DNA of 64,000 nucleotides from Caldilineaceae bacterium SB0661_bin_32 (GTDB lineage: Bacteria; Chloroflexota; Anaerolineae; Caldilineales; Caldilineaceae), in assembly GCA_009841235.1 (NCBI GenBank), contig VXMH01000071.1:62001-126000 (forward strand). Reading direction: 5' to 3'. Under the pieces are notes generated by a model, which saw only the letters and a list, made by a program, of their open reading frames with translations, was not told the DNA's origin and did not search any database. Position 1 is the stretch's first letter. Each line of letters starts with the position of its first letter. Shown here in pieces: positions 1 to 64,000 of this stretch. The position numbers and the translations under genes are program-made.

Positions 1-83
1 TGTTCGTCGGTCTGGGCCAGGTCAAAGAGTGCATACTGTTCGGAACTGTGCGTGCGCACCAGACGCTTGAGCTTCAGATTCAC
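1..83 (-). CDS. N-terminal part of an unidentified protein, cut by the window edge
   Basis: A GTG start at 81-83 overlaps the TGA stop of the HEAT-repeat gene by 4 nt, the usual sign of translational coupling. The frame stays open to the window edge for 27 codons, beginning MNLKLKRLVRTHSSEQ. The peptide is basic and has no signal peptide. I do not recognise the family. The coupled start and the open frame are the only evidence, so the call is tentative. It would be the last visible gene of the minus-strand run that begins near 3.8 kb. Confidence 0.45.
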   Translation of the reverse strand, partial: MNLKLKRLVRTHSSEQYALFDLAQTDE

Positions 84-1105
84 CACGCCTCCCAGTCGTC
101 CGCGTCATCTTCCCAGTTTTCGAGAGATTCATCAAACAGCGGAATCCCCTGGGCATCTCCGTAGAACAAGGCCTCTTCCAGAGCGTGCTCAGCCGTCTTC
201 GCTTCGTCGGAGTCTTCGCTTGCGCTCATGGCATTCAGCATCTCTTTTGCCCGCCTTCCACCCAGCCTGCCTAAAGCGAAGATCGCGGCCAGCCGCACCG
301 CTTTGCTCTCGTCGGACAGCAGCTCCATCAGGTCATCAAGCGCGTCTCGGGCCTCCAGCTCGCCGCAGGCTCGCGCCGCGGCCGCTCGCATTTCCGTGTC
401 GGGGCTGCCGAGCTCGGTCTGTACGGTTGAACGCCAGCGCACGTCTGCGCTGCGCCCCATTGCCCGCAGCGCGGCGACTCGCATCTCTTCATCGTGGGAA
501 TAGTAGCAGTCTTCGATCAACTCTCGAATGCCCGTCTCCCCGGAATAGGCGATGCTCTCCAGCGCGTTGGCCTGGACAGTGAGCGGTTCCAGATCGGCAT
601 GCAAAACCGCCAACAGCGCGTCCTCGGCCCGCATGGCCAGAGCCGGTGAGAGCTCGTCCAACTCGCCGGCCAGAACGAACGCGCCCAAGGCTTCGGCCGC
701 GGCCGCGCGGACGGAATCGTAGGGATCGTTGTTCAGAATGTGGACCAAAGGACCGACAAGATCTGCTTCTCTATCTTCCCACAAGCCGCGGATGGCGAGA
801 ATTCGCACGTCGGGCAGAGGATCCTTCAGTGCCAGCCGCAGCAGCCGGCCCAGTTGCACGTGCAAATTGGCGGCGCTCTCTTCCACGAGCGAATGGACAA
901 CATGCAGCCGGCAGGCGTCACTGAGCGTCCCCCACGCCTCTTGCACGCGCCTCATGTCGGCCAGGCTCAAGTCGGAGAGAACGACCAGGTCATGCGCACT
1001 CGGCAGCACATCGTCCTCCCGTAGCTGGGCTAACAGTACCTCGACGGACCGGGCCGGCTTTGGTTGCGTCTGCGTGTCGCCATTGGCTGCGACAGTATCC
1101 GTCAC
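80..1105 (-). CDS. HEAT-repeat protein
   Basis: A soluble protein of 341 residues made largely of helical HEAT repeats, a scaffold that usually mediates protein-protein contacts. Repeat cores are visible as LPDVRILAIRGL, PYDSVRAAAAEALG, DEEMRVAALRAMG, DTEMRAAAARACG and SKAVRLAAIFALG, spaced about 30-40 residues. The C-terminus is very acidic (ENWEDDADDWEAW). I chose the GTG at 1103-1105 because GAGGCGG lies 6 nt upstream. The frame stays open further upstream to a TTG at 1237 and an ATG at 1189, but neither has a convincing ribosome site. There is no enzymatic domain. Its partner is unknown, and the neighbouring LysM/zinc-ribbon membrane protein is a candidate only by position. Confidence 0.8.
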   Translation of the reverse strand: MTDTVAANGDTQTQPKPARSVEVLLAQLREDDVLPSAHDLVVLSDLSLADMRRVQEAWGTLSDACRLHVVHSLVEESAANLHVQLGRLLRLALKDPLPDVRILAIRGLWEDREADLVGPLVHILNNDPYDSVRAAAAEALGAFVLAGELDELSPALAMRAEDALLAVLHADLEPLTVQANALESIAYSGETGIRELIEDCYYSHDEEMRVAALRAMGRSADVRWRSTVQTELGSPDTEMRAAAARACGELEARDALDDLMELLSDESKAVRLAAIFALGRLGGRRAKEMLNAMSASEDSDEAKTAEHALEEALFYGDAQGIPLFDESLENWEDDADDWEAW

Positions 1106-1175
1106 TTGCCGCCTCACATACGAATAGTGCAAATTGCCTGAATGCGGAGCTTCATTACCTGCACAGGTTGGTTGA

Positions 1176-1203
1176 ATTATAAACGACATTCCCACTGTCG
1201 CCA
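1176..1203 (-). promoter_or_regulatory. possible promoter for the HEAT-repeat gene
   Basis: Read on the minus strand, a perfect TATAAT (1176-1181) lies 16 nt downstream of a poor -35 (TGGCGA, 1198-1203). It would start transcription about 60 nt before the GTG chosen for the HEAT gene, which agrees with that internal start. The weak -35 keeps confidence low. Confidence 0.35.
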
Positions 1204-1239
1204 GATGAACGGCGTGTCTTGGGACGCAGCCGCGCAAGG

Positions 1240-2247
1240 CTACCCGGCTGGAGTCGCGGGCGACGCCTCTGTGGCGGCCTCCGTTGGCGTCGGCGTGGCC
1301 TGTGGCAATCCAGGCAACACGATTACTTCTCCTATTTGGAGTCTCGTAACATCCCGGGGGGTGAGGTTGTTTGCCCTGAGCAGCTCATCTTGCGGGATGT
1401 TAAATTGATTTGCGATTTTAGCGATAGTATCGCCCGCTCCGATCGTGTAGGTCATCCACGCAGGGGTAGGAGTCGGAGTCGCTGTCGCCGCCGCCGTTTC
1501 AGTCACGGTCGGCAGCGGTGGAAATGGGGGAGGCGGCGTTGCCGTGTTTTCGACCGCGGCAACGGTCGCAGTCGGCGCCTCTTCGACGGGCGTTGGGGTT
1601 TCAGCCGGCGGCTCAGTTGGCGGGACTGCTGTGCCTTCTGGCACGGATCCGGCCTGAGAGCCGTCCACCGCTGTGCCGGGTTCCTCCGGCGCCGGCGTCG
1701 GAGTTGCGTCCGCGACAACTGCCGGCTCCGATACGGCGCCGGACGACTCGCCAGGCTGGCCGGGGCCGCTTTGAACGACCGCGGGCGCCAGGCTCTCGCG
1801 CGCGAGCCGTACGGTCGGTTCACTGTCTGAAGAGGCCGGTGTAATCACGAAGTTCGGGAGCAGAGATAAGTTCTCATTTTCCTGAAGGAAAGAAGGCATT
1901 CCGCGGGCGATGAGAACAATGGCCAGCGCCCCGACAAGCAGCGCCGGTACGCCAATTGTGAGCAGTCGCGATGGCGCAGCCTGCAGATTGCGTCCGCAAC
2001 TGGGGCAGATTACGTGGTCTGTTGTGGCGTGCTTTCCGCAGCGGAGGCACCGTACCCTGGTGACACGCGGGACCAGGCGAGTTCCACACTCTGCGCAGAC
2101 GGTCTGATTGTGTAGAACAACGGTATAGCAGGTAGGGCAGCGCTTTGCGCCCCAGGATGGGACTTGCGCTTCCGAGCGGTTTTCTGATTGGGGTGGGATA
2201 AACTGATCGGAATTGGCATCCGAAAAGCTTATGTCATCTCGAGACAT
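1240..2247 (-). CDS. zinc-ribbon, single-pass membrane protein with extracytoplasmic LysM domain
   Basis: A protein of 335 residues with a clear modular order. Two treble zinc ribbons come first: C37/C40-C51/C54 and C67/C70-C81/C84. One hydrophobic helix spans about residues 95-114. A long Pro/Thr/Ala/Glu-rich linker covers about 115-262, and one LysM domain lies at about 266-312 (YTIGAGDTIAKIANQFNIP), followed by a short Thr/Pro tail. The topology implied is zinc ribbons in the cytoplasm and the peptidoglycan-binding LysM outside. The protein could thus link an internal partner to the wall. It begins 53 nt after the rseP stop. No strong ribosome site precedes the ATG. The exact role is unknown. 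Confidence 0.8.
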   Translation of the reverse strand: MSRDDISFSDANSDQFIPPQSENRSEAQVPSWGAKRCPTCYTVVLHNQTVCAECGTRLVPRVTRVRCLRCGKHATTDHVICPSCGRNLQAAPSRLLTIGVPALLVGALAIVLIARGMPSFLQENENLSLLPNFVITPASSDSEPTVRLARESLAPAVVQSGPGQPGESSGAVSEPAVVADATPTPAPEEPGTAVDGSQAGSVPEGTAVPPTEPPAETPTPVEEAPTATVAAVENTATPPPPFPPLPTVTETAAATATPTPTPAWMTYTIGAGDTIAKIANQFNIPQDELLRANNLTPRDVTRLQIGEVIVLPGLPQATPTPTEAATEASPATPAG

Positions 2248-2300
2248 TGTCGGGGCTTGAATCTCGCCTATCCGCGAACTGCCAGGTTACGCCTGCGCCG

Positions 2301-3665
2301 TCAAGGCCCCAACAGTTGGGACCAGTCGATGCCTTGTGGTCCGGAGCGGATGTCATTTATTGTAATGACAACCATCAATCCCAGCAGTAAGACAAAGCCG
2401 ACCAGGTGGATTACGCCTTCTTTTTCCGGTGGCATGCGACGCCCGCGCAGCTTTTCGATGAAAATGAACAGCAATCGGCCTCCATCAAGAGCGGGAATCG
2501 GCAACAGATTGGCAATGGCCAGACCGGCGCTGATGATGGCAGCCAGTTGCCACACCGGGAACCAGAGTCCGGTATCGGCAGTGGCGTTGACGGCTCCGCC
2601 GACAAGCTGCGCGATCCCAACCGGGCCGGAGAGCGCGGCGTCCTGGGGCGCCAGTTGCCCGGAGATCAGCAGGACAGGCAACGCGATCACCGCCTGCACA
2701 TAGTCGACGATGCCAACGATTCCTTGCCAGATACTGTGGAAAAAAGGCAGCGTAACCAACATGAGATTTCCACCAATGCCAACGCCCATCGCACCCTGGC
2801 CGGGCGGGGGATCCTGACGAGCCAGCACATCGCGGGAATACAGTTCATCGCCGCGCAGCGTCGTCACTGTAATCGTCTCCCCCAAATGGGACCGTACTAC
2901 ATCGCCGAGGTTGCGTTCAGCCGTTACCACCTCCCCGTTTACGGCATAGAAGATGTCCCCTGGCAACAGGCCAGCCTCCTCCGCTGGGCTGCCCGGCGCG
3001 ACCAGAGTGATCTGAGTATGCAGAGCAGGTTGCGAGGAGACCTCCTCCAGGAGAAGCTGCAGCTCGGCGCGAGTAGCAAAGGGAACCTGCAAAGTGTGTA
3101 GAGCATCACCGCGCAGTATGACGACAGTCCCGGCTTCGTCGGCGAATGCGGACGTTCGCCGCTTCGGCGTTAGCAGCTCACCAGTGTTTACGTCAACATA
3201 GACGGGTTGACCGTTGAGTCGGATGAGCGTGTCATTCGGCTCGAGAGCGATTCCCATCAATTCGGTACCGGGAGGGACATCGCTCAACAGGGGGTGGGCG
3301 GCGCCGGCGGGAAAGCCGGAGAAGACACTGGCAATTGAAAAAAAGATCGCCAGAATAAAGTTCATCGCCGGTCCGGCCAGGAGAGTCAGAACGCGGCCGC
3401 GTTTGCGGGCCGCGTTGAAGGAGCCGGGGCTGGTGTCGGCCATGTCCTCTCCCTTCATGCGCACAAACGCGCCGAAAGGGATGGCGTTGAGCGAAAAAAC
3501 AGTGCCGTCGTAGGTGAACAGCTTGACCAGTCGCGGCGGGAAACCAAAGACGCCGAACTCTTCAACCTCAATTCCATTGCGCCGTGCAACCAGGTAGTGG
3601 CCCAGTTCATGGAAGAAGATCAACAGGCCCAACAGGAGAAAAAACGAAACAATAGTTAAGAACAT
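2301..3665 (-). CDS. rseP: site-2 (M50) intramembrane metalloprotease, RseP-like
   Basis: An intramembrane zinc protease of 454 residues. The family cleaves transmembrane segments, typically of anti-sigma factors, after a first cut by another protease. The zinc motif HELGH is at residues 19-23 in the first membrane helix, and the third ligand lies in LDGGR near residue 393. A PDZ domain sits between them (GSPAEEAGLLPGDIFYAVNG). Other membrane segments are near residues 110-130, 330-360 and 420-440. I chose the internal ATG because AAGGAG precedes it by 4 nt. The upstream in-frame extension to 3719 has no membrane or domain character. No anti-sigma factor gene is visible in the window, so its substrate is unknown. 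Confidence 0.92.
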   Translation of the reverse strand: MFLTIVSFFLLLGLLIFFHELGHYLVARRNGIEVEEFGVFGFPPRLVKLFTYDGTVFSLNAIPFGAFVRMKGEDMADTSPGSFNAARKRGRVLTLLAGPAMNFILAIFFSIASVFSGFPAGAAHPLLSDVPPGTELMGIALEPNDTLIRLNGQPVYVDVNTGELLTPKRRTSAFADEAGTVVILRGDALHTLQVPFATRAELQLLLEEVSSQPALHTQITLVAPGSPAEEAGLLPGDIFYAVNGEVVTAERNLGDVVRSHLGETITVTTLRGDELYSRDVLARQDPPPGQGAMGVGIGGNLMLVTLPFFHSIWQGIVGIVDYVQAVIALPVLLISGQLAPQDAALSGPVGIAQLVGGAVNATADTGLWFPVWQLAAIISAGLAIANLLPIPALDGGRLLFIFIEKLRGRRMPPEKEGVIHLVGFVLLLGLMVVITINDIRSGPQGIDWSQLLGP

Positions 3666-3830
3666 CCGACTCCTTACTCCGAAATCCGCAGAGGAGGCGC
3701 AATCCAGGCCCTCTCTCAAATCTGCATATCATGGGCGGTGAAACGATGCGCCCTGCCCACGTGTCTCTGCCAAGCGCCGCGGCAACAGGGAGGAGCAGCA
3801 ACTGAGCGCCTGGAACACTCCCATGGAGCT

Positions 3831-3860
3831 ATTATACTAGGACGCCAAAATAGCGGGCAA
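3831..3860 (-). promoter_or_regulatory. sigma-70-type promoter upstream of rseP
   Basis: On the minus strand TTGCCC (3855-3860) and TATAAT (3831-3836) are separated by 18 nt. This would start the rseP-LysM transcript with a leader of about 160 nt. The rest of the gap 3666-3999 holds a 15-bp tandem duplication at 3942-3971 and a small TCCGAA/TTCGGA hairpin near 3922-3936. I see no gene in it. Confidence 0.65.
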
Positions 3861-3941
3861 ATACTTCGGGCCTACCCTATCCCCGCAAACTGACCACGAT
3901 TCGGCGCCGATCGACGGCCGGTCCGAACTCTTCGGAGTCCG

Positions 3942-3971
3942 CACAGCGGACATGAACACAGCGGACATGAA
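3942..3971. repeat. 15-bp perfect tandem duplication
   Basis: The unit CACAGCGGACATGAA occurs twice head to tail (3942-3956 and 3957-3971) in the gap after the isopentenyl phosphate kinase stop codon. It looks like a recent replication-slippage event in non-coding DNA. No function is apparent. Confidence 0.8.
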
Positions 3972-3999
3972 TAAGCTGCTGTTGTATGCAGAGGGATTT

Positions 4000-4830
4000 T
4001 CAGGAGAGGCCGCGCGGCGCCCCGGCATGAATCAGAGTGCCGGGAGGGTCGGAGAGATCGGTCAGCGCGGAAAACACGGCGCCCGGCAAGAGCCCGCCGC
4101 AGACGATTACCTCCAGGCCGGGCAGGGCGCGGACCATACGCAGGGACTGTTCGACCTTTGCGGCCATGCCGCCCGTCACATCGGTTGCGTGGCTGGCGCC
4201 GAGCGCCGCCTGCAGAGAACTGAAAGAGGAGGGCGTAATCTCCTTCAACAGGGCGGCCGTCGGGTCCTTTCGAGGATCGCAGGTATACACACCGTCTACC
4301 TCGCCTGCCAGCACAATCCGGACCGGCGGCAGCTGCGCGGCCATCTCCTCGAAGATCTCCTCGGTGCTGGCAATTGTGCCGCCGCGCACGCTGTCGAGCG
4401 CCACGTCTCCGTGAATCAACGGCAGGAGTCCCCGCTCCAACGCCAGGCGCACAGTTTCGGCCGGCCCGCTGACGACGCGGCCGTCCTTGCAGCGGAGAGC
4501 CGCGCTGGGCTGTACAGTCCAGGCGGGCAGGTCCGCCTGCAGCAGTTGTGCGGCGACGATACGGTTCAGGCGCGCGGCTGCATCGGCCGTGACGGCGAAG
4601 CCAAACCAATCGTCCTCGCTGTTGACGCCAGTGCGGGTTCCATGTCGCTGCGCGCTGACATGGCCAAAACTGCCGCTGCCGTGTCCCAGAACGAGTTGGC
4701 GTCGCGGACGCGCCTTTCTGGCCCGGACAATTTCCCTGGTCAGCCGCTCCAATACATCCAGTCTGGGCGTTTCGGGGTTGTCCTTCTCGGTGATCAGCGA
4801 GCCGCCGAGTTTCAGGTAGATGAGGGGCAC
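4000..4830 (-). CDS. isopentenyl phosphate kinase (amino-acid kinase fold)
   Basis: Predicted to phosphorylate isopentenyl phosphate to isopentenyl diphosphate, the last step of the alternative mevalonate route described in archaea and some Chloroflexota. The N-terminal LKLGGSLIT and the hallmark HGSGSFGH (H50-H57 from the chosen start) are diagnostic. The second histidine-bearing loop is the substrate site that separates this family from other amino-acid kinases. Further on, HGDVALD, AGEVDGVYTCDP and TDVTGGMAAKV are typical. I chose the GTG at 4828-4830, which gives the usual N-terminus and 276 residues. A TTG at 4881 would overlap selA by 32 nt. It lies directly downstream of selA. No other isoprenoid gene is in the window. 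Confidence 0.82.
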   Translation of the reverse strand: MPLIYLKLGGSLITEKDNPETPRLDVLERLTREIVRARKARPRRQLVLGHGSGSFGHVSAQRHGTRTGVNSEDDWFGFAVTADAAARLNRIVAAQLLQADLPAWTVQPSAALRCKDGRVVSGPAETVRLALERGLLPLIHGDVALDSVRGGTIASTEEIFEEMAAQLPPVRIVLAGEVDGVYTCDPRKDPTAALLKEITPSSFSSLQAALGASHATDVTGGMAAKVEQSLRMVRALPGLEVIVCGGLLPGAVFSALTDLSDPPGTLIHAGAPRGLS

Positions 4831-4849
4831 AGTGGTTACCGCTATCCGG

Positions 4850-6400
4850 CTACAGGCCGGCGCCGCCTGCTTGGCCGTCAAGATCGGGCAGGTGGTTGCT
4901 GAGAATTTTCAGCAGTGCCTGCTCCTGCTCCGGCAGAACGGTCCGCAGGTCCAACAGCAACTGGTCTTTCTGGATCCGGCAGACTATGGGCGGGTCAGCT
5001 TGGCGCAACGAGGCTGCTGCGCTGTCCGGCCGCGGCATGTCAAGCGCCAGTAGCGACGTGGGCAGCGTTTCGCCCGGCAAACTGCCGCCGCCAATTGTGC
5101 TCCTGCCTGGAACCACTGCGGACTCGATTTTCGCCGCGGTCAGCTGGCGCTGGAATTCACGTGCGCGCTCTTTAACGGAATCTCCCTTCTCCGCGATCAT
5201 GCGCCAGACGGGAATCTCGGCAGTGGCACGCCCCCGTCGATAGGACTGCAGCGTCGCATCCAGAGCAGCCAGGGTCATCTTGTCAACGCGCAGGGCGCGG
5301 GCCAGCGGATGTGCGCGCAATCTTCCGATCAGTTCGGCTTTGCCCACGATCAGACCGGCCTGGGGCCCGCCCAGGAGCTTGTCGCCACTGAACGTGATGA
5401 TGTCCCCGCCGGCCTGCACGCTGCTCTGTACCATCGGTTCCGGGGCCAGCCCGAACTGGGCCGTATCCAGCAGTGTGCCGGAGCCGAGGTCGTCGATGAC
5501 CAGCGGGCGGTCGCCATATGCTCGGCCCTGAAATTCGCCGGCTGGTTCGCTCTCGACACCGGCGCTCACGACCTCGGCGGCACGCCGCGATCTGGCGGCT
5601 CCATGCTCGCGGGCAATCTCGACCAGTTCTGAAAGTTCCGGCTTTTTCACGAAGCCGACCTGTTTGAAGTTGCTGGCATGAATCCTCATGAGGGCGGCTG
5701 TACGGGGGCCGATTGCGCCCGCGAAATCGTGCGGATGCGTGCGGTTGGTTGTGCCGACTTCCACCAAAGTGGCCCCGCTCTGGCGCAACACGTCGGGGAT
5801 ACGAAAGCCGCCTCCGATCTCGACTAGCTCACCGCGGCTGACGATCACCTCCCGACCCTGGCACAGCGCCGTCAGTGCAAGGAAGACGGCCGCGGCGTTG
5901 TTGTTGACCACGAGCGCGTCTTCGGCGCCGGTCAGCTCACACAAGAGTCTTGCCGGATGGGCGTGACGGCTGCCCCGCCGACCGGCCTCCAAGTCGTATT
6001 CGAGCGTGCTGTACCCTTCCGCCAGGCGGACGACGGCATCCTGGGCCTCGTTGCCGAGGGGCGCGCGTCCCAAATTCGTGTGAATGATTACGCCGGTGGC
6101 ATTGATGACAGGGCGCAGGGAGGAGAAGGAAGCTGCAAGCACGCTGTCCGTGATGCGCGTCCGCCACTGTCCTGCCGTGGGCGCCGGCTCTCCGCTGTCG
6201 ATGGCAGTGCGCGCCGCGTCGAGTACAGCCCGGGCTGCCTCGGTGACAGGGCCGCTGCCGTAAGACGCAGCGAGTGCGGCGATCTCCGGCACAGACAAGA
6301 GCTTGTCGACTGCCGGCAGCTTTCGATACTCCGAAACTTCGCTCAGCCGCTTCTCGCTGTCAGAGCTATTGTGAGGTCGGTTGGAACCAGTTTCTTTCAT
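4850..6400 (-). CDS. selA: L-seryl-tRNA(Sec) selenium transferase
   Basis: A PLP enzyme that converts Ser-tRNA(Sec) to Sec-tRNA(Sec) using selenophosphate. From the ATG it has 516 residues, longer than the usual 460-470. Family signatures are clear: PVINATGVIIHTNLGRAPL near 97-115, VVNNNAAAVFLAL near 164, the DDLGSGT loop near 303, and TFSGDKLLGGPQAG with the PLP lysine at K341. An Arg/Ala/Glu-rich insert of roughly 28 residues (about 268-296) lies just before the conserved DDLGSG region and accounts for much of the extra length. No selB, selC, selD or obvious selenoprotein is visible in the window. A TTG extension to 6466 is open but unconvincing. Confidence 0.93.
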   Translation of the reverse strand: MKETGSNRPHNSSDSEKRLSEVSEYRKLPAVDKLLSVPEIAALAASYGSGPVTEAARAVLDAARTAIDSGEPAPTAGQWRTRITDSVLAASFSSLRPVINATGVIIHTNLGRAPLGNEAQDAVVRLAEGYSTLEYDLEAGRRGSRHAHPARLLCELTGAEDALVVNNNAAAVFLALTALCQGREVIVSRGELVEIGGGFRIPDVLRQSGATLVEVGTTNRTHPHDFAGAIGPRTAALMRIHASNFKQVGFVKKPELSELVEIAREHGAARSRRAAEVVSAGVESEPAGEFQGRAYGDRPLVIDDLGSGTLLDTAQFGLAPEPMVQSSVQAGGDIITFSGDKLLGGPQAGLIVGKAELIGRLRAHPLARALRVDKMTLAALDATLQSYRRGRATAEIPVWRMIAEKGDSVKERAREFQRQLTAAKIESAVVPGRSTIGGGSLPGETLPTSLLALDMPRPDSAAASLRQADPPIVCRIQKDQLLLDLRTVLPEQEQALLKILSNHLPDLDGQAGGAGL

Positions 6401-6478
6401 GGCTCTGTCTTCACACCGCAGAGTCTCGCACAAAGCAGGATCGTAACTGTACTGTCTCGCTGTCAAACAACCCAGGAA

Positions 6479-7030
6479 CTAGCCTGAACCGTAGCGCGGC
6501 AAATGATCGGCCGGCAGGTCTGCCAGGAAGGGATTTCCGCGGTCGCGATCCGACAACTGCGGGGCGTTCTGCTTCCAATCCACCGCCAGCTCCGGATCAT
6601 TCCAGGCTACGCCGTGTTCGTCCGTGCTGTCATAATAGTTGTCAACATTGTATGTGAGTACGGCATCCGTCAGCGCCAGAAATCCATGCGCAACGCCGAC
6701 CGGGATGAAGACGCCCATGTAGTTGTGCTCGCCGATTTCAACCGTCTCTGTCTGCCGAAAAGTCGGGCTGTCCGGCCGTAGATCGGCCAGCGCAACCTGA
6801 ACTGTTCCGTTCGCGCAGAACCAGTAGTCGACCTGGTGGTAGTGGAAGTGCAGCCCGCGCAGCACGCCGGCGCTTGAATAACTTGCGTTCGACTGGACGC
6901 GCGCCCAGCTGCGTTGTGGAAACCACTCCTTGCGGAACGTCTCCAGAAAGCGGCCGCGGTCATCGCCGAAAGCGCGTAGTGCGGCGAAGTTAACGCCTTC
7001 AATCAGCTGTGATTCAGTAATCTCTGGCAC
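6479..7030 (-). CDS. dTDP-4-dehydrorhamnose 3,5-epimerase family protein
   Basis: A cupin-fold sugar nucleotide epimerase of 183 residues acting on dTDP-4-keto-6-deoxy sugars, as in dTDP-rhamnose synthesis. The family series is present: GVLRGLHFH with the catalytic histidine, DLRPDSPTF, IPVGVAHGF, YNVDNYYD and the C-terminal WNDPELAVDW. I chose the GTG at 7028-7030 because AAAGGA lies 7 nt upstream and it gives the standard length. A TTG at 7078 would add 16 residues. No rmlA, rmlB or rmlD gene accompanies it, so the exact sugar product is open. It is 78 nt upstream of selA and may share its transcript. Confidence 0.85.
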   Translation of the reverse strand: MPEITESQLIEGVNFAALRAFGDDRGRFLETFRKEWFPQRSWARVQSNASYSSAGVLRGLHFHYHQVDYWFCANGTVQVALADLRPDSPTFRQTETVEIGEHNYMGVFIPVGVAHGFLALTDAVLTYNVDNYYDSTDEHGVAWNDPELAVDWKQNAPQLSDRDRGNPFLADLPADHLPRYGSG

Positions 7031-7125
7031 AGGAAATCCTTTGGCATCTCTGACATTGAGGCAGCAATTCGGATGCAATAAATGTCTTCCTCACTCCGGT
7101 CAGCCGCCCCATCAGGGCCGGCTTT

Positions 7126-7914
7126 CTATGTCGTCAGCAAACGCATTCGCTCAATAATCCTGTTGATCTCAGCAGCTTTGAGCTGGTACGAGGCCCGGTT
7201 GACCACGAGCACCGCCTGGCTCTTCAGGATGGTGCGGATCTCCACCAGCCCGTTCATGCGCAGGGTTGTCCCGGTCTGGACCACGTCGACTATCAGATCG
7301 GCAAGACCCAGGATCGGCCCAAGCTCGACTGAGCCGCCCAGCGTAATGATCTCAGCGTTTACGCCTCTATCGGCGAAGAACTGGCGGGTGAGGCGCGGAT
7401 ACTCGGTCGCGATGCGGGGCTGGCTCATGTAACGCAAGGGCGTACCCGGCAAGTTGGAAGATGAAACCGGTTTGACGGCAAGGTCATCAGAACCGCTTCT
7501 CTTTTCGGGTGGGCCTGCTGCATCGTCCGCCGGGCCGGCGACGCTGAGGCGGCAGTGCCCGAAAGGAAGCAGCAACGGTTCATAGACCGCCCTGTCCGTC
7601 TCCCGCACGACGTCGAGTCCGCAAATGCCAAGGTCGGCTGCACCGTGTTCGACGTATGTGGGCACATCGCGCGGTTTGGCCATTACAAAGCCGGTCGAGC
7701 CGTCTGCCGCCGGCAGAATCAGCCTGCGGCTTTCCGTGTCGGTGGGGATAGATAGCCCGGCCTTTGCCAGGAAGGATAGACTGTCCTGTGCCAGCCGCCC
7801 CTTTGGCAAGGCAAAGAGCAGGGACTGTTCGGTTCGACCGCTTACCATGTTGGGCTGTGACTGTTCGATGGTTTCTGCCGGGCCGCGATACGGAGCCGCA
7901 ACTTTTGAAGTCAT
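7126..7914 (-). CDS. hisG: ATP phosphoribosyltransferase, short form
   Basis: Catalyses the first committed step of histidine synthesis, joining ATP and PRPP. Visible motifs are ALPKGRLAQDSLSFL, GICGLDVV, ATEYPRLTRQFF and the PRPP-binding stretch ADLIVDVVQTGTTLR. It lacks the C-terminal regulatory domain of long HisG, so it should depend on HisZ, whose gene overlaps it by 4 nt (ATGA, 7911-7914). Its length is 262 residues against about 210 for typical short forms. The excess is a loosely conserved N-terminal leader of about 25 residues and a low-complexity insert (PEKRSGSDDLAVKPVSSS) before the ATEYP region. The other his genes are not in the window. Confidence 0.93.
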   Translation of the reverse strand: MTSKVAAPYRGPAETIEQSQPNMVSGRTEQSLLFALPKGRLAQDSLSFLAKAGLSIPTDTESRRLILPAADGSTGFVMAKPRDVPTYVEHGAADLGICGLDVVRETDRAVYEPLLLPFGHCRLSVAGPADDAAGPPEKRSGSDDLAVKPVSSSNLPGTPLRYMSQPRIATEYPRLTRQFFADRGVNAEIITLGGSVELGPILGLADLIVDVVQTGTTLRMNGLVEIRTILKSQAVLVVNRASYQLKAAEINRIIERMRLLTT

Positions 7915-9206
7915 GTTGGCAGCTCTTCTCGACATGCTGCCGTCCAGCCTGACAGCCGGCCTTCTTCGAGCTGGCCGAGCAGCACATAGTCCCCCTGGTC
8001 GTCGCGCCGGTGATGCTGGAATCCATCTTCCCAAACGAGGACGTCGCGTACGTCAGTCTCTGCCGCATAGACAATGGCGGAATCAACGGTCCAGTTGTTG
8101 ACGTCAACCTGAATATGCAGCCCGGCCCGGCGTAACTTCTGCACCTGGGCCAGAGCATCCGGGCTTCCATGAGGCAGCGCCAGCGCGGCCTGCGGCCGGC
8201 GGCGGCCGCTCGCAGCGTCCGCCTCGTCCTGCCGCTGCCGAGCCACCAACAGCCGGTCCACGCCCAAGGCCGCCCCCACCGCCGGTTGAGAGGGTCCGAA
8301 GCGGCCCACAAGGTCATCGTATCTCCCGCCGCTGGCGACCGCTGTGCCGAGGCCGGGCGTTATCGCCTCGAATGAGACGCCCGTGTAGTAACCCAGATTG
8401 CGAATCTCAGTCAGATCGATGATGAGGCTGTCCAGAATGTCGTAACCGAGCAGAGCGTCAACGATACGGCGAAGGTTTTGCAGAGCTTCGTGCATCCCTC
8501 TGTTCTGAATGTGGCGTTCGGCCAGTGACAGGATGCCATCTACATTTCCGCCGACCAGCTGCGGCAGCGTCTCTACCGCCTGGCGCTGCCCGGTGCGGAG
8601 GGGCGTGTCCCGCAGAAAGTCGTCCAGAAGCGGTTCGCTCTTTCGTTCCAACGCCCATTGCAGCTGCTGCGCCTGCTGCGGATTGAGCGCCAGCGCTTCG
8701 AGGAGACTGCGATAGTAACGGATATGCCCGACAATCTGTCGAAATCCCTTCAGGCCGGCAGCCTTCAGGGCGGTGGCGGTAAGCGCCAGGATTTCGGCGT
8801 CGGCTGTGGGGCTCGGCGCGCCAATCAACTCGCCGCCTACCTGCCAGAATTCGCGCTGACGCCCGGCTTGTGGTTCCAGGTAGCGGAAGACGCTGCCGCC
8901 GTAACAGAATCGCTGCGGCATCGGCCAGTCGTGGAGCCGGGCTCCCACCAGGCGGGCCACCGACGTGGTAAATTCGGGCCGCAGGGAAAGCGTGCTGCCG
9001 TCACGGTCGAGAAAGCGGTACATGCCGCTGCGCAACCGGTCGTCATACTGCGCGCTCAAGGTCGAGTCGAACTCAAACATCGGCGGAATCACGTCGCCGT
9101 AACCCCAGCCGCGAAACGTCTCCATCAGTTGATCGAGGAGGCTCTGCCGGCTGCTGGCTTCATCCCAGAAGTAGTCGGCGACACCGAAGGGGACGTGCCC
9201 GTTCAT
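7911..9206 (-). CDS. hisZ: ATP phosphoribosyltransferase regulatory subunit (HisRS-like)
   Basis: A paralogue of histidyl-tRNA synthetase that activates short-form HisG and carries histidine feedback. The class II synthetase core is visible: YGDVIPPMFE, the LRPEFTTSVAR motif 2 region, RYLEPQAGRQREFWQVGGEL, and GGRYDDLVGRFG near residue 310. A C-terminal segment of about 100 residues resembles a reduced anticodon-binding domain. The order hisZ-hisG with a 4-nt overlap fixes the assignment as HisZ rather than HisS. The ATG at 9204-9206 overlaps the fmdB stop by 4 nt. The frame stays open upstream to 9461, but that part is antisense to nothing useful and has no homology I can see. Confidence 0.88.
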   Translation of the reverse strand: MNGHVPFGVADYFWDEASSRQSLLDQLMETFRGWGYGDVIPPMFEFDSTLSAQYDDRLRSGMYRFLDRDGSTLSLRPEFTTSVARLVGARLHDWPMPQRFCYGGSVFRYLEPQAGRQREFWQVGGELIGAPSPTADAEILALTATALKAAGLKGFRQIVGHIRYYRSLLEALALNPQQAQQLQWALERKSEPLLDDFLRDTPLRTGQRQAVETLPQLVGGNVDGILSLAERHIQNRGMHEALQNLRRIVDALLGYDILDSLIIDLTEIRNLGYYTGVSFEAITPGLGTAVASGGRYDDLVGRFGPSQPAVGAALGVDRLLVARQRQDEADAASGRRRPQAALALPHGSPDALAQVQKLRRAGLHIQVDVNNWTVDSAIVYAAETDVRDVLVWEDGFQHHRRDDQGDYVLLGQLEEGRLSGWTAACREELPT

Positions 9207-9490
9207 CTGCCCTGCTCGCGCTTTCGCTGACTGTTGGCCTGAAGTGTCTCGATCTGTTCCTTCGGTGTGTATGAGGCCGTCCTGGCCGACTCGGCGCTGG
9301 ACGCGCTCTCTTCCTGCGGCGTGAGTCCGCCCAGCTCCCCCAGAACGGCAACCCGTGAGACCGTCTGCTTTGTGGAGGCGCTGGCGCAGACAGGGCAGGC
9401 CGGCTGTCGGTCCTGCGCGGAGGCCATAGTTGGCCAGAGCCGGTCGAACCGGTTGTCGCATTCCAGGCAGATATACTCGTATATTGGCAT
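9203..9490 (-). CDS. FmdB-family putative zinc-ribbon protein
   Basis: A 95-residue protein opening with MPIYEYICLECDNRFDRLW, the signature of the FmdB family. The second half of the zinc ribbon is CPVC at residues 32-35. The family is named after a formamidase regulator, but its biochemical role is not settled. The C-terminal half is Ser/Gln/Glu-rich and looks disordered. It heads the fmdB-hisZ-hisG transcript and overlaps hisZ by 4 nt. Confidence 0.85.
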   Translation of the reverse strand: MPIYEYICLECDNRFDRLWPTMASAQDRQPACPVCASASTKQTVSRVAVLGELGGLTPQEESASSAESARTASYTPKEQIETLQANSQRKREQGR

Positions 9491-9554
9491 ATCGATCTCC
9501 GTTCCGACTCCACTGCCTCCGCCCCGGCAGTCACTCTATGCTTCGACTGACCAC

Positions 9555-9583
9555 AGTATGCCAAAGGAGGAACCAATGCTCAA
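9555..9583 (-). promoter_or_regulatory. promoter of fmdB-hisZ-hisG
   Basis: On the minus strand TTGAGC (9578-9583) and CATACT (9555-9560) are spaced 17 nt, about 65 nt upstream of the fmdB ATG. Together with the plus-strand promoter at 9656 it makes the 9491-10046 gap a divergent control region between the histidine and cobalamin operons. Confidence 0.55.
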
Positions 9584-9655
9584 AGGCTGGCACGCCCCAA
9601 AGAGTTCAAGCACTCTGGCCTGACGGCTTTGGGATGCTCCCCCCAGCCGCGCCAT

Positions 9656-9685
9656 TTGGACAGGCCCCGCCCCAGGTTGTATACT
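9656..9685 (+). promoter_or_regulatory. promoter of the cobalamin operon
   Basis: TTGGAC (9656-9661) and TATACT (9680-9685) are spaced 18 nt. Transcription would begin about 15-20 nt before the first conserved element of the cobalamin riboswitch, the expected arrangement. Confidence 0.65.
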
Positions 9686-9707
9686 GTCGGCAACTGAATA
9701 TCGAACG

Positions 9708-9875
9708 TCAGCGGTGCCCATGGTCCGGATGCCAGGGCTGAAAAGGCGAAGCCGGTTAGAGTCCGGCGCTGTCCCGCAACTGTAAGGGAGAACATCCTGC
9801 GCCCCCTTCAAGCTTGAAGGGAATCTCGCACGAGATTCGGTGGGGATTTTCCCAAGCCAGGTCGACCGCCTCTGT
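9708..9875 (+). ncRNA. cobalamin riboswitch
   Basis: The conserved series of a B12 aptamer is present in order: GGTGCC near 9713, GCCGGTTAGAGTCCGGCGC near 9750-9769, the B12 box CTGTCCCGCAACTGTAA (about 9769-9785), and AGCCAGGTCGACCGCC closing near 9855-9870. Peripheral helices are unusually regular: a perfect palindrome at 9804-9821 (CCCTTCAAG/CTTGAAGGG) and a perfect GAATCTCG/CGAGATTC hairpin at 9821-9838. Binding of adenosyl- or other cobalamins should lower expression of the downstream uptake and salvage genes. Boundaries are approximate. Confidence 0.93.
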
Positions 9876-9948
9876 CGTGCTCTTGAAACATCTCGTGGAT
9901 TGGGTGACGGAGTGAAGCCTCCGCATGTGGGGCTTGCATGACCGGTAG

Positions 9949-9983
9949 CGTCCGATCTCGACAGAGATCGGACGTTTCAGTTT
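9949..9983 (+). terminator. terminator-like hairpin in the riboswitch expression platform
   Basis: A perfect 11-bp stem (CGTCCGATCTC paired with GAGATCGGACG, loop GACA) is followed by TTTCAGTTT. It sits about 75 nt after the cobalamin aptamer and 70 nt before the first start codon. The T tract is interrupted, so termination may be partial. Confidence 0.65.
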
Positions 9984-10046
9984 GTGCGGCTGTTTCGGGT
10001 GACGCGGCAGGGGCATCAACCCATTTCAAACTCTGAGGAGAGAGTG

Positions 10047-11288
10047 ATGCAACGTCTGCCAAACTACCTTCTTGTCATCGTATTGCTGGTTTTGTGCGGT
10101 TGTGTTGCACAGCCAGCTCCGCTATCCTCGCCGCCGGACGGCGCCTCAGGCAACTCTGCCGCGGCGGCTGCGTCTCCGGACCAGAACCTGCATGACGGCT
10201 GCGTCGAATCGTACGACCCGGCAGTCGACTATTTTCCACAGAAGCTGTCGGTTGCCTATGCTTCCGGCTTCGACGTCGAGTATCGCAACAACTACAAGAT
10301 CGTTACCGTCACTAATCCGTGGCAGGGGGCGCAGGAGAGTTTCCGTTATCTGCTACTCCAGTGCGGCACCCCCGCGCCTCAAGGCGTGGAAGGCGCCGTC
10401 GTCGAAGTGCCGGTCAAGAACATCATTGCCATGTCGACCACCTATCTGCCCACTCTTGAGGATCTGGGACTGATTGACAGGCTGATTGGGTTGGACAGCT
10501 ATATGTGGACAACGAACCCGGCCGTGCGCACGCGCATCGAATCCGGAGACGTCGCCGAAATCGGCGGCGGCGCGGCCGTCAATGTGGAGCTGACGCTCGA
10601 CCTGGACCCGGCGCTGGTGATGACCTACGGGACCGGATTTGCCGACTACGACACACATCCTGTGCTTCTGGAAGCCGGTATTCCCGTCGCGCTAAACGGC
10701 GACTTTGTTGAGCAGAGTCCGCTCGGGCGGGCGGAGTGGATGAAATTCATCGCGCTGTTTTTCAACCGGGAGGCTGACGCCGCAGCGCAGTTCGACACCG
10801 TCGCGATGGAATATCATGCCGTCGCGGAGCTGGCGGCAACCCTTACTGAGCGGCCCTCGGTACTGCTCGGGAGCGTCTACAACGGCACCTGGTATGTCGC
10901 GGGCGGCGGGAGCTACATGGCCAGATTACTGGCCGACGCCGGCGCTGCCTACCTCTGGTCGGATGAAGGGGATGTGGGCGCGCTTCCGCTGGACTTTGAG
11001 TCGGTATACGCGGTGGCGGCAGAGGCCGAATTCTGGCTCAACCCCGACAATTCCTTCTGGTTCAGCGTCGAAAACGTACTCGACAGCGACCCCCGCTACG
11101 GTGATTTTGCACCGCTGAAACGTGGACGGATGTACAACAACAACGCCCGAGTGAACGAGAATGGGGGCAATGCCTACTACGAAGAGGGCGCAGCCCATCC
11201 CGAAAGGGTTCTGAAGGATCTGGTTAAGATCCTGCACCCGCATCTGCTGCCGGACCATGAGCTCCGGTTTTACCAGCAGGTCCAATGA
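10047..11288 (+). CDS. cobalamin-type ABC transporter substrate-binding lipoprotein
   Basis: A periplasmic-binding-protein-2 family lipoprotein of 413 residues. The signal peptide ends in a lipobox with the acylated Cys at residue 19 (VLCGC). The core contains the family layout, with TTYLPTLEDLGLIDRLIGLD near 130, PALVMTYG, and PSVLLGSVYNGTWYVAGGGSYMARLLADAGA. The family also binds ferric siderophores and haem. The riboswitch and the cobS, cobU and pduO genes make corrinoid the likely ligand. I chose the ATG at 10047, which has GAGGAG 7 nt upstream and leads directly into the signal peptide. Confidence 0.85.
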   Translation: MQRLPNYLLVIVLLVLCGCVAQPAPLSSPPDGASGNSAAAAASPDQNLHDGCVESYDPAVDYFPQKLSVAYASGFDVEYRNNYKIVTVTNPWQGAQESFRYLLLQCGTPAPQGVEGAVVEVPVKNIIAMSTTYLPTLEDLGLIDRLIGLDSYMWTTNPAVRTRIESGDVAEIGGGAAVNVELTLDLDPALVMTYGTGFADYDTHPVLLEAGIPVALNGDFVEQSPLGRAEWMKFIALFFNREADAAAQFDTVAMEYHAVAELAATLTERPSVLLGSVYNGTWYVAGGGSYMARLLADAGAAYLWSDEGDVGALPLDFESVYAVAAEAEFWLNPDNSFWFSVENVLDSDPRYGDFAPLKRGRMYNNNARVNENGGNAYYEEGAAHPERVLKDLVKILHPHLLPDHELRFYQQVQ

Positions 11289-11355
11289 TCAGGATTTCGC
11301 CCCGGCGGAAGTGTGACGGCCGGCGTTGGCGCGGTCCGGGAGGCCCGGGCGCCCC

Positions 11356-12111
11356 GTGAGAGCAGCTCTGATCAGTGTTGCGGTCGCGTTTCAGTTTCTG
11401 ACAATCGTACCGCCGCCCCTGCGCCGGAAAGTATCGCCTGAAGAGTTGGGAAAGTCGGTGACCTTCTTCCCGCTTGTTGGCCTGCTGATGGGGCTTCTTC
11501 TGTTCGGGCTGCACAGGCTTCTGTCTGCCGTCTTCCCGGTAACGGTGGCAGCGGCGATCCTGCTGGCTGTCTGGATTGCCTGCAGCGGGGCTCTGCACTT
11601 TGACGGCCTGCTGGACGCGGCGGACGGTCTGCTGGGAGGTCGCACGCCGGAGGATCGAATGCGCATCCTCCGGGATGAGCGCGTCGGCGCGTTTGCAGTC
11701 GCCGCCGGAGGTACTGTGCTCCTGTTGAAGTTCGCCGCAATGGGGAACATTGGGGAGGCGGGCGCACTCATCGCCGCGCCGGTCGCGGGGCGGTGGCTGA
11801 CCAGTATGGGCGTCGTTCTGTTCTCGTACGCCCGTACCGATGGTCTGGGACGGGATATGAAGGACAACGCTGGCTGGCCCCAGGCCGCAGGAGCGACGGC
11901 CATTGCTGCCGCGACGCTGGGACTCCTCGCTCCGTCCGTGGGCATCGCGGCTACCGGCGCGGCTATGGTCCTGGTCTGCATCAGCGCCTGGCTTCTTGTC
12001 AGATTCACTTTGTCGCGTATCCCAGGGCTGACCGGCGATATCTACGGCGCGCTGTGTGAAGTCGGCGAGACCGTCTGCATCGTGACGCTGGCGGCAAACT
12101 GGGCTGCCTAG
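11356..12111 (+). CDS. cobS: adenosylcobinamide-GDP ribazoletransferase
   Basis: A membrane enzyme that joins adenosylcobinamide-GDP and alpha-ribazole to make adenosylcobalamin (or its phosphate). The conserved core HFDGLLDAADGLLGGRTPEDRMRILRD with its acidic metal-binding residues is near 80-110, followed by GAFAVAAG and PVAGRW. Five to six hydrophobic segments are apparent. The start is uncertain: the GTG at 11356 gives 251 residues, close to family length, and a TTG at 11326 would add ten. It follows the binding protein by 67 nt and precedes cobU. Confidence 0.9.
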   Translation: MRAALISVAVAFQFLTIVPPPLRRKVSPEELGKSVTFFPLVGLLMGLLLFGLHRLLSAVFPVTVAAAILLAVWIACSGALHFDGLLDAADGLLGGRTPEDRMRILRDERVGAFAVAAGGTVLLLKFAAMGNIGEAGALIAAPVAGRWLTSMGVVLFSYARTDGLGRDMKDNAGWPQAAGATAIAAATLGLLAPSVGIAATGAAMVLVCISAWLLVRFTLSRIPGLTGDIYGALCEVGETVCIVTLAANWAA

Positions 12112-12231
12112 GACAAAACTTCCTTGTCATTGAGGCCCGCTGCAGAGCGAGTCTCCGCCTGCAAAATAACCTGGCTGGCGGACAATCGGGGACACATTCT
12201 GGGGCCTGTTGACTCGCTGGCTGGAGAAGGA

Positions 12232-12858
12232 ATGAAATCAGTGGGGGAACTGATACTGATTCTTGGCGGCGCCCGCAGCGGCAAGAGTGCAGAAGCCGTC
12301 CGTACAGCGAGTGAGCGTGCAGACGGACAGGTGCTCTTTGTGGCGACCGCTGAACCCGGCGACGATGAAATGCGGCTTCGCATAGAGAAACACAGGGCCG
12401 AGCGCCCCGTACACTGGCACACGCTGGAAGCGCCGCGCAATGTCGGGCAGGCGATCGGTGGACAGTCCCAGACCTTTGCGACCATTATCGTGGACTGCAT
12501 CACGCTACTGGTATCGAACCTGCTGGTCGACGGGCCAGACCCTTATGCTGAAGCAGTGCGGCTTGAGGTGGACAGGGAGATCGCGGAGCTCCTGAAAGCG
12601 GCGAACGATATGCCGGATACGAGCCGGTTGATTGTCGTTTCAAACGAGGTGGGTACCGGCATGGCGCCCCTCACGCCTTTAGGGAGAGCCTTCCGCGACC
12701 TCGTGGGTCAGGCGAATCAGACATTGGCCGCAGCCGCTGACAGGGCGGTCCTGATGGTGGCCGGCCTTCCGTTGATGCTGAAGGGCGGGGAACCCCGGCA
12801 ACCCGTCTCCGTCCGCATGGCGTCGGCGGCGAAGGCAGCCGCAACGAGAGATGAATAG
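12232..12858 (+). CDS. cobU: bifunctional adenosylcobinamide kinase / adenosylcobinamide-phosphate guanylyltransferase
   Basis: Activates cobinamide by phosphorylation and GMP transfer for the CobS step. The P-loop GGARSGKS is near residue 12. FVATAEPGDDEM, RIEKHRAERPVHWHT with the guanylylated histidine region, DCITLLVSNLL, and SNEVGTGMAPLTPLGRAFRD are all typical of the family. The ATG at 12232 has GGAG 5 nt upstream and gives 208 residues. The 3' end overlaps the permease start by 8 nt. Confidence 0.92.
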   Translation: MKSVGELILILGGARSGKSAEAVRTASERADGQVLFVATAEPGDDEMRLRIEKHRAERPVHWHTLEAPRNVGQAIGGQSQTFATIIVDCITLLVSNLLVDGPDPYAEAVRLEVDREIAELLKAANDMPDTSRLIVVSNEVGTGMAPLTPLGRAFRDLVGQANQTLAAAADRAVLMVAGLPLMLKGGEPRQPVSVRMASAAKAAATRDE

Positions 12859-13975
12859 AGAGAATGTTCCCTTCGCCACATCCAGTATTCGGGTCCACCC
12901 TTCGCTGACGCGGGGCTTTTCCGTTGCCCCCGGTCTGCTGCTGGCCGGGCTGGCGTTCGTGGCGCTTGCGGCATTCATGTTGAGCTTGGCGGTAGGTTCC
13001 GTTCGCATCCCTCTTGACGAGATCGTGTCCGTGCTGTTGGGTGGGGATGCCTCCAAGCAGGCCTGGGCGACGATTGTTCTCAAATTCCGCTTGCCAAAGG
13101 CCTTGACCGCGATGCTGGCCGGCGCCGCACTTTCGGTCAGCGGACTGCAGATGCAGACCCTGTTCCGCAATCCCCTCGCCGGGCCGTTCGTGCTGGGCAT
13201 CAGCTCCGGCGCCAGCCTGGGCGTCGCTTTGACCGTGCTGCTGGCCGGCGTGGCCGTCGGCCTCGGCGGCAGCACGACCCTTCTGGCGGGGATCAGTCTT
13301 GCGGGTGATACCAGCCTGGCCCTGTCCGCGATTGCCGGCTCCGGTCTGGTGCTGCTGCTTGTGATGTCGGTGGCCCGCAGAGTGCAGAGCGGCATGACGC
13401 TGCTCATCCTGGGCCTGATGTTCGGCTATACGACGAGCGCCCTGGTGAGCGTGCTGATCTATTTCAGTGTCGTTGAGCGCATTCAAGCCTACATCTCCTG
13501 GACGTTCGGCTCTTTCGGCGGCGTCACCTGGCGCCAGCTCCAGGTCATGGCGCCGGCGATTCTCGTGGGGTTGGCAGGCGGTCATCTATTGATGAAACCT
13601 TTGAACGCACTGCTTCTGGGGGAGACCTACGCCCTTTCTCTTGGACTGAATGTACGCCGTGTGCGCCTGGGAATCATTGGCACGTCGGCAGTGCTGGCCG
13701 GCGTTGTTACCGCTTTCTGCGGGCCGATCGGCTTTCTGGGGATCGCGGTGCCGCATCTCTGCCGCACTCTGCTGCATACGTCGGACCACCGGCTGCTGCT
13801 GCCCGCCGTCTCTTTCATGGGCGCCACGCTGGCCCTGGGCGCAGATATCGTCGCCGGGCTGCCCGGAAGTCAACTGACTCTGCCCCTGAACGCCGTGACC
13901 GCTCTGCTTGGCGCACCGGTTGTCATCTGGGTGATTCTCCGCCAACGCAATCTGCGGCAGGCATTCGCGGGTTGA
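12851..13975 (+). CDS. FecCD/BtuC-type ABC transporter permease, corrinoid uptake
   Basis: A polytopic permease of 374 residues, with about ten hydrophobic segments. Family signatures are visible: RLPKALTAMLAGAALSVSGLQMQTLFRNPLAGPFVLGISSGASLG, and the cytoplasmic loop FCGPIGFLGIAVPHLCRTLL that contacts the ATPase. It overlaps cobU by 8 nt and is followed 12 nt later by the ATPase gene. The N-terminal 28 residues are hydrophilic and poorly conserved. The riboswitch context points to cobalamin or cobinamide rather than siderophore. Confidence 0.9.
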   Translation: MNRENVPFATSSIRVHPSLTRGFSVAPGLLLAGLAFVALAAFMLSLAVGSVRIPLDEIVSVLLGGDASKQAWATIVLKFRLPKALTAMLAGAALSVSGLQMQTLFRNPLAGPFVLGISSGASLGVALTVLLAGVAVGLGGSTTLLAGISLAGDTSLALSAIAGSGLVLLLVMSVARRVQSGMTLLILGLMFGYTTSALVSVLIYFSVVERIQAYISWTFGSFGGVTWRQLQVMAPAILVGLAGGHLLMKPLNALLLGETYALSLGLNVRRVRLGIIGTSAVLAGVVTAFCGPIGFLGIAVPHLCRTLLHTSDHRLLLPAVSFMGATLALGADIVAGLPGSQLTLPLNAVTALLGAPVVIWVILRQRNLRQAFAG

Positions 13976-13987
13976 CCGGGTGCTGGC

Positions 13988-15106
13988 ATGATGATGAACG
14001 GGACTGTACTGCGAACGAGAGACCTCTCCATAGGCTATCGCCGCGCCCGCAAAGCGCCCGTTGTCATCGCCAGCGATCTGAATTTCTCACTACGGCCGGG
14101 GGAGTTGGTCTGTTTGCTGGGGCCGAACGGCGCCGGAAAGTCGACCCTCATGCGTACCCTGGCCCGTCTTCAACCTTCTCTGTCAGGGCAGATCTGGCTG
14201 GATGAGCGACCCCTCGACGACCTGAGGCCCGGCCAGCTGGCCCGCCGCCTGAGCATCGTCTTGACAGACCGGGTCGACGTCGGCGCAATGTCCGGTTACG
14301 GACTGGTCAGCCTGGGCCGCCATCCCTACACCGGCTGGGCAGGGACGATGAGCGGGCAGGACCAACAGATCGTTCAGTGGGCGCTGCACGCCGTCCGCGC
14401 CAATGATCTGTCTGACCGGCTGACTGTCGAAATGAGCGACGGCGAGCGTCAAAAAGTCCTCATCGCCCGTGCGCTGGCGCAGCAGCCGCGGGTCATGCTG
14501 CTGGACGAGCCCACCGCCTTCCTCGACCTCCCCCGACGGGTGGAAGTGATGGATCTGTTGCGCCAGCTCGCCAGCGAGAACAGCCAGGCAATCCTGCTTT
14601 CCACGCACGATCTCGACCTGGCACTGCGCAACGCCGACCGCCTATGGTTGCTGTCGGCGGATGGCGAACTCTTCGACGGCGCGCCCGAGGACCTGATACT
14701 CAACGGCGCGTTTGAACGCGTTTTCTCCGCCGAAGGGGTGACGTTCGACCGCGAGCGCGGATCCTTCCATACGCGCCAGGAAGCCTGCGGGCGGCTGCGA
14801 TTGGAAGGAGACGGCGTGGCGGCCTTCTGGACGCGTCGCGCACTGGAGCGAATCGGGTACGCGGTGGAGCGAGAAGGAGAGGGCGGGGAGTCCTCTTCCT
14901 ACCGGTCGAACCTCAATCCTCCGCAATCGGTCAACGGCGCCGTTACCGTACGCAAGCGGGACGGCGGCCTTATCTATATGCTTGAGATTGAAGGGCGGGA
15001 AGAACTGTTTGCGACGTTAAATGCCCTGACCACATACCTGCGCCGCGGCGGCGCTGGAGGGGAATCTGATGCCAAGGTTGACGAAGATCTATACGCGCGG
15101 CGGTGA
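13988..15106 (+). CDS. corrinoid-type ABC transporter ATPase with extra C-terminal domain
   Basis: The energising subunit of the importer. Walker A GPNGAGKS is at 45-52. The signature is a variant, MSDGERQK, in place of LSGGQRQ. Walker B is [13 protein letters not shown], followed by the H-loop STHDLDLAL. The ATPase core ends near residue 255. A further stretch of about 110 residues follows, with a predicted alpha/beta pattern ([37 protein letters not shown]). It is not part of usual BtuD or FecE proteins of about 260 residues. Three consecutive ATG codons (13988, 13991, 13994) could start it. The 3' end overlaps pduO by 38 nt. Confidence 0.9.
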
Positions 15107-15632
15107 CGACGGGACAACCGCCCTGGGCGGCGGTCAGCGCGTCCCCAAGGACTCTCTGCGCGTCCAGTTGTACGGGACCGTTGACGAGTTGAACGCGCAC
15201 ATCGGCGTCGCGTTGGCCGGCGGCCTGTGCGAGCGCTTGCAAAGGACGCTGCCTGAGATTCAGAATGAACTGTTCCACCTGGGATCGGATCTGTGCTTTC
15301 TGGAAGAGGATAAACTGCGCTATACGCCCCCGCAGATCGAGGAGCGCCACGTGGACCGGTTAGAGGCGCTCCTCGATGAGCTGACGCCGGTCGTCGGCCC
15401 CCTGGAAAACTTTATCCTGCCGGGCGGCTCGCAGGGCGCATCCCACTTGCACGTCGCGCGTACCGTGTGCCGGCGGGCGGAACGGGAAGCAACTTCGCTG
15501 GCCAAGGAAGAGAGAATCAACCCGCAGGCCATGCGCTATCTGAATCGGCTGTCCGACGCGCTCTTCGTGATGTCCCGCCTTGAGAACCTGCGACAGGGGG
15601 TCGCGGAGCCGCTGTGGGACCCGGCGGCATGA
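15069..15632 (+). CDS. PduO-type cob(I)alamin adenosyltransferase
   Basis: Transfers the adenosyl group of ATP to cob(I)alamin, making the active coenzyme. The N-terminal [21 protein letters not shown] is the ATP-binding signature. [17 protein letters not shown] and the helix [14 protein letters not shown] (with the ATP-site Arg/Glu) complete the PduO/MMAB pattern. Length 187 matches the family. Translation is probably coupled to the ATPase gene, whose last 38 nt it overlaps. GGAGGGG precedes the ATG by a few nt. Confidence 0.93.
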
Positions 15633-15728
15633 GCGAACGCAGCGTCTCCAAAAGCGCTGCGGCCTGCTAACGCTTCCACGACTTACGGGTCTTTCCCTTT
15701 GCGCTGCCTGGCTTAAGCGGGGATACGG

Positions 15729-16094
15729 ATGGAGGAGATTTCAGTGGACCTGCCGGAGATGGCGCCCTACACGCGTCACGTTTTCATATGTTCAGGGCCG
15801 TTCTGCGATCCCGACGGCAAGGCGAACCGGCTCTATGCACAGCTGGCCCGCAAGTTGGGCGACTTGGGAGAGTACGACAACCCACTGCGCGTTAAGCGGG
15901 GGACCTCGCCATGTCTGGGCGTATGTCACAGCGGCCCCGTACTGGTCGTTTACCCTGAAGGCATCTGGTACTGCCAGGTCGACGAAGCCCTCCTGGACAG
16001 GATCGTCGAGGAGCATCTCCGCAACGGCAAACCCGTCGAGGAAGCGATCTATCATCGTCTCACTGACAACGCTCACTCAAGTGACGTCAGATAA
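15729..16094 (+). CDS. thioredoxin-like 2Fe-2S ferredoxin
   Basis: A 121-residue protein with four cysteines in the CX4C...CX3C arrangement of thioredoxin-like 2Fe-2S ferredoxins: C21 and C26 (CSGPFC), C62 and C66 (CLGVC). The C-terminus carries the family motif [15 protein letters not shown]. Such ferredoxins are known as electron carriers and occur near corrinoid genes. Cob(II)alamin must be reduced before the PduO reaction, so a role as reductant is an attractive inference, not something the sequence proves. It begins 97 nt after pduO and is the last gene of the plus-strand run. Confidence 0.82.
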
Positions 16095-16100
16095 GCGAAA

Positions 16101-16132
16101 ACCGCACGCAGTCCGTCCGGGCTGAGTGCGGT
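16101..16132. terminator. possible bidirectional terminator hairpin
   Basis: ACCGCAC (16101-16107) pairs with GTGCGGT (16126-16132) between the convergent ferredoxin and SDR genes. There is no T run, so this is a weak call based on position and symmetry. Confidence 0.35.
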
Positions 16133-16227
16133 CGCGCTGCACTACATTGATTCAACGGCCGCCCCGTTCCTGACTCCAGGTCTTCAAAAGAGGCGCCGGC
16201 TGTTGCCAACACTGAAGCCTTCAGCCG

Positions 16228-17007
16228 CTACTGAGCCCATGATCCCTTGGCCATCATGCCGCCGTCTACATTTACATATTCGCCGGTCATAAAGGAGGCC
16301 GCGTCGCTGCTGAGGAAGAGGACGACCGAGGCGATGTCTTCCGGTTTGCCGATGCGGCCCATGGGATGCGTGGCTTCCGCGGCAGATCGCAAGGCCTCCA
16401 GGTCGTGGTTTACGCTTTCCATCGCCAGGCTGGTCTCGATTGTGCCGGGATTGACAGCCAGAACGCGAATGTTCTGCTCCGCATATTCCAGGGCCAGCTG
16501 CTGTGTGAGCGAAATCATGCCGCCCTTGCTGGCGGCGTAGGCCGGCACGCCTTTCATCGACTGGCGGCCCTGCACGCTTGCGATGTTGATGATGACACCT
16601 CCGCCCTGTTTCAACATTACCGGCGCCGCATACTTGGACATCAGGAATCCGCTCTTCAGGTTGACGTCCAGAATGCGGTCCCAGGTCTCCTCCGGAAACT
16701 CATGGGCGGGCAGGTAGCTGTCCACGGGTTGAATGCCGACGTTGTTGACGAGGACGTCAACCCTGCCGGTCGCGGCTGCCTGGCTCACCAATGCCTCACA
16801 AGCTGCCGCCTGGGAAACATCGGCGTTGACAAAGGTAATCGATCCGGCCACCGTGCTGCTCTCGGCCCCCATCTTGGCGCCGGCTTCCGTGTCGACGTCG
16901 GCGCAGAATACGTGGGCTCCGGCTTGGGCGAATGCCCTCGTAACGCCTTCGCCAATGCCCTTCGCCCCGCCTGTCACAATTACGGTCTTGCCACTGAAAT
17001 CGCTCAT
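16228..17007 (-). CDS. SDR-family NAD(P)-dependent oxidoreductase
   Basis: A classical short-chain dehydrogenase of 259 residues. The nucleotide motif TGGAKGIGEG is at 12-21, NNVG near 88, the catalytic Ser in IASVQG, the YAASK catalytic pair near 155, and the C-terminal FMTGEYVNVDGGM is typical. An Asp after the second strand (CADVD) favours NAD(H). Substrates of close relatives are sugars, polyols or small alcohols, and nothing here narrows this. It lies 52 nt upstream of the sugar dehydrogenase stop in the same direction, so the two may be cotranscribed. Confidence 0.9.
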   Translation of the reverse strand: MSDFSGKTVIVTGGAKGIGEGVTRAFAQAGAHVFCADVDTEAGAKMGAESSTVAGSITFVNADVSQAAACEALVSQAAATGRVDVLVNNVGIQPVDSYLPAHEFPEETWDRILDVNLKSGFLMSKYAAPVMLKQGGGVIINIASVQGRQSMKGVPAYAASKGGMISLTQQLALEYAEQNIRVLAVNPGTIETSLAMESVNHDLEALRSAAEATHPMGRIGKPEDIASVVLFLSSDAASFMTGEYVNVDGGMMAKGSWAQ

Positions 17008-17059
17008 TGTACTTTCTCCACTGGTTCAGAGGTTGTGTCGTCGATGAGTCATGCTTCCA

Positions 17060-19183
17060 TTATCGTTCCAATTCCAGGAATTCCGCAATCGTCCGCGCTT
17101 CCTCTGGGGTGACGCCAACTGCGGCCATCGTAGTTCCCGGTGCGAATTGGGCCGGATCTGCGATATATTCGGCCAGATTTTCCCGCGTCCAGACGATGTC
17201 CAGCCCACCCACTGCGGCCGAGGCGTCGAAGCCCGTAACGCTGCCGGCCCGCCTGCCTGTCACACCGGCCAGATGCGGGCCTACGCTATGTTCGGCCGAC
17301 AATCTGTGGCAGCCCGCACAGAATGCTGTAAAGAGCCTGGCGCCGGGATGGCTCCCCGCCTCGTCAGACGGTGGGGAGGGAGGAGACTTTTCCTCAGGCG
17401 GGGCTGCGAGGTATGGAGTCCCGAATGTATAGCTGCCCTCCCATACGGGACCCCTCCACAGGACTTCGCCGTCAGGACTCTCCTCACGAACTACTTGGCC
17501 GGTATGGATGTGTTTGATCTCATAGTTGGGCAGCATGCGCACAACAAGGCAGCCGCCCTCAAACACGGTGCTGCCTACGCCTCCCTGGTCGAAGGAATAA
17601 AAGTCATAGACATTGAAGCCGAAATGCCTGAGATCTTCGGAAATGTCTTGCTCGTGAACAGGGGTAATGTGCAGGAAAAATCGGTTCCGAAAGTTGTTGG
17701 CACTGCAAGGGATTCTCAGATATATCAGCAGGTTTTCGTGAATGAACACTTCAAATAATGAGCGCATTGCCGGGGAGCCGATATCAGCCCCGTCAAGTCT
17801 TTGAATCAACGGGTCGACGTCTTCCCCCACCAGGCTGAAGATGTCGACGCATACTTCCTCTGCGTCAAACGAAAAGATCGATCTGGGATTGTTAACCAGT
17901 TGGCAGTACAGCGGAGCGCGTTGCAAAAAAACTATCTTCGAAGAGTCTGTCAGCAGGGCAATGCGGCCATCCGCCATCTGCGTGATGTCGCGGAGACGTT
18001 CGCCAAATCCGATTCGTTCGATGCTTGTGACCCGCTCCTGGCGAATGCGCACGCGAAAGAGCGAACCGCTTCTGAGCGATCCGACCAGCAGATCGTCTCG
18101 CCACAGCGGAAACTGCTGACTGTTGCTGACGATCAGACCTGACACCGCGATTGCTGGAATCCAGGCAAAGAAAGGCTCTTCAGAACCATCGTGCCGGCCC
18201 TGTTCTGTGTTGTACGGCCATACCCTGTCTCCATAGAGAATTCCGTAGGTAGCGAAGGGCCAGCCGTAGTCGCGACCCGCTATCACCAGGTTGAGTTCAT
18301 CGCCTCCCTGTGGGCCGTGCTCAGTCAGCCACAGGTTGCCTTCCGCATCGCGCGCCAGCCCCTGTGGATTGCGAAAGCCCGTGGCGACGATTTCCGCCTT
18401 GCCGCTTGCCAGTTCAATGCGAATAAGCTTACCCAGATGGGAGTCAGGGTCAACCACCGGCGGCTTTTCCGGGTCACCACCCTCGTTTCGCAAATGCCAC
18501 TCGTACCAGGCGTGGTCGCCTACTGCAATCAGAAGATGACCTGCGCCCTCCATCAACATCCGGCCGCCCGCCTGAATTCCCCCGCCAACTTTCGGCACAT
18601 CTCCTTCCCAGTAGCCGAAGATAGCGTTTTCGACGCAGGGATTCACGGTAAACTCTGTCTTCCAGTCGCCCGAGACCCCAACTCTCCCATCTCCTATGCT
18701 CAGTTTCGTTGATGAAACTCGAAACTCCACACAGTCGCCGACAAGATAATGATGGGAAACAAAGAGGGTGTACTCCTCTGGCGACAGCTCATTGAGAACT
18801 ATGTCGGCGACGCGAAATCCGACCCAGGTGACAGGTCTGTCAGGTGCCGACTCAAACATGGGCACCCGATCCGGCAGGTAGACCACTTCGCCTTCGGAAT
18901 AAATCAGCGCAATCCGCCCTCTTGGCGTCACCAGAAGCAGGTGATCCCCCAGGGGCTCGATTGCCCCACCATCACCTTGGAACTCCTCCAGTTCAATGGT
19001 CAGGAGTTGGAGCCGGTAAAGGTGAGTTCTCTTGGTTGGAGGATCCGGGCCGAAGGGCCTGCCTTCGCCTGCAATACGGGAGGATGCCTCGATCGGCGGG
19101 GGATTTCCAGGCAGGAGCGACTGGGCCACCGTCACCGCAACTGCCAGCAGCAGAGAGATGATTCCTTGTCGCTTACTGACCAT
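17060..19183 (-). CDS. PQQ-dependent aldose sugar dehydrogenase fused to cytochrome c
   Basis: An exported quinoprotein of 707 residues. A signal peptide covers about residues 1-30. A six-bladed Gdh/soluble aldose dehydrogenase propeller spans about 75-430 and carries the hallmark TGFRNPQGLARDAEGNLWLTEHGPQGGDELN stretch (around residues 265-300) that builds the PQQ site. A middle region of about 440-590 with six or more cysteines has no domain I recognise. A mono-haem cytochrome c domain sits at the C-terminus, with CAGCH at 622-626 and a likely methionine ligand near 686 (GTTMAA). Electrons from sugar oxidation could thus pass internally to haem. No pqq synthesis gene is in the window. Confidence 0.88.
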   Translation of the reverse strand: MVSKRQGIISLLLAVAVTVAQSLLPGNPPPIEASSRIAGEGRPFGPDPPTKRTHLYRLQLLTIELEEFQGDGGAIEPLGDHLLLVTPRGRIALIYSEGEVVYLPDRVPMFESAPDRPVTWVGFRVADIVLNELSPEEYTLFVSHHYLVGDCVEFRVSSTKLSIGDGRVGVSGDWKTEFTVNPCVENAIFGYWEGDVPKVGGGIQAGGRMLMEGAGHLLIAVGDHAWYEWHLRNEGGDPEKPPVVDPDSHLGKLIRIELASGKAEIVATGFRNPQGLARDAEGNLWLTEHGPQGGDELNLVIAGRDYGWPFATYGILYGDRVWPYNTEQGRHDGSEEPFFAWIPAIAVSGLIVSNSQQFPLWRDDLLVGSLRSGSLFRVRIRQERVTSIERIGFGERLRDITQMADGRIALLTDSSKIVFLQRAPLYCQLVNNPRSIFSFDAEEVCVDIFSLVGEDVDPLIQRLDGADIGSPAMRSLFEVFIHENLLIYLRIPCSANNFRNRFFLHITPVHEQDISEDLRHFGFNVYDFYSFDQGGVGSTVFEGGCLVVRMLPNYEIKHIHTGQVVREESPDGEVLWRGPVWEGSYTFGTPYLAAPPEEKSPPSPPSDEAGSHPGARLFTAFCAGCHRLSAEHSVGPHLAGVTGRRAGSVTGFDASAAVGGLDIVWTRENLAEYIADPAQFAPGTTMAAVGVTPEEARTIAEFLELER

Positions 19184-19384
19184 GTTTCATTCTCTGACTC
19201 CAGGTCCGGGCATAGCATCCCATACATCGGTTGCAATGAGGCCGCTGCTGCTGACTTCGACAAATTGTGCTTTTCGCGTCGGAGAGGCGCCGCTTCTTGA
19301 ACAGCTATCATAATCCTGTTCAATATCTCAAACAAATCCTGGGCTTCACCCCAGATTCGCACTTCGTTTCGCGCCTTCCGAGAT

Positions 19385-19413
19385 TTGACGGCTTTGTGCA
19401 GGCCTGTTATAGT
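19385..19413 (+). promoter_or_regulatory. promoter of the ABC exporter operon
   Basis: TTGACG (19385-19390) and TATAGT (19408-19413) are spaced exactly 17 nt. Transcription would begin near 19420, giving a leader of about 420 nt before the first exporter start codon. The gap upstream (19184-19384) shows nothing further. Confidence 0.75.
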
Positions 19414-19481
19414 ACCCGACTGTTGGCAGCCAATAGCGGGTGGGTCTTTCTGCTCCCACCGACTGTAGATCAGGAGGACCG

Positions 19482-19559
19482 GTGAAAATGGCACGTATCA
19501 GAAATGAGTCCGCAGTCTTTTGCACTGCGAACTTCGAAGGAGGAGCAGAGCACCGGTGA
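19482..19559 (+). CDS. candidate leader peptide of the exporter operon
   Basis: A 25-codon frame with a GTG start 4 nt after AGGAGG (an ATG follows two codons later) and a TGA stop. The peptide begins MKMARIRNESAVFCTANF and has no membrane character. It lies about 60 nt after the predicted transcription start and ends about 60 nt before a strong intrinsic terminator. Translating-ribosome position could therefore influence folding downstream. Its start and stop regions also pair as DNA (ACCGGTG with CACCGGT), so ribosome occupancy would open or close that helix. It is short enough to be chance, and only position and ribosome site support it. Confidence 0.45.
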   Translation: MKMARIRNESAVFCTANFEGGAEHR

Positions 19560-19617
19560 TCCTTAAGTTGGAGGGCGGATCGGCATAAAGGCCGTCCCCT
19601 CCCAAATCGGCAAAATG

Positions 19618-19646
19618 GTCACGGTGCAGATGCCCGTGACTTTTTT
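19618..19646 (+). terminator. intrinsic terminator inside the exporter leader
   Basis: GTCACGG (19618-19624) pairs with CCGTGAC (19634-19640), followed at once by six T residues. It lies about 200 nt upstream of the exporter coding region and downstream of its promoter, so unregulated polymerase should stop here. A competing upstream fold is possible: GGAGGG (19570-19575) pairs with CCCTCC (19597-19602). Confidence 0.8.
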
Positions 19647-19841
19647 AATTGGCATTTCCAATTCAGAGTCATGGGCCCGGCCTGTGGCTCTTTTGTTTTG
19701 GGCGGGCAACTGCCCAAAAGTGGTAACGTGCAGTGTCAGTTTGCGCTCCCCCGACGAACTGGGGCTGCCGTTACCGCACCTCAATCCCCCTGCGCGCCGA
19801 ACTGGCGCGCACGCTGTGAAGGTGGCCAGGAGTTTATCAGT
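19647..19841 (+). promoter_or_regulatory. highly structured distal 5' leader of the exporter operon
   Basis: Four perfect inverted repeats follow the terminator: AATTGG/CCAATT (19647-19663), TTTTGGGC/GCCCAAAA (19696-19719), GGTAACG/CGTTACC enclosing a second helix (19722-19775), and TGCGCGCC/GGCGCGCA (19791-19811). The last lies 30 nt before the start codon. No open frame with family resemblance runs through it. I cannot match it to a known riboswitch class by eye. Confidence 0.55.
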
Positions 19842-21983
19842 ATGGCAGACAAAGTATCAGAAACTGGGAGGACCAGCCGATCCCTGCCGCACCAGGAGGC
19901 GCCAGCCTTGATGCGGCCTCTGCGCAGAATCTGGTCGGTCTTGGGCCTCCGATCCGAAGAAAAACATGAAGAGGAGACCAACGACAAAGGAATTCGGCTC
20001 GATTACGATCTGAAAGACACGTTGACGCCCAACCGCTTCGTCGGCCTTTGGCGCATGGCAACCGGCTTCCGTACCATCTATGTCATGGCCGTCGTGGCCG
20101 CAGGTTTTGCCGCGCTCAGCCGCTCCGCAGTCTTCTACCTGCTGCGCTACTTCGTCGACGATGTATTGATGGGAGCCGACAGTCAGTGGCAGATACCGTG
20201 GGTGGCGGCCGGAATCATCGCCCTGGCGCTGCTGCAAGGGTTTTTCTCATTTGGCATGGGCCGGCTGGCCGCGGAAACCGCCGAAGGAGTGACTCGCAGG
20301 CTGCGCAACTATCTCTACGACCACATCCAAAGGATGACTTTCACCTACCATGACACAATGCAGACTGGTGAACTGATTCAACGCGCCACCTCTGATGTGG
20401 ACACGCTGCGCCGTCTTTTCCAGGATCAGCTGATAGGAATCGGGCGGACGGGCCTGTTGTTCCTGGTGAATCTCATAGCGCTGGCGCTGCTGCACGGCTG
20501 GCTGGCACTGCTGTCGATTCCACTGCTGCCGGTCGTCTCCGTAGCCTCATTCTTCTTCTTCAGGCGGATGACGACCGTTTTCGAGTCCTACCAGAGTCAG
20601 GACGCCGCCGTCTCCAATCGGCTGCAGGAAAGGTTGACAGGTGTGCGCGTTGTGAAAGCTTTCGCGCGCCAGTCGTACGAGATCGACCGCTTTGAAGAGG
20701 AAAACTGGGAGAAGTACCTGCGCGGCGTGCGGATTGCAAAACTCCACACTCTGTTCTGGCCGGTCGTAGAGACCTTGACAGGGGGCCAGCTGCTGTTCGG
20801 TATGTTTATGGCTGCCAGGATGGCCCTGAGCGGTGACATCACTGTAGGCACATTTGTCGCTTTCACCGGTCTGCTCGTGGCTACAATCTGGCCCGTGCAG
20901 GGCATCGGCCGCCTGGTCGCCCATGTTTCGACCGGTCTGGTCTCGCTGAACCGGGTGCAGGAAATCATTCGCCAGGAAAGGGAAAACCTGGAAGAGGGAA
21001 ACACGCCGACGAATAAGCGTCTTCGCGGCGCCTTGCAGTTTAGAAATGTGCAGTTCGCCTATGAGTCGCCGCCTGCCGAAGAAGACGGCGCAGCAAAGAA
21101 AGGCGAAGAGGCGAAACTGGACCCGCAGGAAGCGCGGCGAAGGGCCTTTGCGGAACGGGGCTACGTCCTGCGGGATATCAACTTCGACGTCGAGCCCGGC
21201 CAGGTTGTCGGCCTGCTCGGCGCGACCGGATCGGGCAAGTCATCCCTTGTAAACCTGTTGCCGCGATTCTACGAATACAGCGGCGGCAGCATCACCTTGG
21301 ATGGCGAAGAACTGCGGGCCTATTCGCGCGGCTTCCTGCGCGGGCAGATCGGCATCGTGCAGCAGGAGCCGTTCCTGTTCTCGACCACGATCCGCAACAA
21401 TATCTCCTACGGACTGGGACGAAAAGTCTCTGATGAAGAGTTGGAGGCCGCGGCCAGGGCTGCCGCGATCCATGACGTGGTTCAGACCTTCCCCAAAGGG
21501 TACGAAACACTGGTAGGCGAACGGGGCGTGACCCTCTCCGGCGGTCAAAAGCAGCGGGTGACGATTGCCCGTACCTTGCTGAAGGACCCGGCAATTCTGC
21601 TTTTGGACGACGCCACATCCAGTGTCGATACGGAAACCGATGCCGCCATCCGCGCCGCGCTGCAGCGGCTGATGCAAGGGCGGACCACTTTCATCATCGC
21701 GCATCGCGTGCAGAGCGTTATGACGGCTGACCAGATCCTGGTGATGGAGGCCGGGCGGATTATTCAGCGGGGCAGCCATGACGAATTGGTCGCCCAACCG
21801 GGTGTCTACCGCCGGATATTCGAACTGCAGGTTCAGATCGAAGCAGACCTTGAAAGAGAAATCGCCGCTGTTGTCGAAGCGGCGGAGGAAAAGCTGGGTG
21901 GGCTTGAGAAAGCGCAGCCTTTCCCGCAGGGGTACGGCTCGCCCTCTGAACCCGAAATCCCCCATTCTGTTACAAGAGGTTGA
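19842..21983 (+). CDS. ABC exporter half-transporter A (degenerate catalytic Walker B)
   Basis: A fused membrane-ATPase half-transporter of 713 residues, type IV exporter fold. Six membrane helices lie in about residues 70-350. The ATPase has Walker A GATGSGKS, signature LSGGQKQR, Walker B ILLLDDATSSVD and H-loop IIAHR. The catalytic glutamate after Walker B is replaced by Asp (DD), as in the degenerate subunit of heterodimeric exporters. A charged insert of about 30 residues rich in Glu, Ala and Lys sits between the first strands of the ATPase domain. The ATG at 19842 has AGGAG 9 nt upstream. Upstream in-frame codons to 19671 belong to the structured leader. Gene B follows after 3 nt. Confidence 0.92.
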   Translation: MADKVSETGRTSRSLPHQEAPALMRPLRRIWSVLGLRSEEKHEEETNDKGIRLDYDLKDTLTPNRFVGLWRMATGFRTIYVMAVVAAGFAALSRSAVFYLLRYFVDDVLMGADSQWQIPWVAAGIIALALLQGFFSFGMGRLAAETAEGVTRRLRNYLYDHIQRMTFTYHDTMQTGELIQRATSDVDTLRRLFQDQLIGIGRTGLLFLVNLIALALLHGWLALLSIPLLPVVSVASFFFFRRMTTVFESYQSQDAAVSNRLQERLTGVRVVKAFARQSYEIDRFEEENWEKYLRGVRIAKLHTLFWPVVETLTGGQLLFGMFMAARMALSGDITVGTFVAFTGLLVATIWPVQGIGRLVAHVSTGLVSLNRVQEIIRQERENLEEGNTPTNKRLRGALQFRNVQFAYESPPAEEDGAAKKGEEAKLDPQEARRRAFAERGYVLRDINFDVEPGQVVGLLGATGSGKSSLVNLLPRFYEYSGGSITLDGEELRAYSRGFLRGQIGIVQQEPFLFSTTIRNNISYGLGRKVSDEELEAAARAAAIHDVVQTFPKGYETLVGERGVTLSGGQKQRVTIARTLLKDPAILLLDDATSSVDTETDAAIRAALQRLMQGRTTFIIAHRVQSVMTADQILVMEAGRIIQRGSHDELVAQPGVYRRIFELQVQIEADLEREIAAVVEAAEEKLGGLEKAQPFPQGYGSPSEPEIPHSVTRG

Positions 21984-21986
21984 CCG

Positions 21987-23813
21987 ATGTCACAACACGA
22001 ACACTTTGAAGAAGAAGAATTCGAAACGGAGTTTAACGGCCAGACCGTATTGCGCATCTTTCGTCTGGGCCTTTTGCACTGGCCGCTGATGCTCGGCTAT
22101 CTGCTGTCAGTGGTTGTTACCTCTGTGCTCGACGGCTACTTGACCCTTCTCACAAAGCGGATAGTCGATGATGGTATTGTGGCTGGCAATGCAGAGCAGC
22201 TGTGGCGGCTGGTCCTCCAATACGGTCTGGGACTCGTGCTCGTGGCCCTGGGCGTGATGGGCTTCATCTATTCGGCGGGGCGGCTGGGTGAGCGCGTGCA
22301 GTACGATCTGCGCAAAACGATGTTCGCCCGGTTGCAGGACCTGTCGCTCTCATACTACGATCGCACCCCTGTCGGGTGGCTGATGAGTCGCCTTACCTCC
22401 GACGCCAGCCGAGTAGGAGATCTGGTTTCCTGGGGCTTCATGGACTTGCTCTGGGGCGGCGTGGCCATCGCCGTCTCTCTGGGCTTCATGGCGATGATCA
22501 ACGTGCAGATGATGCTGCTCGTTGCCGCAGTCATTCCTGTGCTGATTGTGGTGGCCTTCCGCTTCAAGAAGAAGATATTGGTGGAATACCGCGACGTGCG
22601 CAAGACGAACTCCCAGATCACCGGGGCCTACAATGAAAATATAACCGGTGTGCGCGTAGTCAAATCTCTACGCCGCGAAGAGGGCAACCTCGAAGAGTTC
22701 ACCGATCTCACCCGGACCATGTACCGCGCCGGATTTCGAGCCGCATGGCTTTCAGCTCTCTTCCTGCCCGTGGTGCAGCTGATCAGCGCGATTGCGGTGT
22801 CCGGCATCGTTTTGTACAGCGGCCAGCAGTTCCAACTGGGAGGCATGACCATCGGCGGCATTCAGGCCTTCATCTTCTACATCACTCACATGCTGTTTCC
22901 AATTCAGGAAATGGCGCGCATCTACGCCGAGATGCAACAGGCCATCGCGTCGGGAGAACGCATCTTCAGTCTCGTCGACGCTGTGCCCGAGGTCCAGGAC
23001 CGCAGCGGCGCGCAGGCTCCGGATAGCTTGCGAGGCGACATCGTCTTCGAGAATGTGGACTTCCAGTACGAGGAAGAGAAGCCGGTTCTGCGCGACTTCA
23101 GCCTGCACGTTAAGCAGGGAGAGACGATCGCGCTGGTCGGGCCGACCGGCGCCGGAAAGTCGACCATCGTCAATCTGGTCTGCCGTTTCTACGAACCCTC
23201 AAAGGGCCGGATTCTCATTAACGGCAGGGACTATACCGAGTGGACCCTGCACGGAATCCATAGTCGCGTCGGCGTAGTGCTTCAGACCCCCTACCTCTTT
23301 TCCGGCTCGATCTGGGAGAATCTCCGCTACGGTCGGCTCGATGCCACCGACGACGAGGTCGTGAATGCGGCCGGGATGGCCGGAGCGCACTCCTTCATCG
23401 AGGCGTTGGAAGAAGGATACGACAGTCAAGTCGGAGAAGGGGGCGTCCTGCTGTCGGTCGGCCAGACACAGCTGTTGAGCCTGGCGCGGGCCATCCTTGC
23501 CGATCCCGATATCTTCGTGATGGACGAGGCCACCAGCTCGGTCGACACCCTCACCGAAGCGCTGGTCCAGGAAGCGATGGACGCGATCCTCGCCGATCGC
23601 ACCAGTTTCATCATCGCCCACCGCCTCTCGACCATCCGCAAGGCGGACCGGATCCTGGTGATCGAGGATGGCCGCATCGCCGAGCAGGGCACACACGCCC
23701 AGCTGATCCGCCGGCAGGGCCACTACTACGACCTCTATACAAAGCAGTTCCGCGACGAGCGTATCGGCTCCGCGCAGCCGCTCCTGCAAGCGGGGAATCC
23801 GGTCGCAGCCTGA
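21987..23813 (+). CDS. ABC exporter half-transporter B (altered signature motif)
   Basis: The partner half-transporter of 608 residues. An acidic N-terminus (EEEEFETEF) precedes six membrane helices. The ATPase has Walker A GPTGAGKS, a canonical Walker B with catalytic Glu (FVMDEATSSVD) and H-loop IIAHR. The signature is LSVGQTQ instead of LSGGQxQ. In a head-to-tail heterodimer, this weakened signature faces the Asp-bearing Walker B of subunit A. One ATP site is thus degenerate and the other (DE plus LSGGQ) is active. Substrates of this family include drugs and lipids, and nothing here identifies one. A strong terminator follows 24 nt later. Confidence 0.92.
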   Translation: MSQHEHFEEEEFETEFNGQTVLRIFRLGLLHWPLMLGYLLSVVVTSVLDGYLTLLTKRIVDDGIVAGNAEQLWRLVLQYGLGLVLVALGVMGFIYSAGRLGERVQYDLRKTMFARLQDLSLSYYDRTPVGWLMSRLTSDASRVGDLVSWGFMDLLWGGVAIAVSLGFMAMINVQMMLLVAAVIPVLIVVAFRFKKKILVEYRDVRKTNSQITGAYNENITGVRVVKSLRREEGNLEEFTDLTRTMYRAGFRAAWLSALFLPVVQLISAIAVSGIVLYSGQQFQLGGMTIGGIQAFIFYITHMLFPIQEMARIYAEMQQAIASGERIFSLVDAVPEVQDRSGAQAPDSLRGDIVFENVDFQYEEEKPVLRDFSLHVKQGETIALVGPTGAGKSTIVNLVCRFYEPSKGRILINGRDYTEWTLHGIHSRVGVVLQTPYLFSGSIWENLRYGRLDATDDEVVNAAGMAGAHSFIEALEEGYDSQVGEGGVLLSVGQTQLLSLARAILADPDIFVMDEATSSVDTLTEALVQEAMDAILADRTSFIIAHRLSTIRKADRILVIEDGRIAEQGTHAQLIRRQGHYYDLYTKQFRDERIGSAQPLLQAGNPVAA

Positions 23814-23837
23814 ACTCCTTCCGCCAACCCCGAAAAC

Positions 23838-23872
23838 AGCGCCAGGTCTCGTTAGGGACCTGGCGCTTTACT
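23838..23872 (+). terminator. terminator of the exporter operon
   Basis: A perfect 11-bp stem, AGCGCCAGGTC (23838-23848) with GACCTGGCGCT (23857-23867), is followed by TTACTTT. Position directly after the second exporter gene supports the call. Confidence 0.8.
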
Positions 23873-23918
23873 TTCCTGCGCTAACCGCAAGTCTGCGAGA
23901 ACTCCCTGTTTTCCTGAT

Positions 23919-23947
23919 TTGACGTACAGAACCGTCTCAAATATAAT
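23919..23947 (+). promoter_or_regulatory. promoter of the thiamine operon
   Basis: TTGACG (23919-23924) and a perfect TATAAT (23942-23947) are spaced 17 nt, about 50 nt before the TPP aptamer. This is among the strongest promoter matches in the window. Confidence 0.8.
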
Positions 23948-23996
23948 GTCTCCAGCCGCTCTTGAACAGAGCGCACTGGCACCTGAACAACTGATT

Positions 23997-24112
23997 CGCA
24001 ATCGGGAGCTCGGAAGAACTGGGCTGAGAAATCTCCTTCTGCGTCCGAATGGCGCTCTGTGGAGATGACCGACACACCTGATCCAGGTAATGCTGGCGTA
24101 GGAATCTTAGCG
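23997..24112 (+). ncRNA. TPP (THI-box) riboswitch
   Basis: The thiamine pyrophosphate aptamer is recognisable from GGGCTGAGAAA (near 24020-24031) and the highly conserved ACACCTGATCCAGGTAATGC followed by TGGCGTAGGAA (near 24073-24104). It is followed by an intrinsic terminator and then four thiamine-type genes, so TPP should repress the operon by premature termination. The helix between the two conserved arms is long. Confidence 0.95.
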
Positions 24113-24146
24113 ACACGTAGAAGAACTGTACATAGCAAGAAACGCC

Positions 24147-24171
24147 AACCGCCTATCAGGGCGGTTTTTTT
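24147..24171 (+). terminator. riboswitch-controlled intrinsic terminator
   Basis: AACCGCC (24147-24153) pairs with GGCGGTT (24160-24166) around a six-base loop, and the T run continues to 24171. It lies between the TPP aptamer and the first start codon, where the expression platform is expected. Confidence 0.88.
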
Positions 24172-24190
24172 GTTTGCGAAAGGAGACACG

Positions 24191-24487
24191 ATGTCTGATC
24201 CAGTGAATGTCGATATTCAAGTACTCCCCTCGACCGGCGGCGATGTCTATTCGATTGTCGATCGCGCTATCGGCGTCATCCAGGAATCGGGCCTCAAATA
24301 CGAGGTCGGCGCCCTGGGAACGACAGTCGAGGGCGATCTCGACAGCTGTCTGGACGCGGCCAAAGCCGCCCACCGCGCCTGCTTTGTCGACGGCGTGGCG
24401 GGGGTGGTCACGATCATCAAGATCGGCGAGGCGGTCGGCGGCTCCACCATCGAGGACAAGGTGGCAAAGTTCCGAGGAGCCGGCTGA
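24191..24487 (+). CDS. thiamine-binding protein, MTH1187/YkoF family
   Basis: A 98-residue ferredoxin-like-fold protein of the family whose members bind thiamine or its precursors. Typical pieces are VDIQVLPSTG, DRAIGVIQESGLKYEVGALGTTVEGD and VVTIIKIGEAVGG. The ATG has AGGAG 6 nt upstream and lies 20 nt after the terminator T run. It is probably cytoplasmic, as it has no signal peptide. The stop codon overlaps the permease start (TGATG). Its place between the TPP riboswitch and the transporter suggests it hands over or buffers the imported compound, which is an inference. Confidence 0.85.
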   Translation: MSDPVNVDIQVLPSTGGDVYSIVDRAIGVIQESGLKYEVGALGTTVEGDLDSCLDAAKAAHRACFVDGVAGVVTIIKIGEAVGGSTIEDKVAKFRGAG

Positions 24488-25239
24488 TGCAGGCGGCGCG
24501 CCTGTTCCTGCCCGCGGCCGTTCTCCTGACGCTGGCGATCCTCTGGGAGCTTGTTGTTTGGGGCCTCGAAGTGCCCAAGTGGATCGTACCTTCGCCGTCG
24601 GCCATCTGGCTGGCATTCTGGGAAATGCGCGCTCTCTTGGGCCTCCATGTCGCCCAGACCATGCTGGAGGTCGCTATCGGCATAGGCATCGCCGTAGCCG
24701 CGGGCGTATCGGTCGCAGCCGCCATCAACTTTTCGCCGCTGCTGCAACGCGCCGTCTATCCACTCCTGGTAATTTCCCAGACCGTGCCCATTCTGGCGCT
24801 GGCGCCGTTGCTGATAATCTGGTTCGGCTTTGGCATCGCGCCCAAAGTAATCGTCGTGACACTGTTCTGCTTTTTCCCCATTGCCGTCAACACGAGCGAT
24901 GGGTTGACCTCAACCGAGCCCGACCTGATCGACCTTTTCCGCTCGATGGGAGCGACGTGGCTGCAGATCTGGCGCAAGGTGCGGCTGCCGGCTGCCCTTC
25001 CTTACTTCTTTTCGGGCCTGAAAATTGCAGCCACCTATAGCGTTACCGGCGCAATCGTTGGGGAGTGGGTTGGCGCCAAACAGGGGCTGGGAATCTACAT
25101 GCTGCGCTCGTCCGCGGCCTTCAAGACCGCGCAGGTCTTCTCAGCAATCGTCATCACTTCCCTCCTGAGCATCATGTTGTTTCTGGCCGTATTTGCACTT
25201 GAGCGCGGGATGATGCCCTGGCACTTTGACGAACGTTAG
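24487..25239 (+). CDS. ABC permease for thiamine precursor uptake (ThiX-like)
   Basis: A permease of 250 residues of the nitrate/sulfonate/thiamine-precursor class, with six hydrophobic segments. The ATPase-contact loop is visible as SMGATWLQIWRKVRLPAALPYFFSGLK. It starts on the last base of the preceding stop codon. With the NMT1-type binding protein and ATPase downstream, and the TPP riboswitch upstream, the likely cargo is a hydroxymethylpyrimidine or formylaminopyrimidine compound. The cargo is inferred from family and control. Confidence 0.88.
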   Translation: MQAARLFLPAAVLLTLAILWELVVWGLEVPKWIVPSPSAIWLAFWEMRALLGLHVAQTMLEVAIGIGIAVAAGVSVAAAINFSPLLQRAVYPLLVISQTVPILALAPLLIIWFGFGIAPKVIVVTLFCFFPIAVNTSDGLTSTEPDLIDLFRSMGATWLQIWRKVRLPAALPYFFSGLKIAATYSVTGAIVGEWVGAKQGLGIYMLRSSAAFKTAQVFSAIVITSLLSIMLFLAVFALERGMMPWHFDER

Positions 25240-25292
25240 AGGCGGCCGCCGCCCGGCGGCTGCCCGAAACAGGTTCTTACTCCAAGGAGGAG

Positions 25293-26318
25293 ATGATGCG
25301 AACTAGACTGTCACGAACCACTCTCTTGATTGCAATGCTGATGGCGGTAGCACTGGCAACTGCCTGTGTGCCGGTTGCCCCGGCCGCACAGAGCGGGGAC
25401 GGCTCCGCCGCCTTGAAGGACGTCACCCTGCTACTGGACTGGACGCCGAATACCAATCACACCGGCATCTATGTCGCTCAGGACAAGGGCTGGTATGAGG
25501 AGGCCGGCCTCAACGTGGATATCGTCATACCGGGTGAGTCCGACGTGCACCAGGTTGTGGGCGCCGGCTCGGCAGACTTCGGCGTGAGTTACCAGGAGGG
25601 CGCCACCTTCGCCCGTGTCGAGGGCGTCCCCATCGTCTCCGTCGCCGCGGTCATCCAGCACAACACCTCGGGCTTTGCTTCCCGGAGCAGCGCAGGCATC
25701 GGAGGGCCCACCGACCTCGCCGGCAAGCGATACGGCAGCTTCGGCTCGCCGATCGAGTACCCTACCATCGACCTGCTGATGAAATGCGCCGGCGGCTCGG
25801 CCGAGGACGTCGAATTCATCGACGTCGGCTGGGCCGACTTCCTCTCCATCACCGAAGCCGATCAGGTCGACTTCGCCTGGATCTACTACGCCTGGACCGG
25901 CATCAACGCGGAGCTTCAGGGCATCGACCTTGACATCATCATGCTCAAGGACTACCTGGAATGCATCCCCGACTACTACACGCCGATCCTGATCACCAGT
26001 GAGTCCATGATCGCCAGCGATCCCGAGACCGTAAGCGCATTTGTCGGGGCGACGGCCAGGGGCTTTGAATTCGCCATCGAAAACGCTGCCGCAGCGGCCG
26101 ACATCCTGCTGGCAGCAAATCCGGACCTGGACGCCGACCTCGTCCACGCCAGCCAGGAATGGCTCGCCAATGAATACCGGGCGGAAGCGGCGCAATGGGG
26201 CATCCAGACCGGCGAAGTCTGGCAGGCCTACGCCGACTTTCTGATCGACGGCGGCATCATCGAGTCGTTCGAAGGCGAGAGCGCATATACGAACGAGTTC
26301 CTTCCGGAAAAAGAATGA
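25293..26318 (+). CDS. NMT1/THI5-like substrate-binding lipoprotein (ThiY-like)
   Basis: A lipoprotein of 341 residues with the acylated Cys at residue 25 (LATAC). The mature start LLLDWTPNTNHTGIYVAQDKGWY is the hallmark of pyrimidine-precursor binding proteins of the NMT1/THI5 family. The first start codon is preceded by AAGGAGG; a second ATG follows directly. The stop overlaps the ATPase start by 4 nt (ATGA). Aromatic residues expected to stack on a pyrimidine are present, but the exact ligand is not set by sequence alone. Confidence 0.9.
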   Translation: MMRTRLSRTTLLIAMLMAVALATACVPVAPAAQSGDGSAALKDVTLLLDWTPNTNHTGIYVAQDKGWYEEAGLNVDIVIPGESDVHQVVGAGSADFGVSYQEGATFARVEGVPIVSVAAVIQHNTSGFASRSSAGIGGPTDLAGKRYGSFGSPIEYPTIDLLMKCAGGSAEDVEFIDVGWADFLSITEADQVDFAWIYYAWTGINAELQGIDLDIIMLKDYLECIPDYYTPILITSESMIASDPETVSAFVGATARGFEFAIENAAAAADILLAANPDLDADLVHASQEWLANEYRAEAAQWGIQTGEVWQAYADFLIDGGIIESFEGESAYTNEFLPEKE

Positions 26319-27091
26319 CGCTACTGGCGGTCGACTCGCTCTCCAAGACCTTTGGCGGCGGCGCCCGCAGAGGGACGCGCAGCCAGGTCGAAGCGGTCGT
26401 CGACCTGACCTTCAAGGTCGAAGCGGGCGAGTTCCTGACCATTATCGGACCCAGCGGCTGTGGCAAGTCCACCCTTCTGCGCCTGCTGGCCGGCCTCGTA
26501 CAGCCGGACGGCGGCCAGATCTACCTGCAAGGCCAGCCCCTGCCGGACGCGTCCGACCGGCAGGGGCGCTTTGGCTACATGCCCCAGCGGGATACCCTGC
26601 TGCCATGGCGCACTGTGCTCGACAACGTCATCCTGGGGGTGGAGCTGGCGGGAGGCAGCCGCGACGCAGCCCGTGAAGAGGCGCGTCAACTGCTCCCTCT
26701 GTTTGGGCTGGACGGCTTCGAAAACAACTGGCCCAGCACACTCTCGGGCGGAATGAGGCAGCGGGCCGCGCTGCTGCGCACCTTCCTGGCCGGCTACGAC
26801 ATCCTTCTCCTCGACGAACCGTTCGGCGCACTCGACGCCCTCACCCGCCGCATGCTGCAGCAGTGGCTGCTGGGCGTTCGCAGGCGTTTCTCCAAGACCA
26901 TTCTCTTCATCACCCACGACGTCGACGAAGCGCTTCTGCTGGGAGATCGCATGCTCGTCTTCAGCCCCCGTCCCGGCCGCATCACCGCCGATCTGAAAAT
27001 CGACTTGCCCCACCCGCGAGACGAGAATACAATCCTGGAACCGGACTTTCTCACACTGAAACGAAATGCGCTTGCGCACCTGAAACTCTAA
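26315..27091 (+). CDS. ABC ATPase for thiamine precursor uptake (ThiZ-like)
   Basis: The energising subunit of 258 residues for the preceding permease. Walker A GPSGCGKST is near 43-51, signature LSGGMRQRAAL near 140, Walker B ILLLDEPFGALDA, and the H-loop ITHDVDEALLLGDR. It is of the nitrate/taurine/thiamine-precursor class. The ATG overlaps the stop of the binding-protein gene by 4 nt. The frame is open upstream to 26195 inside that gene, but those codons are a shadow. Confidence 0.92.
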   Translation: MTLLAVDSLSKTFGGGARRGTRSQVEAVVDLTFKVEAGEFLTIIGPSGCGKSTLLRLLAGLVQPDGGQIYLQGQPLPDASDRQGRFGYMPQRDTLLPWRTVLDNVILGVELAGGSRDAAREEARQLLPLFGLDGFENNWPSTLSGGMRQRAALLRTFLAGYDILLLDEPFGALDALTRRMLQQWLLGVRRRFSKTILFITHDVDEALLLGDRMLVFSPRPGRITADLKIDLPHPRDENTILEPDFLTLKRNALAHLKL

Positions 27092-27109
27092 ACGCGGAGA
27101 AGCCAACTC

Positions 27110-27916
27110 GTGATTGACAGACAGAGCGCAGACCACCTGAAGTCAAGAGGATACCTTGTAGCTTCCTTTGCCGCCCTGGACAGGTCCGAACTCCTGGATG
27201 CGTTTCGAACTTTCATCCACAGAAGTCGTGATTATCAACTGCACTTCCTTCAGAAGCGATTCGGATATGCGTACGACGGCTTTTCCTTCTACGGCCAAAC
27301 CGACAGCAGCCATCAGGCCGAGGACGACCTCATAAGCACCTTTGTCCTCTCCGAGTTTTACCCGGCGGACCGCTATCCCGAAGAGTTTCTGGGCTTTTTG
27401 AAGGGAAGCTGGAAAGAGGTCGTGAAGACGGTGCGTTCGTTGGAAACTGCCCTGCTTACGCAGCTTGACATTCCCGGCTTGCTGGACTTCTACCACGGGA
27501 ACGCGGGCCACATGGTCTCAAACAACTACTATCCGCCGCTGCAGCAGTTCACTTCTCCCGCAGCCGGCAACACGCGGCTTTCCGCGCATCCCGATGCCTC
27601 TCTATTCACCGTTTTCCCTTTTGGTATCGACGAAGAGCTGGAGCTGCAAGTGACAGGCGAGGACGGGGAATCCGTGTGGCAGTCAGTTGACGCTGCAGAC
27701 AGGGTCCTGGTCTATCCCGGCTACTTGATGGAGATGTGGACCCACGGCGCGATCAAAGCGATGAATCACCGTGTTCGCCTGAGCGACAACAGGGCCGCAG
27801 AACGCTTCACCTTCTCCTTCTTCTCACTGCCGTTTCCTCTGCGGGAGTTCAAGATGCCAGGGCGGGGATTGATGACGAGCGAAGCCTACTTCGAGGCCTA
27901 TGGGGCCCTATTCTGA
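27110..27916 (+). CDS. 2-oxoglutarate/Fe(II)-dependent oxygenase, isopenicillin-N-synthase-like
   Basis: A 268-residue enzyme with the C-terminal double-stranded helix of the 2OG-Fe(II) oxygenase superfamily. The probable iron ligands are H160 and D162 (SAHPDASLFT) and H220 (MNHRV). R232 in ERFTF is the likely 2-oxoglutarate anchor. The N-terminal half is helical and unlike characterised members. A GTG start lies 18 nt after the ATPase gene, so it is probably the last gene of the TPP-regulated operon. A role in processing an imported pyrimidine or thiamine fragment is an inference from this context. It ends 9 nt inside the convergent dehydrogenase gene. Confidence 0.8.
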   Translation: MIDRQSADHLKSRGYLVASFAALDRSELLDAFRTFIHRSRDYQLHFLQKRFGYAYDGFSFYGQTDSSHQAEDDLISTFVLSEFYPADRYPEEFLGFLKGSWKEVVKTVRSLETALLTQLDIPGLLDFYHGNAGHMVSNNYYPPLQQFTSPAAGNTRLSAHPDASLFTVFPFGIDEELELQVTGEDGESVWQSVDAADRVLVYPGYLMEMWTHGAIKAMNHRVRLSDNRAAERFTFSFFSLPFPLREFKMPGRGLMTSEAYFEAYGALF

Positions 27917-28954
27917 TGGGTTCAAGTGGAGGCCGTACCGCTCGGCCGCGGCGCAGATCATACCCCACGCCGTGTCGTCAACGGGGATGCCGTCCCGGGA
28001 CCGCTGCTGACGAGTGCGGATCTCTGGTTCGCCCGGCGCCAGGACCTCGTCGAACCCGGCCGCCGGCTCTGAACCCTTGACGTGCTGCACCAGCCCCTCG
28101 ACATCTGCATAGAAGCCACCGCCGTCCCTCATCTGCTCAGGGTGGATCAGAATTGCCAGGAATCCATTGCCGATGCGGTTCACGCCGTCGCGGCTGCACC
28201 CTGCCCCCGACAGCGCGCCAGCCAGCACGTCGATGACAAAGGACAGGCCAAATCCCTTGTGCCCGCCAAAAGGCAACAGTGCGCCTTCAGGCGGCCCCAC
28301 GTAGTCGGCAGGGTCCGTCGTAGGATTGCCGTCCGCGTCTACAATGCAGCCTGCCGGCGCCGGCACGCCGCGGTTCAGCATATCCTTCAGCTTGCCGTCG
28401 GCAATCGCCGACGTCGCCATGTCCAGCACCAGCGGTTCGTCGTCCTGGCGCGGGATTCCAACCGAGATGGGATTGGCCGAAAGCCGCCGCCCGCGCCCGC
28501 CCCACGGAGCGGCCAGCTTGCCTCCCCCGTGCGTATTGACGAACATCACCGTCACCAGCCCCTGTTCTGCCGCCAGGTAGGGGTAATGCCCGACGCGCCC
28601 GATATGCCCGCACTGCCTGACCGCGATGATGCCGACGCCGTTAGTTCGCGCCTTCTCCATCGCGACCTCGAACGCCTCCAGGCCGATGACCTGGCCGAAA
28701 CCCCAGCCGCCCTCCATCACCGCCAGTATCGGCGTCTCATGTATGATAGAGATATGCTGACCGGGGACGACGTCGCCCGCCTCCATCCACGCAACATATT
28801 CGGGAATGCGCAGAACCCCATGGGAATCGTGTCCGGCCAGGTTGGCCTGCACTAGGTGTTCAGCTACAGTCCGAGCCTCGCCCCGTTCCAAGCCGGCGGC
28901 ATCGAAAACTTCACGTGCGATTGCGGTCAGCTGATGAGGGGAAAACTTGGGCAT
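27908..28954 (-). CDS. malate/L-lactate dehydrogenase-family oxidoreductase
   Basis: An NAD(P)-dependent 2-hydroxyacid dehydrogenase of the Ldh2 family, unrelated to Rossmann-type lactate dehydrogenases. Characteristic pieces are ANLAGHDSHGVLRIPEYV, RQCGHIGRVGHYPYLAA, LSANPISVGIPR and LPFGGHKGFGLSFVIDVLAGALSGAG. Members act on malate, lactate, ureidoglycolate or 2,3-diketogulonate, and sequence reading does not separate these. It has 348 residues and is convergent with the oxygenase gene, overlapping it by 9 nt. Confidence 0.88.
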   Translation of the reverse strand: MPKFSPHQLTAIAREVFDAAGLERGEARTVAEHLVQANLAGHDSHGVLRIPEYVAWMEAGDVVPGQHISIIHETPILAVMEGGWGFGQVIGLEAFEVAMEKARTNGVGIIAVRQCGHIGRVGHYPYLAAEQGLVTVMFVNTHGGGKLAAPWGGRGRRLSANPISVGIPRQDDEPLVLDMATSAIADGKLKDMLNRGVPAPAGCIVDADGNPTTDPADYVGPPEGALLPFGGHKGFGLSFVIDVLAGALSGAGCSRDGVNRIGNGFLAILIHPEQMRDGGGFYADVEGLVQHVKGSEPAAGFDEVLAPGEPEIRTRQQRSRDGIPVDDTAWGMICAAAERYGLHLNPSE

Positions 28955-29038
28955 GCTCGTGTGTAGTACCGTTATGAAGTAAACTGGGCAGCCAACTTCC
29001 TCGGAAACCGTAGAAGAACAGTTTGGGCTGAGGTGCGC

Positions 29039-30112
29039 TCAGTATTGCTCAAACCGGAGTTGTCGAGCAAACCCCTCCAAGTCGATACTGCCGGCATTGG
29101 CGACGGCCACTTCTGCCGAATCCAACGCGGCCGCTTTCTTCAGGTCGGCGAATGCGCCTTCGAATAGGCCAAGGTTGTCCTTGGCAATTGCACGCTGGAG
29201 GTAGGCTTTGGCATAGTCGTGCTTGAGTTGAAGTGCCCGGTCATAATCGACGATCGCGTCCTGGAATCGACCGAGATTGGCCCTGGCGAGGCCCCGGTGG
29301 AAGTAGGTGTGGGCACTGTCGGGCTTGGACAAGAGAACCTGGTCATAGTCGGCGATGGCAGACTGATATTGGCCCATTTTCTCCCTTGCAAGGCCCCGGC
29401 TGAAGATGGCACTGACATGACCTGATTGCAGCCCGAGGGCCAGGTTGTATTCGACGATGGCCTCCTGGTATAGACCTAATGCTGCCTTTGCATAGCCCCG
29501 ACTGACGAATGCTTGAGCAAAGTCGGGTTTCAATTGGAGTGCCCGATCGAAATCGCCGAGGGCGTCCTCGCTCCGGCCAAGGTTAAGATAAGTGACGCCG
29601 CGACCGTGATAGGCCCTGGCATTGTCAGGATCGTAATGGAGAGCCCTTTCAAAGTCGGCGAAAGCCTCCTGTTGCAGACCAAGGCAGGTCTTGGCATTGC
29701 CCCGTTCCACTAAGACATCAACATGGTCATGCTTCAGCCGCAGAGCTACGTCAAAGTCGGCGATGGCGTCCTCGAACAACTTGAGGCCGCTTTTGGCAGC
29801 CCCCCGGTAATAGTAGGCATTAACAAGGTATGGTTCCAACAGGAGGGCCTGGTCGAAGTCCGCAATCGCCTCCTGAAACCGACGACTCATGAGATGAGCG
29901 GTGCCCCTTACGATGTAGCCGGCGCTAAAGTCGGGTTGCAACTGGAGTGCCTTGTCGTACTCGGCGATGGCCTCATCGTAAAGACCGAGGCCAAGATTGG
30001 CGTTGCCCTGAATGAAATAGTCTTCGGCACTTCCCTCTTTTTGATTTGCGGCGACCACGATACATGCCGCGGCAACGGCTAGCAACAAGACTCCTACTCT
30101 GATTTTGCGCAC
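29039..30112 (-). CDS. exported or membrane-anchored protein with nine TPR repeats
   Basis: A 357-residue protein built almost wholly of 34-residue tetratricopeptide repeats. Nine consecutive units run from about residue 31 to 336, each with the pattern G-x-A-x-x-x-L-G-x-x-x-x-A-I-x-D-[FY]-D-x-A-L. The last unit is degenerate. A hydrophobic segment at residues 5-22 is a signal peptide or anchor. The repeats are highly alike at DNA level too, which suggests recent unit duplication. TPRs bind protein partners, and none is evident nearby. The ATG has a weak ribosome site. Confidence 0.88.
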   Translation of the reverse strand: MRKIRVGVLLLAVAAACIVVAANQKEGSAEDYFIQGNANLGLGLYDEAIAEYDKALQLQPDFSAGYIVRGTAHLMSRRFQEAIADFDQALLLEPYLVNAYYYRGAAKSGLKLFEDAIADFDVALRLKHDHVDVLVERGNAKTCLGLQQEAFADFERALHYDPDNARAYHGRGVTYLNLGRSEDALGDFDRALQLKPDFAQAFVSRGYAKAALGLYQEAIVEYNLALGLQSGHVSAIFSRGLAREKMGQYQSAIADYDQVLLSKPDSAHTYFHRGLARANLGRFQDAIVDYDRALQLKHDYAKAYLQRAIAKDNLGLFEGAFADLKKAAALDSAEVAVANAGSIDLEGFARQLRFEQY

Positions 30113-30224
30113 TGTCTTAGAGCCCCTTCACATGCAGCGGGTCTGGGCCTTTCGGCCATCCGCCGATGCAGTAGATCCGCGCGATCGCGGCGGGAGTTTC
30201 GGTGATCGTGAGATCGTAGTGCTG

Positions 30225-31502
30225 TCAGCCACCCAGGAATAGCCGGATGGGCGACTCCAACAGCTCCTTCACCCTTTGCAAAAAGAGAGCGCACTCTGCG
30301 CCGTCGGTCACCCGGTGGTCAGCAGAGATCGTCATCTGCATGACCGTGCGCACGGCCAACTGGCCCTCTTCAACGACCGCGGTCTCCCTGGCCGTTGCCA
30401 CCGCCAGAATCGCGGCCTGCGGCGGGTTGATGATCGCGGCAAAGTGATCTGTGTCGTAGCCGCCCAGGTTGCTGATCGTAAAGGTGCTGCCCGCTACATC
30501 ATCCGGCCTGGCCCTGCCCGCACGCGCCCTCTCGATCATGGCTCGATTCTCGCGGGCTATGTCAGATATGGGACTGCGGTCGGTCTGCCGTGTGGTGACC
30601 GTCAGCACGCCCCCTTCTACCGCCACGGCCGCGCCTACATTTATGTCGGTGTGAACTTCGATGCGGTCGTCGATGTATGACGCGTTCAGGTTGGGGAAGT
30701 CGCGCAGCGCCAGGGCAACGGCCTTCACCACAATGTCGTTGACGGTGACCTGTGCATCTGCTGGGAAGGCTTCATTGTACTGCCTTCTCAGTGCCAGCGC
30801 ATCGTCCATCGTGACCGAACTGGTAATGTAAAAGTGAGGGATCGTCTGCTTGCTTTGGCTCATGCGCCGAGCAATCGTCCGCCGCAGCGGCGAAGCGGCA
30901 GTCCCGACGGATGAAGGCCGGTCTCCGTCCTCTGGCGGAAGCTGGACGACCTCCTCGATCGCCCCTGGACGGGCTTCGGCCAGGTGATTCTCAACGTCAC
31001 CGCGCAGAATCCGGCCGCCGGGTCCGCTGCCGGCCACCCGCCGCAAGTCCAGATTGTGCTCGCGGGCCATGCGCAGTGCAATCGGCGTTGCCAGCAAGCC
31101 ATTGTCCGCAGGCGCTACAGGCACGCGACCCGCCGGTTCAACCTCCTGCGGTGCGGTGGGCAGGGGAGTGGATGGCGTCCTCGCTTTGGGGGGTTCAGGT
31201 GCTGGTGGCGGGGCAGGTTCTTTGGCAGGGGATGGAGCGGGCACTGGCGAGGCGGAGAGTTCGTCGGCCTCTCCAATCCTGGCAATCGGCGCGCCTTCTG
31301 CGACGCTTTCTCCAGGCTGGATGAGGTGCTCCAGCAGGACGCCCGCTACAGGCGACTCCACCTCCAGCGTAACCTTGTCCGATTCGAATTCGGCGATCGG
31401 TTCACCCGCCTGCACCGCGTCGCCCACGCCCTTCAACCAGACCGAAAGCTCGCCTTCATCGGCCTCAAAACCCAGGTCGGGCATTGGGACTATCTCGGCC
31501 AC
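30225..31502 (-). CDS. 2-oxo acid dehydrogenase E2, dihydrolipoamide acyltransferase
   Basis: The acyltransferase core of a pyruvate- or branched-chain-dehydrogenase-type complex, 425 residues. The N-terminal lipoyl domain has the lipoylated lysine at K43 (ESDKVTLE). A Pro/Ala-rich hinge runs from about 85-125. A peripheral subunit-binding domain follows (ATPIALRMAREHNLDLRRV near 135-170). The catalytic domain ends with DHRVTDG (catalytic His at 396). I chose the GTG at 31500-31502 with GGAGG 6 nt upstream. The open frame to 31556 has no domain sequence. It lies 80 nt downstream of the E1 gene. Confidence 0.92.
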   Translation of the reverse strand: MAEIVPMPDLGFEADEGELSVWLKGVGDAVQAGEPIAEFESDKVTLEVESPVAGVLLEHLIQPGESVAEGAPIARIGEADELSASPVPAPSPAKEPAPPPAPEPPKARTPSTPLPTAPQEVEPAGRVPVAPADNGLLATPIALRMAREHNLDLRRVAGSGPGGRILRGDVENHLAEARPGAIEEVVQLPPEDGDRPSSVGTAASPLRRTIARRMSQSKQTIPHFYITSSVTMDDALALRRQYNEAFPADAQVTVNDIVVKAVALALRDFPNLNASYIDDRIEVHTDINVGAAVAVEGGVLTVTTRQTDRSPISDIARENRAMIERARAGRARPDDVAGSTFTISNLGGYDTDHFAAIINPPQAAILAVATARETAVVEEGQLAVRTVMQMTISADHRVTDGAECALFLQRVKELLESPIRLFLGG

Positions 31503-31583
31503 GAAACCCTCCCATAAGCGGCAGCGGCAGCCAGCCGCCGCCCGTCTCTCATACACAGTTGCAGGCCTGATGGCACGTCGGTC

Positions 31584-34061
31584 CTACCCAAACTCTGTTC
31601 GATTCAGTCCCACCAGCGCTGCTTCGAAAATCGCCTGGCTGTCAATCTCGAAATGGCGGTAGAGATCAGCCGGCGTACCCGACTGACCGAAATCGTCCAC
31701 CCCCAGCGGTATCAGGTAGCTGCCAAACAGGCTGCCCAGCCAGGCCAGATTGTGCGACGCCCCATCCTGTACGGTGACAATCGGGGCCTGGCGCTCGTTC
31801 GGGGGGATCAACCAGGAAAGCAGCCGGCTCGGCTCCCTGCCCGGCCTGCGTCCCCACTGCGCGGCCCGCCAGTTCTCAAAAAGGCGGCGGGGGCTGGATA
31901 TGTTCAGCACGTTGACCGCAATACCTTCCGCCTGCAACATCGCCGCCGCCTCCATCGCCTCCGCCAGCATGATGCCGCTTGAGGCAATGTGGACCAGCGA
32001 TCGAGGATCTGCTTCCGGCGTGGCCGTCTTCCAGTCCAGCAGCCTGAATCCGCCTTCAAGCACCTGGCGGCGCAATTCGGTGGCGCCTAGACGCTCCATC
32101 GCCGGCTCAAGCAGCGACTGATCGGTCGGCTTTGTAGAAAGGCGCAGATAGGTCGCTCTGCCGTCCACATCTCGGCAGCACTGCCGCACCGCCTCCAGCA
32201 TGATCCAGACCAGCTCCTGGGCAAAACAGGGTTCGTAGCTGTTCAGATTCGGCAGTTCCGCGCCCAGTGAAGGCGTCACCGTTGACTGGTGCGCGCCGCC
32301 CTCCGGGGCGAGGCTGACACCTGAAGGCGTGCCCACAATGATAAACCGGGAACCGGCGTAGAGGCCGTATATGAACGAGTCCAGACCCCGCAGCACAAAG
32401 GGATCGTAAACCGTGCCGATCGGGATCAGCTGCTGGCCGTTCAACTCCGCCGAGAGCCCCAGCATCGCCAGCATCATGAAGAGATTCATCTCCGAAATAC
32501 CCAGCTCGATATGCTGGCCATCGGGCCCGTAGTGCCAGCTCAGCCCCCGATTCTCCTCCAGTTCGTAAATCTCCTTATCGGTCAGGGAAAAGACGCCTTG
32601 TTTGGCGATCCAGCCCGAAAGGTTCGTAGACGTGGAGACATCGGGTGAGGTGGTAACCAGCCGCGGCGCCAGCTTTGGATCGCGGCTCATGCTCACCAGG
32701 ATCTGGCCGAACGACTGCTGCGTGCTGAGCATGCCATGCATACGGGCCGGCACGCTTTCGGGAACATCCTGTGCCGAGAGTCCTTCAGGCGGCTGTGCCG
32801 CGCCGTTCACCATCTGAGGGGCTGCGGCGATCTCTCCATTTGGCGCGGGGTAGAGCTGTTGGGCGATCTCTGTGCAGAGCGCTCCCTCCTCCGAACCCGG
32901 GTCAAATGCGGCCCATTCATCGTCGCCGGGGATCGACAGCTCCTCGGCCAGGGCCGACATCTCTTCAACGCTCAGCAGTTTGGAATGGTTGTGAGGGTCG
33001 CCGGCGATTGGCAGCCGCCAGCCTTTAATCGTGTATGCGAATATCACAGTGGGCCGGTCGGCCGTTGCGTCGGCCTCTTCGAGCACGTTAATCATCTCAA
33101 AGAGGTCATGGCCGCCCAGGTTGCCGACGACGCCGGGCAGCTCCGCATTGCTTATCGGCGCCAGCAGCGCCTCTAGGTGCGGGTCCTTGTGCCCGTTTAC
33201 CGTCACAAAGCGCTGGCGCAACTCATCGCCTGGCAGCCGTACCAGCAGCTGGTACTCCTCGTTGCTCATGTCGTCGATGCGCTTGCGGACGAGTTCGCCG
33301 TTTTCCTTTGCAAAAAGGCTCTGCAGTTTGCGTCCGTACTTCGCCTCCAACACCTGCCAGCCCCAGCTGTCGAACATCGACTTCAGCGTCCCCGCGCGGA
33401 TGCCGGGAACCACACGGTCCAGGCTCTGGCGGTTCAGGTCCACGATCCAGATCGTGTTGGCCAGTTCGTCCATCCATTCATCGAATACGGCTTCCCAGAC
33501 ATTGCCCTCGTCCAGCTCCGCGTCACCGATTATGGCAATGAAACGATTGGAAGTCACTTCGCCAAAGTGCATCTTGGCATAGTAGTGGGTCAGCGCGGCA
33601 AAGGCCGGCGCCACCGCGCCCAGCCCCACCGAGCCGGTAGAGAAGTCGACCGGATCGGGGTCCTTGGTACGGCTGGGATAGGCCTGTAGGCCGCCAAAGG
33701 CGCGCAGCGTGGTCAGATATTCGCGGGGCAGCTGCCCGAGGAGATATTGAATGGCGTGAAAAACCGGTGAAGCGTGGGGTTTGACCGAAACCTTGTCCCC
33801 GTGTTTGAGCAGGTGAAAGTAGAGCGCGGTCATGATCGTCACCATGCTGGCCGACGAAGCCTGGTGCCCGCCAACTTTGACGCCGTCCCGCTGCGGACGA
33901 ACACTGTTGGCCTCGTGCACGATCCGCATCGACAGCCACATGATGCGTTCCTGAATCCGGTTCAGCGTGTCCAGATACTCTGATGTCAGCTTCATTGGCT
34001 TGAAAGGCGCCTTGCAACTGCTGTCAGCCTGCAACGACTCTGCGAACGAGACTGCGCTCAC
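31584..34061 (-). CDS. pyruvate dehydrogenase E1-like thiamine-diphosphate enzyme (homodimeric AceE/transketolase type)
   Basis: An 825-residue thiamine-diphosphate enzyme containing all transketolase-family domains in one chain. HQASSASMVTIMTAL is near 65-80, the ThDP motif runs from GDAELDEGNVWEA to IVDLNRQSLD near 185-215, and GISEMNLFMMLA near 505 contributes the cofactor-activating glutamate. The C-terminal domain follows. It resembles homodimeric E1 (AceE) rather than the split alpha/beta type. Pairing with the E2 gene 81 nt downstream suggests a pyruvate (or 2-oxoacid) dehydrogenase complex. E3 is not in the window. The start is a GTG; an ATG 66 nt inside is an alternative. Confidence 0.88.
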   Translation of the reverse strand: MSAVSFAESLQADSSCKAPFKPMKLTSEYLDTLNRIQERIMWLSMRIVHEANSVRPQRDGVKVGGHQASSASMVTIMTALYFHLLKHGDKVSVKPHASPVFHAIQYLLGQLPREYLTTLRAFGGLQAYPSRTKDPDPVDFSTGSVGLGAVAPAFAALTHYYAKMHFGEVTSNRFIAIIGDAELDEGNVWEAVFDEWMDELANTIWIVDLNRQSLDRVVPGIRAGTLKSMFDSWGWQVLEAKYGRKLQSLFAKENGELVRKRIDDMSNEEYQLLVRLPGDELRQRFVTVNGHKDPHLEALLAPISNAELPGVVGNLGGHDLFEMINVLEEADATADRPTVIFAYTIKGWRLPIAGDPHNHSKLLSVEEMSALAEELSIPGDDEWAAFDPGSEEGALCTEIAQQLYPAPNGEIAAAPQMVNGAAQPPEGLSAQDVPESVPARMHGMLSTQQSFGQILVSMSRDPKLAPRLVTTSPDVSTSTNLSGWIAKQGVFSLTDKEIYELEENRGLSWHYGPDGQHIELGISEMNLFMMLAMLGLSAELNGQQLIPIGTVYDPFVLRGLDSFIYGLYAGSRFIIVGTPSGVSLAPEGGAHQSTVTPSLGAELPNLNSYEPCFAQELVWIMLEAVRQCCRDVDGRATYLRLSTKPTDQSLLEPAMERLGATELRRQVLEGGFRLLDWKTATPEADPRSLVHIASSGIMLAEAMEAAAMLQAEGIAVNVLNISSPRRLFENWRAAQWGRRPGREPSRLLSWLIPPNERQAPIVTVQDGASHNLAWLGSLFGSYLIPLGVDDFGQSGTPADLYRHFEIDSQAIFEAALVGLNRTEFG

Positions 34062-34104
34062 TTACTTCGAAGCGCCGCCTCTCGTTTCGGTCTATCCATC
34101 GAAG

Positions 34105-34113
34105 ATTATAGCA
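34105..34113 (-). promoter_or_regulatory. extended -10 promoter of the E1-E2 operon
   Basis: On the minus strand TGCTATAAT (TATAAT at 34105-34110 preceded by TG one base upstream) forms an extended -10 element about 45 nt before the E1 start. There is no good -35, as is normal for this promoter class. Confidence 0.5.
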
Positions 34114-34142
34114 TATCGCCGCGATTCACTAACCCCCAGCGC

Positions 34143-34823
34143 CTAACCCCTGCCGTCCAGCGGCTCATATCCGATCACCCGGCGCCCGTGTTCCATGTCA
34201 TAGAGCGGCCAGTCGCCGCCGGAAACGCCGAAAACCACCTCGTACGCTACGTCCGGATGGATGACGGCGCGCTCGAAAACCCGCACCAGGTCGGCGTGGC
34301 TGAGATGATGCGGATGCTCTGCCTGCGGCCGGTCCGCCCGCACGTTGCCGATGCGAACCGATACGCACTCCAGACCGAACTGGCTGGCATACATGTAGCA
34401 CAGATTCTCGCCGAAAACCTTGCTGATCGAGTAGTAGCTCTCCGGCCGCGGCGGCATGTCTATCGTGCGCGTGATATCCTCGGGATAGTGAGCCAGCAGC
34501 CCCGCGCGGCTCGCGAAGACCACCCGGCGCACATTGCTCTGCCGCGCCGCCTCGAACAGGTGATACGTCCCGATGATGTTGCTGTTCAGGATCTCCTCCC
34601 ACGGCGCCGACCCCAGCGGGTTGCCGGCCAGATGGACGACCGCCTCCATGCCCTGCGTCGCCCTCGCCACCGCCTCGAAATCGGTCAGTTCACCTACGAC
34701 AACGTCTTCAAGATCCGGAATCGGCACGCGGTCGAAAGCCCGCAACGGGTAGCGGTCGCGCAGGCCATTCACCAGGACGGTGCCGACCGCGCCGGCAGCG
34801 CCCGTAATCAGAATTTTCATCAA
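34143..34823 (-). CDS. NAD-dependent epimerase/dehydratase, uronate dehydrogenase-like
   Basis: An extended SDR of 226 residues, short for the class. The nucleotide motif TGAAGAVGTVL is at 7-17, HLAGNP near 68, and the catalytic YYSISK near 130. The layout (short length, AGN substrate loop, RIGNV after the active site) resembles uronate dehydrogenases, which oxidise glucuronate or galacturonate to the lactone. The substrate is not proven. It lies downstream of a cupin-like stub, a PhyH dioxygenase, an NHL protein and an aldolase, all in one direction, which fits sugar-acid breakdown. Confidence 0.82.
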   Translation of the reverse strand: MMKILITGAAGAVGTVLVNGLRDRYPLRAFDRVPIPDLEDVVVGELTDFEAVARATQGMEAVVHLAGNPLGSAPWEEILNSNIIGTYHLFEAARQSNVRRVVFASRAGLLAHYPEDITRTIDMPPRPESYYSISKVFGENLCYMYASQFGLECVSVRIGNVRADRPQAEHPHHLSHADLVRVFERAVIHPDVAYEVVFGVSGGDWPLYDMEHGRRVIGYEPLDGRG

Positions 34824-34830
34824 CAGCTCC

Positions 34831-35019
34831 CTAGCGCGCGGCGACGAGCAAGTAAGTCAGCCGCGCTTCGTCTTTGTTGGATATGTAGTAGGTCGTCTCT
34901 GGCAGCAGGTGCCTGGCGCCGTCCCCGCCCGCCGGCTTGGGCTGCTGGCAACTCCAGACGATCGCGCTGTCATGGCTGACAACCGGCTGCGCCTCTCGCC
35001 AGTTCACAACATTTGGCAT
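34831..35019 (-). CDS. short cupin-like protein or truncated cupin
   Basis: A 62-codon frame with a strong ribosome site (GGAGGGAGAG before the ATG), placed between the PhyH and epimerase genes. The start MPNVVNWREAQPVVSHDSAIVW resembles the N-terminal strand of small cupin-domain proteins found beside sugar-acid enzymes. The metal-binding histidine motifs expected further on are missing, and the protein ends where a cupin would continue. It may be a decayed cupin or a real small protein. Homology is judged by eye and is weak. Confidence 0.45.
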   Translation of the reverse strand: MPNVVNWREAQPVVSHDSAIVWSCQQPKPAGGDGARHLLPETTYYISNKDEARLTYLLVAAR

Positions 35020-35059
35020 GATCCGCTCTCCCTCCGCCGCGCCATGAACCGTGGACCCA

Positions 35060-35830
35060 TCACGGCCAGTCCTCCGCCGGCAGCAGTTCAGTCATCTGTC
35101 GGATGCGCGGCCGCGCCAGGTCCACAAATGACCTGTGAAATGAGAAGGCGCCGTGCTTTTTCAGCCCTTCGTAATGACGCGCCAGCGTTGGCTTCGCCGC
35201 AAACTTCAGGGCAATGTAACGCCGGTCGGTCTGCTTGCCAAAAACGGCATGATACAAGTACTGATTGAAGAAGACAGCGTCGCCCGGCTCGACCTCCAGC
35301 GCGCAACCGGGCAGATCCGGTCCGGGCACGCCAAAGGGCATCACCTCCGGCTTGGACTGAATGTGGTTGAGCCTTTCGAGCTGATCGTAGAACGGCTTTC
35401 GATGCGAGCCCGGCATCACGCGCAGCGCCCCCGCTTCCTTCTTCGTGGGTGTGAGGTACAACATCACTTTGATGCGCACATAGTCCGGCTCCTCTTCCCC
35501 GGGGCGGTCGCAATGCCACTCGTGGCTCTGTGTCTCATTGAAGCTGCCCTTGTTGCCCTCGGAGCCGCCCCACACGAAACCGGCGCCCAGCAGCTGTTCA
35601 ACTGTCAGATAGATGCGGTCGTCTTCCACGAGCCCGGAGAGATCCCGGCTCGACTCGATGAAGGGCGCAACATGCTGGTATTCGCCCTGGCTTGGACCGC
35701 CTCCCCGCTCTGCGCGCCACAGTTCATCTGCAGCGCGCCGAATTTCGCCGATCTCGTCGGCGCAGAAAAGCTGCGGCCACAGGAGAAATCCAAACGTTCT
35801 GAAGTGGTCGATCTGTTGGTCGCTGAGCAT
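35060..35830 (-). CDS. phytanoyl-CoA dioxygenase (PhyH) family protein
   Basis: A 256-residue 2OG-Fe(II) oxygenase. The N-terminal DHFRTFGFLLWPQLF is typical of the family. The iron site is H106 and D108 (EWHCD) with H194 (YLYHAVFG). An arginine at 203-204 would hold 2-oxoglutarate. PGSHRKPFYDQ and VEPGDAVFFNQ are conserved PhyH landmarks. Bacterial members hydroxylate many small molecules, and the substrate is unknown. It begins 28 nt after the NHL gene in the same direction. Confidence 0.88.
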   Translation of the reverse strand: MLSDQQIDHFRTFGFLLWPQLFCADEIGEIRRAADELWRAERGGGPSQGEYQHVAPFIESSRDLSGLVEDDRIYLTVEQLLGAGFVWGGSEGNKGSFNETQSHEWHCDRPGEEEPDYVRIKVMLYLTPTKKEAGALRVMPGSHRKPFYDQLERLNHIQSKPEVMPFGVPGPDLPGCALEVEPGDAVFFNQYLYHAVFGKQTDRRYIALKFAAKPTLARHYEGLKKHGAFSFHRSFVDLARPRIRQMTELLPAEDWP

Positions 35831-35857
35831 GAATCGCCCCTTTTGTCTCCCCCCGCC

Positions 35858-36715
35858 TCATACCTGCGTGAACTTCTGGAGCCGGTTGTCGAGGAAGGGC
35901 ACCTCCGCCACGTAAAGGTCCCCTTGAGAATCCAGCCACAGCCCATGTGGGCCGTTGGCAAACTGGCCTGGCGCCTCGCCCTGCTCGCCCCAGCGCGCCA
36001 GCAGCTCGCCATCCAAATCGAAGACGCTGATACGGTAGTTGCCCTCAGCCATATAGATTTTGTCGTCGCTGTCGATGTATAGATCGTTGGGCCCGTCCAG
36101 GTCCGGCCACTCGCCAATGTACGTGCCCTCCGCATCGAAAATCTGCATCCGCCTGTTCTCGCGGTCCAGGATCAGCACGCGACCGCGGCTGTCCACCCGC
36201 AGGCCGTGGGGCAACGCGAACTGCCCCGGCCCCGTGCCCTCCTCGCCCCACGACTGCAGCAGCGTCCCGTCCGCAGAGAAGCGGTGCACGCGAAACTGGC
36301 CGTACCCGTCGGCTACGTAGATATCGCCCCACGGCGCCTCCACCGCCCAGGTCGGCCGGTTGAACGGCTGGCCCGGCGCGCCGACCGCGTCGGGCGTGCC
36401 CAGCGTCTGCAAAACGCGCCCCTCGGTGTCGAGCTTACGCACTGTGTGGTCGTCGACGTCGGCCACGTACATCTGGTCCTGTTCGTTGAACCAGACACTG
36501 TGCGAATTCTTGAACAGGTCCTCGCCCCGCGCAGCAAGGAAATTGCCCCCGCTGTCATAGACCAGGATCGCCGGAGGATCGCGCCGGGCGATGTAAACGC
36601 GGTCACTCGAGTCTGTCGCCACCGCCGGCGTCACCCCGCCGAAAACGCGGCTGCCCGCTCCCTGGCCCCACCCCTCAACTACCTTGTATTCAAGTCCGCC
36701 TTGGCTCCCTGCCAT
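35858..36715 (-). CDS. NHL-repeat beta-propeller protein
   Basis: A 285-residue propeller with at least five NHL repeats. Recurrent units include GQFALPHGLRVDSRGRVLILDREN, GPNDLYIDSDDKIYMAEG and GQFANGPHGLWLDSQGDLYVAE (each with the NHL pattern of a Gly-rich turn, a Val/Leu strand and an Asp). It has no signal peptide. Such propellers include peptidyl-amidoglycolate lyase-like and sugar-lactonase-like enzymes as well as binding proteins. The ATG at 36715 has GGAGG nearby; an upstream ATG at 36754 is less likely. It sits within the aldolase-PhyH-epimerase run. Confidence 0.83.
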   Translation of the reverse strand: MAGSQGGLEYKVVEGWGQGAGSRVFGGVTPAVATDSSDRVYIARRDPPAILVYDSGGNFLAARGEDLFKNSHSVWFNEQDQMYVADVDDHTVRKLDTEGRVLQTLGTPDAVGAPGQPFNRPTWAVEAPWGDIYVADGYGQFRVHRFSADGTLLQSWGEEGTGPGQFALPHGLRVDSRGRVLILDRENRRMQIFDAEGTYIGEWPDLDGPNDLYIDSDDKIYMAEGNYRISVFDLDGELLARWGEQGEAPGQFANGPHGLWLDSQGDLYVAEVPFLDNRLQKFTQV

Positions 36716-36780
36716 CTCCCGTCCTCCTCTGCTGTAACGGTTCGCCGGCCGCATACCGACAGCACGACCGAAAGCCGGCG

Positions 36781-37506
36781 CTACGGTCTCGGGCTCTCCA
36801 TCAGTACTGTGACGCCCATATCAATGTATTTGTTGCGCAGGTCCGGCGAGTAGCTCCTGAAGCTGATCTTGGCGTCCGCGCCCTCCAGCTGCTTGAGCGC
36901 GTGGCGCACACAATCGTCAACGCTCTTGAACGGATGCTCCGGATGCGCTTCCAAGTCATAGAGCAGATCGTTCGGCCCCCATGTCAAACAGTCGACGCCC
37001 GGCTTGGCCAGTTTGCGCACATTGGTCACGGCCCGTACCGACTCCATCTGAAGGCACAGGATTCCGGTGCGGTTCCACCAGTCCGCATACGCCAGCCGAT
37101 CGTCGCGCCCCTCGATTCCGTAGCGCGCCGCGCCGCCCCAGCTCCTCCTGCCGACCTGGGGGTAATAGAAGGCTTCAAGCGCTTCATCCACCGTCGTCTC
37201 CTCCTCCACGATCGGGATCTCGATGCCGAGCGGGCCCAGGTCGAGGATGTTGCCGATCAGGTAGGCGTGCCGCGTGTGCTTGATGCGAAACTGGACCGGG
37301 ACGCCCAGCTCCGCCGCCAGCCCGCAGATCTCTACCACCCGCTCTTCGTTATAGGGCGAATGCTGGCTGTCCACCGACAGGAAGTCGTAGCTGTCCTTGC
37401 TCAGAATCTCTTCCAGCTGACTCCTGGTTGCGTTGAAAGGGGCCGACACGCCGATCACGATCTCCCCTCTGCGTATGCGCTGCTTCAATGACGCGCCGTC
37501 CGACAT
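36781..37506 (-). CDS. HpcH/HpaI aldolase-family protein
   Basis: A 241-residue (beta/alpha)8 aldolase of the 2-keto-3-deoxy sugar acid or 4-hydroxy-2-ketoheptanedioate class. Family features are the N-terminal RRGEIVIGVSAPFN, the strand DFLSVDSQHSPYNEE, EIPIVEEETTVDEAL and the metal-binding MESVRAV region. Metal-dependent retro-aldol cleavage of a keto acid is expected. It has a strong ribosome site (GGAGG 6 nt before the ATG) and heads the run that continues with the NHL, PhyH, cupin-like and epimerase genes. Confidence 0.86.
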   Translation of the reverse strand: MSDGASLKQRIRRGEIVIGVSAPFNATRSQLEEILSKDSYDFLSVDSQHSPYNEERVVEICGLAAELGVPVQFRIKHTRHAYLIGNILDLGPLGIEIPIVEEETTVDEALEAFYYPQVGRRSWGGAARYGIEGRDDRLAYADWWNRTGILCLQMESVRAVTNVRKLAKPGVDCLTWGPNDLLYDLEAHPEHPFKSVDDCVRHALKQLEGADAKISFRSYSPDLRNKYIDMGVTVLMESPRP

Positions 37507-37531
37507 GACCGCCTCCTGTGACTCTTGACAA

Positions 37532-37560
37532 TGTATAGTTGAACCTCAGTCCAACTGAAA
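37532..37560 (-). promoter_or_regulatory. possible promoter of the aldolase operon
   Basis: On the minus strand TATACA (37532-37537) lies 17 nt downstream of a poor -35 (TTTCAG, 37555-37560), about 25 nt upstream of the aldolase start. The rest of the gap 37507-37899 contains the perfect hairpin at 37635-37657 and nothing else I can identify. Confidence 0.35.
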
Positions 37561-37634
37561 TCGATCACAATTTGAAACCGGTACTTATCCCACGCGCAGA
37601 CTCAGCGGTGGATTCTATTCCCGTTCTGAATCTC

Positions 37635-37657
37635 TACCCAAGTCAGCGACTTGGGTA
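37635..37657. repeat. perfect 10-bp inverted repeat with 3-nt loop
   Basis: TACCCAAGTC (37635-37644) and GACTTGGGTA (37648-37657) form a hairpin in the gap between the deformylase and aldolase genes. There is no T run on either strand, so it could be a protein-binding site or a factor-dependent stop rather than an intrinsic terminator. Confidence 0.6.
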
Positions 37658-37899
37658 CCAATGACAGTCTAACATCATCGCGCCTTCAGTGCAGACCGGC
37701 GCGCGCCGTCTTTCCCTGCGCGTGAGGCCCGCCCCCTCTCAACATCGAAGGGACGTTTTCGGTCCGTGGGCCGTTGGTGCAGGATCTTCCCGGACAATAT
37801 TCGGCTGTACCGCTTAATCAGGTGGGTAAGCAGAGGTTGGGCCTGCAGAGCGGCCGACCGGTCAAGGGAACTAATCCGCGGAAGTATAGTGCTCTTAAT

Positions 37900-38400
37900 T
37901 CAGTCCAGGAACTCCATCTGGCTGCGCAGCGCAAAAGATTCCGCGTCTATCGCCCGCGATACGGCCAGCACGCCGTCCAGATGATCGCATTCGTGCTGCA
38001 GCAGCTCCGACAGATCATCTTCCAGAAGCATCGTCTGCTCCTGCCACTCCCGGTCAAGAAATCTGATCCGGCACCTCTTGTGCCGCCTCACCTTTACGAC
38101 CAGATCGGGAAAACACATGCAGTCGTCCCACATCGTGAACATCTCTTCACTCTGCTGATCAAGGGCCGGATTGAAAAAGACCGTCGGGGAGGAAATATAC
38201 ATGTAGACAAGGCGCTTCATGACACCTATCTGGGGCGCGGCAATCGCCCGGCCGACGCCGTACTTGCGCCGGAAATCGAACAAAGTGTCATGCAGGTCCT
38301 GGATGGCCGGTTCCAGGCTTTCAACTTCATTCCGCCGTACCGGCTCGCACACCTCGTACAGCTTCGGATGTCCAAGCAAAAGTACCTGTCGAACCGCCAT
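37900..38400 (-). CDS. divergent peptide deformylase
   Basis: A 166-residue member of the family that removes the N-formyl group from new proteins. Motif 1 is intact (GVGRAIAAPQIG, 48-59). Motif 3 is intact, with metal ligands H136 and H140 and catalytic E137 (QHECDHLDG). Motif 2, normally EGCLS, is DDCMCF here, keeping the metal-ligand Cys94 but changing its surroundings. It therefore looks like a type 3 or accessory deformylase, and may act on other formylated substrates. It stands alone, not beside fmt. The ATG is weakly preceded by a ribosome site. Confidence 0.82.
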   Translation of the reverse strand: MAVRQVLLLGHPKLYEVCEPVRRNEVESLEPAIQDLHDTLFDFRRKYGVGRAIAAPQIGVMKRLVYMYISSPTVFFNPALDQQSEEMFTMWDDCMCFPDLVVKVRRHKRCRIRFLDREWQEQTMLLEDDLSELLQHECDHLDGVLAVSRAIDAESFALRSQMEFLD

Positions 38401-38790
38401 TGGATGCTCCCGATTCTGTCATCTGTTGGAACAGATATGCCGTGACCGCGCTCCGAATTCTACCTCAACTGTTTCGGCTCAGCTACTGCCAATCTGTAAC
38501 ACTTCACGGGACCGCCGCGTTGCACGCTCACTCCTGACCATTCCTCTTTCATTTGCTTCCTGAACTACCTATCACATACCATCAAACTTCTGGGGCTTGT
38601 TTTCCTTCAGTTGCAATTTCACTCCGTCACTGGCTACGAAGTCAACAGGAATTCAGAATCTGTGCCTCCGGCTCGGTCTCTTTGGTCTTTGTGAATTGAC
38701 TTGGCAGACGTCCGCTGCTATTGTCTACGTGGTCTGTTCCGTTCGCTCGCATTCTCGCGTAGACGATTTTGAAAACACACAGACGCTTCC

Positions 38791-38900
38791 AATCTCTCGT
38801 GAACTCTCGTCATCACTCGTAAACGCTCGTGCGACCACTCTCGTGCCTGGAGACATCCGCCAGCATGAGAATCCCAAGAAAATCCAGCAAATCCTGATGC
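38791..38900. repeat. imperfect direct duplication, copy 1
   Basis: This stretch and 38962-39060 are similar along about 100 nt. Shared blocks include ATCTCTCG, AACTCTCGT, CGTGCCTG, AGACA, and AAAATCCAGCA followed by ATCCTGAT. The sequence is rich in CTCGT-type repeats and has lower GC than its neighbours. It is non-coding by my reading. The gap 38401-39101 otherwise holds only copy 2 and the promoter of the next gene. Confidence 0.65.
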
Positions 38901-38961
38901 AGACAGTCCGCTCAACGTCCTGAAGGAACTTTTCGCACGCCCAAACACGTCAACACTCCTA

Positions 38962-39060
38962 AATCTCTCGAAAACTCTCGTAAACACTCGCACGACCTCA
39001 CCCGTGCCTGAAGACACCCGACATCCCGAGAAGCCTGTGAAAATCCAGCAGATCCTGATC
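38962..39060. repeat. imperfect direct duplication, copy 2
   Basis: Second copy of the intergenic element at 38791-38900, with several small deletions. It ends five bases before the -35 box of the FG-GAP gene. The shared tail AAAATCCAGCA(A/G)ATCCTGAT may belong to a dispersed repeat family, which only a genome search can show. Confidence 0.65.
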
Positions 39061-39064
39061 CCGA

Positions 39065-39093
39065 TTGACAACGCGCCGCATTCCGTTTACAGT
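39065..39093 (+). promoter_or_regulatory. consensus promoter giving a near-leaderless transcript
   Basis: A perfect TTGACA (39065-39070) and TACAGT (39088-39093) are spaced 17 nt. The start codon of the FG-GAP gene is at 39102, only 8 nt after the -10 box, so transcription should begin within a few bases of the ATG. No ribosome site is present. Confidence 0.7.
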
Positions 39094-39101
39094 CTCAACC
39101 C

Positions 39102-41831
39102 ATGACCACCACCTGGACCACCCGCGGCTTCGAAAGCTTTCGCCAAGGCCGGTTCGGCAACGCAGGCCAGAACCTCTACGTCTCCCGCGCCGGCGTGCTG
39201 CAGCGCATCCACCAGTATGACCTCAACGGAAACGGCTATCTGGACCTGGTCTTCTGCAACAGCCAGAACCACCAGGAACGCCCGCCCGCCTACCTGTACG
39301 ATGACCCCTTGGGCGCTGCGACCCGCACCGAGCTGCCGGCCGAAGGCGCATGGACCGGCGCCGTCGCCGACCTCAACAACGACGGCTTCGACGACCTGAT
39401 TCTGGGTATGCGCCACAACGGCATCCGGCCCGACCTCAACGCCGTCATCTACTATGGCGCGCCCGACGGCATGAGTGAACGACGCCAGCAGCAACTGCCC
39501 GTTCCCCAATGCGAGTCCGTGGCGGCCGGAGACTTTGACGGAGACGGCCGTCCCGACCTTGCCTTCGCCAGCCAGGGCGTGCTCCGCATCTTCTCTCAAT
39601 CCGACCTGGGTTTCGAGCCGCAGAGATTCGTAGATCTGGACGTCGCCGCCGAACAACTGACCGCCGGCGATCTTGACGGTGACGGCTTTGACGACCTGGT
39701 CGTCCGTTCAGTAGAGGGCGGTGTAACCGTATATTGGGGTGGTCCCGATGGCATCAACCAGGAGCGCGCAACCGTCTTCTACCAACCTGACACCGAGCGC
39801 GCCCGCCCTTCAGAGCCGGCGGTACAGTACGCCGAGCACGTTGAGGAAGCGAAGCCTCTGGCCGGCATCGTCCATCTGAACGGCCTCCCCCACCTCTTCC
39901 TGCCCCGGTCGCATAGTGTTTCGCTCGCGCCGGTCGGCAAGGACCGGCACTTGGGACCTCCCTTGGAGTTGTACTGCTCTCAGACACTGGCCGTGGCTGT
40001 CGGCGATGTTAGTGGCGACGGATACGATGACCTTGTGCTCGCCTGCCGCGAGCCTGGTAACGAGGGTGAACGCTCCTGGATCTATTGGGGTGGCCCGGAG
40101 GGATTCGACGAGACCCGCCGCACGCCTCTCAACAGCCACCGCGCCTGCGATGTCGCCGTCGCCGACCTGTCCGGCAACGGCTGCGCCGACGTCATCCTGT
40201 GCCAGACCCATACCCCCGATTCGTACAGTGCTGACTCGCTAATCTACCGCGCCTCACACACTGGCATCGAACCCGAGCCGGTCCGCCTGCCCTGTCAGGA
40301 CGCCCGCCGCGTCCTGCTGGCGCGAGCCGGCCCCGACGCCAGGCCGCACGTAATCTTTGTAAACCATTTCGGCCGTAACCGCTTGGGCAACATCAATCCC
40401 TACATATACTTTGGCGAAGCGGATGGCTTTTCACCGCAGAAGCGGCAGGAGTTGCCCGGCTGGGGCGCGGTCGAGGCCCTCTGTTGCGATTTCAACGACG
40501 ACGGCCGCGTCGACATCGTCCTCGCCAACGCGTCGGAAAACTCGGTTGACCGCGATCCGGGTTCCTACCTGCTTCTCAATGGGCCCGACGGCTTTGACCA
40601 AAAGCCAACCTGGATCCTGCCTACCAACCGGGCGCACGGCGTCTGTGCCGCCGACATCAACCGCGACGGCCATCTCGACCTGATCTTCTGCGGCTTCGAC
40701 AATCCCGAACTCCTGATCTTCTACGGCGTTGCCGCAGATACGGCGAACGGGCTCTGCTTTGACACCGCCAATCCGCAGCGCATTCGCCTGGAACACGACG
40801 GCAAGCTCTACAACGAGCCCCGCTGGATCTACCTCGCCGATCTCAACAACAACGGCTGGCTCGATCTGGTCGTCCCCCAGATCGCATACGACCGCAGCTT
40901 CATTCTCTGGGGTGGACCTGAAGGCTTCAGCATGGACCGCTGCCAGCCACTCTCCGTCGTGCGCGGCGCCTGCGCCCGCGCCGCCGACCTGACAGGCAAC
41001 GGCTACCTCGATCTCATCATCGGCGGTCACATCACCTCCCAGGACGGACCCCACGACTCCTTTGCCTACATCTACTGGAACGGGCCTGACGGCCTCGCCG
41101 AGGACCGCCGCACACTGCTCCCCGCCAGCGCCGTCAACTCCATGGCCGTCGCCGACTTCAACAACGACGGCCTCCTCGACCTCTTCATCTGCTCCTACCA
41201 TAACGGCCGCGAGCGGGACATCGACTCCTTCCTCTACTGGAATCGCTACGGGCGCGGCTTCGCCGCAAACGACCGCACTCGCCTCTTCACGCACTCCGCG
41301 TCCGGCTGCCTCGCCGCCGACTTCAATGGCAACGGCTGGATCGACCTGGCCGTCGCCAACCACAAAGTAGAGGGCGACCACATCGGCCATTCAGCTGTCT
41401 GGTGGAACGGCCCCGAAGGCTTCAGCGCCGAGCGCGTATCCCGGCTCCCGACATCAGGCCCGCACGGCATGACCGCCGTCAGCCCGCACAGCATTGCCGA
41501 CCGCGGGCCCGAGGAATACTATCAGTCCGCCCCCTGCAAACTGCCCGAAGGCGCACACGTGACCGAGATAGCATGGGAAGCGGAAACGCCGCCTCGTACC
41601 TGGGTCAAGGCCCAATTGAGATTCGGCAGCACAGAAGAGGATTTGGAAGAAGCGGCTTGGCAGGGATCGGACGGAGACGCAACGTGGTTCGAAAGTCCCC
41701 AGGTCGCCGGCGCCCTGAACCAATCCGGCCAATGGGTGCAGTACAGACTCGCACTGGGCGCCAGCAACGCATGCAGCACACCCCGCGTGACCGCAGTGGA
41801 TGTACACTACGAGTTGCCGGCGCAACCTTGA
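39102..41831 (+). CDS. large FG-GAP/VCBS-repeat protein without signal peptide
   Basis: A 909-residue protein made of FG-GAP/VCBS repeats. I count 12 calcium-type loops of the DxNxDGxxD form, among them DLNGNGYLD, DLNNDGFDD, DFDGDGRPD, DLDGDGFDD, DVSGDGYDD, DINRDGHLD and DFNNDGLLD. Each is followed by a strand and often by a YWGGPDG or WNGPEGF turn. The repeats would form two propellers. The last 100 residues are a separate beta-rich domain (WVKAQLRFG, GQWVQYRLALG). FG-GAP proteins are usually exported, yet the N-terminus MTTTWTTRGFESF has no signal or membrane helix. It lies upstream of carbohydrate transport genes. The role is unknown. Confidence 0.85.
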   Translation: MTTTWTTRGFESFRQGRFGNAGQNLYVSRAGVLQRIHQYDLNGNGYLDLVFCNSQNHQERPPAYLYDDPLGAATRTELPAEGAWTGAVADLNNDGFDDLILGMRHNGIRPDLNAVIYYGAPDGMSERRQQQLPVPQCESVAAGDFDGDGRPDLAFASQGVLRIFSQSDLGFEPQRFVDLDVAAEQLTAGDLDGDGFDDLVVRSVEGGVTVYWGGPDGINQERATVFYQPDTERARPSEPAVQYAEHVEEAKPLAGIVHLNGLPHLFLPRSHSVSLAPVGKDRHLGPPLELYCSQTLAVAVGDVSGDGYDDLVLACREPGNEGERSWIYWGGPEGFDETRRTPLNSHRACDVAVADLSGNGCADVILCQTHTPDSYSADSLIYRASHTGIEPEPVRLPCQDARRVLLARAGPDARPHVIFVNHFGRNRLGNINPYIYFGEADGFSPQKRQELPGWGAVEALCCDFNDDGRVDIVLANASENSVDRDPGSYLLLNGPDGFDQKPTWILPTNRAHGVCAADINRDGHLDLIFCGFDNPELLIFYGVAADTANGLCFDTANPQRIRLEHDGKLYNEPRWIYLADLNNNGWLDLVVPQIAYDRSFILWGGPEGFSMDRCQPLSVVRGACARAADLTGNGYLDLIIGGHITSQDGPHDSFAYIYWNGPDGLAEDRRTLLPASAVNSMAVADFNNDGLLDLFICSYHNGRERDIDSFLYWNRYGRGFAANDRTRLFTHSASGCLAADFNGNGWIDLAVANHKVEGDHIGHSAVWWNGPEGFSAERVSRLPTSGPHGMTAVSPHSIADRGPEEYYQSAPCKLPEGAHVTEIAWEAETPPRTWVKAQLRFGSTEEDLEEAAWQGSDGDATWFESPQVAGALNQSGQWVQYRLALGASNACSTPRVTAVDVHYELPAQP

Positions 41832-41977
41832 GCTTCCGCGCCGTCCCCAAGGCAACTCTTCTGCTGCTTGAAAAATGACGGTTGCCGTTATGTGCCAGAA
41901 CTGCGAGAATAACCCAGTGGTTGGTGCCCCGCGCCGCCACTGGAAGACATACTTCGCGAAGAGGGACTTTCGCTCAC

Positions 41978-42006
41978 TTGACGCATGACTGCCATCTTCC
42001 TGTAAG
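41978..42006 (+). promoter_or_regulatory. possible promoter of ABC system 1
   Basis: TTGACG (41978-41983) lies 17 nt upstream of TGTAAG (42001-42006), about 37 nt before the binding-protein start. The -10 is imperfect. Confidence 0.45.
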
Positions 42007-42042
42007 AGCCTCCCGTTCAAATCACAAAGAGGAGAACCGTCG

Positions 42043-43410
42043 ATGAGAACCCTTCGTAAACTCAACCCGTTGATGCTAGTCGCAATCACTGCCATGATAC
42101 TGGCCGCCTGTGCCGCGCCCGCTGCACCCGCCGGCGACGCCGCAGCCGAATCAGCGGCAGACGAGCAGGTGACCTTGCGCATGACTGCCCTGGGCGGTAT
42201 CGTCGCTGAAGCCGTCACCGCGCTCACCGACAATTACATGGAGGAAAATCCTAACGTGGAGATCATCGTCGACGTCCAGGGCGACGATATGAGCTGGCAG
42301 AAGACCGCTCCCACAACCATGTTCGCCGCCTCCGATGGCCCCGATCTTTCCTGGTGGTGGTGCGGCCGCTTCGCCCAGTTCAATGACATGATGGACGCCG
42401 GGCTGCTGGCCTCGCTCGATGACCTTTATGAGAGCGAAGGCTGGAACGAGTCCTTCCCGCAGGGCACGCTCGACTACTTCACGCACACCGACGGCAGCCG
42501 CTACGGCGTCAATCTGGACGCTGTCTGGACGCCGATGGTCTACTACAACAAGGAAATCTTTGCCGAAGCGGGTGTCGAGCCGCCGACAACCTGGGATGAG
42601 TTCTACGCGCTTGGCGACAAGATCCGCGCAGCCGGCTATGAGACGCTCACGACTCCTTATGAAATGGGCGTTCGCAGCCACCTTCCGGACGGCCTGATGC
42701 TCCGCTCCTGGACCGAGCAGGAATACCAGGCCTTCCTCCTCAACTGGATGCCCGACGCGCCGGAGTGGTCTCTCGAACACAAGTGGACCGACCCCAACGG
42801 CGTCCGCATCTACCAGTACATTATGGATATGGCCGACAGCGGGCTGCTGATGGAGGGCTACGCCGGCATCACCGACTACGGCCAGTCCAAGGGGCTCTTC
42901 CTCTCCGGCAAAGCCGCCATGTTCCAGGACGGCAGCTGGTCGACGGGCGCCACCTCACTGCCCGAAGAGGCAACCTTCGACTGGGGTTACTTCTACTATC
43001 CGCGACTGGACCAGGACAACTACGGCGAAATGGGCTCCTTCGTCGCCAACTGCCTGATCGTCTTCGAAGACCGAGACAACGTCGAAGCAGCCAAAGATGT
43101 TGTAGCCTACATCCTGCAGCCCGAAAACATGGTGCTGTGGGCCGAGACACTGGGCGGCCCCCCTGGGCGGACCGACCTGCCGACCGAAAAAGTGACGGAG
43201 GTACTTGGTCCCGTGATGGCCGGCATGTTGCAGGAGATCGCCGCGGCCGGAGCGCCTACACTCTATGAGGGCGTGGTGCCACCTGAGCTTCTGGCCTCTC
43301 TTAAGGCCTCAATAGACCTCATGCTGACCGGCAGTCTCACACCCGAAGAGGCAGCTGCCATGCAGCAGGAAGAGACCGAAAGAGTCCGCGCAGAGCTTGC
43401 CGACCAGTAG
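42043..43410 (+). CDS. carbohydrate ABC transporter substrate-binding lipoprotein, system 1
   Basis: A family-1 extracellular solute-binding lipoprotein of 455 residues. The signal ends at a lipobox with Cys23 (ILAAC), followed by an Ala/Pro-rich tether. The core has the usual layout (ENPNVEIIVDVQGDD, YYNKEIFAEAGVEPPTTWDEF, GKAAMFQDGSW). AGGAG precedes the ATG. Two permease genes and a glycoside-hydrolase-like gene follow, so the ligand is probably an oligosaccharide or glycoside. No ATPase gene is present in the cluster. Confidence 0.92.
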   Translation: MRTLRKLNPLMLVAITAMILAACAAPAAPAGDAAAESAADEQVTLRMTALGGIVAEAVTALTDNYMEENPNVEIIVDVQGDDMSWQKTAPTTMFAASDGPDLSWWWCGRFAQFNDMMDAGLLASLDDLYESEGWNESFPQGTLDYFTHTDGSRYGVNLDAVWTPMVYYNKEIFAEAGVEPPTTWDEFYALGDKIRAAGYETLTTPYEMGVRSHLPDGLMLRSWTEQEYQAFLLNWMPDAPEWSLEHKWTDPNGVRIYQYIMDMADSGLLMEGYAGITDYGQSKGLFLSGKAAMFQDGSWSTGATSLPEEATFDWGYFYYPRLDQDNYGEMGSFVANCLIVFEDRDNVEAAKDVVAYILQPENMVLWAETLGGPPGRTDLPTEKVTEVLGPVMAGMLQEIAAAGAPTLYEGVVPPELLASLKASIDLMLTGSLTPEEAAAMQQEETERVRAELADQ

Positions 43411-43475
43411 GACGGCTTGAGGAGCTACCGTAGTTTGGGCGCTTTCCTGGACTGAACTCGCAGGAGACGAAGAGC

Positions 43476-44471
43476 GTGGCGCGAGGAACCGCCAGCGTCG
43501 AAAGTGGAAATGGGAGTCGAGAAGAGAGGGGGCAGAATTCGCCTCTTTCTCCTCACTCCTCGCCTCCCGGTCCCCGCCTTGGTTCGCGTCTGGCGCGATG
43601 GTGGAATCGGGAAGGCATCTGGTACCTGTTCCTTGCGCCCGCCGTTCTCCTGCTGCTTGTCTTTTTGGCCTATCCTTTGGCCGACTCGTTGGTGTTGAGC
43701 TTCTATAAGTGGAAGGGACTGGGCGCGCGCAAGTTCGTCGGCCTCGACAACTTTGAGCGTCTGCTCGACGACCGATTCTTCTGGGGAGCCACTTGGCACA
43801 CGCTGGTCTTCGCGCTGGTTGTTACCCTGGGAACGGTCGGCATCGGTTATCTCCTTGCGACGGTAATCTCACGCCGCGTCTTCGGCTCGGGCGTTTACCG
43901 TGTAGGATTCTACCTGCCGGTAATGCTCTCTGTGGTCGTGGTCGCGGCGCTGTGGGTTCGCATCTATGAGTTCAACTGGGGCCTTCTCAATACTGTTCTG
44001 CGCGCCATTGGATTGGATGTTCTTGCCCTGCCGTGGCTGGCCGACGTCAAGTACGCGCTGGCCGCCGTGATTGTCGTTCCAATCTGGCAGTATGCCGGCT
44101 TCCCCATGATCGTTACGCTGGCTGCTATTGAGGGCATCCCCCAGGACCTGCACGATGCCGCTACAATTGACGGCGTTAGCGAGTGGCAGCGTACCTGGCG
44201 CCTGATCTTCCCCCTCGTGCGCCCTGTGGTCGCCTCGATCAGCATCCTGCAAATCATTTTCTCACTGAAGGTATTCGATCTGGTTTGGGTGATGACCAAG
44301 GGGAGTCCCGGCAACAGCACCGCAGTCCTGGGAACCTTCCTCTTTCGACAAGGCTTCGAAACGCAGAAGTACGGCTATGCTTCAGCCGTAGCAGTGGTAA
44401 TGTTCCTGATCGTATTCACGCTGACCTATCTCTATCAGCGTTTGGTGAAGTTTGATGCGGTCGAATTCTGA
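43476..44471 (+). CDS. carbohydrate ABC permease 1 (MalF type), system 1
   Basis: A 331-residue permease with six membrane segments. The ATPase-contact loop is LHDAATIDGVSEWQRTWRLIFPLVRP. A basic hydrophilic N-terminus of about 45 residues precedes the first helix (WYLFLAPAVLLLLVFL). The start is a GTG 66 nt after the binding-protein gene. The 3' end overlaps the next permease by 17 nt. Confidence 0.9.
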   Translation: MARGTASVESGNGSREERGQNSPLSPHSSPPGPRLGSRLARWWNREGIWYLFLAPAVLLLLVFLAYPLADSLVLSFYKWKGLGARKFVGLDNFERLLDDRFFWGATWHTLVFALVVTLGTVGIGYLLATVISRRVFGSGVYRVGFYLPVMLSVVVVAALWVRIYEFNWGLLNTVLRAIGLDVLALPWLADVKYALAAVIVVPIWQYAGFPMIVTLAAIEGIPQDLHDAATIDGVSEWQRTWRLIFPLVRPVVASISILQIIFSLKVFDLVWVMTKGSPGNSTAVLGTFLFRQGFETQKYGYASAVAVVMFLIVFTLTYLYQRLVKFDAVEF

Positions 44472-45366
44472 GGACAGGGAACTGGAAGTGGCCGACAGGC
44501 GAACCGCTAACGGATCGCCGTTCGCTGCGCGTTTGCTCACGCGCATCATGATGGTCGCGCTGGCCGTCTGGTTTATCGTCGAACTCTACCCTGTAATCTT
44601 TCTGATCAATACTTCGCTAAAGACCGATTCCGAAATACTGAGCACGCCTTTTGCCCTGCCCACCGCCTTCAACTTCGGCAACTACGTGCGCGTCTGGGTG
44701 GGAGAAGGAGCAAACAATAAGCCGATCGCTCTCTACCTGCGCAACAGCATCGCCGTGACGGTCGCCACGTTAGCGCTGCTGCTTGCAGTCTCTTCATTGG
44801 CCGGATATGCCTTGGCGCGCGGCCGCTTCCCCGGCAGCGCCGCCACTCAACAGACTTTTCTGCTCTGCCTGGCCGTGCCTGTCCACGTCCTCATCATTCC
44901 TGTCTTTTTTATGATGGACCGGTTCGGGCTTCGCAACGACCTGTTGGGCCTGTCGCTTATGTACACCACGATGGGCGTGCCCTTTACTGTGCTGTTGATG
45001 CGGGCCTATTTCCTGAGCTTCCCCGTAGAAATGGAGGAAGCCGCACAGATCGACGGCTGTTCCCGCTTCGGCGTCTTCTGGCGCGTAGTGGTCCCCGTCT
45101 CGCGCAACGCCATCGCCAGCATGGCCATCATCAACGTTAGCTGGGTCTGGAGCGAGCTCTTTTTCGCCCTGGTGCTCATGGACCGGTCGGAAGCGCAGAC
45201 GATGCCCTTGGCGGTGATCGCCTACGCGCCCAAAGCGATGATGGGCGAGTCGACTATCGGCCCCCAATTCGCGGCCATGGTCACCGCCGCGATGCCCTTA
45301 ATCCTCGTCTACTTCCTCTTCCAGCGACAGATTACCAAGGGCATGACGATGGGCGCGATCCGCTGA
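44455..45366 (+). CDS. carbohydrate ABC permease 2 (MalG type), system 1
   Basis: A 303-residue permease with six membrane segments and the contact loop MEEAAQIDGCSRFGVFWRVVVPVSR. The ATG at 44455 follows GGTGA; the codon before it is a TTG that could also serve. The overlap with permease 1 suggests translational coupling. It is followed after 142 nt by the glycoside-hydrolase-like gene. Confidence 0.9.
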   Translation: MRSNSEDRELEVADRRTANGSPFAARLLTRIMMVALAVWFIVELYPVIFLINTSLKTDSEILSTPFALPTAFNFGNYVRVWVGEGANNKPIALYLRNSIAVTVATLALLLAVSSLAGYALARGRFPGSAATQQTFLLCLAVPVHVLIIPVFFMMDRFGLRNDLLGLSLMYTTMGVPFTVLLMRAYFLSFPVEMEEAAQIDGCSRFGVFWRVVVPVSRNAIASMAIINVSWVWSELFFALVLMDRSEAQTMPLAVIAYAPKAMMGESTIGPQFAAMVTAAMPLILVYFLFQRQITKGMTMGAIR

Positions 45367-45508
45367 ACGGAAGCGCGTATTCCGAAGAGCGTTTCCGGGC
45401 CAGGCCCTCAACTCATGCCCGCCATGATGGGAGCTGCTCACTCTCCGGAGTCCCGGAGTGGGCCCGACTCCCGGCACTTGTAAACACCACAGAAAGGGGA
45501 CGAGCGCG

Positions 45509-47632
45509 ATGAATTGGTTCGCTCAGACATTTCGCAAAGTCCATATCATCTACGCCTCGCCACTCTGGGCGAAGAATCGGGGCACAGCATTCAATGCCGA
45601 AGAGTATGCCGAATCCCTCTCCGGGGCCGGCGTAGATTGCGTGGAACTCTATACCAAGGACCATCACGGGATCTGCTACTACCCCTGTTCTCTCGGACTC
45701 TCCTATCCGCACGACGTTGTCGGCCAGCTGCTGGCCGCCCTCCGCAAACGCAATATCCGCCTCATAGCCTACTTCAGCGTATGCTTTGACAACTACGCGC
45801 TCGGCCTGCACCCGGAATGGCGCGCCGTCAATGTCTGGGGCGATCCTTGCAAAGTCGGGCCCTTCTACATGGCCTGCTGGAGTTCCGGCTACATGGACTA
45901 TGCCCTGCAGCAGATTCGCGAGCTGGCGCAGAGCTACGAGGTCGACGGCTACTGGCTGGATATCATGCCCTATGTCAGGAACGTTCCCCAGACCGAGTGG
46001 ATGTCCAACTCGCTGCCGTCGCCCTGTTACTGCTTCAGCTGCCAGAAGGGGTATGAAGAGGAGACCGGAGAGCGGCTGCCCCTGCTCGAAACGCCTGAGT
46101 CACAGGTGGGGAATCCTCTGTTCGGGGATCTGTCGCTGCAACAAATCGTCGGCCAGCCTTACCTGGCCCACCACGCCGACCAGGCCTACCAGTTTTTGCT
46201 CGGCAAGGGGGAAGACTTCCTTACGCAGACAATGGACATCCTGCGCACCAACAATCCGCAAGCCTTGATCACTTACAACGGCGCCAACGGTCCTGGAGAT
46301 CCCTTCGACTACGCCGACCTGGTCTCTATCGAAGGCCACGCCCCTCTCTACACACGCCAGAGTTTCATCGCCCGCTGGGGCCGGGCGACCGGCAAACCGT
46401 TCGAAATCCTTGTCTCCGCCGGTCTGCCCGGTGGCCCATTGGGCGGCCTCTGGTGCCGCTACGATCACAAGCCGCCTCCCCTTCTCCAGATGGAGAACGC
46501 AATAAGCCTGGCGCACGGCGGCAGCAGTGTACTCGGGCAGTTCCCCTATCCCGACGGCTCGACCGACCCTGCCCAGTATCGCGGCTATGAACAGATCTTT
46601 CGACCCACCGCAGAGATTGAGCCTTGGCTGCGCCAGCCCCAGTCGGTCAGCGACATCGGCATCCCTCTGCTGACCAAGCCTCGCACGGCCTCGCTCTTCT
46701 GGTATCTGATGACCGAGGGCGTCGAAAACATCCACCAGGCTCTGCTCGAATACCACTATCAGTACGACTTCCTGCGCAGCCTTGATGACCTGGAGTCCTA
46801 CCAACTAATCGTTCTGGCTGACCAGGCCGCGCTCTCCGACGCCGAGCTCGAGCGGCTGCGTGACTATGTGGCGCAGGGCGGCAAGCTGCTGGCAAGCGCG
46901 TACAGCTCCCTGTGGGACGAAAACGGGCGCCGTCGCGATGACTTCGGCCTGGCCGATCTCTTCGGTATTTCCTTCCGCCGCGATCCCGGTCTGCCCTATG
47001 TGAGCGTCCGTCTGCGCGACCAGGATCTCATTGACCGTGTCACCTCCTTTCCCATGTTTGCGGAAGATGCGCCCCCCGTCGAGGTAAGCCTGAACGGCGC
47101 CGCCGTGCTTGGTGACTTGGTCTATTCTGAGGCAAATCGTACAAGCGGTACGACTGTGATGTGGGGAAATGCGCCGCCGGACGAGGACCAGGCCCACCCC
47201 GGGCTGTGTCGAAACGAATACGGCAAAGGAGTATGTTGGTATGCCGCATGGCCGCTGCGAACCGGGGGCCTGTCAAACGTCTGGATAAAGCGTCTGATCA
47301 AGGAGCTTGTCAGCGACGTAGTAACCCAGCCAGCGCTCACGACCACCGCACCGGCGGGAGTGGAAGTTGTGCTGAACCGTCAGGACGGACGCAACGTCGT
47401 TCACCTTGTAAACCATCACGTCGGCTCACCGGACCGACCGTCGTTCGACCAGGAAAATGGGCTGGTCCTGGACAACCTGGTGATTCAACTGGATCTGAAA
47501 CGGCTGGGACTGGAAAGCGTGCAGCGGGTCTACGCGCCCCCGCAAAGCGATCTCAAGTACCGAGTAGATGGGAACAACCTGATCGTGCAGGTTCCGCCAC
47601 TGCGGGCGCATGCGCTGATCGCAGTCGAGTGA
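45509..47632 (+). CDS. glycoside-hydrolase-like protein with beta-galactosidase trimerisation-type domain
   Basis: A cytoplasmic protein of 707 residues. The N-terminal two thirds form a TIM-barrel region resembling the GHL6/alpha-fucosidase-like group: DCVELYTKDHHGICYYP, LIAYFSVCFDNYAL and VDGYWLDIMPYV, whose Asp is the likely catalytic residue. A Cys-rich loop (CYCFSCQKGYEEETGERLP) follows. From about 430 a Rossmann-like domain of the beta-galactosidase trimerisation kind is visible (LIVLADQAALSDAELERLRDYVAQGGKLLAS). The C-terminus is a beta domain. AAAGGGGA precedes the ATG. It would cleave the sugar imported by system 1, and the linkage is unknown. Confidence 0.78.
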   Translation: MNWFAQTFRKVHIIYASPLWAKNRGTAFNAEEYAESLSGAGVDCVELYTKDHHGICYYPCSLGLSYPHDVVGQLLAALRKRNIRLIAYFSVCFDNYALGLHPEWRAVNVWGDPCKVGPFYMACWSSGYMDYALQQIRELAQSYEVDGYWLDIMPYVRNVPQTEWMSNSLPSPCYCFSCQKGYEEETGERLPLLETPESQVGNPLFGDLSLQQIVGQPYLAHHADQAYQFLLGKGEDFLTQTMDILRTNNPQALITYNGANGPGDPFDYADLVSIEGHAPLYTRQSFIARWGRATGKPFEILVSAGLPGGPLGGLWCRYDHKPPPLLQMENAISLAHGGSSVLGQFPYPDGSTDPAQYRGYEQIFRPTAEIEPWLRQPQSVSDIGIPLLTKPRTASLFWYLMTEGVENIHQALLEYHYQYDFLRSLDDLESYQLIVLADQAALSDAELERLRDYVAQGGKLLASAYSSLWDENGRRRDDFGLADLFGISFRRDPGLPYVSVRLRDQDLIDRVTSFPMFAEDAPPVEVSLNGAAVLGDLVYSEANRTSGTTVMWGNAPPDEDQAHPGLCRNEYGKGVCWYAAWPLRTGGLSNVWIKRLIKELVSDVVTQPALTTTAPAGVEVVLNRQDGRNVVHLVNHHVGSPDRPSFDQENGLVLDNLVIQLDLKRLGLESVQRVYAPPQSDLKYRVDGNNLIVQVPPLRAHALIAVE

Positions 47633-47846
47633 TCTCAGACAGTCTCAGAATCAGTTCGCCGATTCCGGCGGCGTCCTGACCCGCTGATTTGTCGGAACCC
47701 AACTGCTTTTGGGTCATTCAGGCGGTTTCAAGCGAGGATGCAATGGCAGCCAATCAGCGGCCGGCCGACGAGCAAGCGCCGGCCGGCACAGAGGTTATCT
47801 TCGCACTGGCGTAGGCCAGCTTCACTTGTGGGCAGAAATCTACTAC

Positions 47847-48833
47847 TCAACCGCTCCCGAACTGTACAAACTCCAGCACAGCCGGGTTGCATATATCCTT
47901 CGGCTGCCGGTCGTTGAAGAAGTCGAGAATCGCATCCACGGCCATATGCTCAATGCGTCTGCGCCCTTCAATCGTCGTTGACGCCGAGTGCGGGGTCGCC
48001 ACGATCTTGGGATGCGTGCGCAGCCGCGACGAGACCGGGGGAGGCTCCGGGTCAAACACGTCCAATCCCGCTCCGCGAATCTGTCCGCAGTCCAGCGCCT
48101 CCAGCAGTGCGTCCTGGTCAACCAGCGGGCCGCGCGCCAGATTGAGCAGGATAGCCTCATCCTTCATCTGCTTGAAGCGGTCGGCATTCATCAAGTGGCG
48201 CGTTTCCGGCGTGGAAGGTGCGTGCAGACTGAGAATGTCGGCACTGCCGATAACCGTGTCCAGATCAGCGAGCTCTACGCCAATCTCCGCGGCCCGCTCC
48301 GCTGTGATGTAGGGGTCGAACGCCAGTACACGCATGTCCAATCCCCGCCCGCAGATATGGGCCACGCGCCCGCCGATCCGGCCCAGCCCGACCAGCCCGA
48401 GCGTTTTACCCACCAATTCCGTGCCCATCGGCACAGCCCGCGGGGCAAAGTCGCCGGCGGCCAGTTGCTCCTGCCCCGGCTTGACCTGCTTGGCCGCGGC
48501 CAGCATCAGAGCCACCGTATGTTCGGCAGTCGATTCCGTGGGCCCGTCAGGCGTATTGCAGAAGACTACCCGATGCCGCGTCGCCGCGTCCAGGTCCACA
48601 TTGTCAATCCCGATTCCGGTGCGCACTAAGATTCGCAAATTGGGCAACCGGTCGAATATATCATCGTTGTAGCGGATGGCCGAGGCCGCCAGAATCCCCT
48701 GGGCCGGCTCGGCGCTGCCTACCGGGTCATCCGGGTCCGCAATCAGCCGCGTTACCGCATCGGGAAACTTGGACAGAGCGTCCGAAAGCTGGGGCGCTTC
48801 GCTCCAGACATGCGTTAGTTCAGAAAGGTTCAT
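47847..48833 (-). CDS. D-2-hydroxyacid dehydrogenase (NAD-dependent)
   Basis: A 328-residue dehydrogenase related to phosphoglycerate and hydroxypyruvate/glyoxylate reductases. The NAD site is GLVGLGRIGGRVA near 145-160. The catalytic trio is the Arg in LARGPLVDQDALLEAL, the Glu in FDPEPPPV and the His in TPHSAST. No regulatory ACT domain is present, so it is not a full SerA. It is convergent with the glycoside-hydrolase-like gene. The gap between them (47633-47846) has only a weak ACCCAA/TTGGGT hairpin near 47698-47714. Confidence 0.9.
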   Translation of the reverse strand: MNLSELTHVWSEAPQLSDALSKFPDAVTRLIADPDDPVGSAEPAQGILAASAIRYNDDIFDRLPNLRILVRTGIGIDNVDLDAATRHRVVFCNTPDGPTESTAEHTVALMLAAAKQVKPGQEQLAAGDFAPRAVPMGTELVGKTLGLVGLGRIGGRVAHICGRGLDMRVLAFDPYITAERAAEIGVELADLDTVIGSADILSLHAPSTPETRHLMNADRFKQMKDEAILLNLARGPLVDQDALLEALDCGQIRGAGLDVFDPEPPPVSSRLRTHPKIVATPHSASTTIEGRRRIEHMAVDAILDFFNDRQPKDICNPAVLEFVQFGSG

Positions 48834-48920
48834 GGAAACTGCTCCGGCTCTTGAATTCGTTGAGTCAGGGAAGAAAACTGTCAGGAAGCATAGTGTGTTG
48901 GTTCAACAAAGTCAAAATGT

Positions 48921-49502
48921 CTACCTAATTCCGGCACTTAGGTCGTAACGCATCACCAGTCGCTTCTGTCCCGCCGGCGTCACCTCCACGAAACCGGCGC
49001 GGCGGTACGTCTCCGGCGTCCCCATGTACGTGTACGACGCGGAATCCGGCGCAACCGGGTAGCCTTCGACAGCAGGCGCGCCCTGACCGCGGGCATAGTC
49101 GACAGCGGCCTTCAACAGCCTGCACGTCAGCCCTTGCCGGCGGAAATGGCGGTCGACGAACAGGCACACCACCGACCAGACCGGCGTGTCGTCTATGCGC
49201 GGCAGCACGCGGGAGCGCTCCAGCGCCGCGTAACTATCGCGCGGCGCAACTGAACACCAGCCAACCGCTGTCGTCCCGCTGTAGGCGAGGATACCGACGG
49301 GCGTGCCCGTCCGCACCAACTCTTCAAGAGCGGCCACACGGTCTTCCTTAGTTGACCGGCGAAATGCAGAGCTTGTCATCCGCCACCGCATGCAGGAGCA
49401 GTATCGAAACTTGCCGTGACACTGCGAGAACTCTTCCAGATCTGGAAGCCGCTCCGCTGTCACGGGCAGGAACAGGAGGCGAGAGTTTGCTTGATAATTC
49501 AT
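48921..49502 (-). CDS. GNAT-family N-acetyltransferase
   Basis: A 193-residue acetyltransferase. The acetyl-CoA site is seen in VVCLFVDRHFRRQGLTCRLLKAAVDYARGQGA (motif A, with RRQGL). The first third carries a cysteine-rich patch (HGKFRYCSCMRWR) shared by a subgroup of bacterial GNAT proteins that often modify small molecules. A late Tyr in YRRAGFVEV fits the general acid. The ATG at 49502 lacks a strong ribosome site. The substrate is unknown. Confidence 0.82.
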   Translation of the reverse strand: MNYQANSRLLFLPVTAERLPDLEEFSQCHGKFRYCSCMRWRMTSSAFRRSTKEDRVAALEELVRTGTPVGILAYSGTTAVGWCSVAPRDSYAALERSRVLPRIDDTPVWSVVCLFVDRHFRRQGLTCRLLKAAVDYARGQGAPAVEGYPVAPDSASYTYMGTPETYRRAGFVEVTPAGQKRLVMRYDLSAGIR

Positions 49503-49582
49503 CTGTTTTCGGTTCAAGTGAATGCCATAACTTCAGGGCGTCTGCCTGCCCTGATGTCTGCGATGGCGCATTGCAAACCTGT

Positions 49583-49611
49583 TTGACAGCCCAATCTAAA
49601 TGTAGTATACA
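49583..49611 (+). promoter_or_regulatory. consensus promoter upstream of ABC system 2
   Basis: TTGACA (49583-49588) and TATACA (49606-49611) are spaced 17 nt. It would give a leader of about 310 nt before the binding-protein gene at 49928. That leader (49618-49927) has a second -10-like TATAGT near 49686-49691 and a T-rich stretch just before the ribosome site. I see no gene or known RNA in it. The region 49503-49582 is featureless. Confidence 0.65.
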
Positions 49612-49927
49612 AGGGCCGACCGCAAAGAATCCAATCAGGCGCAGAGAATTGCTCTTGCCTACGCTTCCCGTTAGCAGCCCGATACTATAGTGAAGCGCGA
49701 ACGCGATGGCAGCCTCTTCTCCAAGAACCACACTCTTGCCAGCATCCAACGGGCGCGACCAGAGCAATTTCTCTCATGCTCGCAGCTCTCGAAACTGGTT
49801 TCAACCGCCCCGAAAGTCTTCGCGTGCGTTAGCGCCGCACAGCTCTTCCCTGGATCAGTATGACGCGTGATGGCTGACCGCTGGGCGGATTTCTTTTTCG
49901 TTTTCTGGATTCCTCAGGAGGAAACTC

Positions 49928-51241
49928 ATGCAAAGAACTACTCGCACCTCTGTGCTGGCAGCTCTACTGATTCTGGCTGTTGTCCTCTCAGCATGTGCAG
50001 CGCCAGCGGCTCCGGCCGGGGGAGCAGCTGCCGACGGCGGCGAGGCAATGGAAGAGGAAGTAGTCGAGATTACCTGGCTGCAGTGGTGGGTCAATGAATG
50101 GGGCCCGGACAACCACGCCCAGTTGATCGCCGACTTTGAAGCCCAACATCCCAACATCAAGGTTACAGTTGTCGACGTGCCCTGGCCCGAAATGGCAGGC
50201 AAGCTCCAGGCCGCGGCCGCCGGTGGCAGCGAAACCTATGACCTGTTCGGTACGGAGTCGACATGGATAGCCGGTCTTACCAAACAGGGGTTCATCGAAG
50301 ATCTCGGTCCATGGCTTGAAAATGACCCTGAGTTCGCCGCCAAACTGACCCCGACAACGCCAATGAACCTGCTGGGCGAGACAAGAGGACTCTGCCTCTA
50401 TCTCATTCCTTACCAGTTTGCCTACAACGTGGACGTCTTTGAAGAAAAGGGTCTTGAGCCGCCAACAAACTGGGATGAATTTGTAGAGGTGCTGCAAGCC
50501 TTGCGGGACGAGGATACCAACTCATACGGCATGAGTATGCCCTTGCAGGACGGTGGTTTCCTCCTGCTGCGCTATTTCAACTTCCGGCTCGCCCAGGAGG
50601 GCGGCCAGATGCTTGACGAGAACGGCAACGTTGCCTTCAACTCGGCTGAAGGCGTGGCGGCTATGGATTGGTGGAAAGAGTTCTACGATATGGGCCTGGT
50701 TGTACCCGGTTCCTTCGGCGAGGACCAGGCGTTGATGCTGGAGTTCGTGGCCAGTGGCCAGACGTCCGCCATCATCGACGGCCCGTTTATCTGGACAAAG
50801 GCAAAACAGATCGATCCAGACATCCGCATGGCCTACGCCCCTGCATGGACGCACAATACCGGTGGCTACTCCTGGGCCTGCAGCGGCATGGGGATCGCTG
50901 CCAACTCTCCCCACAAAGAAGAGGCTTGGGAATTCTTCAAGTATATCTATTCGGATGAAGTCTCCCTTAAGATGACTGAAACGGTCAGCCTGCTCTGGGC
51001 GACGAATGCGGCTGTCGATTCGCTGGCCGACTCGGATGATCCAATGTTGAGCCAGGTGCCTGCATTTGCAAATCAGGATCCGGAGAGCAATATCCTGTTT
51101 GCCCCCCTGCCAGAAGCCTCGAAACTCATCGATGCTTTCCAACAGGCCTTCCAGCAGGTACTTGCCGGCGAAAAGGATTCCCAGACCGCATTGGATGAGG
51201 CTGCCGCCATCTGGCAGGCCGAATTGGACGCCGCCAAGTAA
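49928..51241 (+). CDS. carbohydrate ABC transporter substrate-binding lipoprotein, system 2
   Basis: A family-1 solute-binding lipoprotein of 437 residues, with lipobox Cys23 (VLSAC) and an Ala/Gly/Glu tether. The core contains WLQWWVNEWGPDNHAQLIADFEAQHP, GSETYDLFGTESTW and SGQTSAIIDGPFIW. AGGAGGAAACTC directly precedes the ATG, one of the best ribosome sites in the window. Two permeases, an M81 peptidase, an aminotransferase and a PhyH oxygenase follow in the same direction. Confidence 0.93.
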   Translation: MQRTTRTSVLAALLILAVVLSACAAPAAPAGGAAADGGEAMEEEVVEITWLQWWVNEWGPDNHAQLIADFEAQHPNIKVTVVDVPWPEMAGKLQAAAAGGSETYDLFGTESTWIAGLTKQGFIEDLGPWLENDPEFAAKLTPTTPMNLLGETRGLCLYLIPYQFAYNVDVFEEKGLEPPTNWDEFVEVLQALRDEDTNSYGMSMPLQDGGFLLLRYFNFRLAQEGGQMLDENGNVAFNSAEGVAAMDWWKEFYDMGLVVPGSFGEDQALMLEFVASGQTSAIIDGPFIWTKAKQIDPDIRMAYAPAWTHNTGGYSWACSGMGIAANSPHKEEAWEFFKYIYSDEVSLKMTETVSLLWATNAAVDSLADSDDPMLSQVPAFANQDPESNILFAPLPEASKLIDAFQQAFQQVLAGEKDSQTALDEAAAIWQAELDAAK

Positions 51242-51327
51242 CTGTATCGAACCTGAGAGGACTTTAGTAGGCGTTCTCTCAGGCTCCGTTTTGGCTGCTG
51301 CGATCCCTGCGTACCTTGGGAAAGATA

Positions 51328-51360
51328 GGGCCTTACGGGCTATTTGTACCCGTAAGGCCC
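51328..51360 (+). repeat. strong intercistronic hairpin between binding-protein and permease genes
   Basis: GGGCCTTACGGG (51328-51339) is perfectly complementary to CCCGTAAGGCCC (51349-51360) around a nine-base loop. No T run follows, so it is more likely an mRNA-stabilising or partial-stop structure that lets the binding protein be made in excess of its permeases, as known for other binding-protein operons. Confidence 0.7.
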
Positions 51361-51414
51361 TGGTTCATAACTCACCAACCCCCTGAATTCAGCATATTTC
51401 TTGAGAGTTCAAGC

Positions 51415-52401
51415 ATGGGTGAAAAGGGCGCGCATCGACCGCCTTCCCCTGAGATGACTGTAAGGGTCACCGAAGCCCAATCGGCCCGACAAGGGCCTCC
51501 CTCGACGCGAAGGGTCCTGCCCCGCGAGATGTATGGCTTTTTGTTCGTGGGTCCCGCCATTCTCTTCTTCCTCCTTGTCAGCATCTTTCCACTGTTGCGC
51601 ACTTTCCAGATGAGCCTGATCGATGTGGAGGCCGGCATACCCCTGTTTGTCGGCATTCTACACTATGCCGAACTGGTGCAGGACCCGTGGTTCTGGAGTA
51701 GCCTGAAAAACGCAGTAGTCTTTACAGTTGCCTCGGTAATTCTGCACATCTTCATCGGCATGGTGCTGGCACTGCTTCTGAATGAGACGTGGTTCAGTAC
51801 GACGTTGAGAAACATCATGCGCGGCCTGCTGATCCTGCCGTGGGTATTCTCCACCGCATCTGCTGGACTTATGTGGACTCTCCTGTATCATCCTTTCGGC
51901 CTCCTCAACTATCTCTGGGTCGGTCTATTGGGTCAGGAAATGCCGATCGAGTTTCTTGCAAAGCCGGGTCTGGCAATGGCCTCGGTTGTGGCCGTCAATA
52001 CCTGGAAAGCCTATCCCTTCTATATGATCATCATTCTTGGCGGACTGCAGGCGATCCCGCCCGAAATCTACGAGGCCGCCAAGGTAGACGGGGCCAACGC
52101 AGGCAGACGCTTCTGGCATGTCACTCTGCCCCAGCTGCGTCCCATCCTGATTGCCATTTCAACCATCGACATCATTACGACTGTCGGCCACGTCGATTTG
52201 ATCAGAATGCTGACCCGGGGTGGTCCTCTTCGCAGCACCGAGACCGTGGCCTACTATATCTATAAGACCGCTTTACTGGACGGCAACCTTGGCTACGGCG
52301 CGGCGGTCAGCACCCTGATGCTGATCATGGTGGCTATCCTTATCATCCTCTATCTGAGGCTTGTGTCTCGAGGGAGCGAATCAGGTGAAACGAGCTTCTG
52401 A
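51415..52401 (+). CDS. carbohydrate ABC permease 1 (MalF type), system 2
   Basis: A 328-residue permease with six membrane segments after a hydrophilic N-terminus of about 38 residues. The ATPase-contact loop is IYEAAKVDGANAGRRFWHVTLPQLRP. The ATG at 51415 follows GAGAG; a second ATG at 51454 is possible. The frame is open further upstream through the hairpin region but those codons lack homology. It overlaps the next gene by 17 nt. Confidence 0.9.
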   Translation: MGEKGAHRPPSPEMTVRVTEAQSARQGPPSTRRVLPREMYGFLFVGPAILFFLLVSIFPLLRTFQMSLIDVEAGIPLFVGILHYAELVQDPWFWSSLKNAVVFTVASVILHIFIGMVLALLLNETWFSTTLRNIMRGLLILPWVFSTASAGLMWTLLYHPFGLLNYLWVGLLGQEMPIEFLAKPGLAMASVVAVNTWKAYPFYMIIILGGLQAIPPEIYEAAKVDGANAGRRFWHVTLPQLRPILIAISTIDIITTVGHVDLIRMLTRGGPLRSTETVAYYIYKTALLDGNLGYGAAVSTLMLIMVAILIILYLRLVSRGSESGETSF

Positions 52402-53239
52402 TCTCAGATTCAGGTACGGCTATCTGATTCATCAAGTCTTTGTCGTATCACTCACGACTCTCTCGGCGATCATAATCCTTACGCCTGTGGTCTGGATGAT
52501 CAATGCCGCGATGCGGCCAATAAAGGAAGTTCTCACATATCCTCCCCGGCTCGACCCCAGCCAGCTTACCTTCGAATACATGGCTTCTTTGATCGAAAAC
52601 GAACTGTATCGTGGGTACTTCGTGAACAGTACGATTATCTCTCTGTCCACGCTGGCGATCGTTCTCGTTCTTGGCCTGCTCGCGGCCTATGGTTTCTCGC
52701 GGTTCAAAATGGTGGGCGGGCGCTACATGCTGCTGGGTATCATGGCACTGCTCATGCTGCCTACCGTAACCCTGATCGTTCCCTATTTCCGGTTGGCCCA
52801 CCTTGTCGGGCTCTACGACACCCTCTTTGGACTCATCGTCGTAAACTCTGCCTTTATTCTTCCCATCTGTATCTGGCTCCTGAAGGGATACATGGACGCC
52901 ATACCTGTAGATCTTGAAGAAGCGGCAATGATAGACGGCTGCACTCGGCTCCAGGCCATGCAGAAGATTCTGGTGCCCTTGGCCGTACCGGGAATCGTGG
53001 GCACAGGCACCTTCGTCTTCGTTTTTGCCTGGAACGAGTTCCTGCTCGCCGTTACACTCACAGACTCGCCTGGATCTCAGCCTCTCACGATCGGCCTGGC
53101 CGCCTTCTTTGGCCAATTCGTCAGAGACTGGAATTCCATCATGGCACTCTCGACGATCACCAGCATCCCGCTCATGATCATCTTTGTCCTGTTCCAGCGC
53201 TGGGTTGTGCAAGGCATGACGAGCGGCGCAGTCAAATAG
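52385..53239 (+). CDS. carbohydrate ABC permease 2 (MalG type), system 2
   Basis: A 284-residue permease with six membrane segments and the contact loop LEEAAMIDGCTRLQAMQKILVPLAVP. I chose the GTG at 52385 because GAGGGAG precedes it by about 9 nt. A TTG at 52361 would add eight residues. It overlaps permease 1 and ends 29 nt before the M81 gene. Confidence 0.9.
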   Translation: MKRASDLRFRYGYLIHQVFVVSLTTLSAIIILTPVVWMINAAMRPIKEVLTYPPRLDPSQLTFEYMASLIENELYRGYFVNSTIISLSTLAIVLVLGLLAAYGFSRFKMVGGRYMLLGIMALLMLPTVTLIVPYFRLAHLVGLYDTLFGLIVVNSAFILPICIWLLKGYMDAIPVDLEEAAMIDGCTRLQAMQKILVPLAVPGIVGTGTFVFVFAWNEFLLAVTLTDSPGSQPLTIGLAAFFGQFVRDWNSIMALSTITSIPLMIIFVLFQRWVVQGMTSGAVK

Positions 53240-53268
53240 TCCTCTTTTCCTGAAGGGAGAGTAACGAC

Positions 53269-54783
53269 GTGCGCATAGCAATCGCGGGTATCAGCCATGA
53301 AGCCCTGAATACATCCCCTGTTCCGACCACGCTTGACCACTTTCAGGTCTGGCGCGGCCAGGAGCTCCTGCATGGGGAAACACTGTTCTCGCCCTACCCG
53401 GTGGGGTCTGTGGCCGGACCCAAATACGCCTCGCTTGCTGACATGATGAACGACTTGGGGGCGGAACCGGTCCCTATTCTGCACGCAAATGGCCTCTCCC
53501 CGTCAGGAACGGTAGAACAAGACACCTATCTCCGGCTGCGAGACGAAATCATCGACGGAATCCAACAATCCGGGCAACTGGACGGCATCTGCCTGATCCT
53601 CCACGGTGCCCTCCTGGTCGAGCATATTTGGAGCGGCGAGACCGACCTGGTTCGGTCGATCAGGGCCGCGGTCGGAAACGACCTCCTCATCTCAGCCAGG
53701 TTCGACCTGCACGGCAACCTGACTGAAGAGTTTGCCAACAAGACCGATATCTGGACCGTCTACCGCACCGCCCCCCATCGCGACGCGCCGCAGACGCTGA
53801 AAAGGGCGGTGACATTACTGGGCCACTGCATTCGCGGCGGCCACCGCCCGCGCCCGGTCTTCGTCCGCGTACCGATGATTCTGCCCGGCGAGAGGGCCAC
53901 GACCGCAGTCGACCCAATGAAGTCGCTCTTGGAACTGGCAATCGAAATCGGACAGCAGCCCGGCATCCTGACCGCCGAGATCCTGGTCGGCTTCGGCTGG
54001 GCTGACGCCCCCTACTCCTCCAGCAGTGTCGTGGTGATCGCCGAGGACGAGCCGCACCTGCCCCATGCAAGGCGGCAAGCCAAACGCCTGGCGCAGGCCA
54101 TGTGGGACCAGCGCCATAACTTCACCTTCGACCAGGAGGTCGCCGCTTCCGCCGACGAGGCCATCGATCTGGCACTCGCAGCCGAGGAAAGCTGCGTCTT
54201 CATCGCAGATTCTGGAGACAACCCCACCGCGGGCACACCCGGCGATGTCCCCTTCTTTCTGTCGCGACTCCTTGCCAAAGATGTTCCCGATGCCATTCTG
54301 GCCGGGATTCCCGACAGCGAGGCCGCCCGAACCTGTTTCGAAGCCGGTGTCGGAGCCACTGTTTCGCTCAGCCTCGGCGGAAAACTGGACACCGAGTACG
54401 GCGCTCCCCTGGAAGTCACGGGCACCGTGGAGCATCTCTGCCATTCCGATCAGGGGTCGCAGGAACCCGCCATCGCTACGGTCCAGGCGGGCGGCGTTCG
54501 TGTCCTGATCACCGACAGGCGCACCTACTTCTCATCTCTGAACGACTTCCGTAGGGCCGGCGTCGAGCCCCTGGACCATAAGATCGTAGTCGTGAAGCTC
54601 GGCTATCTGATGCCGGAACTGCGCGACGCCGCGCCGCGAGAGATCCTGGCCCTTACCCGGGGATACTCTGATCTGGACTTCACGCGTTTGCCCTACAGAT
54701 ACGTAACTCGTCCGATCTTCCCCCTGGACGAAGAGTTCGCGTGGTCCCCCGTGATTACGAATGTCGCGGGATACGGTGGCTGA
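53269..54783 (+). CDS. M81-family metallopeptidase (MlrC-like)
   Basis: A 504-residue zinc hydrolase-like protein of the family named for MlrC of microcystin breakdown. Its members are common in bacteria that never meet microcystin. The N-terminal IAIAGISHEALNTSP, FDLHGNLTEEF (likely metal ligands Asp and His), YRTAPHRDAPQT and DSGDNPTAGTPGD are family landmarks. The start is a GTG after GGGAGAG. It lies in line with ABC system 2, which suggests that it acts on an imported amide- or peptide-containing compound. That is an inference. Confidence 0.85.
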   Translation: MRIAIAGISHEALNTSPVPTTLDHFQVWRGQELLHGETLFSPYPVGSVAGPKYASLADMMNDLGAEPVPILHANGLSPSGTVEQDTYLRLRDEIIDGIQQSGQLDGICLILHGALLVEHIWSGETDLVRSIRAAVGNDLLISARFDLHGNLTEEFANKTDIWTVYRTAPHRDAPQTLKRAVTLLGHCIRGGHRPRPVFVRVPMILPGERATTAVDPMKSLLELAIEIGQQPGILTAEILVGFGWADAPYSSSSVVVIAEDEPHLPHARRQAKRLAQAMWDQRHNFTFDQEVAASADEAIDLALAAEESCVFIADSGDNPTAGTPGDVPFFLSRLLAKDVPDAILAGIPDSEAARTCFEAGVGATVSLSLGGKLDTEYGAPLEVTGTVEHLCHSDQGSQEPAIATVQAGGVRVLITDRRTYFSSLNDFRRAGVEPLDHKIVVVKLGYLMPELRDAAPREILALTRGYSDLDFTRLPYRYVTRPIFPLDEEFAWSPVITNVAGYGG

Positions 54784-54882
54784 CTTCGCAATGAATAGAC
54801 CAGCAGACATCGCAACGCGCAGACGTGCAATCCTATAACCGGTCACTCTGCGGCCGGTTCGCTGAAATCAAGGAGAACTAGA

Positions 54883-56139
54883 ATGGCCGGGCCTGGCATG
54901 GAACTGGTCGGTGAAGAGGAGATAGAGGAAGTCCTCCAGGTCTTGCGGGCCGGCTATCTCTATCGCTACGGAATTACGACCCCCGATGGTGTTGACCCCC
55001 GCTTCCAGGGCAAGGTCTACCAGCTGGAGCAGGAGATCGCTGCTCTGTCGCAAGTCAAGTACGCAGTGGTCGTCAACTCCGGCACTTCCGCCCTCTTGGC
55101 GGCAATGGCGGCGCTGGGCATCGGTCCCGGCGACGAGGTGATCGTCCCCGGCTTTACCTTTGTGGCGAGTATCTCGGCCATCGTCTACACAGGCGCCGTG
55201 CCAGTCCTGGCAGAGATCGATCGTACCTTTAACCTTGACCCGGAGGACGTGAAGGCGAAGATCAGTCCCCGTACCAAAGCGATAATGGCTGTCCACATGA
55301 TGGGCAACCCGGCCCGTTTGGAGGAGCTCAGGCGAGTCGCGGACATAAACAACCTGTACCTTATCGAAGACTGCTGCCAGGCCTTCGGCGCCGCCTACCG
55401 CGGCCGCCCCATCGGTTCCATCGGCCACGTGGGCGCCTTCAGTTTCAACATCTACAAGACCATCACGTCGGGCGACGGCGGCATGGTCATCACCAATGAC
55501 GAGGAGCTGTACAGGCGGGCGTTCGCCTTTCATGACCAGGGGCATTCCCCGTTGCGCACCGGCGTCGAGATCGGCAGACGCCCCTTCCTCGGCCTGGACT
55601 TTCGCTGCACTGAGCTGCAGGCCGCCGTGCTGCTGGCCCAACTGCGCAAGCTGCCCACATTGATCGACCGTCTACAGACCAGTAAGCGGCACTTCAAAGC
55701 GGCGATATCCGATCTGCCAGGCCTGGAATTCCGCGAAGTCCTCGATCCCGAGGAGGAGGTCGCCACCATACTTACGGTTATCCTCCCGGACGCAGATGTG
55801 GCCGCGAAGATCGCCGCAGAGCTGGACAGCAAGGTCGTGGCCGAAGCAGGCTGGCACGTCTACAACAACATGGAACACCTGCTGGAACAACGTATGCCCA
55901 CGCCGTTGTCCTGCTCGTTCAGTTGCCCCCACTACGCCGAAGCCGGCGGTTCGATGCAATACGGAAAAGGGATGTTGCCGCGCACCGACGACCTGCTGAA
56001 CCGTTCGATCAATATCAGCATTGGCGTCTCCGACGCTGGCCTGGGTTCCGCCTTTGGCGTGACAATCAACGACGGTCTGGACGTGGTGGCGGAGCGGGCC
56101 GACACCTTTCGCCGAGTCGCCTCCAGCTATCTCATCTGA
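54883..56139 (+). CDS. DegT/DnrJ/EryC1/StrS-family PLP aminotransferase
   Basis: A 418-residue PLP enzyme that aminates keto sugars or keto cyclitols. VVNSGTSALLAAMAALGIGPGDEVIVP is at about 63-90, the PLP-binding D163 in IEDCCQAFGA, and the Schiff-base lysine K192 in FNIYKTITSGDGG. The C-terminal SCPHYAEAGGSMQYGKGMLPRTDDLLNRSI resembles members acting on inosose or similar rings. AAGGAG precedes the ATG. It is 99 nt after the M81 gene and 136 nt before a PhyH gene. A role in amino-cyclitol or amino-sugar conversion is plausible. Confidence 0.88.
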   Translation: MAGPGMELVGEEEIEEVLQVLRAGYLYRYGITTPDGVDPRFQGKVYQLEQEIAALSQVKYAVVVNSGTSALLAAMAALGIGPGDEVIVPGFTFVASISAIVYTGAVPVLAEIDRTFNLDPEDVKAKISPRTKAIMAVHMMGNPARLEELRRVADINNLYLIEDCCQAFGAAYRGRPIGSIGHVGAFSFNIYKTITSGDGGMVITNDEELYRRAFAFHDQGHSPLRTGVEIGRRPFLGLDFRCTELQAAVLLAQLRKLPTLIDRLQTSKRHFKAAISDLPGLEFREVLDPEEEVATILTVILPDADVAAKIAAELDSKVVAEAGWHVYNNMEHLLEQRMPTPLSCSFSCPHYAEAGGSMQYGKGMLPRTDDLLNRSINISIGVSDAGLGSAFGVTINDGLDVVAERADTFRRVASSYLI

Positions 56140-56275
56140 CTGCTTATACACCGGGATGTGAGCCACCTGCGAAAATTCTGGCGACTCGTTTTTTTTCTTA
56201 TTGAAGTATATTAGAGGTGCTCGTCCAATCGGCAACAGATCATTTGTTTCAAGAGTGAATAAGAAGGGAAAGTCA

Positions 56276-57004
56276 ATGAACGCATCCATAGCTGAAATCG
56301 CCCAATCTTTCGCGCGCGATGGGTTTGTCGTCGTCCCCAACCTGTTCAATCGCGCGGAGGTAAAGGTCTTTAAAGAGGAAATTCAGAATATTCTGCACGA
56401 GGTGAGGCAGGAGTCTGAAGGAGAGGGCAGCCAGAAGAAATTCGTGGATGAAACCGGCGTCTACGTCGGGTTGGCCGGCCGCAGTAGCCTGTTTCGCCAA
56501 TCCGTGCGCGACGACCGCCTGGTCGATATCCTCGAAGCCATCATTGGCCCCAATGTCGAATTTTTGAGCGACAAAGTCGTGTACAAAGACGAAGATACGC
56601 ATATCGCCAGTCCCTGGCATCAGGACTGGCCGTACTGGGAAGGAACGCACAAGATCTCCGTCTGGGTCGCGCTCGACGACGCTACACCCCAAAACGGCTG
56701 TCTCAAGCTCTTGCCCGGCTCGCATCGCGGCAGCGTGATTCACGATGGCGACATGAGCGACGGCTCCGGCTTTGGCCACCGCATCCGGCCCGAGACGATC
56801 GATGAGAGCTCGGCCATTACCGCACCGGTAGAGGCTGGCGGAGCGGTTTTCTTCCATGACCTGACCATGCACGCCAGCCACCCGAACACAGAGCGTCGCG
56901 AACGCTGGACCTGGGTCCCCACCTATCGCGATGCACAGGCCGACGATCCGCCCTATTCCTTTGAAGTCGCCAACGTCGTTGTTCGTGGAGTCGGTCGCGA
57001 GTAG
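56276..57004 (+). CDS. phytanoyl-CoA dioxygenase (PhyH) family protein
   Basis: A 242-residue 2OG-Fe(II) oxygenase. Iron ligands are H115 and D117 (SPWHQDWPYW) with a distal His in TMHASHPN (H199 or H202). An Arg in TERRERWTW holds 2-oxoglutarate. The N-terminal FARDGFVVVPNLF and LLPGSHRGSV are family landmarks. The ATG at 56276 follows AAGGGAAAG. The next bases (57005-57038) lead into a truncated permease, so this gene sits at a rearrangement junction. Confidence 0.88.
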   Translation: MNASIAEIAQSFARDGFVVVPNLFNRAEVKVFKEEIQNILHEVRQESEGEGSQKKFVDETGVYVGLAGRSSLFRQSVRDDRLVDILEAIIGPNVEFLSDKVVYKDEDTHIASPWHQDWPYWEGTHKISVWVALDDATPQNGCLKLLPGSHRGSVIHDGDMSDGSGFGHRIRPETIDESSAITAPVEAGGAVFFHDLTMHASHPNTERRERWTWVPTYRDAQADDPPYSFEVANVVVRGVGRE

Positions 57005-57038
57005 GGGCAGCCCAAGCCCGACTTACCATCGAATCTGA

Positions 57039-57293
57039 GTGAATGAAAACAATCTGTTAACCGGTATGATCGCCGCTTTCCAGACCTTCGCCAACGCCTG
57101 GATCATGACCGACGGCGGACCGATACGCTCAACCGAATTCTACGTTCTCTATCTTTACGACAATGGCTTTCGCTTCTTCCGCATGGGCTACGCTTCGGCC
57201 ATGGCTTGGATTTTATTCGGCGTCGTGGTTGTCGTTACCGTGATCCTGTTTCGGACCTCAGCGCGCTGGGTATACTATGGCGGTGAAGGATAG
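57039..57293 (+). pseudogene. C-terminal remnant of a MalF-type carbohydrate ABC permease
   Basis: 84 codons equal to the last quarter of a MalF-type permease. AFQTFANAWIMTDGGPIRST, GFRFFRMGYASAMAWILF and the terminal ARWVYYGGEG align by eye with the C-terminus of the complete permease at 60426-61346 (SFQTFVPAMIMTEGGP, YFNMGYASALAWELF, NRWVYYEEGD). The first 220 or so residues, with the membrane helices and ATPase-contact loop, are missing. A stop codon lies immediately upstream in frame (57036-57038). It is followed 37 nt later by an intact MalG-type permease, so a once complete system has lost its 5' half. Confidence 0.82.
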
Positions 57294-57330
57294 AAGAATC
57301 TAGAGTGAGAGATACCATCGCGGAGTCACA

Positions 57331-58215
57331 GTGACAAACTCGGAGGGGCAAATCGCCGGCCTGCCTGCACAGAACAGGACTCTTCACCTCAGCGGGCGCG
57401 CATTGGGCAAATCAATCTTCTATCTTGGAGGCCTGATCGCGGCCGCCGCCTTTGCGCTGCCCTTTTTCTGGATGGTCTCCACCTCCCTCAAAGTCCCGGG
57501 AGACGTATTTATCTCGCCGCCAAAATGGATCCCCTGGCCACTCCAGTGGCAGGCCTATCCCGAAGCGTGGACCTTCATCCCATTTTTCAGCTATACGATC
57601 AACACGCTGCAGATCGCCATACCTTCCATCATTGGAATCCTTTTCTCCTGCACGTTGACCGCCTACGGCTTTGCTCGCATTCGCGCCTGGGGCCGGGACG
57701 TTCTGTTCTTCATCTGCCTCTCGACAATGATGATCCCATGGGCCGTTACCATGGTCCCTCTCTTCATCATCTTTAAGAACCTGGGCTGGACAGGCACCTA
57801 CCTGCCGCTCATCGTGCCCAACTTCCTGGGCAGCGCCTTCTACATATTCCTTCTCAGACAGTTCTTCCTGACGATCCCCATGGAACTGTCCGACGCGGCG
57901 CGGGTCGACGGCTGCTCGGAGTTCGGTATATTCGCACGTATAATTCTACCCCTCTCGAAACCGGTTCTGGCGACCGTGACCCTGTTCGAATTCAACCGCG
58001 TCTGGAGCGACTACCTCGCCCCCCTCATTTTCCTCACCCGCCAGGAACACTTCACCATCGCTCTCGGTCTTACCTACTTCCTCGATCGTGACCGCCCCCT
58101 CTGGAACCTCGCCATGGCCGGCAACACAATGGCCATCCTGCCCGTGATCCTCGTCTTCGTGCTCGCCCAGCGGGCCTTTATCGAAGGCATCACTCTCACC
58201 GGCATCAAGGGTTGA
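57331..58215 (+). CDS. carbohydrate ABC permease (MalG type), orphan
   Basis: A 294-residue permease, apparently intact: six membrane segments and the contact loop LSDAARVDGCSEFGIFARIILPLSKP. The start is a GTG. Its MalF-type partner is only a C-terminal stub and no binding protein accompanies it, so it is probably non-functional alone unless it pairs with subunits encoded elsewhere. It resembles the system 3 permease at 59485-60429 in layout. Confidence 0.88.
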   Translation: MTNSEGQIAGLPAQNRTLHLSGRALGKSIFYLGGLIAAAAFALPFFWMVSTSLKVPGDVFISPPKWIPWPLQWQAYPEAWTFIPFFSYTINTLQIAIPSIIGILFSCTLTAYGFARIRAWGRDVLFFICLSTMMIPWAVTMVPLFIIFKNLGWTGTYLPLIVPNFLGSAFYIFLLRQFFLTIPMELSDAARVDGCSEFGIFARIILPLSKPVLATVTLFEFNRVWSDYLAPLIFLTRQEHFTIALGLTYFLDRDRPLWNLAMAGNTMAILPVILVFVLAQRAFIEGITLTGIKG

Positions 58216-58344
58216 TTCACAGGGCAATCGCATCTTATCGCGCTAATCTCTTGGGAGCCTGCCCGAGACGCATGGCCAGGCCTTGCCCTGCCCACGCCCC
58301 CCATGCATACCGCACTCTCCACCTCCCCCCTCAAACTACGGTAG

Positions 58345-58365
58345 GGGCAGGCCTTGTGCCTGCCC
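58345..58365. repeat. GC-rich hairpin, possible dispersed repeat
   Basis: GGGCAGGC and GCCTGCCC form a perfect 8-bp stem around CTTGT. The context GTAGGGGCAGG is echoed at 57003-57012 (GTAGGGGCAGCCC) and nearby GGCCTTGCCCTGCCC sequences (58278-58295). It looks like a REP-like element that recurs in the genome. The rest of the gap 58216-58554 shows only a -10-like TAAAAT near 58504, before the kinase-like gene. Confidence 0.5.
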
Positions 58366-58554
58366 TCCTGCAGGCTCTATGTTTGTTCCTTGAGAATGCC
58401 CTTCATGGACCCTCTGGCTAACTTCGGCAATGTTGGCAAACCAGATTAGATGCGATTGCCCTGGGCCTGATTCGCTCGCCAGTCGTCCAATTCCCTATCC
58501 TCGTGCTAAAATAATCCTTTCCTTTGAATCCGGTGCACCGAGGAGCAGGGACTC

Positions 58555-59403
58555 ATGAGCCATCCACTTCTGGACAGAAGGGCGATAGAACAACCGCCCG
58601 GAGAATATCTTAGCGAGATCGGCAAGGTCTACGCAGTCTTTGATGCACAGGTGCAGGATTCCGGTAACATCTCCTATGGCGTTCAGGTCGGCAAGCAGCG
58701 CTTCTTCGTCAAGGCCCCCGGAGATCCTCACGATCCCCGTCCCTTTCTGCCCCACGAGGAAAGAGTAGCCCTGCTTCACAACGCAGTTCATGTTCGACGC
58801 AGTTGTTCTCACGGCGCCTTACCCCGGCTGCACAACGTGATCGAGTCGGCGCACGGGCCGCTGCTCGTCTACTCGTGGGTCGAAGGCGAGCTTCTTCACG
58901 CTGGCAGTGCAACGCGACAACACCCCCATTCAGCCATGCAGCGCTTCCGCAGGCTGCCCCTCCCTGAGATCACGAAAGCGCTGGACCTCATCTACGAACT
59001 ACACTATGAGCTTGCACAGTCGGGATGGATCGCTGTCGACTTCTATGACGGCTGCCTTATTTATGACTTTGCCAGCCGGGAAATGCATGTCGTCGATCTG
59101 GACATGTATCGCAGGTCGCCCTTTGTCAATGAGATGGGCAGAATGTTTGGCTCCTCCCGCTATATGGCGCCCGAGGAGTTTGAACGAGGGGCGTGGATCG
59201 ATGAGCGAACGAATGTCTTCACCATGGGACGAACCGCAGCCAACCTACTGTCAGACGGCACACTGGCCCGTTCCGCCTTCCGGGGCAGCGACGCCCACTA
59301 TGACATTGTTCTCAAGGCGTGCAGCGACGAGCGCAGAATGCGCTATGCGTCAGTTGGTGACTTCTACGCAGCCTGGTTAAAGGCAGGCAATGGGGAGCCC
59401 TGA
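58555..59403 (+). CDS. protein-kinase-like protein (atypical catalytic loop)
   Basis: A 282-residue kinase-fold protein. The beta-3 lysine is in FFVKAPG, an alpha-C Glu in HEERVALL, and the hinge is LLVYSWVEGELL. The catalytic loop reads AVDFYDGCLIYDF in place of HRDLKPEN. The metal motif reads VVDLDMYR in place of DFG. The activation segment ends in SSRYMAPEE, as in eukaryotic-like Ser/Thr kinases. The HRD His and the loop Asn are replaced, so it may be a weak kinase, a pseudokinase or a small-molecule kinase. GAGGAG precedes the ATG. No cognate phosphatase or sensor is adjacent. Confidence 0.72.
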   Translation: MSHPLLDRRAIEQPPGEYLSEIGKVYAVFDAQVQDSGNISYGVQVGKQRFFVKAPGDPHDPRPFLPHEERVALLHNAVHVRRSCSHGALPRLHNVIESAHGPLLVYSWVEGELLHAGSATRQHPHSAMQRFRRLPLPEITKALDLIYELHYELAQSGWIAVDFYDGCLIYDFASREMHVVDLDMYRRSPFVNEMGRMFGSSRYMAPEEFERGAWIDERTNVFTMGRTAANLLSDGTLARSAFRGSDAHYDIVLKACSDERRMRYASVGDFYAAWLKAGNGEP

Positions 59404-59484
59404 TTCAGTTAAATTTGACGAATGGACGAGGAGCGGAGGATTGCGAGGCGCTAGTATTTCTGTGCAACGTAGTGAATGGATCTG

Positions 59485-60429
59485 TTACCGTCCGCCAAAG
59501 CCGGTCATGGCAATACCCTGAACAAAGTAACGCTGGGCCACAATGAAAATCGCTACCATCGGCGTCAGCATCACCGTGCTGGCTGCGAAAACGACCTCCC
59601 AGTTCTTGGCGTAGGAGTCATTATAGGCGCGGATGCCCAGTGCAAGCGGCCACTTGTCCATCGAGTTGATGTAGATCAGCGGGTTCATGAAGTCGTTGTA
59701 GTGCTGCAGGAGCGCAAACACCGCAACGGTTGCAATAACCGGCTTGGACAGAGGAAGGAGAATCTGAATAAGAACGCGAATGCGGTTGGCGCCGTCGATC
59801 TCGGCCGCGTCCTCCAGCTCCATCGGAATGCCGCGAAAGAACTGGCGCATCAGAAAGACATATATGGCGCCGATGCCGCCCCAATAGGGCACAATCAGCG
59901 GCAGCCAGGTGTCGATCCATTTCAGGTTTTTGAATATCAGGAAGCGGGGAACCAGGGTCACCACGTCGGGCAGCATCATCGTCGCCAGCAGCAGCCCAAA
60001 CCAGAAGTTGCGCCCCGGCCAGCTGATGCGGGCAAACGAATAGGCCACCAGTGCCGACGAAACGACCGTCCCCACGACCGCGAACAGAACGATGATCAGC
60101 GTGTTGACGATGAATCTCGTCAGCGGCAACAGCTGAAATGCTTTGACGTAGTTGTTCCAGTGGGGGTCCTGCGGAAGCCACACGATCGGGTGCGCGAAGA
60201 CCTCCGTCGAAACTTTCAGCGAGGACGAGATCATCCAGAAGGTGGGCACCAGGAACGTGACCACCAGGAACGTCATGAAAAGTTGCAGAACCGCGAGCCG
60301 GGCTATCTCCCACCCCGAGCGAGATGTCTCACCCCGTCTCAGTGCGCCTCCGGCCTGCAGTTCGGCAGATGATGACTGCCAACCGGGCGCCAAGGCCCCC
60401 TGCACCTGTCTGTCCGACCGCATCGTCAA
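59485..60429 (-). CDS. carbohydrate ABC permease 2 (MalG type), system 3
   Basis: A 314-residue permease with six membrane segments after a polar N-terminus of about 40 residues. The contact loop is LEDAAEIDGANRIRVLIQILLPLSKP. Its ATG overlaps the stop of permease 1 by 4 nt. It is the last gene of the system 3 operon on the minus strand, convergent with the kinase-like gene. Confidence 0.92.
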   Translation of the reverse strand: MTMRSDRQVQGALAPGWQSSSAELQAGGALRRGETSRSGWEIARLAVLQLFMTFLVVTFLVPTFWMISSSLKVSTEVFAHPIVWLPQDPHWNNYVKAFQLLPLTRFIVNTLIIVLFAVVGTVVSSALVAYSFARISWPGRNFWFGLLLATMMLPDVVTLVPRFLIFKNLKWIDTWLPLIVPYWGGIGAIYVFLMRQFFRGIPMELEDAAEIDGANRIRVLIQILLPLSKPVIATVAVFALLQHYNDFMNPLIYINSMDKWPLALGIRAYNDSYAKNWEVVFAASTVMLTPMVAIFIVAQRYFVQGIAMTGFGGR

Positions 60430-61346
60430 TCCCCTTCCTCGTAGTAGACCCAGCGGTTAGACAAGTAGAACTGGACCAGGGTGAATCCAACTACAATCAC
60501 GAAAAGCTCCCAGGCCAGGGCTGATGCGTAGCCCATGTTGAAGTACTGGAAGGCATTGCGGTAGATGTTCAGAACCACGAACAGGGTGGCGTCCTGCGGG
60601 CCGCCTTCGGTCATGATCATCGCCGGCACGAAAGTCTGGAAGGAGTTGATGATCGCAATCACCGAGTTGTAGAAGATCAGGGGCGTCATCAGCGGCAGAA
60701 CTACGTAGCGAAGCCGTCCCCACGCGCCGGCGCCATCCAGACTGGCGGCCTCTTTCAGCGAGTCCGGGATGTTGCCCAGCCCGGCGATGAAGATCACCAT
60801 CTGGCGGCCAATCATCCAGAAAGACATGAATATGAATGCAGGCTTGGTCAGCTTCGGTTCAAACAACCACATGCGCGGCTCGAAACCGAACCAGCCCAGC
60901 GCCTCGTTGAGGATGCCGAACTCCGGGTGCAGCACGCGTTGCCAGACCACAGCACTGGCAACCAGGGGCACGATTATCGGCATATAGAATCCGGCCCGGT
61001 AAAAGTCCCGGAAGCGGATCCTTTGCGTCAGCGCCAGCGCCAGAGAGAATGAGATTGTCAGTTGGATCGGCACTGCGAAGATGGTGTAAAAGGCGCTGTT
61101 ATAGAGGCTGAGATTGACCTTCGGGTCTTTGAACATCCGCGCCAGATTGGCGAAACCGACGAACGACGGCGGGCTCAGAAGATCCCATTCGACAAAGATC
61201 AGATAAACCGAATAGAGCATCGGGAAAGCGATAAAGACCGAGAACCCGATGATAAACGGTGAGGCAAACAGATAGCCTGCAATCCAGTCCCGCAGTTGGC
61301 GTTTCGAAATGCGGCGCCTGCCTGCCGGTGCGGTCGTTACGGCCAT
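60426..61346 (-). CDS. carbohydrate ABC permease 1 (MalF type), system 3
   Basis: A 306-residue permease with six membrane segments. The contact loop is LKEAASLDGAGAWGRLRYVVLPLMTP, and the C-terminus SNRWVYYEEGD is the family end signature. It lies 59 nt after the binding-protein gene. It is the intact counterpart of the stub at 57039-57293. Confidence 0.92.
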   Translation of the reverse strand: MAVTTAPAGRRRISKRQLRDWIAGYLFASPFIIGFSVFIAFPMLYSVYLIFVEWDLLSPPSFVGFANLARMFKDPKVNLSLYNSAFYTIFAVPIQLTISFSLALALTQRIRFRDFYRAGFYMPIIVPLVASAVVWQRVLHPEFGILNEALGWFGFEPRMWLFEPKLTKPAFIFMSFWMIGRQMVIFIAGLGNIPDSLKEAASLDGAGAWGRLRYVVLPLMTPLIFYNSVIAIINSFQTFVPAMIMTEGGPQDATLFVVLNIYRNAFQYFNMGYASALAWELFVIVVGFTLVQFYLSNRWVYYEEGD

Positions 61347-61405
61347 GGATGCTCCTCAAAGGGGGTGGCTTCGCTGCTCGCCACCCCCTGTTCGGCACAA
61401 CTCAG

Positions 61406-62800
61406 TTATCCCTGCTTCGCCCAGTGGGCATCCAGCAGCCCCTGCACACCTTCGTTGACCGCCGGGATGACGTCGGCAGCCGTGGCGCTGTTGGCCAGCA
61501 TCGGATCCCAGCCAACCGGCTTGGCGACCTCGCTCCAGATCTGACCGCGAGAAACGCCGCCGATGACGTCCACCTCTGAACGCAGGAAGGCGTTGCTGAA
61601 TGCGGCTGCGTTGGAGACGCCGAAACGCTCCTCAATCGTCGGGCCCCAGAAATTCTCAACCAGATCCGAAGTATTGGGAATGCGGCCGGTAATGGTCGAA
61701 TAGATCTTCTGGCCGTCTTCCCCGCCCATATAGTGGACAAAGTCCCAGGCAGCGTCTACCAGATCGCTCTTCGGTACGCACACACCTTCGGCCCAGCCGC
61801 GGTGAGGCCGGCTCTCGTCTGCCATCTGCGGCATCATCACCACGTCAAACTCGATCTGCTTCCCTTCTTCACGCAGTTCCGGGCTGTTGAGTCGCGGAAA
61901 GAACCAGGGGCCTTCATACTTCATGGCAGCGTTGCCGGTGTCGATCGTATTGGTCCCGCCTTCCAGGTCGGCCGGCGTCGGCGAAATGCCCAGATCGTAC
62001 ATAAAGTCCTGCGCCACGAGCTGCAGAATGTCGATGATCTCCGGCTGGTCGAACATGGCCGTGCGCGGGTCCACCAGTTGATCGAACTCTTGCACGCCGG
62101 TGGCCCGGATCCAGTGGATGTCTCTGGCGTAGCTGCCGTTGGCCTGATAGCCGTACATCTTGGAGTTGCCGTCAGTGCTGGTCAGCTGCTCGGCAATGCT
62201 GACGAAATCGTCGAACGTCCAGTCGTCGGTCGGATATGCGACCCCGGCTTCGTCAAAGGCGTTTTTTGCATAGAACATCACCATCACACCGGACTGGAGC
62301 GGAATCAGATAGCGGCTCCCATCGCGACGCGTACTGAACTCGATGCTGTCTACGCCATCCGGATACGGTCCATTGAAATTGTCCCGTTCTATGTAGGCGT
62401 CGATCGGGGCCAGAAGTCCGGCATCGCTGAAGGGCTGCCACTCCCACCCCTGGAACGAGGCGATCTCAGGCACGACACCGCCCGCGAAAGAGGTCTGCAA
62501 CTTGGTGTAATAATCCACGCCCGTACCGCTGATCGACGGCTTGACTGTGACGTTCGGGTTCTGCTCGCCATAGGTAGTCGCCAGCTCTTCCCAGGCAGGG
62601 ATATCGGAAGCGTCGCCCCAGGCGAAAAAGTCCAGTTCTATGTCCTCGGCGGCCGGGGCGGCGCTGCCGCTTGCTCCGCCGCCGGCCGGCGCTGGCGCCG
62701 GACACGCTGCGAGCAGCAATGTCGTGGAACCGATACCGATTCCTTGCAGAAACTTTCGCCGGGATACCTGGCGGCTCCTGCTCCGTTGAGCGTCTGTCAT
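61406..62800 (-). CDS. carbohydrate ABC substrate-binding lipoprotein with twin-arginine signal, system 3
   Basis: A family-1 solute-binding protein of 464 residues. The signal carries a twin-arginine motif (SRRKFLQG, Arg14-Arg15) followed by a lipobox with Cys33 (LLLAAC), so it is exported folded through Tat and lipidated. The core shows DVVMMPQMADESRPHRGWAEGVCVPKSD and AWDFVHYMGGEDGQKIY. I chose the ATG at 62800 with GAGGAGGGAACT upstream; the open frame to 62929 is non-coding. The other two binding proteins here use ordinary Sec lipoprotein signals. Confidence 0.92.
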   Translation of the reverse strand: MTDAQRSRSRQVSRRKFLQGIGIGSTTLLLAACPAPAPAGGGASGSAAPAAEDIELDFFAWGDASDIPAWEELATTYGEQNPNVTVKPSISGTGVDYYTKLQTSFAGGVVPEIASFQGWEWQPFSDAGLLAPIDAYIERDNFNGPYPDGVDSIEFSTRRDGSRYLIPLQSGVMVMFYAKNAFDEAGVAYPTDDWTFDDFVSIAEQLTSTDGNSKMYGYQANGSYARDIHWIRATGVQEFDQLVDPRTAMFDQPEIIDILQLVAQDFMYDLGISPTPADLEGGTNTIDTGNAAMKYEGPWFFPRLNSPELREEGKQIEFDVVMMPQMADESRPHRGWAEGVCVPKSDLVDAAWDFVHYMGGEDGQKIYSTITGRIPNTSDLVENFWGPTIEERFGVSNAAAFSNAFLRSEVDVIGGVSRGQIWSEVAKPVGWDPMLANSATAADVIPAVNEGVQGLLDAHWAKQG

Positions 62801-62932
62801 AGTTCCCTCCTCAGGGGTGAGCTTCGGACTGAAATTCTGATGTTGAACCGATGGATGGCCCGAGGCGTGGCGGCAACTCGATGAGGTCCTTGATGCCAGC
62901 CCGGGTGGGAGGTTCGGCATAGGATACATTAC

Positions 62933-63142
62933 TTGGTTGAATTCGTCACATTTGAGCAGGTGCAGATAAGACTGGTAACCGCCATCCTGATGTTCGTCAC
63001 TGTGGCGGTAGCGACGGACAAACGGGTGAAGGGCCTGCCGGCGGGGCTTGCGACCGGTGGGGCAGTTGCCCTGAATGTATTCTGGGCAGGTCCGATCTAC
63101 GGCGCGTCCAAAAACGCCGCGCGTTCTTTCGCCCCTTTGGAT
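62933..63142 (+). pseudogene. C-terminal fragment of an aquaporin/glycerol facilitator
   Basis: About 70 codons resemble the last third of a MIP-family channel: a membrane helix ending in FVTVAVATDKRV, then GLPAGLATGGAVALN, and the second pore half-helix GPIYGASKNAARSF. In working channels the last is usually GPxSGxSMNPARS, so the NPA box reads NAA here (N61-A62-A63). The first two thirds of the channel, including the first NPA, are absent, and the frame runs on out of homology into the 3' end of the plsC gene. It is a relic. The call rests on motif comparison by eye. Confidence 0.65.
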
Positions 63143-63184
63143 GCACTTCCCTCACCAATGGGGCTCCTTAACGACCGCCCACTC

Positions 63185-63916
63185 TCAGGCTACATCCTGA
63201 TAGGGACCACGGTTTCCTGGCGGCAGCAGCACGGCAACCTGCCTCATGGCTTCGTGGGCCAGAGCGTCCAGCTGTTTTCGTCTCTGGCGTCGGGGTAAGT
63301 CATCGGGGATCGTCATCGGTCCAAAGGGGTGGCCGACACGAATTCGCACCTGTGTCCGGCGTAACCGGCGCAGGTTGACGAGAATCTTTTCGCTTCCCAG
63401 CACCGCAACCGGCAGAAGGCGGGCCTGCGCCTGCGTCGCCAGCAGACCGATGCCCGATTGCGCTCGTATCAGCTTGGCGCTGTGACGAGCCGTGTGCCCG
63501 GCTATCTGTTCGATTCGTTCACCCCGCTCCCGGGCCCCCGCCATAGCTGGATCGATGCCTCCTTCCGGAAAAACGCCCACAGTACGACCTTCTCTCAGGG
63601 CCGCAAGGGCCGTCCGCAGCGCTTTGCGGTCCACCTGTCCTCGCCAGATCGGGATCAGATTGAATGTGCGGCTGAGGAAACGGAAGAAACAGACGCGTTC
63701 GGTCTCAATGGCGAGCAGGAATGCGACGCGAAACGGCAGGAATATCATCAGGAGCGGGCCGTCGAACCAGCTGAAATGGTTTGAAACGAGGATCAGAGCT
63801 TCGCTCCGGGGAATGTGCTCCAGACCGCTAACGGAAACCGAAAGAAAAAGGTTTACGATTACGCGGCCCATGAACACAAGAATCGATTGGAGGATGGACT
63901 GTAGCGCGGCGTACAT
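63185..63916 (-). CDS. 1-acyl-sn-glycerol-3-phosphate acyltransferase (PlsC family)
   Basis: A 243-residue membrane-bound acyltransferase that makes phosphatidic acid from lysophosphatidate, or a related lipid. The catalytic HX4D box is NHFSWFD near 47-53. The glycerol-phosphate loop is VFPEGGI near 115. A hydrophobic N-terminal segment anchors it. The ATG at 63916 follows AAGGG; an open extension to 63991 uses GTG. The Arg/Gln-rich C-terminus is typical of small PlsC-like proteins. It may be cotranscribed with the gene whose end is at 63934. Confidence 0.87.
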   Translation of the reverse strand: MYAALQSILQSILVFMGRVIVNLFLSVSVSGLEHIPRSEALILVSNHFSWFDGPLLMIFLPFRVAFLLAIETERVCFFRFLSRTFNLIPIWRGQVDRKALRTALAALREGRTVGVFPEGGIDPAMAGARERGERIEQIAGHTARHSAKLIRAQSGIGLLATQAQARLLPVAVLGSEKILVNLRRLRRTQVRIRVGHPFGPMTIPDDLPRRQRRKQLDALAHEAMRQVAVLLPPGNRGPYQDVA

Positions 63917-63933
63917 GAAGCAGCCCTTTGCGA

Positions 63934-63999
63934 CTAGCCTGGCAACGGAGCACTGGACTCTATCAAACCGCTTTCGTGGAGTTCCTGCCACATCGCCGC
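63934..63999 (-). CDS. possible C-terminal end of an upstream gene, cut by the window edge
   Basis: On the minus strand a frame open at the window edge ends at a TAG (63934-63936), 17 nt before the plsC start. The last residues read AAMWQELHESGLIESSAPLPG, a plausible helical C-terminus. Length is too short to name a family. The only support is position in line with plsC. Confidence 0.3.
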   Translation of the reverse strand, partial: AAMWQELHESGLIESSAPLPG

Positions 64000-64000
64000 C

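Follow-up and report, generated by a model that had tools for sequence, protein, structure and literature searches.

Drug resistance attenuators that act through a leader peptide are known mainly from Firmicutes. In Bacillus subtilis, the BmrB/BmrCD attenuator governs a heterodimeric ABC exporter and is induced by ribosome-targeting drugs (PMC4191407), and the mef(E)/mel (msrD) drug efflux operon of streptococci is under leader-peptide-dependent transcription attenuation (PMC4335068). The ermK/ermD attenuator of Bacillus licheniformis is described as a transcriptional attenuator with two adjacent Rho-independent terminators and an Arg-Leu-Arg leader, ErmDL (PMC4335068, PMC8298421, PMC5418344). 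The Arg-Leu-Arg of ErmDL is the site of telithromycin stalling, and erythromycin stalling there is less dependent on it (PMC8298421).

Here we analyzed a window of 64,000 nucleotides in which an ABC exporter pair is preceded by a long leader (19420 to 19841; all features given below are on the forward strand). This leader is probably a ribosome-mediated transcription attenuator in which two terminators share one decision, which a drug-held ribosome would take. Judged on terminator number and leader motif, ermK is the closest known mechanism: both systems have a short leader ORF and two adjacent intrinsic terminators, and the basic-X-basic motif near the ermK leader start has a counterpart in the window, though not in several of the related genera. 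The targets differ, with an ABC exporter pair here and a 23S rRNA methylase in ermK. BmrB/BmrCD shares the heterodimeric type of ABC exporter; however, its terminator lies inside the leader ORF, whereas the first terminator here (T1) starts 57 nt past the stop codon of the leader ORF (ORF1), one terminator is described there as opposed to two here, and the leader peptide here is much shorter. The mef(E)/mel system differs in its single terminator, its other efflux proteins, and its phylum. No Chloroflexota example of such an attenuator was found in the literature searched, which excluded most subscription papers, and an exporter attenuator of the ermK/BmrB kind is apparently undescribed in this phylum.

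The host of the window is a 5.2-Mb metagenome-assembled genome. Among named bacteria, its closest relatives are Caldilineaceae of the phylum Chloroflexota, in agreement with the Chloroflexota-like host proposed in an earlier note on this DNA; the leader is present in one copy in this genome. The note had also predicted an ABC exporter pair downstream, and domain assignments and structure matches identified a heterodimeric pair resembling BmrCD and TM287/288. Exporter half 1 (19842 to 21983, 713 aa) and half 2 (21987 to 23813, 608 aa) each combine an ABC membrane domain with an ABC ATPase domain, and they share 30% identity over 605 aligned positions. Half 1 has a degenerate Walker B motif (LLLDDATS), and half 2 has a Walker B motif with Glu and the signature LSVGQ. 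One degenerate and one intact Walker B motif is the pattern of heterodimeric exporters, and the solved-structure matches include BmrCD (YheI/YheH) and TM287/288. Elsewhere in the window, a cobalamin riboswitch (RF00174, 9695 to 9887, 59 bits) was the sole Rfam match.

A DNA search of the family recovered the leader in 16/17 genomes of the genus, and the arms described below were near-invariant in the genus alignment. In two other genera (g6 and g15), the alignable part shrank to about the T1 core alone, and the order of promoter, ORF, T1, and second terminator (T2) was retained. The remaining genera were reached via the exporter ortholog, whose upstream regions brought the set to 36 leaders from 14/17 family genera, with the same layout and changed sequences. 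In group B (g3, g7, g8, g9, g12, g13, g14, and g17), the arm sequences were quite different (for example, GACGCAC / GGTGCGTCTGC / GCAGCGCACC) and the relations among them were the same. Homologous loci lacking both the small frame and the terminator, which the earlier note had named as evidence against its proposal, were not the rule: of the 16 family genera whose upstream region could be read (g5 being outside the leader count), 14 have the leader, and in g2 and g11 the exporter is present with no leader detectable in the upstream region. The g2 genomes (L078-L085) carry two paralogous exporter copies each, neither with a detectable leader.

A sigma-70-type promoter, TTGACG-N17-TATAGT (19385 to 19413; −35 at 19385 to 19390 and −10 at 19408 to 19413), was recognized from sequence with the 17-nt spacer described previously, and transcription is expected to start near 19420. 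A −35/−10 pair with 16- to 18-nt spacing lies upstream of ORF1 in 34/36 related leaders. ORF1 (19488 to 19559; stop TGA, 19557 to 19559) encodes the leader peptide MARIRNESAVFCTANFEGGAEHR behind the Shine-Dalgarno sequence AGGAGG (19472 to 19477). The earlier note had read this frame as 25 codons from GTG 19482; the frame and AGGAGG are present, and 23 codons is the better reading because ATG 19488 is kept in 15/16 genus sequences and GTG 19482 is lost in several. ORF1 is uninterrupted and free of indels in 16/16 genus sequences; for the two other frames, stops occur in 10/16 and 9/16. An ORF with a ribosome-binding site and a stop at the matching place was found in 36/36 family leaders. The conservation of frame and terminator that the earlier note had suggested looking for was found (36/36 and, for T1, 35/36 family leaders), and selection at the peptide level was not significant: a BLOSUM test for conservative amino acid substitution among the genus sequences gave 48/200 column shuffles. 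It seems from these comparisons that the frame of ORF1 matters more than its peptide, the sequence of which is weakly constrained. A small hairpin within ORF1 (AGTCCGCAGT/ACTGCGAACT, 19507 to 19533) was found as an inverted-repeat match, and comparable hairpins, judged by eye, occur in the g1, g6, and g15 relatives. A second candidate frame, ORF2 (GTG 19556 to TAA 19588, 10 codons, overlapping the ORF1 stop), is open in 15/16 genus sequences with TAA, TGA, and TAG as the stops used; it was dropped because its coding signal was not significant (24/200) and it was not retained outside the genus.

Given its composition, the leader folded with unusual stability (z = −7.4 versus 100 dinucleotide shuffles). 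Arm 1 (AGGAGGACCGGTGA, 19472 to 19485) comprises the Shine-Dalgarno and start region of ORF1 and pairs with arm 2 (AGCACCGGTGATCCT, 19549 to 19563) at −19.9 kcal/mol; arm 2 comprises the end of ORF1, including the stop codon, and has arm 1 or arm 3 as its partner. The ACCGGTG/CACCGGT pairing of the start and stop regions pointed out in the earlier note is present as part of this longer 13-nt arm pair, with 85% complementarity. Between arms 2 and 3, sequence and fold indicate a hairpin, GGAGGGCGG..CCGTCCCCTCC (19570 to 19603). The proposed intrinsic terminator with a T6 tail corresponds to T1 (GGTCACGG..CCGTGAC plus T6, 19617 to 19646, −15.1 kcal/mol), formed by arm 3 (19617 to 19627), arm 4 (19631 to 19643), and the U6 tail, and T1 lies at a similar distance in 35/36 family leaders. 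The earlier note overlooked T2 (AGAGTCATGGGCC..GGCCTGTGGCTCT plus TTTGTTTT, 19665 to 19699, −16.8 kcal/mol), which is formed by arm 5 (19665 to 19677) and arm 6 (19680 to 19699, with TTTGTTTT) and whose stem includes G-U pairs. Both terminators are present in 35/36 family leaders, and they are joined by a further alternative helix between arms 4 and 5 (−19.8 kcal/mol), represented by 12 pairs in the predicted fold. The six arms can be arranged in two exclusive states, 1:2, 3:4, and 5:6 (OFF, both terminators form) versus 2:3 and 4:5 (ON).

Farther downstream, four more perfect inverted repeats had been counted in the earlier note, and three were found to be perfect (19696/19712, 19722/19769, and 19791/19804). 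The first forms a hairpin 3' of T2 (TTTTGGGC/GCCCAAAA, 19696 to 19719) whose stem persists, despite some changes, across most of the genus. The second belongs to the stem GGTAACG..CGTTACC with an invariant CCCCC in its loop (19722 to 19775); this stem is genus specific, being conserved in 14/16 genus sequences and not recognized in other genera, and the consensus fold of those 14 sequences is supported by a few compensatory changes. The third forms a hairpin (TGCGCGCC/GGCGCGCA, 19791 to 19811) 5' of the exporter ribosome-binding site.

Each pairing was examined by permutation. Six segments were cut from each leader (S1, ORF1 start; S2, ORF1 stop; S3 and S4, the T1 halves; S5 and S6, the T2 halves), and duplex energies with the own partner were compared to those with random partners dealt among 18 divergent leaders. 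Because the ORF ends were used to place the S1 and S2 windows, the proximity of arms 1 and 2 to the start and stop codons follows in part from this design. For 1:2, 2:3, 3:4, 4:5, and 5:6 alike, 0/20000 permutations reached the observed mean, and the control pairings 1:3, 2:5, and 1:4 were not significant in the same permutation. When partners were permuted only inside group A and inside group B, so as to reduce the influence of relatedness, 39 (1:2), 270 (2:3), 0 (3:4), 2 (4:5), and 0 (5:6) of 20000 did so, and five control pairings gave no signal. Pairing of 1:2 was weak in a few leaders (L088, L016, and L017). At the level of sequence, these cognate-specific 1:2, 2:3, and 3:4 duplexes indicate mutually exclusive pairing. 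The promoter, ORF1, the arms, both terminators, and the covariation of five helices are shown by the sequence comparisons, and the comparison of 36 family leaders supports the logic of leader ORF, exclusive arms, and terminator put forward earlier. On those features that can be tested in sequence, the leader belongs with the ribosome-mediated transcription attenuators.

From this arrangement we infer that a ribosome makes the choice between the two states, that drugs hold this ribosome, and that the Arg-Ile-Arg codons of ORF1 are one holding site. With no translation, or with ORF1 freely translated to its stop, arm 2 would either pair with arm 1 or lie beneath the ribosome as it terminates. 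With arm 2 occupied, 3:4 (T1) would form and transcription would end, and RNA polymerase leaking past T1 would meet T2 (5:6). A ribosome held by a ribosome-targeting drug on the first part of ORF1 would cover arm 1 and leave arm 2 free to pair with arm 3 as arm 3 emerges, blocking T1; the freed arm 4 could then pair with arm 5, blocking T2, and the exporter pair would be transcribed. This relay to the second terminator is probable.

Predicted folds agreed with parts of this scheme. In the case of no ribosome, RNA up to T1 folded into 1:2 plus T1, and when a ribosome masked the ORF1 start, RNA up to arm 3 formed 11 pairs of 2:3. Once arm 4 was included with the ribosome on the ORF1 start, the minimum-energy fold reverted to T1. 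For RNA extending to T2, all of the folds tried had 4:5 nested in 3:6, ribosome or none. Equilibrium folding does not favor the ON state, which would therefore have to be reached cotranscriptionally and held, so that the scheme depends on kinetics; an ON state reached during transcription and then held is usual for attenuators. The 3:6/4:5 form, which ends at the T2 U-tract, might itself terminate. If so, T2 would depend on a free arm 3, in line with one decision for both terminators.

The exporter type and an Arg-X-Arg/Lys/Trp motif in the leader peptides suggest induction by ribosome-targeting antibiotics. For 31 peptides hand-assembled from leaders with a downstream terminator, the motif, picked after the peptides had been inspected, occurred ahead of the last eight residues in 12/31 genera versus 3.9 ± 1.8 for shuffled peptides (0/5000), an enrichment that is no more than suggestive. 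The basic-X-basic motif is RIR in the window and most of its genus, is RIW in g6, and is absent from several other genera. Because a ribosome held at Arg3-Ile4-Arg5 would cover the last part of arm 1 only, and because group B leaders have their basic motif further downstream, the scheme has to assume either a second ribosome behind the first or a blocked loop.

The same RNA architecture is found in amino acid attenuators, and an Arg codon lies within the N-terminal half of most leaders, as would suit attenuation by trp-leader logic with stalling from a lack of charged tRNA, most likely for Arg or Ile. However, no leader contains a run of a single residue, composition is not conserved between genera, and the target is a multidrug-type ABC exporter rather than a biosynthetic gene, making amino acid attenuation improbable. 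If ORF1 were incidental and a small molecule or protein switched the arms, as in a ligand-binding riboswitch of unknown class, one would expect the ligand pocket to be conserved above all other parts. The highly conserved blocks within the genus, including the 19722 to 19775 stem with its invariant CCCCC loop segment, would fit this reading, but across genera no block outside the arms was kept, as opposed to the ORF and ribosome-binding site in 36/36 leaders. A search with Rfam 15 gave no match in the leader at the gathering threshold and none that was meaningful at E values up to 1. The comparison with Rfam and related genomes suggested in the earlier note yielded no fitting family and five helices that covary across the family leaders. 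ORF1 and the arms explain the conserved parts except for the genus-specific stem, and a riboswitch is very improbable.

The two strong terminators preceding the gene could also be a constitutive double terminator shielding the exporter from transcription that arrives from upstream, with read-through as leakiness only. Neither the conserved promoter directed into the leader nor the cognate-specific 1:2 and 2:3 pairing would be expected of an insulator, and this reading is extremely improbable. A reading in which T1 alone is the switch, T2 is a mere back-up copy of T1, and 4:5 has no role is unlikely. In its favor, T1 and T2 are alike in group A, 4:5 specificity is weak there (871/20000), and leaders of family f28 carry one terminator only. 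In group B, by contrast, 4:5 is cognate specific (7/20000) and 3:6 is not (17057/20000). Because plain duplication of T1 would give 3:6 complementarity as well, 4:5 seems to be kept for its own sake in group B. Moreover, if a back-up terminator kept working in the ON state, it would undo the switch. The ribosome-mediated attenuator with two linked terminators remains the preferred reading.

Beyond the Caldilineaceae, exact class-wide matches to the conserved T1 core pattern were confined to this family bar one (G113), and single-mismatch matches outside it look like chance. Leaders of other families were therefore reached through the exporter, which is present in 63/222 genera of the class sample. 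The scan used a fixed window at the ORF end that misses leaders with a more distal stop (L115 and L116), and its counts are not a survey. Among 64 upstream regions from families other than Caldilineaceae, a strong terminator was counted in 45, two terminators in tandem in 21, and such a tandem together with 4:5 pairing in 20. The corresponding numbers were 97, 6, and 1 for 384 shuffles and 22, 5, and 3 for the antisense strand (n = 64). The double terminator is therefore not limited to Caldilineaceae. At most loci in family f50, the exporter is present and no leader was detectable. In family f28 (phylum sample), which has close exporters, the leaders consist of a short ORF ending in RSAPVDR or similar and a single terminator, which might be the ancestral state, although tandem terminators occur in other families also. 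Chances are about even that the leader represents a class-wide, fast-evolving, antibiotic-sensing Chloroflexota attenuator of a low-leak kind undescribed before, in which a register shift (2:3, then 4:5) relays a single ribosome decision and so disarms two serial terminators.

Dozens of diverged leaders that precede one exporter and have the same exclusive pairings form a natural data set on what such a switch requires, and the second terminator with the 4:5 helix is a directly testable low-leakage design. Such a leader further suggests that, for uncultured Caldilineaceae, encounters with ribosome-targeting compounds are frequent enough for an inducible exporter to be retained.

The leader peptides of several families end in C/P-R-S-A-P/S (L096-L099, L103, L112, L115, L116, L118, and L147), encoded by nucleotides such as CGGAGTGCGCC or CGTAGTGCGCC. 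This recurrence may be due to arm 2 in the RNA or to a motif of the peptide.
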